Positions 1 to 64,000 of a stretch of DNA of 64,000 bases are shown here, piece after piece; position 1 is the first letter of the stretch; each line of letters begins with the position of its first letter. The notes under the pieces were generated by a model, which was given only the letters and a program-made list of their open reading frames with translations, made no database searches and was not told the origin of the DNA. This stretch comes from Capitulum mitella (lineage: Eukaryota; Arthropoda; Thecostraca; Pollicipedomorpha; Pollicipedidae). The position numbers were made by a program, and so were the translations under genes. The DNA is taken from NCBI GenBank assembly GCA_030062745.1, contig CP099841.1, positions 28,585,398 to 28,649,397 on the forward strand, written 5' to 3'.

Positions 1-540
1 TCATTGCGCTGCGCAACAACTAAGTAAGTGCCACTTCGCAGCCGTAACACGTGTAAATTGGGTCTACCTCAGTTATCTTCGAACAAGCATTGCGTAGCTT
101 GTCTTACACAAACTCAAAAACAAAAATACTACAGGCATGGTAGGACGCCAGAAACCTGACCATATTCCAATATTGGGCTCGAGTCACATTTGAGGTAAAT
201 AATGGTAGGTACACCTATACACTACCCTAATGTTTAGGGCCATTTTATGGTCTGGGTTTCAATAACGTTCTCCTGAAGATATGAACCACTTCCGACAACG
301 TCTTAGGTGGATGCTATTGGCAATAGCATGTGACTGCTTTTTAAATGCGGCAGAGGTGCTGCATTTGAATGTTAAGATTTGAACATTTGAATGCTATTCA
401 ATGTTACACAGATGTTATACAGGTGCTAATGTTAACGCGGAAGGAGACCTGAAAATGTTGTTGGCATTCCCTTGTTTCTAATACTTCCATTCATTTCTAG
501 TCAGCTACAGTGTTGGTATCCCATCTCCCCACTTAACTTA
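1..540. other. Intergenic, nothing recognised
   Basis: AT-leaning unique sequence. No coding stretch, repeat or RNA gene was recognised on either strand. Confidence 0.5.
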
Positions 541-544
541 GGGA

Positions 545-960
545 TCTGTTTATCTCCTGTCGCGTGGACCAATCGAAAGTGACGCACTCGGCCGCTCGCT
601 CGTCAACGTCACACGGCCGCCACTTGCGCGGCTAACCACACCGGGCGGGTCGGGTGAAACTGCGGCCAGACCCCCGTCAGGACAGCACGGCAGGGAGTTC
701 AGTGTCACGTGACGCCGCACTGGCGACCCAGCCACCTGGTTTGTGGGCGGCTGGCGCGGTCACGTGACGAACTGCTGCCGCGAGGGCGCTCAGGTGTGAA
801 CGATATAAGAGACAATGATCTGGAGCAGCGGGATGCAGTCAGCGTTAGGCGCCGGAGGACGGCGTAGGGTGTAGAAGGAGGGAGAAAGAGGAGGAAAGCC
901 AGAGGAAGAGAGCAGGGCACGACCCCAGCACGACTCCGTAGCCCGCAAGGATAAGGTGAG
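545..960 (+). promoter_or_regulatory. CpG-rich promoter-like patch with possible non-coding first exon
   Basis: The block is GC- and CpG-rich compared with its flanks. A TATA-like TATAAGA lies at 804-810. An AAG|GTGAGG splice-donor-like junction lies at 955/956. Together these resemble a promoter plus an untranslated first exon on the plus strand, from roughly 837 to 955. No downstream exon could be assigned, so this is inference from composition and two weak motifs. The short ORFs here read as composition artefacts. Confidence 0.25.
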
Positions 961-1211
961 GGCACAGAGGGAGAGGTGGGAGAGTTAAGGTTTAGGTGAG
1001 AGATAAAGGGAGAGAGAGGGAGGAGATGGTCAGTAGCCTAGCCAGGATTTTCGTGAAAGGGGAGGAGGCGACGATAAAACAAAAATGTTTAGTATTTCTC
1101 TTGCTATTGCATTGCAAACATGGGGAACATGGCAAAATTAACCCTACAAAATTGCAAACCTGAAGCCTTGAAAAATAAAAGTCCTCGGCTTTTCATTTCT
1201 TTGTCTTTTAA

Positions 1212-2425
1212 CCCTATTCCAGGAAGGCTAGACGGTATGGTCGATTCCCGGCAGGGGGGCGGATTCGGCCCCCCTGAGATCTCGAGAACTACTTTCATTT
1301 CATCCGATTTCATCCGATTTCATCGCAACAAACGGCAATCGATTTGCTGTCACGTGAACTACACTTTTATAAAAAGAAATTTTCAAAATTTTGAAATTAG
1401 GGATACAGGGGGGCAAAAATGTCAAAATTAGGGGTACCTTTGGACATCTTATAACTCCGTTCTTTATGGACCGATTTCAATGAAACTGGCATGAATCGAG
1501 AGATTATGGATAGGGCTTTTACCATGGGTACACCAATCTGAATTTTTTAGAAAATTCATGGGCGTTCACAGGGTTCCAAAAATAGGAGGATTAGTTTTCT
1601 AACAACTGAATGAACAAAAAAGGTAAAAGCACTTTTTTGTCTTCTGCTAGGCATGCTATGCTAAAGAAGTAAAAATCGCATTACAATGTTCGTATAATGT
1701 TAGCCTAGGCGGTGCCAGGGACATGAAAAAGGGGGAACTATCATGGTCACACGTTCTTCAGATCAACTTGTGACCTTTGACCTTAAATGACCTCCAGTGA
1801 CTTTGGGGTCACTTGGAATGATCTCGTGTACATTGGATACTATCTGTAAACGTTTTCAATCATCTGAATTCACTCTATTTCAAAAATTTCATTTTATGGC
1901 TATTGCGATATAGTGTACGCGCACTGACATTTTAGGTCATAGCTCCGTGACCCGACCTGATATCAAGCTGAAACTCGGTACACAAGCAGAGGGTACCTTT
2001 CTACGTCATTCCGGGTTGGAATTTGAAAAAACGGCGCCGAAATTATTGCAAAAAACAAATTTTGAATTTTGGCCTTGACCTGACTTTGTAAAGTGGCCTC
2101 AGATAAACAAAATTTTGTGTGCACATTGCCCAGCTATTTAGCTATACATCCATATAAAGTTTTAAGTTCTATCTTAAAAACTCTGTTTTTGACAGACACT
2201 TTCCTTTTACCCTCAACATGGCCAAAAATGGCCTGAGGTTCCTCCCAAAAACGTTGCCTGGCTCCGCTCCTGAGCAAAGTAGAATTGTGAAATTTTGTCG
2301 CAGCGCGTAGAAAGGATGGCTAGGAAAAGTCACCAAGTTTCGTGAAGCTGCGTCAAAAAGCTGGAGTTGGCAAGCAAAAAACCCGAGGGGGGGCGGATTC
2401 AGCCCCCCCCCTGCCGGGAATAGGG
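1212..2425 (-). mobile_element. piggyBac-like non-autonomous element, copy A
   Basis: A roughly 1.21-kb element is flanked by TTAA at 1208-1211 and 2426-2429. The left end reads CCCTATTCC and the right end GGGAATAGGG, giving terminal inverted repeats. Just inside each end sits a G-run/C-run palindrome (1253-1276 and 2391-2416). There is no transposase ORF. The interior matches copies at 5927-7182 and 13531-14734, and this copy is inverted relative to both. TTAA targets and a CCC-starting TIR are typical of piggyBac-type MITEs. The superfamily call is inference. Confidence 0.75.
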
Positions 2426-2429
2426 TTAA

Positions 2430-3960
2430 ACAAATCATTAATGACAAAGGCCGATATTTGGAAACCTCTGGCCATAAACGGGATCAGATGACCCCTCTAC
2501 CCTCCCCTCTGGCTGCGCTACTAGAAATGGTGAGTGAGAGGTAGAGTGAGGAACGAGAGGCAAAAAAAAAAGAAGAAAAAGCAGGGACGAAATGAGAGGC
2601 AAGAGATGAGGGGGAGTGGACAGGGTGGATGGGTGAGGTTGTGAGTTGTGGGTTTATCCCAGACCGAATGCTGCAACGGACTAATCACGGTACCAACGTT
2701 TTTTTGCTGCCTGAGGACTGGGCAGAACATATGCTAAAGGGAAGCCAAATATCGATCTGTGCCACGTCACCTATCCCCAGATGTTGATTTCTCCCCGGAT
2801 TTCGGCCACTTTGTGTCGCTAGTTGTAAAAAAAATTTCGCAAACAAGCACAGAAACACAATCTTCCGTCCGAAAGGGGACCAAAAGACATGTTGGCTACG
2901 ATTTTCCAACGAAGTGGGAAGGGGGGTTCGGGGGGAGGCATTCCCCCGATGGCTCCCTAGATCCGCCAAGGTCTGAGGGATCCATCTTCGGGATTGGTGG
3001 TTTAATTTTCTACAGCCATGATTTAAACATTCTCGTAAAGCTAAACCTGCCAGATTTTTATTTGCGTTTTCTTCATGGAACGTTTTACGTTATTAATGAC
3101 TCTCATAATGTATGCAATTTTGAGTAAAAGTATCGAGGTCATGACCACGACTATCCTTTCGGTAATAAATACCTTATTTTTGTGTTATCTTATCTTGGTC
3201 TTATTCTCTATCGTACCTTATCTGATGAATATCTTGTCGTATCTGAGTACATATCTTACCCAGCCCTATAAGCAAATTATACATTTTTTTAATTTGGCAC
3301 AAAATCTCCAGAGACAAGAACCAGAGCATTATATATATATATATATACATATGCATATATATATATATATTCTGTCATCACTGATTATACCCATTTATTT
3401 GTTTATTATAACATCATTATCAGTGATTGTATACCATATTATATGTCATACATAACATATATTGTGACCTGCATTATGCATGAATATGTAAATGACTGCA
3501 AAATTTAATGGCCTACAGTGTTCCGAATTTATTTGTCCGTATCTGTCGATGACGTGAGAAATAACGGCACGGAAACAGGGCCTCGTCATCAGGGGCAGAT
3601 GCGGTCAAGTACATTTGGCACATTGTGCAAGACATTTAATAATTCGCCTGAGAAGACAGAGATAAACTATTTAGGCACAGCAATGCACATGCAAGCAAGG
3701 GTGTCAATTTGCAATCGTTTGCTGGGGCGATGCTCACTCAATGTGGGTCTTGGTCCCTCCAAGATGATTTTGCCCCCCCCCCCACCCGTATTTTCCACTA
3801 CTTTTAGCAAAGGGAACATTGTTTTTTGGTAAATGATAGCGAAAAATAAAAAGAGCATAAAAACAAATCAACAATGACGTCTGGAAAGGGAGGGGAGGGG
3901 GGGGGGGTAAGCTGCCAGGCTCTCGGCTGGCTCCCAATCATTTACACAAAACGATAACTT
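2430..3960. other. Intergenic, low complexity
   Basis: Contains an A-rich tract near 2562-2582, a TA microsatellite at 3330-3371, a C-run at 3774-3784 and G-runs at 3890-3907. No gene was recognised. Confidence 0.5.
3330..3371. repeat. (TA)n microsatellite
   Basis: Alternating TA tract with two short interruptions. Confidence 0.9.
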
Positions 3961-4089
3961 TGCATGCAAGTGCAAGCCCACACACCGCGGACGGAAAGCA
4001 AACAGTTCTACGCTGCGTAAAATCACAGTCGGTTTGCTCAAACATTTGCAACCGTTTTAAGCAGAAGCAGCAGCGCGTTCTGTTGGCTC

Positions 4090-4760
4090 GACGCAGAGCT
4101 GCAGCGAAAGCAGACGTGACTGGAAAGGTCCGGATCGCTGGGCGGAATTCGCGCCAGACGCAGAAAAAAACGTTTTCCACATTCGTGCAGGGCCGGCAAA
4201 AAAACAACTCGAGCTGAATGCGGCGTCAAAGGCTGGCGCCTTATGGCCGCGACACGCGCCGCTTTCAATCGCGACGCGGATTAGCGTCGGTTTTGGCGCC
4301 GACAGGTCGACTTCAGAGCGGCGAGCCGCGGCAAAACTCGCCGGTCACGCCGGCTGGCCGCCCGGTGCCGGCGACCTCATACGGCGCGCGCTTTTTTACC
4401 GGCGCGCCGGCGCGCCGCGATTTCGCGCGCCCGGCCGCCGAGCGCCTGTTGACACAATCATATGCCGAGTTTCTAAAACCTGTTTGTTCTGCCGGAGGCG
4501 GTCGGCAATAATTGCCACCTTCGAGGCCTCGAGAGGCGTGTTTGCCGTTCACACGGCGCCGCCCGAGGAGCCGCGGCAGGCGCGCGCCAGACGCGGGAGA
4601 ACTCGCTCCGACGCCGGCCGGCTCCCGTGTTCGGCGGTGACACCATCTTTCTCCCGTGACGTGCCGCGACTGCTGAGTGGCCGCCAGTGACCCGACGGCC
4701 ACCGGCCCGGGCTCGGTGTGTAGTCTCCGCACGGATGGCGTCCGCTGCAGGTAATCGCAA
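4090..4760 (+). promoter_or_regulatory. CpG island with candidate first coding exon
   Basis: A dense CpG-rich block ends in an ATG at 4735 (codons M-A-S-A-A) followed directly by a splice-donor-like G|GTAATC at 4750/4751. This resembles a promoter with a 16-nt coding part of a first exon. No continuation could be recognised downstream. The next plus-strand gene, at 10327, has its own start codon and signal peptide. Long ORFs on both strands here are GC-driven shadows. Confidence 0.3.
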
Positions 4761-5920
4761 ACTGGAGGTTTGCTCAAGGTGCTGTCGTTCTTGAAGGAAG
4801 GAGGTCCGGTTTGGCATCGCTTACTTGTGGTTCTCAGGCAAACTGTTTTGCTGTCATAAGCATTGTTTGTTTGGTTCGCGTTTGGTTTGGGCATTACCTC
4901 TAGCTCATTTGCAGGCAAGCAGGCAGGCGTTTCGAGGTAAGGCGAAGGGGTATTCCCTTAACCATAAGAATTACTTAGGATTGGGAAATCCCTGGTTCAG
5001 TGAAATGAAAACCATTGAAAATAACTGCATTGTGATTAAAGTGTCCGTCATATCGATCAGTGCAAAGCTGGGGTAATATGTAAAGTATTGCTGTTTATTA
5101 ATATGCAAGGGAACCCTTCAACCAGCAGCAAAAGAATGGACAACTCTTTGCAATCCAGTATTACAAAAAAGTCCGTAGTGCGTATTACTCGTATCATGCA
5201 TTTAATTTTGTACAATACAGATCTGTCAGTGATGGCATTGCATAGGTAAAGGGTTGCGTTTCAAACGTTCACATTCCGTGCAGTTTCTCAAGGCGAATCC
5301 CTACCAACCATAAAATCATTCACACATTTACGGAAGGTATTTTACGTGCTGAAGTATTTCCTAAAATGGTTGTGTTATTCAATATTAATGTGGTCTGAGA
5401 CGCATCATGCAACGTCAGGTACGACACCAGTTTTCCCTCAGGAGCTCCCTTGAGGATCATTACGCAGCTGACATGATGCCTAGCGTATTTAAGATATTTT
5501 TCCACATCCAGCTTCCGTGCGCGTTGCGTTCAATTTCGCCAAAAAATAGAGAACACATTTTCACACCCTCTAGCCAATCTCATGCTTCCTTTCAAATTCA
5601 AACGAACATTCTGCGGAACACGTGCTTTGATTGGGTTCGCGAAAATTGCATTGTACGTTACGAAACATTGCAGACAAAGGAGCGATGCATGCAGAACTGA
5701 AAATGTCACTGAGATGGTCGGTCCACGGTAGAAAAACACGTTTCTTGGGTGATCCCAGTCGTCACATTTGATAAAAAATAGACCTAAACCACCCGTTGTT
5801 CCATTACCATTTCAAAGCTGCGCAACAGATGCCACGAAAACGTTTTGTATCCTTACCTTATTTACCATGCCATGTCAAAACGCTATCACTCAACGAACGT
5901 TGACGCAAGATATTTTGTTG
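4760..5920. other. Intergenic or intronic, nothing recognised
   Basis: Moderately AT-rich unique sequence. If the candidate exon at 4735 is real, this would be its intron. Confidence 0.4.
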
Positions 5921-5926
5921 TATTAA

Positions 5927-7182
5927 CCCTCTTCCCGGCACGGGGGGTCGAATCCGCCCCCTCGAGTTTTTTTGCTTGCCAGTTCCAGGATTTGTAATGT
6001 AGCTTCAAGAAACATGGTCATTCTCCTACATGTTTTTTTCTACGTACCGTTACAAAATTTTGAAATTTTATTTTAGGAATGGAGCCAGGCAACGTTTTTT
6101 GGGAGGCACCTCAGGTTATTTTTAGCCCTGTTACAGGTACATGGAAAATGGCTTCAAAAGTAGGATGCTTAAAAAAGAACTTGAAACTATGTATGGTTGT
6201 ACAGGTAAATAGCTGGGCAAGCATATCAAAATGATTTTGTTAATCTGTGACCACATCCAAATTTTAGGTCAATGCCCAAGAAACTCCATAGAAATAATTC
6301 TGGTTCCATAGAAATAATTCTGGCGCTAATTTTCAAAATGCAAAACCCTGGAAATAAATGACGTAGAAAGGTGCCCCTCCACTTGTGTACCAGGCTTCAG
6401 GTCGATATCTGGACGGGGCACGGGGCTATCACCTAAATTGTCAATAAGCACACCCTATATCGCGACAGCCTTGAGATGGAGTTTTAGGAATAGAGTAAAT
6501 TCGAATAATTGAATTTTTCAAATAATTTTTTACATGAATTTTTGATTTTTTTCAAATCAGAATTTTTCAAACAATATGAAATGCTTTAAAGAATGTCCTC
6601 GGTTACCCTGAGGCCACTGGAGGTCTTCTAGGGTCAAAGGTAGTAAGTCGACCTGATGAACATGTGCCCGTGCTGGTTTCGTCTTTTTCATGCCCCTGGC
6701 GCCACTTATGCTATCATTTTGCAAGCAATGTAATACAATTGGTCCTTTTTAGCATAAAATGACTAGTAAAAGCTTAAAAGTGCTTTTAACCTTTTTGCGC
6801 ATTCGGTTTTTAAAAAACCGACCCTTCCATTTTTGAATCCCTGCGGACGCCTGCGAATTTCTCAGAATTTCAAATGTTTGGACCAATGGTAAAAGTCCGA
6901 TTCATGCCAACTGCATCAAAATCGGTCCATAAACAACAAAGCTATAATAAGTCCAAAAATATCCCCATTTTCCCACTTTTTTGTCACCCTTGTCTACCCT
7001 CTGAAAATTTTGAAAACTTCTATTTATAAAAATGTACTTCACATTATGGCAAATCAAATGCTGTTTGTTGCGATAAAATCGGACGTGCACTTCTTGAGAT
7101 CCGGGGTGGGGGCAATCCACCCTATCCTGCTGGGAATCGATATGCAATGAAGCAATATACCATCTAGCACCCAGGAATAGGG
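5927..7182 (+). mobile_element. piggyBac-like non-autonomous element, copy B (diverged)
   Basis: Begins after TTAA at 5923-5926 with CCCTCTTCCCGG and the subterminal G/C palindrome, and ends near GGAATAGGG with CTAA instead of TTAA. The interior matches copies A and C throughout, including a GTCAAAGG-type block in the middle, but with more substitutions. It is therefore probably the oldest of the three. It has the same orientation as copy C and no coding capacity. Confidence 0.65.
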
Positions 7183-7186
7183 CTAA

Positions 7187-10100
7187 CTTCCTTAGACCGA
7201 GGGCTAGCCTGAGGACAGGCCATTCATGTGAAGCCTTGCGACCATTTGACGGGGTATATCATCCAAATTTGGAGATGAAGCAAAGGAAACAAACGAAGAT
7301 GCCTTTGCATAAAGTGGATAACGCGCGTGCATAACGTGCATGTATTGCACGGTTTAATCACAAACATTCGTCGTTCTTCTGGGTTCCGTTATTCTGTCCC
7401 TCGCCTTAACTCTCGCCCGAAAAGGGGGAGGGGAGGGAGATGCAACCCCCTGGGATTTCCCGAGGATAACTTCCTGACGGTTTGCCCGATCCACCTGAAA
7501 CTTCATGCACCCCCTGGGGCATGGGAACGAGCTTTAAGGTCATAATGGAAACCTTGTCAGCCATTTTCGCGCGCCAACACGGCTCATTGACAACGGTCTC
7601 ATTTTTGCCTCAGTGTAAGACGGTCAGAGTGCACAAATGCAGTAAAAGATATATCATTCGGCCAAAAATCTTATGCTCTGTAAGACTATACATATATTTG
7701 GTAGGCTTATGCTCACTGCCGGGATTATCGATGGTGTAAACCGAGGTCATGAGCTACGGTGGGAAACACAGTTTTTTTTTGTCTCTGAAAATGCCATAAG
7801 GAAAATATATCGTACAGCAGTCTATACATTTGGATTGCTTAAGCTGTAAGGAATAGAACAGTATGAAACTGTGCAATGTATCTTTTATTTCATGAAAATA
7901 GGGATGAATGCTGCGAAGGCCTGGCTTTTCCTCCGACGGACGGAACGGCCTCGGCCGCGAGTTAATGCGCCTGCAATGACACAAAATGCCTAAAATTTGA
8001 TTTTGTGGTGAGTTTCGGTCAAAAAACAGAAAAAAACGCTGTGAGACATCTAAGTCACAATTTTTAGAGGTCATTTTAAATTACTTTATTAGATAATTTT
8101 GTCTGACCTAAAATGACTTTGGAAGACCAACATGGCCTTGGATGACCTAAGATAAGATATCAATTGGAAACAGTGTTAGTGATTCAGATGCTACATTTGA
8201 CTTCAGAGTCTTTCATTACCACCAAAAAAAAAAACTTTTGCTACTCCGACAGTGCATTTAAGCCGACGACCCGCTAAACAAGGACTGATCTATCATGGTC
8301 TGGCTCAGACTCCATCCGACAATGCCGACGACCCCGCCAAACAAGGACTGAACTGTCATGGTCTGGATGGGTGAAATGGCCTCCATGGGTGAAAGAGAAT
8401 CATGTGGGGTAAAGATGGACTCATAAGGGACTGACAAACACTGTGATGTCCGTTTCGCTCCATTCAAATTGATTCTTTGCCGTTCATTTGCTCTTCAACT
8501 CGAAAATGTACCACTTTCTGCCAATTTTTCTCCTTTGTCCCGCTCTGTAAGATCCCCGTTTACCTGAGACCTTAAAGCGGGATATCAGTCGCGAGATCTC
8601 GTCACGCGCATCACGTTGTTTTTTCCGCGACGCTCTAGGACTCACGATGCGCAAATGGCCGGGGGCCGTACCCCCGCCCCCCATACGTCAACGTTATGCA
8701 GAAATCATTAAACGAACGAAGGTTTAAGTTATCGGATAATACACTAAGACAAACAGATTCGATGAAATCTATCAACTCCTTCCATTGTTCCCCACTTTAA
8801 GTCGTTAACACCAATATTTTGGGTTTGTTAGATTAATGCATACTATGCGGTACATCCATATGGTTGCTTCTACGTTATATTTTTGGCTTTTAGTGAATAT
8901 ATAAGGCATGCAAGATATAAAAGGGCCGCTAAATTGCCACTCATTTATGTTTCTTCCATCTCGGCTTTAACATCAGGGTTTCCATGTCGTGTTGCTGTCG
9001 TGTTAGAACAGGATCAATCCTGGTCACGTAATCAGGAGCGTGAAATGGTACAAGAAATAAACACTAAAATGGTACATGTATATTGCAGTATTATGTTTGT
9101 CAAACATGGCCCAATAAACGGATGCCCCAAAATATTTGCATTCATGACTACAGTAACAAAATAAAAAGGCAATCAAATTGTTTCACAAAACTGACTAATT
9201 AATTAAATCCAAATATCTCAGTCAATCGGCCAAAAAAGTTATGGAAACTTCACTGTGGCGGCTCACACAGACTGTTCGTAGGACTTTGGGTAAACGCCAA
9301 ATCTAAGCCTTCCTTAAATCTTATTTGACCTTTCAACGACAAATAGCCGTCGATTTTCTTCTCCTTTCCCCTCCCCCGCCCTCCTCTCGCTCCGTTGTTA
9401 GGACAATCAATAAACAAGAGGATATCGAGCTCGTAGTGTGAAATATTGCGCCGAGCTTGATCGGTTCTTTTTCAGTCACACGATGTTCTCCATCACAATG
9501 CAGCGACCCAGTACCCATTTGTCACCTCACGGGAGCAGGAACACCGGCCCATTTCTCACAAGCCCAAGGCTGGAAAGGCGATCAGTTTTGACGACGCACA
9601 ACTCCCACCAATCAACGTGCTTCTGTGGGACTTTCCTTTGTCGTTCCAACCCTGAGTCGTCAATTTGAAACCTATCCTGGAGACATATGTCAATGCTTCA
9701 TAAATCAGGGCTTTTGGGCAGGAAGCGAGGGCCTTCGATTTAACTGGTTCGATCCTCGTAGCTCTGTGGCGACATGTTCAAGTCATACCTGATGTGAGGC
9801 AGGCTCAACGATTCGCTACTCACAAGCTCCCACAGCCATTCTACCGAAAACAGGAGGGTCGCTCGGGCCGCGTGACAACGTTATCACTCTCTAAGCATGC
9901 AAAAGATCCTTCTGCGCTACCTGGATTAGTGGCCGGGATCACATACGGCTCCACGCGGTCAGCAGGGTGAGAATTCGACCCGGAAGCTCTGATTAGTATA
10001 AACCCGGATCGTAATGCCTTCCACGTCATGTGTTCAAGTCAGATTTATGAAAAAGCGCGAAAACGTAGAGCACTGACGGACAGCTGGCCGTTTTTTGTGC

Positions 10101-10326
10101 CGAGTGCAGTCAAAGAGCTTCCAAGAAATACGCAGAGAAAAACGGTTAAAGTCTGCGAAGTGCATACTGCACACCGTCCATAGCATTATTTGGAAGAAGC
10201 GGCGCGGTCAGCGAGCAGTGCAACAGCTTTGTAACAGTGCATTGTGACGAGGCTTGTCAACAGGGGCACTGGCCGCAGTCGCAGCGAGTTCTGTTCGGGC
10301 CTGACGTCTGCGGCCGCCCGGCAGGC
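7187..10326. other. Intergenic; degenerate element relatives
   Basis: From 7409 to about 8230 the layout recalls the TTAA elements: TTAAC, then a G-run, a C-run, a CCGAGGATAAC-like segment and later GACCTAAAATGAC blocks. The similarity is weak. A 62-bp tandem duplication follows at 8263. No gene was recognised. Confidence 0.35.
8263..8375. repeat. Tandem duplication, 62-bp unit, two copies
   Basis: Copy 1 starts at 8263 and copy 2 at 8325. Both begin CCGACGACCC and share AACAAGGACTGA and CATGGTCTGG. Confidence 0.8.
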
Positions 10327-12448
10327 ATGCTGACCTCAGCGCTGCTGCTGCCGCTGCTGACCTGCGCGGCGCTGACCTCGGCCGGCGCCCCGGGCGAGGT
10401 TAGCCCGTTCCGGCCGCCGCCGGACGAGCTCGACTCGCTGCTGGACAGCAGCCTGCTGGACGACATCGAGCGCCAGCTGAGCCGGGAGGCCGGCCACGGC
10501 TCCAGCAACTCCACGGCGCTGCTGTCCCGCTCGCGACGCGCGCTCGCCTTCCCCACCGGCTCGTACGCGCAGCTGGACTTCGAGCTCTACGTGCCGTTCT
10601 ACAGGGCGGGCGACTTCAGTAAGACCGGCGGCCGGCGTGGCCGTGCTGGGTTCCAGTCCGGTTGTGATAGTGTCTCCTATTCCTCAGCCTCGGCTATCCT
10701 TCGTTAGGTTTTGCAGCCGATGTCTGGCATGTTGATGTGGTGTACGCACCATCGGCAGTCCTCCCGTACTGAAACAACGGATTTCGCGGACTGATAAATT
10801 GCACATTCCTTAAGCGGATACCCCTGTCTTATGACATCTAAGGGATTTATTAAGCTGGTTTCACGGGCTGATGATGCTTCGTTTTCGTTTTACTTGCTAT
10901 CATTAGGAAGTGAATTCTTTGCGCTCTCAGTAACATCCTCAAGGATCAGAATCTTGTAAAGATGATTGTTGAAATGGGATTGAAAGTGGTTTTCTTTACT
11001 ATCCAAGGAAAAATAACTAAGTAAAACAGGCATTTGGCCACGTGTTCCTCGCGGTAAGTGTACATTCTGACGAAATAGCGTGCGTCTGACCTCAGCTGCC
11101 ATCTTGGACTGGACAACCACCTTTAGACTGAACCTGCCAAACAGTACCTCCTCCATCAGCATAGGCCGGTCGCTGGACGACGACCGCGAGCGCATCTACA
11201 ACATCATCGAGGCCATGATGTACAGGTGGGACGACAAAATGTCGACATATTGATATTTTCAAGAGTCTCGTCATAGCCGTTATTTGCAGGCGAAGTGAAC
11301 CAGTTTCAGATGGTAATTGCGTTATACGAGCGTGCTGAGTTGCAAACGTGATGTCTGTTACGCTGAACTAAAACTGCAGACACGAAGAGAAACCTAGCCC
11401 CTCTTTTTTTGTTTCATGGTCAGATCATTTATCATATAATAGTCATGATCATTAAGAGCAAAACATTCCAGCATTTTACTCATTTCAGTGTACTGTATAA
11501 CACCGCCAGTCAGTCAGCTGGGATTCCGTGGGCGTGTTGACCCGCCGGCGGGCAGGCGTCACCGGTCCGATCGCCGCTGACCGCTGCCGTGTGGTCCGCC
11601 CGCAGCTTCGGAGTGGACGGCCGCGTCTGCCTGCTGCGAACCATCTGCGACGTGGCCGAGCAGCCCTTCAAAGACGACGGCGTGCTCGGCGATGTCATCA
11701 ACACGGTGATGGCGTGAGTACTGTGAACCCGATGGAGACGTGAATCACCCGCGGTACTTTCTCCCGCTCGACCGGGAACTTCAGTCGACTGTGGTGATCA
11801 ATTCGGTAAACAATCTTGACCTGATGCTCAAGTGAGTTTCCCTGAATACTGCATAATTTCTGTTTGCTCTCGGACTGGGTGGGAGGGCAATTCGTCGCCG
11901 CTGGTCTCGTTGCTTTCAACTCGAAAACCTTCGGGAACATTTATTCGTGGGATTTCTCCACAGATTCCTGCTACGGCAGCGGTCTAACTCAGTTATGATC
12001 ATCTAGCGAATTAAAATCGCATTTTACCCTTTTTTGTTTGATAGTGTACCAGTCGCCGAAAAACAAAACATAATAATACCATCGATTTTTCCCTTTTTTA
12101 TTTTTTTGCCGAGAGAAATCCGTGATCTGCTGTGATTTCGTTATCCAGTTCAAGTAGGCAATGGCTTCCAGTTAAATTGTTCTTTTGTTTGTCTTGCTCG
12201 TTCACAGCCAGTTCAGTCAACCTGTCACCTTCAATATTTGTGTCTGTTGAACGACTGATCTCTGCTTCTTCCTCCTGTTGACATAGCGACGTGCTTCCAG
12301 GGCGTCGTATCGGTGGCAGGATGACAAAATGTACGAATACGTCGAGGCAGAATACTACGGCCGTTATTACGGCAACTGTCAGGACGCCTACAACTGCCCC
12401 TTCAGCATGTCCAGGATCGCCGAGGTCATGACAGACGTAGTTGGATGA
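10327..12448 (+). CDS. Secreted DM4/DM12 family protein
   Basis: Four exons: 10327-10618, 11096-11225, 11606-11713 and 12301-12448 (stop 12446-12448). All junctions are GT-AG with matching phases, giving 225 residues. Residues 1-20 form a signal peptide (hydrophobic MLTSALLLPLLTCAAL). An acidic linker leads to a dibasic RSRR site (68-71), followed by ALAFPTGSYAQLDFEL, the usual opening of the DM4/12 domain. The later exons carry the family's four cysteines, in VCLLRTICD and GNCQDAYNCPFS. Two Asn-Ser-Thr sequons lie at N61 and N113. The family is arthropod-rich and secreted, with largely unknown function. The start was chosen because it sits at the signal peptide, although the frame is open for 30 codons upstream. 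The ATG at 12331 is internal. The last acceptor is at 12300, because the alternative at 12286 breaks the conserved C-terminus. Confidence 0.85.
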
Positions 12449-13526
12449 AACATCGCTGCGTGATGCGCGTCACGGGACGGGGCGTTCTCTCATATTGAAC
12501 TGGAATTATCTCAAAAGTATGCGCCCCGCCATACACAATGTAGCGCTGCACTACAGTGAGCGTCTCTGTGACCCTGTTTATGATGTTGTTCATTGTTATT
12601 GTTGTTACAGATGTTTTATTTGTTTTGTTGAGACGTAGAACAAAGTTCCTATGCTACAACACGTCTTATTGCGTCGTCTGTGGCAAAAACTAGTGATGGA
12701 ACCGATATTAAGACAAAGATGGGAATGATAATACAAGCAATTCGCGGAATGTGTTGTGCTGTTTCCGGTCCAGCCTCCGTGACCGGAAGTAGCGGCAGAA
12801 CGCAAACGGCAAATGCTCCTCCGAACCAGTTGATCATTGCTGATGTTTTGCACTCTTTTGAGAGACCTGAATGCCTCCAATGTTGGCTGGGATGCTTGGG
12901 TATTATATAAACCCGGGAACCTACTAGAGCACCCCGAATTTTCTCCCTTCAGCCCGTACATTTATTGAATCTCCGAACAGATTTGACAAGAATGTGGTTG
13001 CGGTTACAGTATACGATGTACAAGCACAAGATCGATCAGCGATCGCGTTATCACCCGCGGCGTTCTTGGGGTTCATTGATAGTTCATAGCGTAGAAACGG
13101 AGAGGGTTTGGCACCCGTGAACTTCAGTTTCTTTTGCGAACGCTAGGCCTATGTATGACATCAGCCTCCAGTCACATCGCAGAGAACCTCTTTAAAACAT
13201 ATCAGACCCCTTTTTCCAGTATTCCCACGCCAATGCATCTACAAACTTCGCGCGCTGTGTCCACCCTGCTGTCCGCGGTTGGAAATAACTGTTCGTTAGC
13301 GGTCCGAGGATTGTCAACAAGTAACTGCGTCCGTTTGAATGACCGTGAGATGCAAAACCCCGAGATATACTCACCAGCTTACATCGTCTTCGGGCAAAGC
13401 CAATGTTCGGCCCTCCGGACTGACCGGACTGGTGTTTTCACGGAGACATTGGAAGTTGCACCGAAGCGAGTCTCCTATTTCAAATTCGGAAAATCACGTG
13501 AGACCTTATAATGAATACATGAAGCA
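12449..13526. other. DM4/12 3' flank, nothing further recognised
   Basis: Probably the 3' UTR plus intergenic sequence. No canonical AATAAA was found close to the stop. ORFs on both strands lack recognisable domains. Confidence 0.35.
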
Positions 13527-13530
13527 TTAA

Positions 13531-14734
13531 CCCTATTCCCGGCAGGGGGGGGGGCGGAATCCGCCCCCCTCGGGTTTTTTGCTTGCCAATTCCAGGATTT
13601 TTGACGCAGCTTCACAAAACTTGGTGACTTTTCCTAGCTATCCTTTCTACGCGCTGTGACAAAATTTCACAATTCTACTTTGCTCAGGAGCGGAGCCAGG
13701 CAACGTTTTTGGGAGGAACCTCAGGTCATTTTTGGCCATGTTCAAGGTAAAAGGAAAATGTCTGCCAAAAACAGCGTTTTAAGGCTAGAACTTAAAAATT
13801 TATATGGGTGTATAGTTAAATAGTTAGGCAATGTGCACACAAAATGTTGTTTATCTGGGGTCACTTTACAAGGTCAGGTCAAGGTCAAAAGTCAAAATTT
13901 GTTTTTTCGCAATAATTTCGGCGCCGTTTTTTCAAATGCCAAACCCGGAATATATATGACGTAGAAAGGTACCCTTTACTTGTGTACCAAGTTTCAGCTT
14001 GATATCAGGTTGAGTCACGGAGCTATGACCTAAAACGTCAGTGCGCGTACCTTATATCGCAATAGCCATAGAATGAAATTTTTGGAATAGAGTGAATTCA
14101 AATGATTGGAAACGTTTACAGATAGTATCAAATGCACACAAGATCATTCCAGGTGACCCCAAGGTCACTGGAGGTCATTTAAGGTCAAAGGTCACAAGTT
14201 GATCTGAAGAACGTGTGACCATGACACTTCTCCCTTTTTCATGTCCCTGGCACCGCCTATGCTAACATTATATCAACATTGCAATACGATTTGTACTTCT
14301 TTAGCATAGCATGCCTAGCAGAAGCCAAAAAAGTGTTTTTGCCTTTTTTGTTCATTCAGTTGTTGGAAAATTAATCCTCCTATTTTTGTAACCCTGTGCA
14401 TGAATTTTCTCAAAATTTCAGATTTGTGTACCCATGGTAAAAGCCCTATCCATAATCTCTCGATTCATGCCAGTTTCATTGAAATCGGTTCATAAACGAC
14501 GGAGTTATAAGAAGTCCAAAAGTACCCCCCATTTTGACATTTTTGCCCCCTGTATCCACAAATTTCGTAATTTTAAAAATTTCTTTTTATAAAAATGTAG
14601 TTCACGTCCCGGTAAATCGATTGCCGTTTGTTGCGATGAAATCGGACAAGTAGTTCTCGAGATCTCAGGGGGGGCCGAATCCGCCCTCCCCCTGCCGGGA
14701 ATCGACCATACCGTCTAGCCCTCCGGGAATAGGG
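13531..14734 (+). mobile_element. piggyBac-like non-autonomous element, copy C
   Basis: Has perfect TTAA flanks at 13527-13530 and 14735-14738 and matching termini (CCCTATTCCCGG and its reverse complement). Length is 1204 bp. A G10-C6 palindrome lies just inside the left end and a G-run/C-run palindrome inside the right. It is the reverse complement of copy A over its whole length. No ORF suggests a transposase. Confidence 0.8.
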
Positions 14735-15052
14735 TTAAGCTCATGCGAGCACCGAGGTGGAATTTTGGCCCTTAGGTTGCTCTGAATTAAAAAAAAAAAC
14801 ATGACAATGACATCAGGCGTTATACCCAGTGGCATATCTCGCAGAGGGCTACGCCCATTTTCCCCATCTCAAATACAAACCCGCGGTTAAAACAAATATT
14901 ACCTAGAACTTCTACACTCTGTCTCATTTACCAGATTCTCAGATCAAGGAAGATACGGAAATCAGTACGGCCATGACGATACTGTGACGGCGACGGTACA
15001 TGGAGCAATCATGGATCATCAAATAGCAAACGGAAAACACATAAATACCACG

Positions 15053-15054
<2 letters not shown>

Positions 15055-15092
<38 letters not shown>

Positions 15093-15134
15093 TATGTATA
15101 TATACATATATATATACGCACATATATATAACAC
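15055..15134. repeat. (TA)n microsatellite
   Basis: Long TA tract with GCATATG-type interruptions. Confidence 0.9.
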
Positions 15135-16319
15135 TATATCAGGGTTACATCAATCATAGAGGCTAATAGCCCCGTCAACCGTAGTAATGAGTCGCGTCAA
15201 ACGGAAACCCGTTCGCTACTGGTGCTGACGTCTATAGGTGGCACTACAATCGACGCAAAAATCTCGCCTTGCTGGAAAAACCTTGAATCTAGAGGCACGC
15301 GGCTGATTAACTCCCCTGGGGAACCCTACGGCCTTCCTGTCAGCGAGAAGTACGGATAACTACAACTAATGAAAATACCTCCACCCAAACTCGAGAGCAC
15401 TCGAAATCCACCTGGCTACAGCTTCCACCACGAGACTTCCAGCGGACATCCAGGAGTCTCCCGGAATACTGATGCTCAGGGACCCTTCAGAGTTCCATAT
15501 CAATGTGTGTTTAATAACTAACAGCGACATGTTGCAATTCGATGGACAAGAGGGACCAGGACAGGGCATATTTCGTCTTGCACCACACTCAAGATGAGCG
15601 CGACCGAGACACGTTATCTTTCGAATTTTCACGGCCGTTAGGCCCACGTGACTCATCAACGTGCCCTGGCCGAAATCAGCTGTGACCGGGCCGTCAACAC
15701 CTTTTTCCGGTATGCATTACCTGTTCAAATACCCAAGTGGCCCCTAAAGTCCTGCACTCGGAGACATCGGTGAAGGTCCAATTAACCGAGCGCAGTACCC
15801 AGATAGTTAGCAGTTTAAAGAATGACAGATGGAACGAAATTCCTGAAGATCGAGAGAAAATAACGTTCCCATGTTTGGCAACGCCAACACAAAACCCGGG
15901 ACCACACGACTCGTCGACGGTACGTTAGTGCGAGCCTACTGCCGTCGTGTTTTCATCTGAATGGTTAACTGCGATTTGTCCTATTCATCCGCATCGTCTG
16001 CTTTCATTGCATAACCCGCGGTTCAATCTTACCCATCCACCGAAACACGGCTCGTTTCATAAGCAAGCTACTACGGCCTGGTGGTTACTCACTCAGACGG
16101 GTTTAGCGCGCGCTAAAGCTGCATTACGCCGCTACCGGACAACACGGCATTTCGACAGATGGCTTACAATGCGGCCAACGTGTTTTGAGGTGTACGTACA
16201 AACCTAGCGATTAACTGCGTTCCACAGCTCCTTTGCATCAGATGATACCCGTGCTCGCATGGGAACATGCGACCAGCTGCCGCCCCTGCCGAACGTCAGA
16301 CGCCGGATAAAGTTTCTAA

Positions 16320-16325
16320 TTTATT
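16320..16325 (-). promoter_or_regulatory. RPL11 poly(A) signal AATAAA
   Basis: On the minus strand, AATAAA starts 22 nt past the RPL11 stop codon, giving a very short 3' UTR, as is common for ribosomal protein mRNAs. Confidence 0.75.
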
Positions 16326-16347
16326 TTTGTTGGCGCAACATCGGGAA

Positions 16348-21888
<5,541 letters not shown>

Positions 21889-21910
21889 CTTCAACCGGAA
21901 AGGACGTTCT
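21889..21910 (-). promoter_or_regulatory. RPL11 transcription start with 5'-TOP tract
   Basis: Upstream of the ATG the minus strand reads CCTTTCC (21903-21897), a terminal oligopyrimidine tract as expected at the 5' end of ribosomal protein mRNAs. If transcription starts there, the 5' UTR is about 15 nt. The start site is inferred from the motif. Confidence 0.6.
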
Positions 21911-24900
21911 ACACAGCGTCGCCGAATGAAAACACCACCAATGGAGAGGAAAGCTTCAAGAGGGTAAACATCGCCTTGAAAGGAAGATTGTAATATTTTT
22001 GAATTTTCTCCATCCTTTCTACGTGCATTATCCTTAGATAACCTGAAATTATTTTCGGGTATAATGTTTTTTTATAGAAAAAAACATGAAGAACCATAAA
22101 GAAAAACAAAAAAATAATTCAAGTTTTAAGAAAAAATTGAAATGGCATGCAGTGTTTGAGTCATATAAATTCAACAAAAGTTATAAAAAGTGAAAATAAT
22201 ATTTTCCACATAATCAGCTGTTACTGAGCAAAACTTGTCTACAAAATAAGCGCTTTAAAGACATTTGAAATACTATGCTTCACGAAGGGCGCGTCATGGT
22301 TGATATCGAGCAAAGTAACCGTGCTTGCAAGGTTGATTATCTCATGAGAGTATATTGTATATTATCAACAGCCTATTAGTCATCAAGACGTCGCTCGTGA
22401 GGGTTATCGGATAGCGAGCATGTTCACTGCAGACTTCGTGTACGAACGCTGACTTACTGCTTGGTGGTAATTTGGTCTTTCTCTTGGAGGAGAAACCAAC
22501 AGTCGGGTCCTGCAGTCGGGATCATAGAAAACAGAATAGGGAAATCGTCATTGTTTGATTGACTAGCATCACTTTGTGTCTTATTTGTGGCTCTGGGAAC
22601 TTCAGCAAGATTTACATAGAATCACAGACATCAGTAAGTTACAAAGATGTCTCACAAACATCTTTTTATGAAGTCTGCCTTTGTGAAAGCACCAATACTA
22701 AATGGTGTTGGAAGGTATGTTTGCCAACTGCAAAGAATTACTTTGAAGTTCTGCAAGGAACATAGTGACAGCAAGGGCATCAGGTAAGAAATACACATGA
22801 TTTTTTATAGATGTGACTGCAGTGTTGGAAATCTGGTTTTTCTTCTTGGTGTCAGAGTACATATTCTCTTTTGTAGTATAAAATGTCATGCTTTTATGCA
22901 AGAAACATGAACTAACTAGGTGTTTTGCAAGCATATGTGTCAGCAGGGGTGGACCCAGTGCCTCCATTTGGGAGGCAAACCAGTTTCCTGGGTCTACATG
23001 GTATGTCAGCAGAGTTGTTGACTGGAGGTGGGGGGGGGGGGATGGAAGGCAGCTGGCCATGGGCTCAGTGTATTTCAGCAGTCATATAAATGGAAAACTA
23101 TCAACCAGAGGAGGGGTTGATGCTAGGCAACTTCAGACTCTGGTCAAATAGGAATACCCATGTCTTTTGGGAAGAGGGAAATGACCATTTTGGAGTACAA
23201 AATTTTCCTTGGAGTATAAATTGTTTGGTGCTCCTGAACACTACAGAATGACATTTTTTCCAATGCTGTGTGACTGCCTTCAGCAAAGACAGGTGCAATG
23301 ATCATCCCTTTTATTGTGATAGTGGCTTCTGTGGTATGTATCTTGCCTAGGGAAATGTGTTCACTGGCATGGCCATCCAGGCATCTAGAAATAGCCTGCT
23401 ACACTCCTCACAATGCAGTGTTTGTAAGACCAACATTAATGCAGTTTGACATGTTTTGTCTTGTGCATTGGGTCCAGTTATGTGGAATTTAACTGATGTA
23501 AGTTATATTTTGTTTATCATCTATTGTGGGATATTAAAACTATTGAAATTGGGAAGCACTATGCAGAACTGATTTCAGTAGTGTAGAAGTGTAAGTAGAT
23601 ATGTATGTAAATAGAAGTGTAAATAGATGTGAAAGCCATAGTCCAGGCCAGGGGGTAACCAAACAGATGTATGCATGGGTAATATACATAAGCAAATGCA
23701 TGTACATTTACCAAATATACATATGAGCATATGCATGTAGACACAAATGCTTTTAAATGCAAATTACCCCTATGATATGCCTGGAAAATGTATGCATGCA
23801 CAAATGCACAGTTGTGCAAATATGAGTATGGCCATTATACATATGGCTAATATATTCTTGTGTAAATATTTGAAAATGTATGTACATGTCACAAAAGTAT
23901 GCATCAGCAAAATCATTTATGGTTCAAGTGTGTAAGTATGAAGTATGCATACTGAATAGGCAAGTATACAATCAGTCAAATGAATTTTTTATATCCAAGC
24001 ACTGACTTGTAAAGGAGCGGCTGGGCTGAGATGTATCTTTTGTATTGAAGCCGATGCGAAATGTCCTACTTAATCTTCCACTACATAAAAGATGTGGTTT
24101 TTCATGTAGTCTGGTTGACTGATCAGATCATTCCAATTTTTATGGAGACACAAGTAAATTGGTAAATTAGTGAAGCTTTGGAAATTTTATGTATATGGTG
24201 TAATCCAGTGGTAAGGTGCTGGCAAAACAGTGATATTGGTCATGTTAGGAGATATTGTGCAGACAAATATATTTATTTATCATGGTTATGTCTGGAAATC
24301 CTGGGGAATGGGAGAGTCTCGGTGACCTACTTTTCATGGATTTTAACAGTAGGTGTATGGCAGTGACTGGAGACAAATGGCCTGAAATCCTCTTCAGCCC
24401 TACCCACAGTGATTTAGGGAGATCTTGAACCATGACTGGGGCAATGGTTTGATTCAGTTTTGTCACTCCAGATCCATGGGTGTTTATGGAATAAAACTTT
24501 TTATCTATGGTAGTCCCTTTGTATAATCATTTCTGGCAGGTAATGGTGCAGGCCACCACAAACCAAGCTTTGTTTGTTGCATTCCCATTGAGGTCATGGA
24601 GGTGTGTCTGTGTGTGGAGGGGGGAGGGGCACTTTATTTTGACTATTGTCATCAATCCCATGCAACTGCTGGACTCCAGAACCCATGTTCATCCTGTTTT
24701 CAACATCCCCTATGTATGTTGTGCAAGTATTAATGATAGCATTCTGACATAGCATAGAATAGGAGATTCGCTAACGCACAATCCTCTACTCACATTTCTC
24801 TGCTTCTCACAGCTGCTGATGTGAAGGTTTTATTTATGTGGCGTTTTTTTGCTTTAGTTTCTTTTGGTTCTCTTTGAGACAAGCTTTTTTAGACTATCTG

Positions 24901-25166
24901 TGCTAGTAGAGCCAGGAAACGAGCATTACATGAACTCTTAGTGCGGACTTCAGATTTTGTCTGGCACATGATCATCCTTGCATTCTTGTATTTGTATCTG
25001 TATTTGTATTGGTGGTTGTGAGGTTATCTATTGAGTACAATGGCTATTACGCTTCGAGTCGGACGGTAAAAAGGTAAAAGAAACGTAGTCAAGACAAACG
25101 CACAGTCACGCATGCACACAACAGATGTTTAGTTCAGTTCAGAACAGTTAGTTTAGTTCAGGATGT
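21911..25166. other. No gene recognised; CpG-depleted 22.56-24.78 kb
   Basis: The first 600 bp is AT-rich and RPL11-proximal. From about 22560 to 24780 CpG is rare while TG and CA are common, similar to the RPL11 introns. This suggests germline methylation, often a mark of transcribed gene bodies in invertebrates. No conserved exon was found. A degenerate 15-16-nt periodic stretch occupies about 23690-23900. Confidence 0.4.
23690..23900. repeat. Degenerate short periodic repeat
   Basis: Recurrent ACAAATGC, ATGCATG and CATATG words occur at roughly 15-16-nt spacing. It resembles the reverse of the array at 26190-26410. Confidence 0.4.
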
Positions 25167-25462
25167 TTAGTGCATCATCCGCATTTTCAGAGCACGAGCA
25201 AAGCTCTGCTGACGCTTTTCCTGGACCTCTGGAGGAAGCCGGTGGGACGGTGCTGGCGAACTGAAACGTCCTTTCCCGGCTTCAGTTCTTGAGCTCGAGA
25301 CTCGCAACAGTCTATCTTGCCTCGTGCTTCGCTCATGCGTTGCACCGTTCAGTTGCAAGACGGCAGCCAGTGGTGGAGGCTCCCCGTGCCTGAGCACGTT
25401 GTGCGTCAAGCTGAACATGCACAAGTCCATCAGTTGTTGGGACTGTAGCCAGTCCAGCCTGG
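25167..25462 (-). CDS. Orphan C-terminal exon-like ORF, unrecognised
   Basis: A minus-strand frame opens after a CCAG acceptor-like site (about 25463) and runs to a stop at 25167. It includes LDWLQSQQLMDLCMFSLTHN and ends PPEVQEKRQQSFARALKMRM. The charged C-terminus looks coding, but I recognise no family and found no upstream exon. It could be a chance ORF. It overlaps the region where the first exon of plus-strand MRPL43 might be sought. Confidence 0.2.
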
Positions 25463-26189
25463 CCCGCAGGCCAGATACATGGTCGAATTTGCGTCAGCCG
25501 AATGTAACCCTGGTTCCAAAATTTTAGGATTTTCTGAATTTGGTTCATATTATTTTTTGTTCCATTACCATGAACTGACTAGCAGTATCTGACGTGCGAG
25601 ACAACGAGAGTAGTGACAAGTGCTGAGGACACATTTGGGCCAATGGTGTTGCACGTGCGATAGGCCGAGCAGCGTGCCCATGCAACGACGACTCACAAAA
25701 GATACGTGGGAATCCCACGACGAGGTTTTACCAAAGACGGCCTAAATTGCTAACCACATTGTAAGTTTGGAAGGTGGCGTCACGGAATCTGACTTCGATT
25801 TTTGGTAAACTGCGCAAATTTTGGCTGCTCCTAAAGGCGATTAGCTGACTCCCTGCGTGCAAACTTCAGTCTTTGTTTGTTTTTCATTACGATTAGCTGG
25901 ATGTGGAGAAAGGGTCGCTTGTGGGCTTTCACATGATCTGTGAATTTCACGGGCCCCGCCTCCACCAGTATGTTGCGGCGCTAATGACCTTAGCAGTTTC
26001 ATATGTTGATGAATAATGTAACGAATGACCTGACCTGTGACATCAGCAGCTACTCGAAAGGGGAAAACTTGTATATCACTATAACATTGAGGCGTAGACC
26101 CATTGACGTATATGTAAATTTGGTTACGTCATGTACCATGCTACATTTGCGCATGCGTTTATCTGCATATATTTATATCTATTTATGTG

Positions 26190-26410
26190 TGTTAATACTA
26201 ACATTTGCCACACGTGCATTTGTCGCATGTACATTTGCACTTAAGTACAAATGTGGACTCGCTATACGTACGCTTGCCCTTACGGAGGTTTGAGCTTACG
26301 TACATTTGCCATAGGCACGTTTGCGTTTACGTACGTTTGTGCTCACGAACATTTCGGCAAACGTACATTGGCCTCCGTACATGAGTTTTATGTACATTTG
26401 TCATGGGATC
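26190..26410. repeat. Degenerate 15-16-nt tandem array (CATTTG...GTA type)
   Basis: About a dozen diverged units of the form CATTTGnnnnnnnGTA run head to tail, for example ACGTACATTTGCC and ACGTACGTTTGTG. No gene overlaps. Confidence 0.65.
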
Positions 26411-26882
26411 AGTTAGGGTGTAGTTGAGAATGAAGTGTAACGTCATTCTTCAGTTTTACACTTCGGCATTACTATTCCTCGTGTTTCAGTGCATGGAGTG
26501 ATCTTTGATGTGCCTGTGAAATGAATATTTCTTTTTTATGAAGCGTTTTGCTGACAAAGAAGTTACACATTGACCAGCTGATGACAAACAATATTTTATT
26601 CACACATACACAGTCAAAATCACACTTATGAAGTAAAGCTTGGCTGTCACGGCAGTTTATTTATCCTATCTGGTACTACGAGTCACAGAGGTGTTTTTAA
26701 TACTCTTACAGTTGTAAAAATGCTGAATATTTGGGTGGATGGATGAAATGGATTCATTCAGTGACATTTTACATACACGTAATTTTTGTGGTGAAAATCA
26801 TTAAAGTGGGCTAATTTTTGCGCGTTATACACAGTGTTTCTTTATCATTATCCTTTGTCTTCAAATGGTGTCATAATTTCAG

Positions 26883-27980
26883 AGATTTTATCGAAAATCA
26901 AGTGGTGGACTTCGCCAAGAAGAATCCTGGCATCGTCGTGTACTTGAAACCAAGGAGACATCGAGCTCCACACATCAAGCTAGAATACTGTAAGTTCTCT
27001 TTTTGTTACTTTGCAATGTGCTTCTTGTTATCTGCATTTGTTAAAGTTATTTTAGCTAGTCTGACTGGAAAATGGGTAAATTGATTGGAATAAATGGAGC
27101 TGTTCTTGGACATTAAGCGAGATATTTGCTTCACGTGCATGTTATGTGTGTACATATTTACATCACCAGATGCATACATACATACATACATGCATGCCTA
27201 CATACAAACACCTATGCATGCATATATACATACATGTATATATCTATGACTGGTCAAATGCTGCACTGTGTGTTTCTCGTCCGTTAGTTTGGTGCGCGAG
27301 TCACGCTGCGGTTATCTGATCCGTCCAGTCTGTTCTTGATTCTTCTTGTCCATACCGGGTGTCCGGCTGGGGGACGTTGTCGACTCCTCCGTCTTGGTCC
27401 ACCAGTAAACGGTGAGACCGAGATCCTGGGCGTCAAGTGCATGGCGCAGCACGAGGTGGCGCAGTGGCTGGAGGTGGCGCGCGGCAACTCCGGCGAGCCG
27501 GTGGCTCGGCTCAGGAAGATGCAGCACACGGACCACCCGTCCGTCCAGGGCGTCTGGACGCCGTGGACCAACGTGCCGGCCGAGACCAACCTGGAGACCT
27601 TCCCGAGCGTGAGTGCCCGCCCGCCAAGGCCCACAGGCGGCGGCCTCCGTCGTTCTCCGCACTGCGGGGGTTTTATGCGCAGTTAATCAGGTGCTGCACT
27701 TTTCCTGGGTTCACCATTAGGATGTGTATTGTCTGAGTGTGTCTTTAGTGAACTGAGCTGAGTACGTGGGGTGTGTGTTGTAATATCCAGTCTGTCCTGG
27801 TGGGGAAAAATGTGTGGAAATCCCGGCGTGTGTGCACGAGACATGATAAATGTGTCGGCCATGCCATGCACATGACGTTTAGATGCAAGTCATCCGTGGT
27901 TTGCAACAGGGGCACAGTCGTTTCGCAAGTAACGCTAACTTGTGAACATTGATCCGTAGATGCAATATATGATATGCGAG

Positions 27981-28032
<52 letters not shown>

Positions 28033-28485
28033 ATATACGAGCTTTACAGCAATATCAAGCGTCGAAAATATGCGATGGATGTTGATTTTTTCGCATATAT
28101 TTCTGAATCGTACCTGCTTCGCTCTGCATTCAATGACAGTTCACTTCCTGTTCATTTTGATATATCTTCTGCGTGCGCGTCACCCTCGAGCGCCATGACG
28201 CCCTCACCTGTAAGCTTACTTCCAAACGGCCCGGGCGTTTGTGTACCGTCGGTCTGTGGGGAGTCCCGGCGCTCGTAACCCCGAGATGACCGCAGAACTC
28301 AGTGCCCGCGGCGCTGTCACGACGGGAAGACGCCGGCTCCGCGGGCCTAATCGCTCTAACGCCGCGTCCCGTTCCAGGACCAGTACCGGGCGCCGGAGAC
28401 TGGGAAGTCGGCCACCGAGCAGCTGCGGGAGATGTTCCAGCGGCAGCAGCAGCAGGCCACCGAACAGCCGGCCGGCACTGGCTAA
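26883..28485 (+). CDS. MRPL43: Mitochondrial ribosomal protein L43 (mL43), first exon missing
   Basis: Three exons are seen: 26883-26989, 27406-27608 and 28378-28485 (stop 28483-28485), with GT-AG junctions and consistent phases. The protein runs DFIENQVVDFAKKNPGIVVY, LKPRRHRAPHIKLEYLNGET, then RLRKMQHTDHPSVQGVW and TPWTNVP, a clear match to the L51/S25/CI-B8 thioredoxin-like domain of mL43. The C-terminal exon is Gln-rich (FQRQQQQ). mL43 is a component of the mitoribosomal large subunit. The exon with the start codon and the family's NG-GRYV-QL motif was not found between RPL11 and 26882. It may lie in a divergent exon or outside my recognition. The gene converges on the RWD-RING gene, with 833 bp between stops. 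Confidence 0.92.
27983..28031. repeat. (TA)n microsatellite in MRPL43 intron
   Basis: Uninterrupted TA tract within the last intron, about 350 bp before the acceptor. Confidence 0.9.
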
Positions 28486-28751
28486 CCGGCCGCCGTCTGT
28501 CGTGCTGCACCTGTATCAGTTTAGTGTGTCTGACAGGGAACGTCGCGGCGTAGTGAGCGAGTCGCGTTGCATTGTGCGTCTGTGGCGTCCGGCGTGCGGT
28601 TGCCTGTGCTGTGTGCGTCAGTGACTTTATTCTGCGGGCCACGGTGCGACGTGAGAACGCCGGACGACGTGGCGGCCGCCGGAGGTTCCGGCCGCAGTTC
28701 AAGTGAAGCTGCCTGCTGGGTACGGCACCACGCGGGCCTCTGACGTCGAGC

Positions 28752-28796
28752 GGCGAGAGGTCTCGCAGTCTCACAGGCGAGAGGTCTCGCAGTCTC
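28752..28796 (+). repeat. 21-bp direct repeat, two copies
   Basis: Two identical 21-bp copies, containing GAGAGGTCTCGCAGTCTC, start at 28752 and 28776. They lie in the probable MRPL43 3' UTR. Confidence 0.85.
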
Positions 28797-29020
28797 GGCC
28801 GTACAGGGCACGAGTTCTTGGAGAGGCCGACGGTTGGTCGTGCTCCGGCACCCCCCACTATAACGGGAGTACGAGTAACATGGAATACATGTTCTTACCA
28901 CTGTGCAGTACACGCGATGTGCGAAAGTGATGACAAAAGCAGTGGGTCTTGCGGATAAAATGAATCTTAAACAAGTGCAATCCTTTATATTAGCAATGCT
29001 TCATGAGATAGCATATCACA

Positions 29021-29026
29021 TTTATT
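29021..29026 (-). promoter_or_regulatory. AATAAA for the RWD-RING gene
   Basis: Minus-strand AATAAA about 295 nt past the stop at 29319. It is the nearest canonical poly(A) signal. Confidence 0.5.
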
Positions 29027-29318
29027 CACACCCACCGCCCAGAAGCGGGTCCGATAGAGCGCCTGAATCCACAGTAAGCCTGCTTGACAATCCGAACAGA
29101 GGTCTACGCGGAAAGAGTTACTGCCCAGCGAAAGCGTTCAAACTTGCTAGAGATGCCCTGAAGTCTGCACCGCAAGGAGAAAGCGACTGGCCGCTCGCGG
29201 GCCCGTCTTTCGGCGAAATCTCCTTCAATAGAGCGGCAGCAGGACACCGCCTGCCGTCACGCCTCAGGGCCTCCCACCATAGCCTAACCCGCCTCCCCAG
29301 CCCCTGCCGGCGGGCGCG

Positions 29319-30613
29319 TCAAGACAAGAAGTCGATGACCTCGCCGAGCTCGCGCTCGCGCGCCTGCTCCTGCGCCCAGCGCGCTTCGGCCAGCTGCGGC
29401 GACACCTTGTACTTCTCGTGGAAGATGCGCTTGCCGCAGTGCTCGCACATCTTGCCGCCGTCGAACGGCGGCGTCTTCATGTACTGCACCAGGCAGCCGA
29501 AGTGGTAAAGGTGGCCGCAGTAGACGCGCTCCACGTGCAGATTCGCGCCGCCGTCCTCGACGATCTCGGCCGGGTCGGCCGGCAGTGCCACCTGTCGGGA
29601 TAAAAACGAACCGCTAGATTCAGGCTCGGCCGCAAACGCGACGACGCCAATCAACTTCGACAGACGGGCGGACAAGCACCGAAATTAGGCAAACGGTAAA
29701 TTACCAATGCCAATCCATACCATGGCAGCAATCCTTAATGTGTACGACGGGAAGACGCAAATGATTAAGAGTGCACGATTAAAAAACAGAGTGGATGATT
29801 AATACTGTGCAGGAAGAACGGACGACGCCACAATTCATCGCATTCAACAAACAGTGTCGCAATGGAGTTAACACCACCCCGTCCGCTCCGGCGGTCTCTC
29901 ACCTTCTTGCAGTGCTGGCAGACGTCGGTCGGGAAGCGTTTGAAGTCGTCGGTGAGGAAGCGCACCACGGGCTCGAGCGAGGGCCGCGGTTGGAACGGCG
30001 GCGCGTCCTTCTTCGGCCGCAGCGGCGGCTCGACGCAGCGGCGCGCCACCTCCGTGGCCTGGCCGCTGAGCCAGCGGCGCAGCGGCCCCGGCAGGTCGCA
30101 CGAGCGCTCCTCGACCGTGACGCGGTCGCGGGGGTAGTCGTGCGGCACCACCAGGTGCGCCCGGTAGTGGTAGCGCTGGCTGCGCAGCGACAGCGACACA
30201 GTGGACGTCTTCTGCTTCAGCTTGAGCTCGTCGCCGTCGCCGAGCATCTCGCGCCGGATGCGCGAGAGTTCGGCCGAGCAGCAGCTCAGCGGGTTCTCGT
30301 CCAGGAAGCGGCTGATGAACTTGGCCAGCGGCAGGATCTGCGGCTTGCCGAGCAGCTTCTTGGCCTCACCCTCGCAAATCTTGACGAGGCCGTCCAGCAG
30401 CTTGTCCGACAGGGTCTTGCTCTTCAGCTCCAGCAGGATGACCTGGCGCGGGTAATCGGACGGGAACTGGAAACACGCCGCCAGCTGTTTGAAGTCGGTC
30501 TTCTTGATCTCGATGCGCACCATGACCGGCACGCAGGTCACCAGCTTGCTGCCCGGCACCACGTTCTCACACATCTTCTTCACCTCGTCCAGCTCGTCGT
30601 TGATTAGTCCCAT
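29319..30613 (-). CDS. Double-RWD, RING-H2 finger protein (probable E3 ubiquitin ligase)
   Basis: Two exons: 30613-29903 and 29591-29319, phase 0, 327 residues. The N-terminal RWD domain (about 1-115) has the characteristic YP turn in FPSDYPRQVILLELKSK. A second RWD-like unit (about 130-230) repeats it as VPHDYPRDRVTVEE. The C-terminus is a RING-H2 finger with ligands C232, C235, C262, H264, H267, C270, C286 and C289 (CQHC, CGHLYHFGC, CEHC). The intron falls between ligand pairs one and two. RWD folds bind E2 or partner proteins and RING-H2 fingers recruit E2-ubiquitin, so ligase activity is inferred. The domain order recalls FANCL, but I cannot show orthology. The start is 108 bp downstream of the BLOC1S3 stop. 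Long plus-strand ORFs over this locus are antisense shadows. Confidence 0.85.
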
Positions 30614-30730
30614 GGTGAGGACAGTTTTAGTCGATTTGGATTTCAGCGGGCTCCAGGCGCTCCCGACGAAGGATGAACGTTGGAAAGTCCCACCGTATCG
30701 GAGTGGTACGAATCACACTGACTAGATCTT
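30614..30730 (-). promoter_or_regulatory. Compact intergenic promoter of RWD-RING gene
   Basis: Only 108 bp separate the BLOC1S3 stop (30722) from the next ATG (30613). Immediately after the BLOC1S3 TAG the minus strand reads TCAGTG, close to the arthropod initiator TCAGTY, so the downstream promoter may start at the end of the upstream gene. No AATAAA for BLOC1S3 was seen in the gap. Confidence 0.4.
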
Positions 30731-33255
30731 GACGTCCACCAAGTAGTCACAAGATACAATGTCGAACGTTTTCTCCTCGGTTGCCTTCAGATCGTCGCGG
30801 ATTTGCTGCAGATGCAGACAGGCTTCTGACATGGAGGCCTGCAAGAAAAGTGCCAAATAGATTGCTGATGCATATTATGATGCAACCAAATGGGCCAGGG
30901 CATGCAAGAAAAATGCTGATGACCATTCTGCAGAAAATAACTTGAAAAACTGTAAGATACGGCGGTTTTATCATTCAAATGGCCGGTAAAGACACGCGAG
31001 TACTATTTGAAAACAATCACGGCCTCACCTGAATCCTCGATAAGGCAAACGTCAGGTTTTGCACATTTTTGGTAGCCCTTTGGTAAGGACCTACAATCTG
31101 GAGCTTGATGGAGCTGGACAAGTTGTCGTTGGCCTCTTCTGAAAGAAAACGTTCCAAAAGAACTTACAAAAAGAAGTGGTGTACCTTGCATCAAATGCAG
31201 CATTTGGAAATCAAGCACAATGGAAGTTAGATTTACAGCTGGAGATATCAACTGGCCAAAATTACAAAATTTGAAGCATAACGACTTGCTGGGGGCAGGG
31301 GAGACGGGAGGCATCGTTGGACGACACCACCCCTTTTCTCCCGCATAACGCCATAACCAAAGCGTGCAGCAGCATCAAATTTTAGCACCCTTTGGCACCT
31401 TAATTCTGGAAAGTTTGGTTAAAACCAATTGCAATGCACTGCCAAGATCTAGCTGGAACAGCATCATAACGATGATGATGTTTCATGGTTTTTAAGTCTT
31501 TCAAGTTTGCTCGATCTTCGTCGTTGCTTGGTGCTGAGAAATGGCTGAAAGAGTGTAGTATGTGGTATCATGTCATTACAGGTCAATGTAGAACACCCAT
31601 GGCCCCATGAAAGCCAACACAGGCATAATCTGGCAGTTGTATTTCTTGGTATACAACATCAATTTATGTCAAACCAGTTGCAACAGGCATTTGGAGTTCA
31701 ATATGCCATAAAAGGCATCCCAAAACCAGCAACGTTTGACTTAACATTGCATTCCTGGCTTGATCTGTGACATCATTCTTCTCACAGAAGCATGTGCCAT
31801 ATACTGGTCTCTTGTGCATACCTCTTCATGCATATTGGCATTGAACAGCATTTTATCTTCATGCAAATGGCTTTCCCACAACCAATCAAATCTTTGCCTT
31901 TGATGTGGGCTGTGACTTGAAATTAATCTTCACATCCCACAATATGATGTACCTTCTGTCCCCAATCATATCATTAAAGGCAACAATTACCATTTGAATA
32001 TGCTGCATCAGCCCATGACTGTAGTTACTGAGCTGGGGCACAGCACAAGAACTAGAACTCTCCCAACAAGTGGGAGATGGCAAACAAGCCCCAAAACTGC
32101 TGAATTTTACAAACAATTCCATGTCTGCAGGGATTCAAAGAACTCTCTCCGGTTTATGGTATTACGTTTTCCCACTTTGACCCATCAGCCTGGTATGCTT
32201 ATAAGTGCCCCTATGCGAAAAAAAAAACCACTTGACTGCATGTTTGAAACCTAACTGAATTGTGCACATAGAAATTCTATAGTGCTCAGTATCCTTAATA
32301 TCAAGAAACAAAAGGCCCAAGTGCAAACCCTTGGCTAATGCACATTTCTCACTGACTTCTGCTTCATGTCTGAAACTGTAGTCTATTAATATAATGAATG
32401 ACATATTTGAAACAAGGAATATTTCATTTATGAAACAGTGGTCCTTTGATGGAACTCATGGCATACACAAAAACCTCAATAAACAATCATTCAACTCACT
32501 CAATTTGTGGTGCAGCACTGAATGCTGAACACTTGGTGTCCTGGGCAGTCTATAATGCTGAGCCGGTGGCTCACTCTGTGCCAGTGGTACTGATGTGTCT
32601 GCAGCAAATAAGTGACACAACATCACCAAGCTCTTGTTCCTGGAGAAAATAAATGACAACATAAGCTTATACTCCTTCTGAAACTATAAATACATTTAAA
32701 GACAAAATCACAAGGGACTGACCACCAAGGATGGAAAAAATGTCATTTTTGGTGTTGAAAACCACCAGAAAATATGTGCTCCAAAATAATTTATACCCCA
32801 AAAGTTTGATCCTGTGTTTTTAACAAAAAGCTATATTATAACCATGTTCACAAATTCCTAATTCTGCAAGTTAATGATTCTGTCTCCATTCAGTAAGCTG
32901 CAGGTACAACATCATAACTGACTTACACCAAGGATGCCAACTTAAACCAACATTACTCTTGGCCAAGTTTTGTATTCCAAAACAAAAGTTGCACTTTTGT
33001 GTTGGACACCAAGAACAAAAACAAAAACACCAAGAATAAAAACCAAATTTCTAACCCTGCTGACCACTCATCTTCAAGTAGGTAAGAGCAACAAAGAATA
33101 CTTCCATTGCCATCACATCCCTAGTATCTCCAGCCCCAGCAAAACTTACCAATTTCCTCGTGATCTGCTGAGGTCAGCGCCTCGTCATCACTGAAAGCCT
33201 CCTCAGCAGATGACTCTGATTCCTCCCCAGGATGGATCACACTCTTTGAGGCCAT
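30722..33255 (-). CDS. BLOC1S3: BLOC-1 subunit 3-like protein
   Basis: Three exons: 33255-33150, 31138-31029 and 30838-30722 (stop 30724-30722). Phases agree, giving 110 residues. The acidic, Ser-rich N-terminus (PGEESESSAEEAFSDDEALT) is followed by an amphipathic helix (about 37-100) and the ending EKTFDIVSCDYLVDVKI. The last segment matches the BLOC1S3 C-terminal pattern (LDIVxGCxLLPDI), and the acidic Ser/Glu start is also typical. BLOC-1 is a cytosolic coiled-coil complex for biogenesis of lysosome-related organelles and endosomal sorting. The family is short and diverged, so the name rests on pattern and layout. The first intron (31139-33149) is CpG-poor. The gene is in tandem with the RWD-RING gene. 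Confidence 0.72.
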
Positions 33256-36200
33256 TCAGCTGAAGAAATTGATGCATGTCAACATCATTTCTGATGATTA
33301 TGAAATGTTCTCTGACAACAGTGCCAGTAAACACTGCTTGACTCATCAACTGGAGACACTAGGCTTTCTGCAATACCATTTTGCAAAGTAGAAATAATGG
33401 ATACTCAAATATAACTGATACCTTGGTCAGGCTGCCATATCACTGTTGCAAGCTATGTTCATTTTAAATGGTATGTTTAATAAGCCAAATAGTTTGTAGT
33501 CATTGACATACACAATGTTGTCTGATGGGCTTCTAATGATCTTGATCTGAGTATTTCAGCTAGGTAAATATGTACCTGTCACTCCTGGTACTCATGTCTG
33601 GTTCTCAGACATTAGTACAGATCAGGTGCAGCCTTACCCAAGATAGATGGATTTCAGCCCAAAATACAAATCTAAAATGGCTGATCATGCCATGACTAAG
33701 CCAAGCAGATGCTAGCATAGCAACAACAATGAATGAATGGCTAAATTCACAGAACAAAAATGAAAACAACGACAGCCACCATTTGGGCAGCAACACAATG
33801 CTAGTCAATTTATTGTGGACAATGCAGATGAACAATGTTAAGCCAGTCTGCAAACCATTATTGCAGGGCTGATAAGATACTTGGATCAGCTAGCAGTGAG
33901 CAGCATTTTGATGTCTTGTTGAGGAAGCCATGACTTTAACAACAATAGGCAAAACAAAATAAAAAAATATAAAATTATACAACCCAAAATTTGGCAGATA
34001 TCTCATAGTCAATATAAAAAATTACATGGGTTTCACAAACTAACACTTCAACATGAACACCAGCATTTATTCTTTTTGCCTCATTCTACTCCTGCAAAGC
34101 CCATGAGGAAAAAAAGGACGTTTTCGCTCCATATGCGAGATCACTCTCAACCTCGAGGGCACAAGCCACTCTCCTTGGTCTCGAGTTTGAGTCATTACCC
34201 TGCAGCATGACAGCCAATGGGCGGATCATTCCGTTTCAAATGACATGAAGCTGGCGAAAATTGTATACTACGCACCTGAAAATACCATATGGCATTCCTG
34301 TATCAATACTTCGTCTCCCCACACACACATCCAGTTGAAGAACAAACCCTTCCAATGAATGAGGCAAGGAAACCTGGTTAGGGTTGGACTTTTTGTCGAT
34401 GATTCTTTGTCTGTCCTCAACGTATCAGCAAAATACGTCAAAAATTTATATGAATACCTAAAAACTAAGTCAGATCAGGCAACAAACATGTACCACAAAA
34501 AATACTTCAGATTACGTAAGTATTTCGCTAAAAATCAAGCGAACTATGCTAAGAACTGCTGTCTACCTCATTGAACTTCATTTTGATTTCCTTTCAGTAA
34601 CGTCATTTTCCTCACGACAGAACTCATGGAGTCAGATACGGCGTAGGTATTTCGTTTATGACGCACGGAGAACACAGTACACGTGACACCAATTTCACGT
34701 GGGGTCGCACACGCCGTGCGCCCGAACCACAGTCCTTAACTCGAATTAGCCAACCTGGCAGGGCACGTAAAACAGGTTGCGTTGATCCTACGCGTAATGA
34801 ATAGATAATGAATCAGATATTGCAAGGCTGCGGGCTTAAATTCGGACGCTGATAGCTTTTCCATTGCCACAAATGTGTGAATTGCACTACTCTATGCTTG
34901 GGCCCGAATAACCGTGCATCTTCATCAAACCAGCAAATACCTCAGGAATTTGCTTGGGCTGCAACCACACTAAAAGATGAACAGTAATACTTATAAATGA
35001 GGAACTGCTTTAAACAGTTGTAAGTTGCATTGCAAAGAAATGGTGTATTTGGGTGAAAAAACTGTGCTGCAGGGGTAATGTGCCACTGGTATTTGTTTTG
35101 TTATTGTATTGCTGTGGATTGTGCATGCTCATCTGTCAGTGGGTCATGGTATGTATTCCATATTCCAGGTTAAGTGCATGTCTAAAATGTTAATTATTTA
35201 GTGTACCTACAATAGAACTTACTATAGTTCTAAGGATTGATAAAATGCCTCCTCTAAGTTTCTAAGCTTATTACATGACTGAGTAATTACAAATTCATGG
35301 TGCACATTACTGGAAATACACATTATCAGTTTGCTGTGGCTGACCTCTACTAGTGCAAAAATGATTACCATGACATTTTTGGTGGCAGTCATCAAAATGC
35401 AATGTTAAGGGCTGGTGGATAAGTTTCTATAAGTATCCATTGGTAGTCATTGCTGTTGGTACTTTTTCCTCTGCATAGTGTAAATAAGGGTCTGACAGTG
35501 ATAAGGATTAAAGGTTGTCAAAGTACATCTATATTTTTTAGCACAGGTATTGTTGCTGATACTAACAACTCACAACAAAAGTATATCTAGGTCTGAGAGC
35601 TATCCAAGTTTGTTCTTGTTTTTTCCATGTACACTGCTGTCATCCAGAGGCTAGAAAGATGTGTTGTATTTCTGTCAAAATAATATCCTATTTTGCTCTT
35701 TGGATGGCAGATTTATCATTCTTGCATTTTGATTGTAAGCAGTGTAGTAATAGGTCATCACCCTTAATTGGTATTGTGTATTTCTGCTGTGCTCTTCAGC
35801 TTCACATCAAACTTATAATTAATAGTACCATTTTACTTTTATTGCCCATGTGTTTGCAATGTGGCAACATATAAAGGGGATACCTTTTGCTTGCTGTAGT
35901 TGTAAATGGTGCATATTCCCCATAACAAAACATACCCTTTGTGTATTTGGGCAGCAGATTGATCTTTCATACATATTGATTGGAAACATTGTAGTGATAG
36001 ATCATGACCAGTCATTGGTATCATGCATTTGTCTCTAGCTGCACATCAGACTTACAATTAATAGTACCATTCTGTTTTTACAGCTTTTGTGTTTGAAACA
36101 TGGCAAAAGACAGTGGGGATACATTTCCCTTGCTGTAGATGTAGATTGTGTTTATTCCCCATGGATGATTCTGGGCATAGTAAGTTCTGCAGTATCACAT

Positions 36201-36466
36201 TGTTACCATAGTGAAATACACTTTATTTCTGCCTTGTGTGAAGCAAAGGCTAATTTGTGGGTCTCACTGTTAAATAGAGACTCAGCTAGATGAAAATGCC
36301 AAGATATGATTTTCATTCTTCAGAGATGCACATAGGGTACAAGCCATATGTGACATGACTGGGGTACCACATTGTTCAAGGGATGGAAGAACCCATGGCT
36401 TCCAACATACAAGTACTCTTGGTGCCCCCTGTGGTAGCCATGTGACTGTTGCCAAAACTGTAAGTT
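33256..36466. other. No gene recognised; largely CpG-poor
   Basis: The sequence is CpG-poor to about 34.0 kb, has a CpG-containing stretch around 34.1-34.9 kb (perhaps the BLOC1S3 promoter side), then is CpG-poor again to 36.48 kb. A 246-bp tandem duplication lies at 35708-36170. The later part may belong to an untranslated Art8 5' exon or intron. Confidence 0.35.
35708..36170. repeat. Diverged tandem duplication, about 246-bp unit
   Basis: Copies start near 35708 and 35954. Shared blocks include AATTAATAGTACCATT, CTTGCTGTAG and ATTCCCCAT in the same order. Confidence 0.75.
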
Positions 36467-36558
36467 ACATCTGCATCAGACAAGGTACCCACGACATTAT
36501 CCCGCATTTTCCACATCTGCATCAGACAAGGTACCTACGACAGTATCTCGCATTTTCC
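36467..36558 (+). repeat. 46-bp tandem duplication just upstream of Art8 start
   Basis: Copies at 36467-36512 and 36513-36558 both begin ACATCTGCATCAGACAAGG and end CGCATTTTCC, with few differences. A TTCCAACAG acceptor-like site follows, 8-20 bp before the Art8 ATG. This may be a 5' UTR intron end or a promoter repeat. Confidence 0.85.
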
Positions 36559-36580
36559 AACAGTGCCCAGATCTGAAAAC

Positions 36581-39500
36581 ATGGAGCAGGACCTGCCAGC
36601 AACAGCGCCTCTGGCGGCCGACTGTGAAGCTCCACCGGCCGGCGTCGCCGCGGAGACGGCGTCCCCCGCAGGCGGCGGTGGAAACGTGCCGGACGGGGAC
36701 GGCTTCTTCAGCAGCTACGAGGACATCGAGGTGGGCTAGCTGCTGCCACTGGGCGTGTCGGGCACCGCGTCTGGCCGGCCGGTGCCGCCCCCTCCGTCTG
36801 CCCCCTCCCCCGCGGCAGACACATGAGCGGTGGAGGCCACTTAAAACTTGGCACGTTCGGGCCGGGAGCGACCGGCCACAGTGGCTGGTATTAATACCAA
36901 TGGCCGTCGTTAGCATATATGACCGGTTTCATGTGCGTCCTTCGACGCCATTGAACCGGATCAATGCATCGATCACGCCCGGCGACGGCGGCGGCGGCGA
37001 CGGACGCGCCGCGACCGGCGCCGCCGGCGGCCGTGGCCGTGTTTGCCCGTCCGGTGGGCGGTCCCGGGGGCGCCGCCGACCCCCCGCCGGCCGCCGCCAG
37101 CCGCCGCCGCCGCTCCGTCTCTGTCCGTCGGTCGCGCGGGCCGGTTTTTCAGGCGCCAGACTGAGATTGGACGACAAAGTGGCCGGCCGGTTTCTTGCGG
37201 GTATGGCGTCTCTGGAAGAATAGATGGCATGAAGATGAGGTGTCTCGTTGGTTTCTTTTTAGTCGTCTGAGACTGATATTCATTGCTGTTCGACGCTTAT
37301 CCGTTTGCCGTGTGCGATCTGTAGTGTAATTCTGCGGAGATTTATCTTCTGTTTTGTTTGCACTAATTAGTAATCTGGGCTGGGTGGCTGGGAGTGCGAC
37401 CCCGGGGGTTTTCGAAGTTGCACTAAAACGATGATCTTGATTCTTTAGAAATTCTGCGAAACTGGGTTTCCAACCTTTTCACGTGCTCTCTGAGAATTTG
37501 AAATGATACGTTATTGGTGACGACGGAGTTCTAATCGCGAGGATTCAGGTCTTGTAGAACCGTGTAAAAGTTAAAAAAATCAAAACCTTAAAAACATGTC
37601 AGAATCCTGATCCGCTACGGTCCGTCATAGCACAATGAACGTTTCCAACGTTGCACGGTACAATGGTTATTCATACATATCGATAAGTGTCGCCCATGGT
37701 GTCAGTGACCTCCGAAACTGGTTAATTCGTTAAAACTCGTCCTAGGTCAAAATCATGCATTGAGCTCAAAAGACTTTTATGTTTTATTGACTTTAGAAGG
37801 ATCATATAGAGATCGGAAGCGCCGAGTTGCATGGTGGCAGTAGTTTCGGTCCCTTTTTACCACCGTTAGTGGTTTTTAGAGTACTTCAAAAACACCCTTT
37901 TAGATGCATCCCATTGGCTCCTTTAGAAATCAGAATCCACTGACATGACCTCCCGTATGACATGGTATGTTCATTTGTAGGGGCATCGTGTTAAACAGGG
38001 TCAAAACGGGCATCGTGGTGTAGCCACAGCACCAAGCTACGCTCTCGTTTCTGTTTTGTTGCTCTCTTACATCAGGTTTGGAAATAGATGGGGTCGCACC
38101 TTCCCGCGCTGTCGAATGTGAGCAAATGACAAATACTGAGGAGGTTCAGCTGCATTATCCTACGCTACTAATCGCCGAGTTTTATCGCTACACGGTGATT
38201 TACAGCCGTGTCCATGTAGTGGAAGGCATGACCGATAAAATTGGCGTTCGGCGCCGTAGAAGGAGGCAGGCCAAGACCAGTTTTGTTTCCAAATACGTTA
38301 CCGGGGAGATTCGTTCACATGTCTGGCGCACATGGATTTGATTAACGCCGTTGTATTTAGGTGGCCGAGGCAGGGCTTTTGCTTTAGTATGATAATACAT
38401 AAAAGGCGCTTTCTCTAACAGGTTGAACTTTCGAACTTGACATTTTACCTGTCACATGTTCTCTTTCATGTTGTCTCGAAATAAGGAGTTGGGAACTATA
38501 ATCGCCGTTGGCGTCGGCGTTGGAAAAGAGTTTCCAGGCTTTTGCAAACTGTTCTTTCGTCAGCCTGAGACGAAAAGCTGACGAAAGTTCTTCCTTTTCG
38601 TCAACCTGTCCTCGCAAGGGGCAAGCTAGTCGGCGGACCTTGAAGTTTCACGTATGGGAGGCCGTGCCCCGTCAAATTTGGCCGCTTTGACGGTGCTGCT
38701 GAGGCCCATATTTCAGCCGGTTCCCGAGGCCGCTTAATTACGGTCAGACGATGACGCATGCTGGCCTCGCGAGGCCTCTGCCGGCTGCGGCCGGTTTTAT
38801 GAGTTCCCGGTGCTTAACGGAAGAGCGCTGTGAAAGAGTAGGATTAATAGCGCGCCTGGCTCTTTTTCGTGTCTGAGGCTGCCCGTCTCGAGCCGCGTGC
38901 GCATCTGTGTTTTGTCTGGCTCATTTTTGTTCTGCGTTATGTATGCCAATCATTTATCTCCGTTCGACAGTAAAGCTCCGTACATATGGAGCTCGGACGA
39001 GACCTTTGACGTGAGCATTTGCGTGTAGGTCTGCAAGAAGGACTCCTCAGGGGCAGCGAATGTAACACCATGTGCTATGGCTTCTAGCAAAATAGGCCCG
39101 GTGCGGTGAGAGGTTCTGTGCGGGATGGGAGAAGACAAACGTTGCAGTTTGAACCCATTTGTTGCTGATGGTGAGGCACCCTCGTCAGTATCGGCTATCG
39201 GAAGATGCGACAAGTTAACAATCTGCGGCCGACTCAGCCAAGTAAGATCTCGGAGGTGGAGCGGGAGCAGTTTTGGGGAGCGATTTGAGAGCCGGAAAAT
39301 TGGAATTCCTTCTCGGCTCATCGTCTGACACGGGCTGGCTGGGCTGCGCCGACCATTTGCCGGCTGATCCGCTCCCGCGGGAGGCGCTGTCGGGCGTGTT
39401 TTGCAGCGGCGCCGACCGCTGGCGTGCCAGCACGCCTTCCGGAGCCACTTGGCGTCGGACGTAAACAGCTGAGCGGTGCGTGTGCGCTCCGCTAAACACG

Positions 39501-42500
39501 GGTTCGGCCGGCCCTGCCACGCCCCCGCCGGCTACCCCCTCCTCCCTTTAACCCCCTGACGCCAAGACGTGAGACGCCGTCCGGGGGGGGGGGACTCGGC
39601 CGGCCGTCCCCGAAAGCCCGGGAACCGAACGGTCCGCTGGAGGGCGCTCCCCGCCCCGGGACTTGAGATGCCCAGCCGGCCGACGTGGGCTGGACCTGAG
39701 ACGTCGCGTGTCAGCCGCCGGCTGGGTGTGTCGGTCGGGAGCGCTGGGCCTCGTCCGTCCCGGGCGGTGCCCCAGATTCAAGCACAGTCATATCGGGAGA
39801 GGCGTCCATTAGCGGGCGGGGGCGGGTGCAGAGATCCTTCGAGGTAGACGAGATGGGATTTCTTGTGGACCGAGCCGGTCGGTGACGCACATCCCCCAGC
39901 GCTTCCGGGTTCCCCTATGTCCGCGGTGTACCCTCTTCTGGAACGGTATCTTCTGGCGCGAAGGAATTATGACCCCTTATGTTTCAGTTGTTTTCTTTGA
40001 CAGAAAGTTTAAAGAAACTTTCAGTTTAGTCAGTTCAACTCGGGTCATTTGCAGCTCGGTGCTCAACAGCCGGGATGTCAGTAAAGCTGTGCCTGGTGGA
40101 TGGAACATTAGCATATTTATCTCTTCCGTTACAGAACAGCCCAGCTTCGACATTCTCGCAACATCATTGTAACACACATCGCATCAACGCTGACATGCCA
40201 CAAGTGTATGTCAGATGTCCGTTAGCTTCTTACGTCGAGATTATCTGATGCTGTCGCGTACCTCTGAAGTCAGGGCGTATATCGTCACCGGCGACAGCCG
40301 CCCACCGTCGGACGCGCGCCATTTTCCGTCGACTTTCCGCCGCGGGCTGAGCGTTTTTCATGTCGTGCCCTGCGTTGTCTCGTAAACAGCCGCAGAGACG
40401 GCGCGCGGTAATATATGCGGGGCCAACACGCGGTCGGCCATAATTTCAGGAGCGGCCGGGCGGCGCTGTCGCGGCGCGTTTGGCGCGATGGCTCTGTCGA
40501 AACGCCGCCGGCCGGGCTTGTTTTCGTTTTCGTCGGCGGGCCGGGCGCCGCCTCCGCCCGCCGCGCCGCCGCCTGTGATCCGGAAAATGACGTCGTAAAC
40601 CGAATCACCCGATCGTGCGGCCGGACGCGCCATTCATAACGTCCGCGCTGGAACGGTGTATTACCGGCGTTTTGTGGTCGTGGAGCTGGTGGCTGGTGTG
40701 TTTAGTAGGGCTTGAAAAGAGATCTTTGTAATGGGACGCGTGGCGCCCCACCTGAACGCTCACCCCTTACTGCTGGCAAGTTGTGCAAAGTGAACGTGGT
40801 GAATGCAACAATCAACCCGAAAATTATTGCTGCTCGTTAATGGGAATGTTGCTCCTGAACATGTGGTTTCGACCTAACCAAGTTGTACCCTGTAGCCGTA
40901 GAAGCCAGTCTGTATTGTGCGTTATTGCTCATACCGGCTTTTACGGAGGTGCAGACCGATCTTTCAGTTTTCCCGCACGTCCTTTTCGGCCTTGTTTTGT
41001 GTGCAGCTGTTGCGTGACGTCACCAACCATGGCAGGCATTGGACACTTGCGTTCGATGGCGTGCGCAGTTCCGTATCCCGTCATATCGGCGGATGACAAC
41101 ATATTATATGTTTTAATTCCGTGCGCTTTCTGAACCTTCTTGACATGAAAAAAGAAGAATGCTGAAAATGTTACCGGTGACATTTTATCAGATCACGCAA
41201 GTCTTATGTGAAAAGTTGACCGGAATGAAACATTGTCTTTAAGACAAGGTTTTACTGTCTGGAGCGAAGCCTTATGCTGATTGGGACGTATTTCAGTTAT
41301 CGGAAGACATGATATTGAGTATTCGGCGGGGTCAGATCATAACGCTTTCTGTAGGCTAATAGCTTCACGACCACTGAACATCGAGTCATGAACTTTTGTC
41401 AGAAGATAGCGAAATTTTAGGTTTTTTGACATTGGCATTCGAATGCGCATTGCATTATGTGCAGGTTGTTTTGCGTGCAAGAGTTGTTTTCATTACAGGA
41501 ACAAGGTTTTTGTTTATAGACCCTTTTCCGTGGTTGTTGTTGAACTGCTCAGTAATGATAACGAATTACAACATAGACGCTTGTAACACCTGTTCAAACG
41601 TATAGTTCTTCAGACATATCGTACTTAAATAGTTCGGTAAATATACTCTTGCATCGCGAAATACATCAAGGGAAAATATATTCCTCGCAATATTCAAAAA
41701 TATGCTGCCAACTTACAAACAAACGCAGTAGGCCACGATCTCCATGCGTCCCCCAAGGCGTCTTACTGGTTTTGTTCATTTCTGCCTCGACTGGAACGGT
41801 TTAGCTTAGTTCCGTTCTCCGGGGTTTAAGTCCTACACACTTCATGCTACCACAAAAAGTTGCTACGCGATTACTGTTGTAGAAACTGTGTTGGCGACGT
41901 TTGAAGTGAATTGAATTTGTTAATCTGTTGGTGTCGCGGAAATCCAGAAGCATGTTTTCCTGTAACCGTAACGTCGTTGTGGATCGGTTTTCTCCCGTTA
42001 GTGATCTTTCTGTTATTTTCCTCTTCATCAAAATCATCATTGATATTTATGTGAATTGTGCTTGAAACATCATGTTAGTCCGCTTTGTTGTTGTTCACAC
42101 GACCAGCAAGCGATAAAATTTGTACATATTTCTTGACGTAGTTTAAAATTCGAGCCTGAACGTCGTCGGTTTACGCTGTGAAAGGAAATCGATCTGTCTT
42201 AAAGTTTGCCTGGGGCCGACGGCGGGTTTTGCCTTACCGAAGTTCCAGCCTCCAAGTTTTACATGAAATCAATCTAATTTTGCAACTTCTGAGTGAATAT
42301 GGTATGTCGGATCGGCTCTGAGTCATTGGTCTAACTTTCTTTTCAGTGATTGCTGGGAGAAGAAGCAGATTTCCATGGAAATCCATAATGCATGTTTTGG
42401 CTCGGCTGTGCGTTTGAGACAGCTGACTGTTGTTCAGTTCTAGTGCTTCAGAAATTTGGTCCCATCCGTGAGTGGGACAGGTGAATTTGGTGGCATCTCT

Positions 42501-45500
42501 CGCTAATCCGTCGGGATGGAGACACTTGTCTCTGTTCTGTCAGGATGCGGTGACATCTGTCTGTAATCTGTCGGGATGCCGTGATGTTTGCCTGCGCTGT
42601 CGGGGTGTGGTGATATTTGTCTGCTCGAATGGCAGGTGCATCGTCTGATGGTGTTCGACAAGCCCCGAACGGAGGCATATCAGAACGCCATTATGGACAA
42701 CCGGCACCTTTTTGAGGACAAAGTGGTGCTCGACATCGGAGCTGGAACAGGTCAGTCCACTCCGCTGCCAAGTGGAAGACTATGCGTGTGCTGGTGTTGC
42801 GTTAATTTAACCCCGTGTTTTTGGAACCCCTAGAGTATGGCTGTTAGAAAGAATATTCGTTGTCCTTTAAATTCCTACTGCGTCATTTTTCACCCACAGA
42901 AGGGTTAATGATAGGTACTGGAACGGTTAAATAATGGCTATCCTAAAAATGCGTTCACTCCTCGAATGGTGTCTTTCAGATGGATAACGGACACTGTTAT
43001 GTTATGCGCCGTTTCTACCGCAATTCGTCTATTTTCTTAAGCATTTTGTTTTATGCTATGAAGGCATAATGAAGGTGCACGTTGTGAAATGCTTTGCTCA
43101 TTAGTAGCCCTGTTCACAGTGCACAGCTCGCTATTGGTCGCCTAGGTAACTGGCAGACGCGATGCCAGGAATGCCGCCCGGGGAAATGGAGGAAGGCGAT
43201 AGAACACTTGGTTTTTGTCGGCTGCGCACCGTAAATGGTTAGATTATGAAAATATTTAGGTCCTGCAGCACGACTGGCGTCGAAAACTTCCTTTACGTCA
43301 ACTTTCCCAGCAACCTTTGTCTACCTCCGCCCCTGAATTGGAATTCTGCCCCTGCGTAATTCCCCCTGGCCTCTCTCGCCGAAGGTTGCCAGATCGGCCC
43401 GACTGCTGACCCGTCGCCTAACCAAAATATTTCTGTCGATTTACGGACGACACGACTGAAAATATGTCAGCGTAGTCTTTCCGAAAACCTTGACGCATGG
43501 ACATGCAAGTACACTAAGTAAAGATTGCCGTCAGTACCTGGCTATAAATAACTTAGATTGAAATTACCTACCTCCTGCTTGACAGGCTGCTCTCCGAAAG
43601 AGGTCGCGAATATGTTGTAACGGAAACGCTGCGAAAGCGCAAGAATAACGTTTAATCATTGGGCATAAGCAACAGCTGATTTCGAGGTGAAAATCAAAAA
43701 TCTTCCCGTGCACGATAAACTGATGCCAAAAGATGCTGCAGTGGGCGCGGTTACGGGCTCATAACGTACTTTAAGCATCATAACTTGTGACTTTGTTCAA
43801 ATCATGTTTTTCTTTGTTAATAAATCCTGGCAGACGTTTGCGTTCACCACGAATACCAAACGGATTATAATTTGCACCTCTAATCTACGCAAAGAATCAT
43901 CATTGCCACCTGGCATAGCTGAAATGTTATATATCAGTAGGAATGTTGCTAGCAAAAATCTTGTAAGGTTCGGCTGATACAATTCTTTTAACACATCTTT
44001 TCGGAATCCTACCTTTTATACCTCACATCACGATTTAACTTGTTTCACATTATATACAACCATATCCGGGGACAATCCAGTATGGCCTAGAAAAACAACC
44101 AACTGGTTATTTAGGTACCCAACGTTGTGCGTTGTGAACAAGGCTAATGGTTGCATTGAACGCTGCGCATTTACCATAATGCCTGTAGCTTACAAGGCGT
44201 GTACCGCTTCGAAAAGGAGCGCGATGATCGTATCATTATCGGTGTGCACTATGCATTGCATACGTAAGGAATGCCTTTCATGCTTTTAAGGCCTCGTAAA
44301 TGGTGCTTCATGTAGGTGTAAGAGCTTTTCGTTTGACAATTGCAGTCGTTTCATCAATTTGTCATGGTGCCCGTATATCATGTTCATAAAGAGCCCGCAA
44401 ATTGCGCGTCGATGGACCAGGAAGCTTTTCTTGCTCCATTCGTGGCTCTGTGTGGCGCGGCATGGAAAACCATGTTCGTCTAACGCCATCTCTTTTGAAG
44501 ATAAGCCGCTGTTAACCTCCCGCGTCCTTGATGCAATTACCGCTGCTTGAAATTCAATGCGCCACTCCGCGCCTTAGAGGCGACGCGAGGTGAGCAGCGG
44601 GTGGCCGGATCAGCGCCCAGTGTGCTGCACGGGCATTGCGGGGTTCGGCCCTGCCTGCCAGCCTCGGGCCGTGCTGACTGCTGGCGACTACAGAGGTGGA
44701 GGAGAGGGATGGACGTGCGGGGCTGAAGGACTAACGTGGGCGCCCGGCCGTCTCCCCTGAGGAGTGGGGGGAGGGGGGCGGAAGTACGAGGCTGGCGGAC
44801 TAGCGGGCGGGGAGGGGGGGACGTGCAGGCCTCTTGGGCCAGCGTCGCCGGCCGGCCGTCGCCCATTGAATGCCCAATCAGGGTGTCGGCGGCACGTGGG
44901 GCGGCCGCCTGGCCGTTAGCGCAGTCAGCGCGGCGCCGCCTGGCGAGCCGGCGCGGCGGAACGACGACGGCGGCGTCGGCGGCGGCGACGGGGCGTCCCG
45001 GCCCCGGGCTGTGACCGGAATCGGACGCGGCGGTCGCCGAGCGCGCGGGAAACGACGCTCGGTAAATCACGCCCTGAAGCGATGCCACAGCGTCCGGCAG
45101 GAGTCGTCGGGCGTGAACAGAATGACGTGAAGGGTCACAGTGGGGCTGTGAACCTTTGGTGGTTGGTGGGTGGGCGAGTTTGGACTCAGGTGGACGTCGA
45201 AGAGCTGTCGAATTATATGGGAGCTGTCGTTACTCTGTGAACTACCTTGACCAGAGCCCAGGTTGTCGGGTCTCCGGAGAAACTCGTACGCCGAACGGCA
45301 ACCCACGATGTAGTACTGACTCCGTGCAGCTTTGATGTGATTCTCTATTGTCGTCTTTGTGTGACGAAACGTTTGCCAATGTGATCGATGGCAAGGGGGA
45401 GATCACTGGCGTAGCAGGAGACGGCGGAATTCCCGAGACAATTAATGCCGTAACTTCGCGCGGCCTCTTGGTATGCGGCAGCCTCCTCGCCGTTTGTCAC

Positions 45501-48500
45501 TGCAATCGCCGCCGTCTTCGCCTCGTCAGTCACCGTGAGGAGCTGCTGAACCAGGCGCTGCAGACCAGGCGTTTCGTGGCGTGCAGGGACCGATCGTGCC
45601 GTGACCGGTTCGATATCCAGAGATCCAGTCGTCTGTCGCGAGAGGGCCGGGGTCACTATGCTGGCTGGAGATCTAATTTTCTGCCGTGATGGGGCGCCCG
45701 ATCACTATGCGGAGCTCAGTCTCAGTCGGCTGTGGTGAAAGCGTCCCAGATCTCCTGGCCTGAGCCGAGGTTCAGACGTCTGCGGCAGGAGGAGGCGGGC
45801 GCCGTGTGAGCAGGGCGGGGCGGTCTCCGCGGGAGGGGCGGCAGGTGACGGCGGCGTCGGCGGCGGCTGCGGCGGGGCGTCTCGGTCCGCCTGAGGATCG
45901 GCCGGTCGGCCGGGATCGATCGGACCCGGTGACGGCCCGCCGGCAGCCGCCAGCTCTCCGAAACGGAGCCGCCGCCGCCGGCCGGGCTTTTAGAGCGCGG
46001 ACCGCGGCGCCGCATCCGGCAATGACGGCCGGCGTGGCGCGCCGGAACCGCCCGAACTGACGCGGCCGCCCGGCCCAAGTTGGCGGAAGTTGGCCGACGT
46101 AAACCGAGCGGACCGGGCAAACATCTCCGAGCGAGTGGGAAGGCAGTACCGGCGTTGAGATGTTTTGCGGCCTCCGACGTCGCCCCGTCCCCGGCAGTGC
46201 CGTTCCGATGTCAGCCGCGGCGTCGAATCGCAGGAACCCTGCCACTACCGGTGCGATGTTTCAGTTTCAAATAACGCGGTTTCAAATCACTCAGACCGTG
46301 GCAGTTCCGTTGCAGTGGTGTTGCTTCACATTGGTCTCTGCCGTTGAGTCGGAGGGCCGTGTTAACTGCTTCGCTAGTCGCCTTTCATCGTCGCCGTCTC
46401 CGGTAATGAGCCTGACCGGCAGTCGAGTCGGGTGAAGCTGGTCGACGCGAGTTCCGCAGCCGAACGCTCCCTGACGCTCCCAGCGTGCCCGCTGACGCCG
46501 ACGAGCAGTCGCAATGCATCAACGCTGAACCAACCGAGAAATCCTGATGACAGTCAGTGCTCGCACCTCCTCTGCGGGACGCTGGCGGACAACCAGCGGT
46601 CGGCTTGACAACCCAGCCAGCGCTGCGTGGTTTCTGCGGGTCCGCTGAACTGCCTGGTTGATCACGCGGTTTCTGAGGTGTGGTGGTGGGGATGGCCTCG
46701 CACTTCGCGTGCCGACTCGGGGCCCGGATATCGCGTGCCTCGGCGCTGACCACGACTGCCGGCTGCGCAGCGGACGTGGGGGGAGTCGAACTCTCGACTT
46801 CCGGATCGCGTGACTCTGTCATCTGACACGCCCCACGCTCTGTAGTGACCTCAGACACGAACACTCGGCGAGTCCAGCGCACGACGCTGTACCCCTGTTC
46901 TGTTCTGTTCTGTTCTGGATGTTCTGGATCCGTCGCCAGCGTTTGCTTGTCTTTGTCGCTTAACGGTCACACTGCCTGTTTCGCGTGCCGTTGGCATTTT
47001 TCGCGTGTACGCACCGTCTGCATATCCACGCGCTAGGAGCATGATGTACAAAAATACAACTCAACCGTGTGCTCACATGCTTGGTCCTCTGTTATGGTCT
47101 ATTGCGCATCCCCTGGCTCAGCGCATTCCCCTCTCATGGTGCCTTAACTGGGAGGTCATCGTAACTTACTGTTGTGCCACGGGAGCCGCATTAGCTTTCA
47201 GCGGAGCTTCATCGCCAACATATTAGCATCAACGCGTTCTGAGAAAATAGCGCAGCCAACGTGTGCCAGCTGACACAACACGCTATCTCCGTCGGCGTCA
47301 TGTTACGAGGCGCATTTTACTGGATCCCGGGAAGCTAATTGCAAGTATTTATTTAGTTAACCCACAATTGATATGATCTCGATGATCCAGGCTTCTTTGA
47401 AATGTAGTTCCGAAAACGAGAGAAATTGGAAAACGTGAAAGTTTGAGGAGTTCTTTGTGCACGATGTTATGACGTATCACCAATCTCAGAACTAGATAAT
47501 TTTAAGGCACACATGTTATTATGGCTTCCGTGATCGGAAGGATTTGATTCGGCTTTCGTAGTTGAAGCCAGTCTCGAGCTGTGCGAGACGTAAGATCTGA
47601 CCTGACGTAACCTGCTATCATCTCAAATAGTCCTGATTGGTTTTTCGTAGCATCTTACCGTCGCACTGTTTTTATTTGGCTAAAAAGGGAAGAAAGCAAA
47701 GCAGAGAACTTTGCGAAATATTCAAAGACTTGATTTTTTATTTTTGCCGATCACGAGTTCACTGAACCATATTCCAACACATTTCGAAAATTATAATCGA
47801 GCGTTTTACATCGAGGAAAAATGGTTTAAATTTGAACATTGCTGCGTTATTACACTTGTCTTCAATCGGGGCTGAAATCTTGTAACACTGATCGCATCGT
47901 GGAGCACATAGAAACTTAACAAACATTTGAAATTATGTATCAAACGAAACATGAAGATGTTGGCGTTTGCTTGGGTTTACGTTTTTTTCACGTATTGCTT
48001 CGTTTGGCCTGTGCATGGTGTTAAGTAATGCACTGCAAAATGCCAATATTTATTTCTGAAGAAATCTCCCGTGGTGTTATAAAATATAGAACATATCAGT
48101 GCCGGCAGGGACCAGTGTCAAGATGGCCGTGGGGATGTTTTTAAGCAGTCTTCCAAGTTTCAGCCGCAACTTGCCTGTTCTGTCTCTTGTGTCCGGGGCG
48201 GCCGTCTGCCGTCTGGGCCGAGTATTGGCTCGCCCCCTCTCGATCCCGTCGTAAGACAGATATATTTGGCTAAACACATCAAACTGAGCATGAAACGAAA
48301 AACGTTGATGTTTTCTTTCATATGCATGTATCGGTATGTTTCAAAAATGATACTAAATGTCCCTGACGTGTCACAGCGTGATGCACTGCAAACTATAAAT
48401 GTTTGCTTTTGGTGTAAGGCTTTACTGAACATTTACGAAGTAAATCATATTGACACTGGCCGAAAGCCATGTCATGATAAACGCAGTTGTTTTACAATTT

Positions 48501-49485
48501 CGAATGTTTAAGCCGCAACTTCCAGCAGTTAAATGACCTGTGAGCTGTTTTGTCTTTTGAATCCCGGATGGCCGTCTGCTGACGGGCATTGTCGGTCTCC
48601 GCAAATACAGCTTAGTGCGAGGCGGATTGGGTATGAAACGTAACTTTGTGTCGTTTTCTTCAACATGCAGCTATCCACATGGTCAAAAACGACATCAAGT
48701 GGCTTTCCCGCGGGGCCATAGGAGGTTAGTGCTACGAGCTACGAATGGTGGCTTCCGATTGAAAGCTTTGCTGAAAGTCACAAGTAGTGAAACACATCAC
48801 CCACATCTAAAGGCCACGTCATAACGCACCCAGTTATGTAGCTTAACATCCCGGAAATGTTCAGCTGCATTTACCGGTCATTAAACGTCACGTGACCTGA
48901 TTTGCCTCTTGGATTTCGCTCGGCCGGCTGCGTGGCGCGGCCGTCCCGCCAGGCGGTCCCTCGGCCGGAGCTTTGCGTTTAGCCAAACCAAACGAAATTC
49001 GTTTCCCCGGCTGACAGCAGCTCTAAAGTTAATTTACGTGCTGAATGGACTGTGCGGTCATCGTTTTGTCCCTGGCTGGTCTTGACCATTGGCCATTCAT
49101 TGTGATTTGTAGTACTGACAGTGTAACATGGAAGAGTTCGTGGGATTCCACGGTTTGGTGGCCGCATTAAGAAAGAAGATTGTGATCTGGTGCCCCGATG
49201 CAATAGCAAATACAGTGCAGCTTGGTTGAAACTTATCTCAAGAGCAGTTGAAATAAGGCTGCTTCCTGACTTATGTTTCAGTTTGAGACTTTCAGCAAAA
49301 GGGAAGGGTCCTCCCAAAATGTCTGGAACGGATTAGTTTCGGTCTAGCAAGTACCAGTAAGTACACGAACTATCTGGAGGAGCGATGCGGGTTTCCTCCA
49401 GGAGCCCAGTGATATCAGTTATAGTTGGCGCATCACTAGATGATGACGCATTTGGCCGAAGGTACCCTCATATGACATACATATA

Positions 49486-49532
<47 letters not shown>

Positions 49533-52500
49533 TTATATACCCTAAGACTCTTTTTGTGTACATCGCAAAATAGCGAAATAGCAACAATTTGCGACATCTG
49601 TTCGAAATACTGTGCGTTAAAAATGCCGGCATCTGAGAACATAGGACTTTGGTTTTGGAGACATTTGATTTAAGTAACCCAATTTATTGACATCGAAACA
49701 GACGATAAATCGCTGGAGCCTGCTGATGGGACTAGAATGAAAGCTCTGGCACTTACATTTCGGCGGCTGTTGGTAATGTCTCCTTTTTAAGGGCAGTTAA
49801 ACCAGCTTTCGTCGTTGCAATGTCATCAGCAGTATAAACTGCACAGTGACTGAATTGTTTCGTTCTCTGTCTTGGAATTCAGCACAGTTCGCAATTACTT
49901 TGCCTTGGTTTCCTTGCCCGATATAAACTGAAGTCTGGAAAACAGCCTTTCCGTTTTGATAAAAAGTTCGGAACTTTTTCAGGCTGCTTGGTATTCATGG
50001 AACTCTCCTGGAATCCTCCGATGTGCTTGCATTCCCTAAATTGTTCGGAAGCCATGACGTGAACTTCTCAGATCGCGCGACCCCCGAGAATTGCCTGTTG
50101 GGTCACTGAAAGTGTATTCATTCGGCCTCAAAGTCAACAAACCTTAGATTGGTGTCATTTTTATATCGATAGCTCCATCAGTTTTTGAGATCAGGGGATC
50201 TTGAGAACACCCTGGAGCGGCCAAGAGCATACTACTCTTAAGTTGTGCGTGGGTAAGATTTTCTTCGAGAAAGACTGACGTAGCAACGTAAGTCATGCAC
50301 GAAATTTCAGTTTGCGCCGTGGCATGTTTGCAGTAATTCTGTTCCCAGTAACTTTCCTAAATCCCCGGCGCGTGAATGGCCCCATTGTGCTTGCCATCAT
50401 CCTTGAGTTCGACCTGTTGCTCGGCATTCGGCCGATGTCCGAGCCTTTGTGGCCGGCTGGTGGGTGGACCATTGTTCGGGTCAATTAATTCCCGTCTCGA
50501 ATCAGAAATCGGCGGGTGAAAAGGCCCGCGGCGCTTCTCCCGACCCGGAAATCTCATTTCCAATTCCGCGAAGCCCGGGCGCCCTGCCAATTGTTCTCTT
50601 TCAATGTTTAAAACATGGCCCGGGGGGAGATAATTTCATGTGCCGCCCCGCCGCACGCGGTTTGATCCGGTTACCGCTGCGGTCACGTGCTGACGGCGCC
50701 GCCGACTCAGAACGGTATCGAGGGTTTCGTGCTCTGCCGCGTGTGGCATCCGATTGGTAATGTAAATTTTAGTGCGTAGTAGCTTCTTCAGTTCGCGGAA
50801 CGTTGTCTTGCGCAAATCCGGTAAGTTTTCGGCCGCTTTGTTGTGGTATTGTGTGGTACTGTGGTAGTGTCTGGGCCCTTGATCACGCATGCCATGTTTC
50901 ATACTGGAATTCCCATTGGCAGAGGCCGGCTCGCTTGCGTTTGTGACATCACAAAGTTGTGTCGACCTTTCGCGGAATTTAACTGTTTGCTAAACCTTTG
51001 AAGTGTCTGTTTCGTATCCTCTGAGCCCGAATAAGCACTAAGCGTGGACCGGCGGTGTGGTATGCGGTATTGTCTGCAGTTTTTTCCTGTGATGCCTTTG
51101 TATAAAACCAACAGTTTTCCCCGTGTATCGAATGACACACTTTCACCTCCGCGCTTATCCAACTTATCTGTTTTTGTTTGGGAACCACGGCCCGATCCCG
51201 TAGGGTAGATTACTCCGGTCTGAAGAGCTTTCGTTTCATGATGAGCTTTGATGCTGCGCTGGCGGTGCAGGGACCTCTGTCCCGCCAAATCCTATTTAAT
51301 GAAGAGGATTTGGTGGTTCGGTGAGGCCAGATAGACCGAAAAATCGGGGTCCTGCGGTTGATTTCACCGGCCGCGCTGGGCAGTACACGGTGGTTAAAAG
51401 GAGAAACGATGAGCAGCGTCTCCTGTTATGTCGCAGCTGTCGCATTTTGGGAGCTGAGAAGCGCAGTTTGTGGTTGGGAATTTCGAATAACTGGCAGTTG
51501 CGAGAAAGAAGACTCGGCCGGAATGGAGAACGAATCATGTTTTTTGTGAAGGTCCTAAACAGCAGGAGATGCTAGAAACCCGCACTTAAGTTTAATTGAA
51601 GGCGGTTGAGGAAGCGGCCAAGTATTTCGTTGCACTGGGAAATAGACGGGCGTGATGGCGTTTCGGCAGCCAGGAGCGACATTATGAGGGACGTGATGTG
51701 AGTGTGGTCGGTTCGCGCCTCCTGAGTTTTGGGAATGCCGTGATCTTGCCAGTCTAATTTGAGGCTTGTATCGGATGATCCACGTGTATGGTATGAGATT
51801 GGGGCGGTGGTGGGTAACGATGATGATGGTCATCGGTCACGTTGTCATTTTCCCGTCCAGTCTCCCCCCTGAATTCCGCACTTGGCTCGTGACTGTGACG
51901 TTTGTGTCCCGAAACCTCAAGCAAGTAAGCACATCAGCTAACTATGCCCGCAACTTTGTCAGCCTATTCGGTCACCATTTCTGATATCCTTGGGTGCTTT
52001 TCTCGGCGCTGACCTCATCGTTGTCCTGCAGTCTGTCCTCATCCCGGTCGCAGCTCCATCCAGGACAGTAGGCAGAAAGTCGCCTTGATCGTATGTTACG
52101 ATCCTGTGAAATGAAAGGCAATGTGCATGACGTACGTTTGTGAGTGTCCTCAGTAATAAAACTACCGACAACCTTCACCATCGTTTGTCGTAATGTCTGA
52201 AATCCCTCAAAAATGTTAACACTTTCCTTCGTGTTTCTCATTTTGATGACATTCTACCTAGACATGAAGGCGTTTATCTAGAAATCTTTCAGAATTTTCT
52301 GCGTAGCGCGTTTGACAACCACGCGCTCCGGCCAATGGAAGCAGGCATTACTGCAGGCGGTCAGCTGATGACGCTAGTGGCCCAAATCGTACGCGAATGT
52401 CGCAGATTGGGAATGGCGTGGCCCATCTTGAAATAGTTTCCAAGTCGAAGAAAAGGAGTTCACGATGTTTTAAGATGGAATGATTGTGTTTGAATAACGA

Positions 52501-55500
52501 CATGTAAAAATACAAAGAAAAATGAAAACCTCAGTGGAACGAATAGCTGAAATAGTACTGAACCAGCGCAGCATTTGTACAAAGTTTTCAGTCTCGCACA
52601 TGTCAACACTTGGGTGTGACCACTTGTGGTTGGTAAAGATAGGAATGAAGAGCATGCGGTGGCACGGAGATTAGAGACTTCTGATTCATTTGCGTCATCG
52701 TCGGTCACAGTACAGTTGCCTTGGAAAGACAACGCAACGCTACCGGTTTTCCTCAGGACGAGAAAAACAGCTGGTGGTGGAGTCAGTGGGTGGAGTACGT
52801 CATTAGTTACGTTGTGTAGCCTTTGAACTAGTTCGTTTGTGGATTCTGAACCGCAGGGAATAGACTCAAAGATCGGTCTACTTTTATTGCGTTTTCTCAC
52901 GTATAGGGCAGCCAGTGGCCTTAAAAGGCCCCTCGCCATTCGGATTGGCGCCTGGCGGCCCTGTAGTCATTGCTGTTTTGGCTCCATGTTCAGCTGTGCC
53001 AGCGAGCTGTATTGGCATTTCAGTCCTAGGCTCTAACAGTAACCTTTCTGTCGGCAGGCGTGCTCTAACGGTGTCCTCTCTGTCGGCAGGCGTGCTCCGA
53101 CGGTGACCTCTCTGTCGGCAGGCGTGCTCTAACAGTAACCTTTCTGTCGACAGGCGTGGTCTGACGGTGACCTCTCTGTCGGCAGACGTGCTCTGACAGT
53201 GACCTCTCTGTCGGCAGGCGTGCTCTGACAGTGATCTCTCTGTCGGCAGGCGTGCTCTGACAGTGATCTTTCTGTCGGAAAACGTGCTCTGACGGGGACC
53301 TCTCTGTCGGCAGGCGTGCTCTGACGGTGACCCTCTGTGTCGGCAGGCGTGCTTTGACGGTGACCTCTCTGTCGCTAGGCGTGCTCTGACGGTGACCCCC
53401 TATGTCGGCAAGCGTGCTCTGACGGTGACCTCTCTGACGGCGACCCCTCTGTCGGCAGGCGTGCTCTGACAGTGACCTCTGTCGGCAGGCGTGCTCTGAC
53501 GGTGACTCCTCTGTCGGCAGGCGTGCTCTGAAGGTGACCTCTCTGTCGGCAGGCGTGCTCTGACGATAACCCCTCTGTCGGCAGGCGTGCTCTGACGATG
53601 ACCCCTCTGTCGGCAGGCGTACTCTGACGGTGACCCCTCTGTCGGCAAAACGTGCTCTGACGGTGACCTCTCTGTCGGCAGGCGTGCTCTGACAGTGACC
53701 TCTCTGTCGGCAGGCGTGCTCTGACAGTGACCTCTCTGTTGGCAGGCGTGTTCTGACGGTGACCTCTCTGTCAGCAGGCGTGCTCTGACGGTGACCTCTC
53801 TGTCGGCAGGCGTGCTCTGACAGTGACCTCTCTGTCGGCAGGCGTGCTCTGACGGTGACCTCTCTGTCGCCAGGCGTGCTCTCTCTGTTTGCGGCGCAGG
53901 CCGGCGCGCGCCGTGTGTACGCCGTGGAGGCCTCGGGCCTGCACGTGCTGGCCGCCCGGACGGCCGAGCGGACCGGCCTGGCCGACCGGGTCCAGGTGGT
54001 GCACGGCCGCATCGAGGACGTCCATCTGCCCGAGAAGGCGGACGTAATCGTCTCCGAGTGGATGGGCTTCTACCTGCTGCACGAGTCCATGCTCGACTCG
54101 GTCATCGTCGGCAGGGACAGGTCCGTGAGCGGCAGGGAGGATGGAGAGGGACGCGCGGTCACGACCTTGTGCGCCGGCGCACTTTTAAGTTTGTGGTGGT
54201 TAAGTGAGATTGTGCTGAATCTGTCCTTTGTGGTTTGGTATTTGTGGTATTTTTCGCCGACAAATGCAGTCGGCATGTTACCATGTGGGGTTTTTGGAGG
54301 TCAGAACAGAATCATGCAAGGCAGATCGTGCCCCATGGTTTGCTATTGGTTCAGTTGCACTTGCACACTGTAAGATATAAATCAGATTGCTTGTGCAATG
54401 CAAGTTACCCCATGTTATTTTATGCATGTCGGGATCAACCATTAACACGTGTTTTCACAGTTTGTATGTTGAACATCAGGCAGCAGATCCATGCGAACCT
54501 GGACTTTATGAGATTGTGGTGCTGGCTAGCCTAGCCGACAGTTTTTATTGCCAGAACAGGGCGCTTTGGTGCGTATTGCCGGGGCCTAGGAGTCGCACTG
54601 CTGGTTTTCATGGGAATCATGCGCGCAAATATCCGCGGCATGTGTAGGTTTCTGATCATTTCCTATACCCTGATTTCTATGACACAGAACGATGTGTTTC
54701 TGGGAGATATTTGATGGATCGCTCCGGAAAACAAGATTAATTTCCGTTAGGTGTTTTCTGTCGCAACTACCTTGCCGCTGTGCAACGTCTTCAGCGAGAC
54801 TAATGAAACTTTTCTGCTTGATTTGTCTGACGTGGCTCCTTCACCTGCTACTGTTCAAAGCTAATAACCGTCGTGTAGGTTACGTTGTCTGGTACCGCGT
54901 ACAGCCACCTCCTTTGACAGTTTTATCCAGCGAGCGGTTTCCAGTTTACAACGCAGCCCAGCTGACGCACTCCGGCGTAGTTCGTCACGTGCCCTTCCTT
55001 GTACATGGTCTGGGGGTAAGGTAGAGGTTTGTCTTGTCATTGGCTGCAATGTCGGGGTTCGTCCGGTCCCAGGACCCCAGAAGACACGAAATGTGATCGT
55101 ATGCTCCTTGCCATTCCCGAGACGTGGAATGCTTTCTTGTGTGCCCCGCGATGTAGTTTGATGATTTGTGATGATGTATCCGGTGGCGTGATCTGATGTC
55201 CTCTGACAGTAGTGATTACGTGGTTTGACGTTCTCTGACGCGCCTGTGACGTGGTGTGATGCAACCTGGTGTGTCCCGTGACGTGGTCGGATGTTCCCCG
55301 AGATGTCCGTTAACGTGATCTGATGACGTGCCTAGTGGCGTGGTTTGATGACGTGTCCGGTGACGTGCTCTAAGGACGCGTCCGGCGACGTGGTTTGATG
55401 ACGTGCCCGATGACACGGTCTGCAGGTTCCTGAAACCGGACGGCGTGATGTTCCCGGAGGTGGCCCGGCTGTACGCCTGTCCGTCCACCCTGGAGGCGTT

Positions 55501-57090
55501 TTACGGCGACCAGCTGGCCTGCTGGCGGCGGCCGTACGGCCTGGACATGACGGCCGTGGCCGAGGCCGCCCGCCAGAGCATGCAGAAGGCACCGCAGGTC
55601 GGTGCAGGGCGCCTGGTGCATCTCTCTTCCGCCGCCCCAGCCATGGGGGGATCTGCCGTTTCTGAGGTGTTGGCTAAGTACAGCACATAGGAGGAGAGGA
55701 CTGATGGTCCAGTTTAGCTAGTGTGCTGAGTTTAGCTCGGTAAATTACGGTGAGGTCGGATTAATGAAGGCTTATGATGATTGCGGAAAACTACCTAGTT
55801 TTTGTTCAGTGTATAACGTTTGGTATGGTTTGTTGGCCGATTTTCTGCTATTCGGGGAACAGCAAATCCTGTGGACTCCTGATAGGCGGCTATTTTGCTG
55901 CCGTGAGCATAGCGAACAACCAAAATCAGCAACGCGGCTGACTTTTTGTTTCAAGGAATCTTATGGCTTCTGACTAGTTCAATCGCTCGGCATTGGTCGC
56001 ATTTTTCATCACATATCGGGGTCGAATGACGTTCTCCAAGCCTAAACTGTCCGCCAACGCTCGTTCCATTGCAAAGTTGGGCGCACTGTTGTGACATTTC
56101 GGCAATCTATCATAGTTACCAAGCGGACGCAAGCCATATTGCAAAACGAACATACGCAGTGCAAAACCAACACAGGTCCGTATCGGGCCGTTGGAAATAC
56201 GTTTGGTATGCACTCATACTTCGTCTTGTTTACCGTCAGACACTGTGTACTGTCTGTGGAGCAGTTTTTTGCCCTGTTCTGCGCCTCAGACGCCGTGCAC
56301 CGTATGTGAAGCAGTTTTTTGCTCTGTACCTCTCCCCAGACGTGAACCGTTTGAGAAGCAGTTTTCTTCTCCTTACTCCGTCGCCGCAGACACCCTGTAC
56401 CCTGTGTGGAGTAGTTGTCTGCTCTGTACCCCATCCCATACACCATGCACCGTTTGTGGGGCAGTTTTCTGCTCTGTGCCCAACTGCACACGCTGAATAC
56501 CGTATAAAGCAGTTCCCAGGCATTGTGTACTGTCTGCGGAGCAGTTTTCTGGACTGTAACGCGCCCCAGAAGCAGTGCACGGTGCGTGACGCGGCTTGGT
56601 GGCCCGCAGCGCTGACTCCGGCCGCCGACAGGTGTTGCAGACCCACCCGGGGGAGCTGCTGGCCGAGCCGGAGCTGCTGCACGAGCTGCACCTGCAGTAC
56701 GTCGAGGCCGACGAGCTGGCGACGCTGAGCAGCCGGCGCTTCGTGACTGTGACGCGCGCCGGCCCGTACCGCGGCCTCTGCCTCTGGTTCAGCTGCCTGT
56801 TCCCGGGCGGCAGCGCGCTGGACACGGCGCCGCACGCGCCGCTCACCCACTGGAAGCAGACGGCCGTCGTCCTGCCGGCCGACTTCCAGCTGGAGGCGCA
56901 GCAGGTGGTCGGCTTCGAGCTGACTCTGGCGCGCAGCGAGGCCAGCCCGCGCCGCTACGGCATTGCGCTCAGCATGCTGGACGAGGACGAGCCGCACCCG
57001 GTGCCGTGCGGCTGCGTGCACGGCAAGTGCCGTCTGATCAAGGCGCTGCTGGATAAGGAAGACGAGGAACTGGAACGGGCGGGGGACTGA
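36581..57090 (+). CDS. Art8: Protein arginine N-methyltransferase, Art8 type
   Basis: Five exons: 36581-36730, 42636-42750, 53874-54120, 55426-55597 and 56632-57090 (stop 57088-57090). Junctions are GT-AG, phases agree, and the product is 380 residues. The Ala/Pro/acidic N-terminus (1-40) is longer than in fly Art8. FFSSYEDIEVH and the PRMT helix follow. The SAM motif I VLDIGAGTG is at 81-89, acidic VYAVEAS at 103-109, and the double-E loop SEWMGFYLLHESML at 149-162 with catalytic E150 and E159. The THW loop is at 300-302. The C-terminal EPHPVPCGCVHGKC matches the Art8 tail rather than PRMT1 or PRMT6. It transfers methyl groups from SAM to protein arginines. Introns are 5905, 11123, 1305 and 1034 bp, and each ends in its own tandem repeat. 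A 9-nt alternative acceptor after GTGTTGCAG in exon 5 would stay in frame. Confidence 0.94.
36960..37200. promoter_or_regulatory. CpG-rich block in Art8 intron 1 start
   Basis: Dense GC and CpG sequence continues from exon 1, so the Art8 first coding exon sits in a CpG island (about 36590-37200). Overlapping ORFs on both strands are composition artefacts. Confidence 0.45.
39340..40640. promoter_or_regulatory. CpG-rich blocks inside Art8 intron 1
   Basis: Two GC-rich patches (about 39340-39850 and 40280-40640) are separated by ordinary sequence. The second holds a 36-codon ORF, 40488-40598, starting MALSKRRRPG and Pro-rich. These could be alternative promoters or unmethylated islands. No family was recognised. 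Confidence 0.25.
42489..42635 (+). repeat. Tandem array at the 3' end of Art8 intron 1 (about 30-bp unit, 5 copies)
   Basis: Units at 42489-42518, 42519-42547, 42548-42578, 42579-42607 and 42608-42635. Each has GGTGACATCTGTCTG-like and CTGTCGGGATG-like halves. The last unit ends exactly at the splice acceptor GGCAG before exon 2. Confidence 0.85.
43000..44560. other. Art8 intron 2, first part, nothing recognised
   Basis: Unique intronic sequence without repeats or recognisable coding on either strand. Confidence 0.4.
44560..46890. promoter_or_regulatory. CpG-rich region inside Art8 intron 2
   Basis: Two GC-rich cores (about 44560-45060 and 45760-46240) share GACGGCGGCGTCGGCGGCGG, suggesting an old duplication or shared simple sequence. 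G-run tracts near 44745-44820 could form quadruplexes. Long ORFs occur on both strands without recognised domains. It may be an internal promoter or a nested transcription unit. Confidence 0.3.
47000..47930. other. Art8 intron 2, nothing recognised
   Basis: Ordinary unique intronic sequence with no repeat or coding signal. Confidence 0.4.
47935..48975. repeat. Diverged tandem triplication, about 350-bp unit
   Basis: Landmarks recur at about 350-bp spacing: GCCGCAACTT near 48161 and 48512, GGCCGTCTGC or a similar word near 48200, 48570 and 48925, and GAAACGAAAAACGTTG-like words near 47950, 48292 and 48635. The copies are old. Confidence 0.6.
48976..53025. other. Art8 intron 2, remainder
   Basis: Contains a TA microsatellite at 49488-49540. 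Otherwise unique, mixed-composition sequence with no recognised gene. Confidence 0.4.
49488..49540. repeat. (TA)n microsatellite
   Basis: TA tract inside Art8 intron 2. Confidence 0.9.
53030..53883 (+). repeat. Tandem array of 26 splice-acceptor copies, 32-bp unit, Art8 intron 2/exon 3
   Basis: Twenty-six units with a period of 32 bp (exceptions 30, 33 and 46). Each carries GGTGACCTCTCTGTCGGCAG followed by GCGTGCTCTGAC. YAG junctions fall at 53057, 53089, 53121, 53153, 53185, 53217, 53249, 53313, 53346, 53378, 53458, 53488, 53520, 53552, 53584, 53616, 53681, 53713, 53745, 53777, 53809, 53841 and 53873. Three units have lost the YAG. The last junction is the real acceptor, and the first 10 bases of exon 3 (GCGTGCTCTC) are the start of a further unit. 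The repeat thus spans the intron-exon border. Confidence 0.97.
55148..55425 (+). repeat. Tandem array at the 3' end of Art8 intron 3 (25-bp unit)
   Basis: The last units are at 55337-55361, 55362-55386 and 55387-55411, with a partial unit at 55412-55425 ending on the acceptor CTGCAG. The unit core is GACGTGGTTTGATGACGTG. Older, more diverged copies extend back to about 55148. Confidence 0.85.
56237..56610 (+). repeat. Tandem array in Art8 intron 4 (about 50-bp unit)
   Basis: Seven to eight units contain a CAGACACCGTGCACCGT-like part and GGAGCAGTTTTCTGCTCTG. Many carry a long pyrimidine tract followed by CCCCAG or CAG, strong acceptor-like sites. The real acceptor at 56631 lies just past the array. 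Confidence 0.85.
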
Positions 57091-60000
57091 CGGCGGGGCT
57101 GCGCGCCGCGCCGACGCTCGAGGTGCCTTCCGTATTTTGTAACGCGTTTGTTTTGCAATATATGACTCCTTGTTGGCGATTTTTAACGCGCACTGGTCAG
57201 TGGGGGTTGGAGCCAGAGTTCCGATGGCGAGATTTTAGAAGACCGTTTTGCAAACGGTGTTACCAAAAAGAAATTGGTCCATGCCCCTTTCACGGGTATG
57301 GGCCACCGGTTCTGTTGGTCTATATTTGGCGGTACGTGATGTTTGTGAAGACAGTCTGGGTCTTTACGGACAGTAATGTACGTTTTTCAGGGAGAAGGGG
57401 TGGCCGCTGGGTGCTTTTCAGGACGTCGACGCGTGTGTAGTGCAGCTGTGATGTTCATGCGAAGTAGCCGGCGAAGTTTTGGTATAATGGCGGTGATTCC
57501 GGGAAGGGGGCAAACATGCTGCCGAGGCCCCGTACGATAGGAAGCGGTACTTTGCTCAGGCAATTAACTTGGCTCTGGGCCAGGGCCGTGCTCGCCGGAA
57601 ATAATTGTCCTAGTCCGCCCCTAACATCGAACCAATCGGAGGTCTTTAGTCCCACCGCGCGTCACCGGAGCCGGCTTAAAACGATCCGTTGCTATGCCGA
57701 CGGGTGCCTGCGGTCGGAGGCTGGCGAGAACGTCAAGGGTCATTGGCCTATGATTCGGATGGTATGGGGCCGGGCCGGGGTGATACTGTGTCGAAGCGTC
57801 ATTGTAAACTCCATAGGGATACATACTTGACAAGCTGCACTCTGCGTGGTAGTCTGAGAACCGTGGCCGAGTGAACACAGCTGCTCTCATGTGTCGTAAA
57901 TACGTCACTTTCTGCTCGAGTGTCCTCGGCCAGACGGGGCCCGGGATGTGGAGGGAGCGCTGAACTGACACCATACTGACCGCCGGCCGGCAGTTCGAAT
58001 CTCGAATCGTTTCACGCCTAACGCAATAGGTGGAAAGTCCAGCGTTACGGGCGAAGTCTTCCGGAAGGCGAATTACCAGGATGCAGGATGTCATGCTGTC
58101 AACTGTGCGGAACATTGGAATTTTAGCCGTGAGAGCACGAAAAAAAAACATTGGCGTACTAGAACGTAGATGCCCGTGGGGCAGATCGGACGGCCATTTT
58201 ACGTACTTCAGAAACTAGATGGCAGTCCTGTGATGCATGGAAAGAGATGACCTCAGGAATGACTGGCCATACTAAAAACACTCCTACGCACATGCTGATG
58301 CTTGTTTATTTAGCAGTGAGATCCTTACAATTAATGCAGCGTGGGAAAGGAAAGTATGCGATGGCGGGCTTTGCAGCGCCCAACAGCTCTGCCGTTAGTT
58401 TTTATGTTACTATCGCCACGGACAACGCCCAAATACTAGGTACGAGCCACAGAGGTCATAAATCCTTCGGATGTACGTCGGTGACAAGAATGGCTCAGAA
58501 GACATATCATTCTGTGACAAATCACTTCCCAACTATCGGAAATCAGTATTTGGCCAACAACGTTGGAAGGACTTCGTGAGAGTCATCGGTAAAGCATTTC
58601 GTCTGGCACGGGGGCCTATTGCGCAATGAGTTCTGCAGCTGAAGTGGTCTTGTGGTTATGGTGCTAGATAGCCGTACGGGGGCTGCTGGTTTGAATCCAG
58701 GCAGAGGCTTGCAAGTCGGCTGCGATTCATCCCATGATCCAATCAATATTTTCCTCAAGATTACGGAGGCAGATTGTCGCTGTGATTCGTGACGCATGTC
58801 ATCTGTCATGTAAGTTGATCCATGACGCAGTTGCAACATGAACAAAACGCGAATGGCTCCTTTATGCATTTCCCCAGATTCCAACCGACTAATTCCCATT
58901 CCACCACTTCACGTAAGACTTGGCGCTGCGTTGGTGCCAAATAGGAGGCCACCGTCTCAGGTCAGTGACTCACAGTCATCTGTTATGACCTCTAGTGAGC
59001 TGTCCTCCCGTCCAACAGATTTTAACTGCGGTAAGCTCACAGTCGTCGGTCACCCTCGTATAGTCCTATAGGCTCTCGAGATCGGCGGGAGCGACGCGCC
59101 GTTCTCCGCCAGGTCTGGGGCTCCGGCGGCTGCCGGCCGTTGCCTCCTGACCGTGACCGTGACGCGAACTGTGTCGGCAGCTGTCGGGAGCGGCGCGCAG
59201 ACGTCACGCCCGTCACGGGCCCGTCCGTTGTTGGACAGTTGTGACTACTGAGTGTGGACGCGAACCTCGGCGCACCAGAGCAACTGCGCACTGGAAGAGC
59301 GGCTGATAGCATGGTCACGTTGAACGAGCTCCCGAGAATTCGCACAAAACGAGGGTCCATCGCTGCCAGACGACCCCCAGCTGCTAACTGGCTGCGTTTC
59401 TGGGTTCAACCTCGCGTTCATAGCGCTGGAGTACAGCCGAGGAAAAATATCTTATTCGTACTTAATGCATTTCAACAGACAAAAACAACGACCAGAAGTC
59501 TCAGGCTGGATTTCGCCACGCAGAAGACTATTATTAAATCCGCGTGGCGGGGGCGAAAATCCGGCACATCGCGCAACAATTTGCGCCTTACTGCGGGCTC
59601 GCTGGGCTCGTAAAAGATCCATTCTCAGATACCTTAATTAAAACTTGGGCGCTGGCTGCTAACTTGCGTCGCGTCTTAATCCCGCTGCCTCCCACTCACA
59701 GCATTCCAAATGATGCGTAAATAAACGAAGACGAGTCTTCTCTCCACCCTGGCTTCCGACCGAAACTAGTATGCCGCCAGTCGTTGGTTCGTCGCGAAAG
59801 TTGAGAATGAAGCCCTCGCGTTAGAATAGGTCTTATCAATGAGGAATTGAGGTCCAGTAAGTCGTAGTTATGTTCACAAGACATCATGTCCCCGTGACCT
59901 CGAGCCACACAGCACTGAGCAAACGCTCTCCTGATTCTGATTATGCTTTTGCCGTGGGCAGCCAGCCACTAAGACCCGACTCTCGGTCTATAAAGACCGC

Positions 60001-60390
60001 GTCACCTTGTCAGGTCGGAACGGTAATATGGATGCAGCCTCAGGGTATTACAGTTACAGAGCTGCATTACAGTTTTTGCACACTGCGTTCACGCCAGGAA
60101 AAACATTTATCCCCTGACTACCCTGACAAAGTGACCATGCATCAGACAGCGTGGGTTAATTCTCGCTTTCGAAGGACGAGGACACACCTGAACCCCTCCG
60201 ACTGCCAGACCGGAAAACGTGCTTCCCATACACGGACGGCATCTGACGCCCAGTCTCGCTGGCGCTCCTACAGGGGAACGCACTTTCCATGGACTAACGG
60301 AAACCGGCGACGAATTTCTCGGTCGCTTCGGCAGTGAACCGTGATTCCCTTGGATTTGCAGATATTTCAGATGGCAACGTTCAGACCTGA
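57091..60390. other. Art8 3' flank and intergenic
   Basis: No canonical AATAAA was seen near the Art8 stop. CpG-containing, with a tRNA-like candidate at 58640-58715. Long ORFs on either strand lack recognised domains. Confidence 0.4.
58640..58715 (+). mobile_element. tRNA-derived SINE head candidate
   Basis: A box A-like TGGTCTTGTGG (from about 58645) is followed about 32 nt later by a box B-like GGTTTGAATCC at 58688-58698, the layout of an internal RNA polymerase III promoter. It does not fold as a clean tRNA in my reading, so a SINE head or decayed tRNA is likelier than a functional tRNA. Confidence 0.45.
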
Positions 60391-60394
60391 CCAG

Positions 60395-60500
60395 TTAGGG
60401 GAGAGCAGGCAATCGGCCGCAGCGCGAACAGCATCTGGTGCATGGCCCACTGGATCATCACCTCTTACTTCATCAGGAATGCCGCTCTCACCATCTCTAT
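60395..60500 (+). CDS. Orphan exon-like segment with membrane-helix sequence
   Basis: After a CCAG acceptor-like site the open frame reads RSANSIWCMAHWIITSYFIR and NAALTIS up to an AT|GTATTG donor-like site. The hydrophobic, aromatic-rich stretch looks like a transmembrane segment. I recognise no family and found no partner exon with certainty. It may be one exon of a gene running out of the window. Confidence 0.25.
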
Positions 60501-60791
60501 GTATTGGGGGCGCCGGATATATTCAGTTCACATTCTTAGTTTAGTTGATTCCTCGAAGCACTTGCCAAGTCCGGCGGCTGGTGCATTTCTGAGGCTCTTC
60601 TGCGATTTCCATGCGTCTCGCTTCTGACGCAGTCGATTTTGAATTAATGATGTGTGGTAGTGTAAAGGTGAGGTTGAATATGGTCCCGCTTGAAACCTGC
60701 TTTGTGGGACCTCGGACGTCGCTTTAAAATAGTTTGGGTGTGCGCACGTTCCGAGGCTTGCTGTCTTACCAATGGAGTGGACAATGACAAC

Positions 60792-60851
60792 ATTTCACGC
60801 CTACTGCGTTAGGCGTGAAATGCGTAATAACAACCACGTGTAATACGCATT
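60792..60851. repeat. Two adjacent perfect hairpins
   Basis: ATTTCACGCCTA (60792-60803) pairs with TAGGCGTGAAAT (60810-60821) across a 6-nt loop. Overlapping it, AATGCGTA (60819-60826) pairs with TACGCATT (60844-60851). Confidence 0.85.
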
Positions 60852-61065
60852 AGCCTAAAAGCGACCAAATGTTCCCGCTTCGTTAGCGTCACTTGCAGCT
60901 CGAATTACATCCGCCTCCGGACCAATCAGCTGCCGTGGGAACACGCGCTCCGCCAGCTGCCACGGCGGTGAATCTTGAGAGCCACCTCCGGCCCGCCGGC
61001 TTCTCTCCGAAGCTGGCCCTCAGTGCCGGGGGTCCGACAGAACTGACAGGTTCACCTTTCCTCAG

Positions 61066-61200
61066 ACATTATTGCGATATGGTCGGGATCAACTGCCGCT
61101 GCTGGTCGGCTGGATGACCCCGGCGGAGTACTTCGCGAGCTGTCAGCTTCATGAGCCTCGGTCGGACGACACGTGCGGTATTGAAACGGGATGGCTTTGA
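61066..61200 (+). CDS. Orphan terminal-exon-like segment
   Basis: A strong acceptor TTCACCTTTCCTCAG precedes 44 open codons ending in TGA, including LLRYGRDQLPLLVGWMTPAE. It may belong with the segment at 60395, but the phases do not join directly, so at least one boundary would be wrong. No family was recognised. Confidence 0.22.
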   Translation, partial: TLLRYGRDQLPLLVGWMTPAEYFASCQLHEPRSDDTCGIETGWL

Positions 61201-62256
61201 AGGTTGCTTGAAATGTGAACTCCGAGGTTTTATCCGTATAGCTCATTTGATGCAAGTTTATGTCGCAAGGCTGGTTTGCAATGGTTCAGCCATCAAATGC
61301 CGTTCAGCTGCAAAGGCAAGATTTGATTCTGCAATTACATTTCGAAATCAGGGATCCCTAGCAAATCTAGAAATAGCGTTTGGTGGTCATCAAATGCTGA
61401 CTAAAGTTCATGCCTCAGAAACTTCAGCTTACCACGAGCTGTCCCTTTCAGAAGGAGGTTCATTGATGCAATACCTGGTGTGGGGAGGCGTCGGCGTTTC
61501 CGAAAGCAAATAGGCTCTGACTAGTCATTCATCCACCTACACTGCCAGCGGGCGGACGTGGTGCTCTTATGGTGCAATGATCTTTGAGCCCAACGAGGTC
61601 GGGAGCAGTAAGTTTGGGCGGCTAAATTACGGTCATAAGTTGCAAATAAAGCGGAAGATATTCGTCCTTTCTGCATAGGACAATTTAACAACACAGTAAT
61701 AGCAGCAGCGAGTTGAGGTTGCGTCTTCACTCTTCAGCTTCTTTTTCAGCGCTGCACGAAGTAACGGTAGCGTAACCTGACCCGTTTTTGTTAGCAACCA
61801 GCATCTGGAGTAATTTCACTTACATCCTTCTCTCCGCCCATGAAACACATGCAATTGGATCTTTCCTTGATGTCGTCGGGAACAAAACTCGTCGCTACGT
61901 ATCTGTTATAGCTTCTTTTGTGCGTGCTCCGACGTGGTCTGCGGTGACAGTCAGCAGGAAGCGACTCTCATTCTCTGTATCATTAGGTGAAAGGAACGCT
62001 TCACTGCTTCCAGCACGTGAAGGAAGTTTGTTGTTCTTCACAGCCATCTCGATAGGACCCTAATGTGGCATGATAAAAAAACAGATGTCAGCTGAAATGA
62101 AGATACATATGAGCACCCTTATCGCATCCATCCATACAGAAAATTTGCAGTGGATGGTTGACCACAAGCTTAGCAAACTGGGATTGCATGGGCAGCAGTG
62201 TACCAAAATAAAACAACATGACAATACACAGACGTTTGATATCCAGCTCTGAAATG
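61201..62256. other. Intergenic, nothing recognised
   Basis: Unique sequence with no supported gene or repeat. Confidence 0.4.
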
Positions 62257-62973
62257 CAGTGGACCCTCGTTATTCCTGCGGGTTATGTACCGACCTTTCC
62301 CCGCGAAAAGGGCAAGTCCGCGAATAAATGGGCGCTTCCCCCAAAAACGGCTAGTTTTCCCGCTTGAATTATTTCCATTACCTACAACTCTCTACGGGAC
62401 CAGTAAATACATAAGGCACAGCTACGCATTACTACTTTCTGAAAAACTGCACGTATACATAAATACGTGCATACGTATTTATGTATACCACACTAATACA
62501 CAGGTCTGTGTACAGTAAGTATACAGTACTCACCGATGCGATGACGACGAAGATGGTGATGTAAAACCGCTCGTGTAAACTGGCCTTGAGTGATCCCTAC
62601 CACTAACCATCGCGAACCAAACACAGACACATAAAAAATGTCGTAGGCTTATGACTGGGCCCGGCCTTTGCCTGCCTGGTAGGATGGGGGGGAAGCATGT
62701 AGGCGTATAGAAAGGGACAATGTCCTTTGAACGACTCTTTGAGGGATGCTTCCCTAGAATGCATATTTCCTGTGCCACACAGCACATACATATAGTGACT
62801 TTGTATGACATCCATATAGAACAGTATTTTCCCCTGGAAACGTGCAATAAGAGCATTACGAACCATTAGGGAAGTTTCCGCTGCGAAAAATGCAGGAGAT
62901 ATCCTGTGAATTTTTTAATTAATCCCCCCAGAAATCCGCGTATTACGAAGCAGTGAATAGCGGGGGTCCGCCG
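62257..62973. mobile_element. pogo/Tigger-like non-autonomous element
   Basis: The left end CAGTGGACCCTCGTTATTC and right end (reverse complement) CGGCGGACCCCCGCTATTC form imperfect terminal inverted repeats, with TA just beyond the right end. GCGGACC..CGCTATTC and TCCGCG words are typical of pogo/Tigger (Tc1-mariner) termini. About 717 bp with no transposase. The ends are diverged, so it is probably old. Confidence 0.6.
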
Positions 62974-62976
62974 TAG

Positions 62977-64000
62977 TCAACGTCCAACCTCCGCGAATGT
63001 GACATCAGGACAAGGTGAACAAAACAGTCCATCACGCGAAAAACCTTAGCAACCTTACGAGGAAGAAAGTGGACGGTCTCATGAATGAGGATGTCCAAAT
63101 AGTGTGGCCGAATGCAGCAAAAAGAGTTTATTATTACTGATATGATAGACATACCCCAGGCGGGGTGAACAGGAAGCCGAACACATGATGTCTTTCCCTC
63201 GCCGGAATCTCTGCTGTTTCGCCTGTTATCTCGTCGCAGCAACAGTCCGTTGGAAACACCAACATGGTTTTGGAAACACTAATTAAGAACACCAGGCTCT
63301 AGAACACTTCAATTTACTTTCTAGCCGTACAAACCGGAACCTGCCTGCTGCACCCCCTTATATCTTTTGCTTGCGCTCCTATTCGACGGTCCACTTTGTT
63401 GTGTTTATTGGGCGATCCAACTAATCACCGCCAAAGGGCACATACAAAGGACCTCGGGCGCATGGAACGGCAGCGTCTAGGGTCCATTCCCCACATTCCC
63501 TGACTTTTGAAAGCTGAGTTTTTGGTGTTGGGTAAAATAATTTACCTAGGTTGTTGATACTTCTCGTCTTTTTCCAAGGCTCTAAGCTTATGCAAATGGC
63601 CACATTTGGGAATCAAGCTATTTTTGAATAAATTTCAACTCAATCGGGGTTTCAATCGGGGATTTAAAATAAAACATATTCTGCTGTTATTGCGGCGCCT
63701 ATTGTTGTCTTTCACGCAGCAGCGAATTTCTTTTTGTTCCATTAACCCTTAATAAGGACTGGGTATAATAAATAAGAAAGGGGAAGGGTTGTGTGTGCAA
63801 CCGCCGTGAGTTTTTTTAAGTTGCTCCAGAATGGCAGCTTTGATTACCCGCTAAGTTGTGCTTAGCGGAGTGTTATGCTTTTTTTCACATTGTCCGAAAA
63901 TTTGGAGTCAATCACTTGGCAGGCCGCTGACAGTTAAACTCTTTCTCGAGGGCATGCCATCGAGAAATGACTTTACTGCGAAGGTCTTCATCGGATAGGA
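62977..64000. other. Intergenic, nothing recognised
   Basis: Unique sequence with no supported coding or repeat feature. Confidence 0.4.

Follow-up and report, generated by a model that had tools for sequence, protein, structure and literature searches.

Tandem arrays at every coding acceptor of an arginine methyltransferase gene in Capitulum mitella, one of them with the anatomy of an amphioxus mirage

Tandem repeats that reach across splice junctions have been described from lancelets. According to PMC3087553, amphioxus globin genes carry minisatellite-like duplications of their intron-exon boundaries, called 'mirages' and named after Adh3, in which many units hold AG/GT signals, array length is unstable and splicing is apparently normal. 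Lancelet TnC and PGBD5 are described as further cases (PMC3902484). Other systems that bear on the subject include TERT VNTR6-1, an intronic VNTR with a 38-bp unit that alters splicing (PMC11830802), the Caenorhabditis elegans family CeRep25B, whose 24-bp unit is enriched in introns flanking alternative exons (PMC4039745), and the gain of introns by tandem genomic duplication (PMC3443670, PMC4974935). Here we report on a stretch of 64,000 nucleotides from Capitulum mitella (hereafter the window, meaning the whole stretch analysed), in which one gene carries such arrays.

This gene lies on the plus strand, where five in-frame exons between 36581 and 57090 join into an uninterrupted protein of 380 aa (joined ORF translation). 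Judged by its domains, the product is a PRMT1/6-type arginine methyltransferase with both the PRMT catalytic core and the C-terminal oligomerization domain present: Pfam returns PRMT_C (1.8e-20) and a methyltransferase domain (2.1e-11), and the best PDB matches are PRMT6 chains (6.7e-62, spanning residues 42-342). Art8 is a plausible name for it. No gap interrupts the PRMT6 alignment where introns 1-3 are removed, and one-residue gaps fall about seven residues to each side of the intron 4 junction; because the alignment runs through the intron junctions, the acceptors are well placed independently of RNA. The reading frame is intact when the last (exon-proximal) acceptor of every coding intron is used. 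The exons, each placed by the joined ORF and the PRMT6 alignment, are as follows.

36581..36730, plus strand: exon 1 (coding part)
42636..42750, plus strand: exon 2
53874..54120, plus strand: exon 3
55426..55597, plus strand: exon 4
56632..57090, plus strand: exon 5, through the stop codon

Two blocks are richer in GC than their surroundings, 38001-40000 in intron 1 (0.57) and 44001-46000 in intron 2 (0.61).

A TRF search of the whole 64-kb window returned exactly five arrays with a period of at least 25 bp and a score of at least 50, and all five are within the PRMT gene: four at coding acceptors, one for every coding intron, and one ahead of the start codon. In the list below, distances from the exons refer to the last recognisable base in a strict alignment to each unit, which is stricter than TRF.

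36467..36559, plus strand: 5' array upstream of the start codon, two clean 46-bp copies (TRF: 46 bp x 2, 36467-36559), its 3' end 4 nt short of a candidate UTR acceptor and 21 nt short of the start codon
42507..42626, plus strand: intron 1 array, about 4 copies of 29 bp by TRF and unit alignment (TRF: 3.1 copies, 42531-42623), ending 9 nt before exon 2
53030..53882, plus strand: intron 2 array, about 27 copies of 32 bp by TRF (53030-53882) and unit alignment, ending 9 nt inside exon 3
55169..55422, plus strand: intron 3 array, 25-bp unit, 4.8 good copies at 55304-55422 (TRF: 4.4 copies over the same positions) and three scattered weaker copies upstream, ending 3 nt before exon 4
56237..56583, plus strand: intron 4 array, about 6 recognisable 50-bp copies in two pieces (TRF: 4.8 copies, 56237-56477), fading 48 nt before exon 5

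A preliminary description of this stretch had placed arrays at or near all four coding acceptors, and both TRF and the strict unit alignment confirm this. The distance that it gave, within about 20 bp of the acceptor, holds for three of the four introns but not for intron 4, where the copies fade at -48. Some of its details change: the intron 1 array has about four recognisable units by unit alignment instead of five, and the intron 2 array, said to end at or close to the acceptor, crosses it and runs 9 nt into exon 3. The 46-bp duplication that it noted before the start codon is the clean two-copy array at 36467-36559. Just downstream of this duplication lies the sequence ttttccaacag, with 13 of 20 pyrimidines before the CAG and 36564 as the first base after it; an intron ending at 36563 in the 5'UTR is a guess from these letters, and the site a candidate only. 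One more repeat sits beside the exon 5 acceptor, an 18-bp tandem repeat inside the exon (56652-56695, 20 nt past the exon start; TRF score 56) that encodes LLAEPELLHE-like residues.

Could ordinary intronic minisatellites, or assembly stutter, have come to lie at these acceptors by chance? Only one gene is concerned, 64 kb is a small sample, and the place was picked after being seen. However, when five arrays of the same lengths were placed uniformly on 36400-57100, counting a match where an array's 3' end fell no more than 160 nt upstream or 10 nt downstream of the first exon base, all four coding acceptors were matched in 0 of 1,000,000 trials and at least three in 128; these chance figures are descriptive, the hypothesis having been formed on the same data. 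Stutter, for its part, does not fit diverged copies with shared variants. We therefore consider coincidence or artefact highly improbable, and the arrays at the acceptors are real and non-random. The acceptors stand out less in a cruder periodicity scan that allows no gaps, since indels distinguish the copies in introns 1 and 4: 10, 28, 4, 14 and 43 of 853 75-bp stretches, a set that includes the arrays' own, score at least as high as the UTR site (set at 36565) and exons 2, 3, 4 and 5, respectively. At the donors of the PRMT gene, none of four has a TRF array (score at least 30, period at least 8) within 200 nt downstream.

For comparison, the window offers six acceptors in three other gene models: four in an RPL11 gene, one in an RWD-domain gene and one in a less certain gene at 10-11 kb. 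The first two are these.

21566..16354, minus strand: RPL11 (uL5) gene by PDB match, four exons seen, canonical acceptors, no arrays
30712..29322, minus strand: RWD-domain gene (Pfam RWD 3e-7), its RING-like C-terminal part below the Pfam cut-off

We are sure of the RPL11 assignment from the protein matches: the highest-scoring PDB chains are 4v6w (332.4 bits) and 6xu6 (329.7), both of which we take to be from Drosophila, followed by 7oya (329.2). The acceptor of the RWD gene was inferred from its open frame and canonical site. The gene at 10-11 kb may be a DM4/12-like arthropod gene; Pfam gave no confirmation of this, nor did a motif search aimed at the last exon find a match. None of the six control acceptors has a TRF array (score at least 50) within 800 nt upstream, against four of four in the PRMT gene (Fisher test, p=0.005); leaving out the less certain gene makes the control 0 of 5. 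The earlier remark that other genes here are free of such arrays is thus borne out, in a small sample of six acceptors in three gene models. There were no Rfam matches at the gathering score and no tRNAs.

The intron 2 array is the most informative of the five. Read from the acceptor, its unit is GCGTGCTCT, identical to the opening nine bases of exon 3, followed by GACGGTGACCTCTCTGTCGGCAG, so that the roughly 27 units string together a CTGAC resembling a branch point, a run with pyrimidines, a CAG and this 9-mer of exon sequence. CTGAC, which is close to the animal branch-point consensus, sits about 21 nt ahead of the CAG, and a CTRAY motif is found 12-30 nt upstream in 19 of 22 distinct YAG/GCGT sites (native site included). 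Cutting the array gave 27 pieces; with two partial pieces set aside, CAG is kept in 21 and the following GCGT in 22 of the 25 units counted. Within the window (both strands searched), GCGTGCTCT occurs 18 times, 17 times in this array and once where exon 3 itself begins, and it directly follows an AG in 17 of the 18 (16 of the 17 upstream array copies). Scored against the unit, the junction reaches 53 and the best 45-base stretch outside the arrays 22. When only the exon start was scored as a copy of each array's unit, the resemblance was significant in intron 2 alone (p 0.003-0.006; 0.06-0.71 for the other four arrays). Because the 9-mer opens VLSLFAAQAG, a stretch of the enzyme conserved in PRMT6, copying is likely to have run from exon to array. 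Units 1 and 4 have four variants in common, as expected from block duplication, and a trend towards younger copies near exon 3 is not significant (rho -0.37, p 0.067). The 32-mer has no exact match in viral_contigs, a collection hardly expected to hold such sequence. By anatomy, as read from the sequence, the intron 2 array is a mirage of the amphioxus type.

Minus-strand ORFs of 334, 233, 171 and 131 aa (52884-54101) cross this array, because its unit lacks stops on the minus strand (by inspection), and gene-prediction programs may mistakenly annotate a repetitive protein at this place. We considered the arrays as protein-coding sequence and rejected the idea; the 32-bp unit of intron 2 is not a multiple of 3, which argues against coding.

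The other arrays differ from that of intron 2 in what their units contain. No exon sequence was found in the units of introns 1, 3 and 4 by the exon-only scores (p 0.36-0.71), and we rejected the proposition that the exon start is a unit copy in every intron: it holds for intron 2 only. A wider junction window (-20 to +25) takes in intron bases adjoining the array; with it, intron 3 rises above background (p 0.005), intron 1 does so weakly (p 0.02), and at the UTR array none of 15485 stretches scores as high (site set at 36565, one base late); the intron 4 junction is unlike its unit (p 0.85). Within the intron 3 array region, 55290-55308 resembles coding sequence of exon 4 at 55447-55465 (16 of 19 bases, p 0.012 before correction for five tests), a likeness over 19 bases that hints at exon sequence copied long ago. 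We do not class the arrays other than that of intron 2 as mirages, a test for exon sequence in their units having found none; those of introns 1, 3 and 4 are acceptor-adjoining minisatellites.

Selection might keep such arrays if weak acceptors gained from them in branch points, in pyrimidine tracts or in acceptor context. All four native acceptors are indeed weak, with 10-12 of 20 pyrimidines, and the intron 2 units, given the CTRAY upstream of 19 of the 22 YAG/GCGT sites, are nearly complete 3' splice-site modules. Repeated splice signals are present in the units of introns 2 and 4: in the latter, six of eight copies start with CAG (lenient alignment), and at least 14 of 20 bases are pyrimidines before 4 of 16 YAGs, compared with 133 of 1730 YAGs in the window. 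However, the acceptor used in intron 4 is at least 240 nt downstream of these pyrimidine-rich sites, and repeated signals are not found in the units of introns 1 and 3. In both of these introns the consensus unit holds no AG, and CTRAY is found in the consensus units of introns 2 and 3 only, hence in just one of the two (all by inspection). Their array regions contain few YAGs, native ones included (2 in 134 nt for intron 1 and 5 in 304 nt for intron 3), and the intron 3 acceptor falls within the partial last unit, where the unit's TGATG reads TGCAG. Moreover, the pyrimidine fraction at -20 to -4 of the native acceptors (0.53-0.65) overlaps that of five measured controls (0.59-0.71). Selection for extra acceptor signal, one of the explanations offered in the preliminary description, is thus not supported as a general cause, and we regard it as unlikely. 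Nor are long introns a requirement, as had also been proposed: introns 3 and 4 measure only 1305 and 1034 nt, so that intron length is not the cause, and no arrays lie in the three RPL11 introns of which both ends are visible, about 1.0-1.9 kb long.

For intron 2 in particular, the array might serve as a bank of decoy acceptors, whereby use of an upstream site would lead to a premature stop and nonsense-mediated decay and array length would set output. Splicing to any of the 32 upstream YAGs in this array would bring in a premature stop; for 21 of them it comes after 8 nt, since the copied exon sequence leads directly into the TGA of CTGAC. The same is true, however, of the upstream YAGs in the other array regions (1 of 1, 4 of 4 and 15 of 15; 52 of 52 in the four regions), and since premature stops are expected of non-coding sequence, they are no sign of design or regulation. 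The copies in lancelet genes are reported to leave splicing undisturbed. A decoy effect of the intron 2 units is possible, but a decoy bank seems to us quite unlikely as the meaning of the array.

The arrays appear to have arisen separately. Among the pairs of consensus units (n=10), the best similarity has p=0.011 before correction, and the three pairs with p under 0.05 (introns 1-2, 1-4 and 2-3) are not convincing after it. Units of different introns thus look essentially unrelated, and we rejected the spread of one ancestral repeat to all introns, in agreement with the earlier claim that no single expansion explains them. What recurs is therefore the site and not the sequence, at four of four acceptors and none of four donors, as would be expected of a mutational process aimed at acceptors, be it an R-loop, a replication conflict or a spliceosome-linked break at intron 3' ends. 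Yet RPL11, a ribosomal protein gene and as such presumably strongly transcribed, more so than the PRMT gene, has arrays at none of its four acceptors, and the GC skew of the PRMT arrays is mixed in sign (-0.40 to +0.31); a transcription-linked R-loop cause, as raised in the preliminary description, is accordingly not favoured. In amphioxus, both kinds of boundary are reported to be duplicated. An acceptor-aimed process of this sort has, in our estimation, little chance of being the explanation.

We think it fairly probable that each array is a minisatellite that grew separately, through local tandem duplications that recurred at the 3' end of the intron. Such a duplication would add an upstream acceptor if the unit holds one, and the old acceptor would stay against the exon. 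In intron 2, the duplicated segment would have straddled the acceptor and carried along the nine bases with which exon 3 starts. Upstream copies would become intron and be spliced away, with the exon-proximal acceptor keeping the correct frame and the protein unchanged, after which the arrays would lengthen and shorten like any minisatellite. Here we infer the direction of copying, the use of the last acceptor, neutrality, and slippage or unequal exchange as the engine. The marks of block duplication count in favour of duplication, as do the lancelet genes that splice normally with the same anatomy. Repeated local duplication at acceptors, already among the candidates of the preliminary description, is thus the best reading and is demonstrated for intron 2, where the unit consists of the acceptor plus nine exon bases, but the other arrays lack demonstrable exon copies. 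In intron 4, moreover, the copies nearest exon 5 are the most decayed, the opposite of growth from the acceptor. Neutral duplication alone does not favour acceptors over donors.

A bolder idea is that in this lineage unrelated arrays are seeded again and again at acceptors, and not at donors, by some step in the biology of intron 3' ends, such as the handling of the lariat or branch point, breaks at acceptors that are tied to transcription, or selection for acceptor context. Mirage formation would then be acceptor-directed instead of a lancelet curiosity, and the length of the intron 2 chain, with its approximately 27 working-type 3' splice sites, could tune output. We hold this as a speculation, and a rather doubtful one.

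If acceptor arrays prove common in this genome, they would provide many natural replicates for studying how the spliceosome selects from a series of near-identical 3' splice sites, as well as a test of intron ends as duplication hotspots; if confined to the PRMT gene, they make a striking single case. They could also take the range of mirages beyond lancelets, and intron sliding and gain might draw on them as raw material. A literature search of titles and abstract openings, with subscription journals mostly outside its scope, turned up no account of boundary-copying arrays from hosts other than lancelets, and none of a gene that has one at every acceptor.

Set against the known systems, as these are outlined in their publications, the intron 2 array is like the amphioxus mirages in lying at an exon-intron border, in holding splice signals in many units and in copying exon sequence; unit lengths given for amphioxus are 10-72 bp in Adh3 and 150-160 bp in a globin gene. 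Unlike those mirages, the PRMT gene has an array in each coding intron and at acceptors only, and in introns 1, 3 and 4 the array adjoins the border but shows no demonstrable exon sequence. Hosts differ as well: mirages are described from lancelets, whereas Capitulum mitella is an arthropod. TERT VNTR6-1 is comparable to the intron 2 array as an intronic minisatellite and in unit size and copy number, but it is some 3.5 kb away from the exon and G-quadruplexes are presumed to mediate its effect, whereas the PRMT arrays are at the acceptor. CeRep25B is likewise an intronic minisatellite and is statistically linked to splicing; it is, however, one family common to many genes, and placement at acceptors is not among the features given in its outline. 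Intron gain shares with the PRMT arrays a tandem duplication near splice signals that splicing tolerates, but it makes a new intron, whereas the PRMT introns were lengthened at one end, many times over. The kind of array described here is thus known, while its completeness in one gene and its restriction to acceptors go beyond the descriptions that we found.
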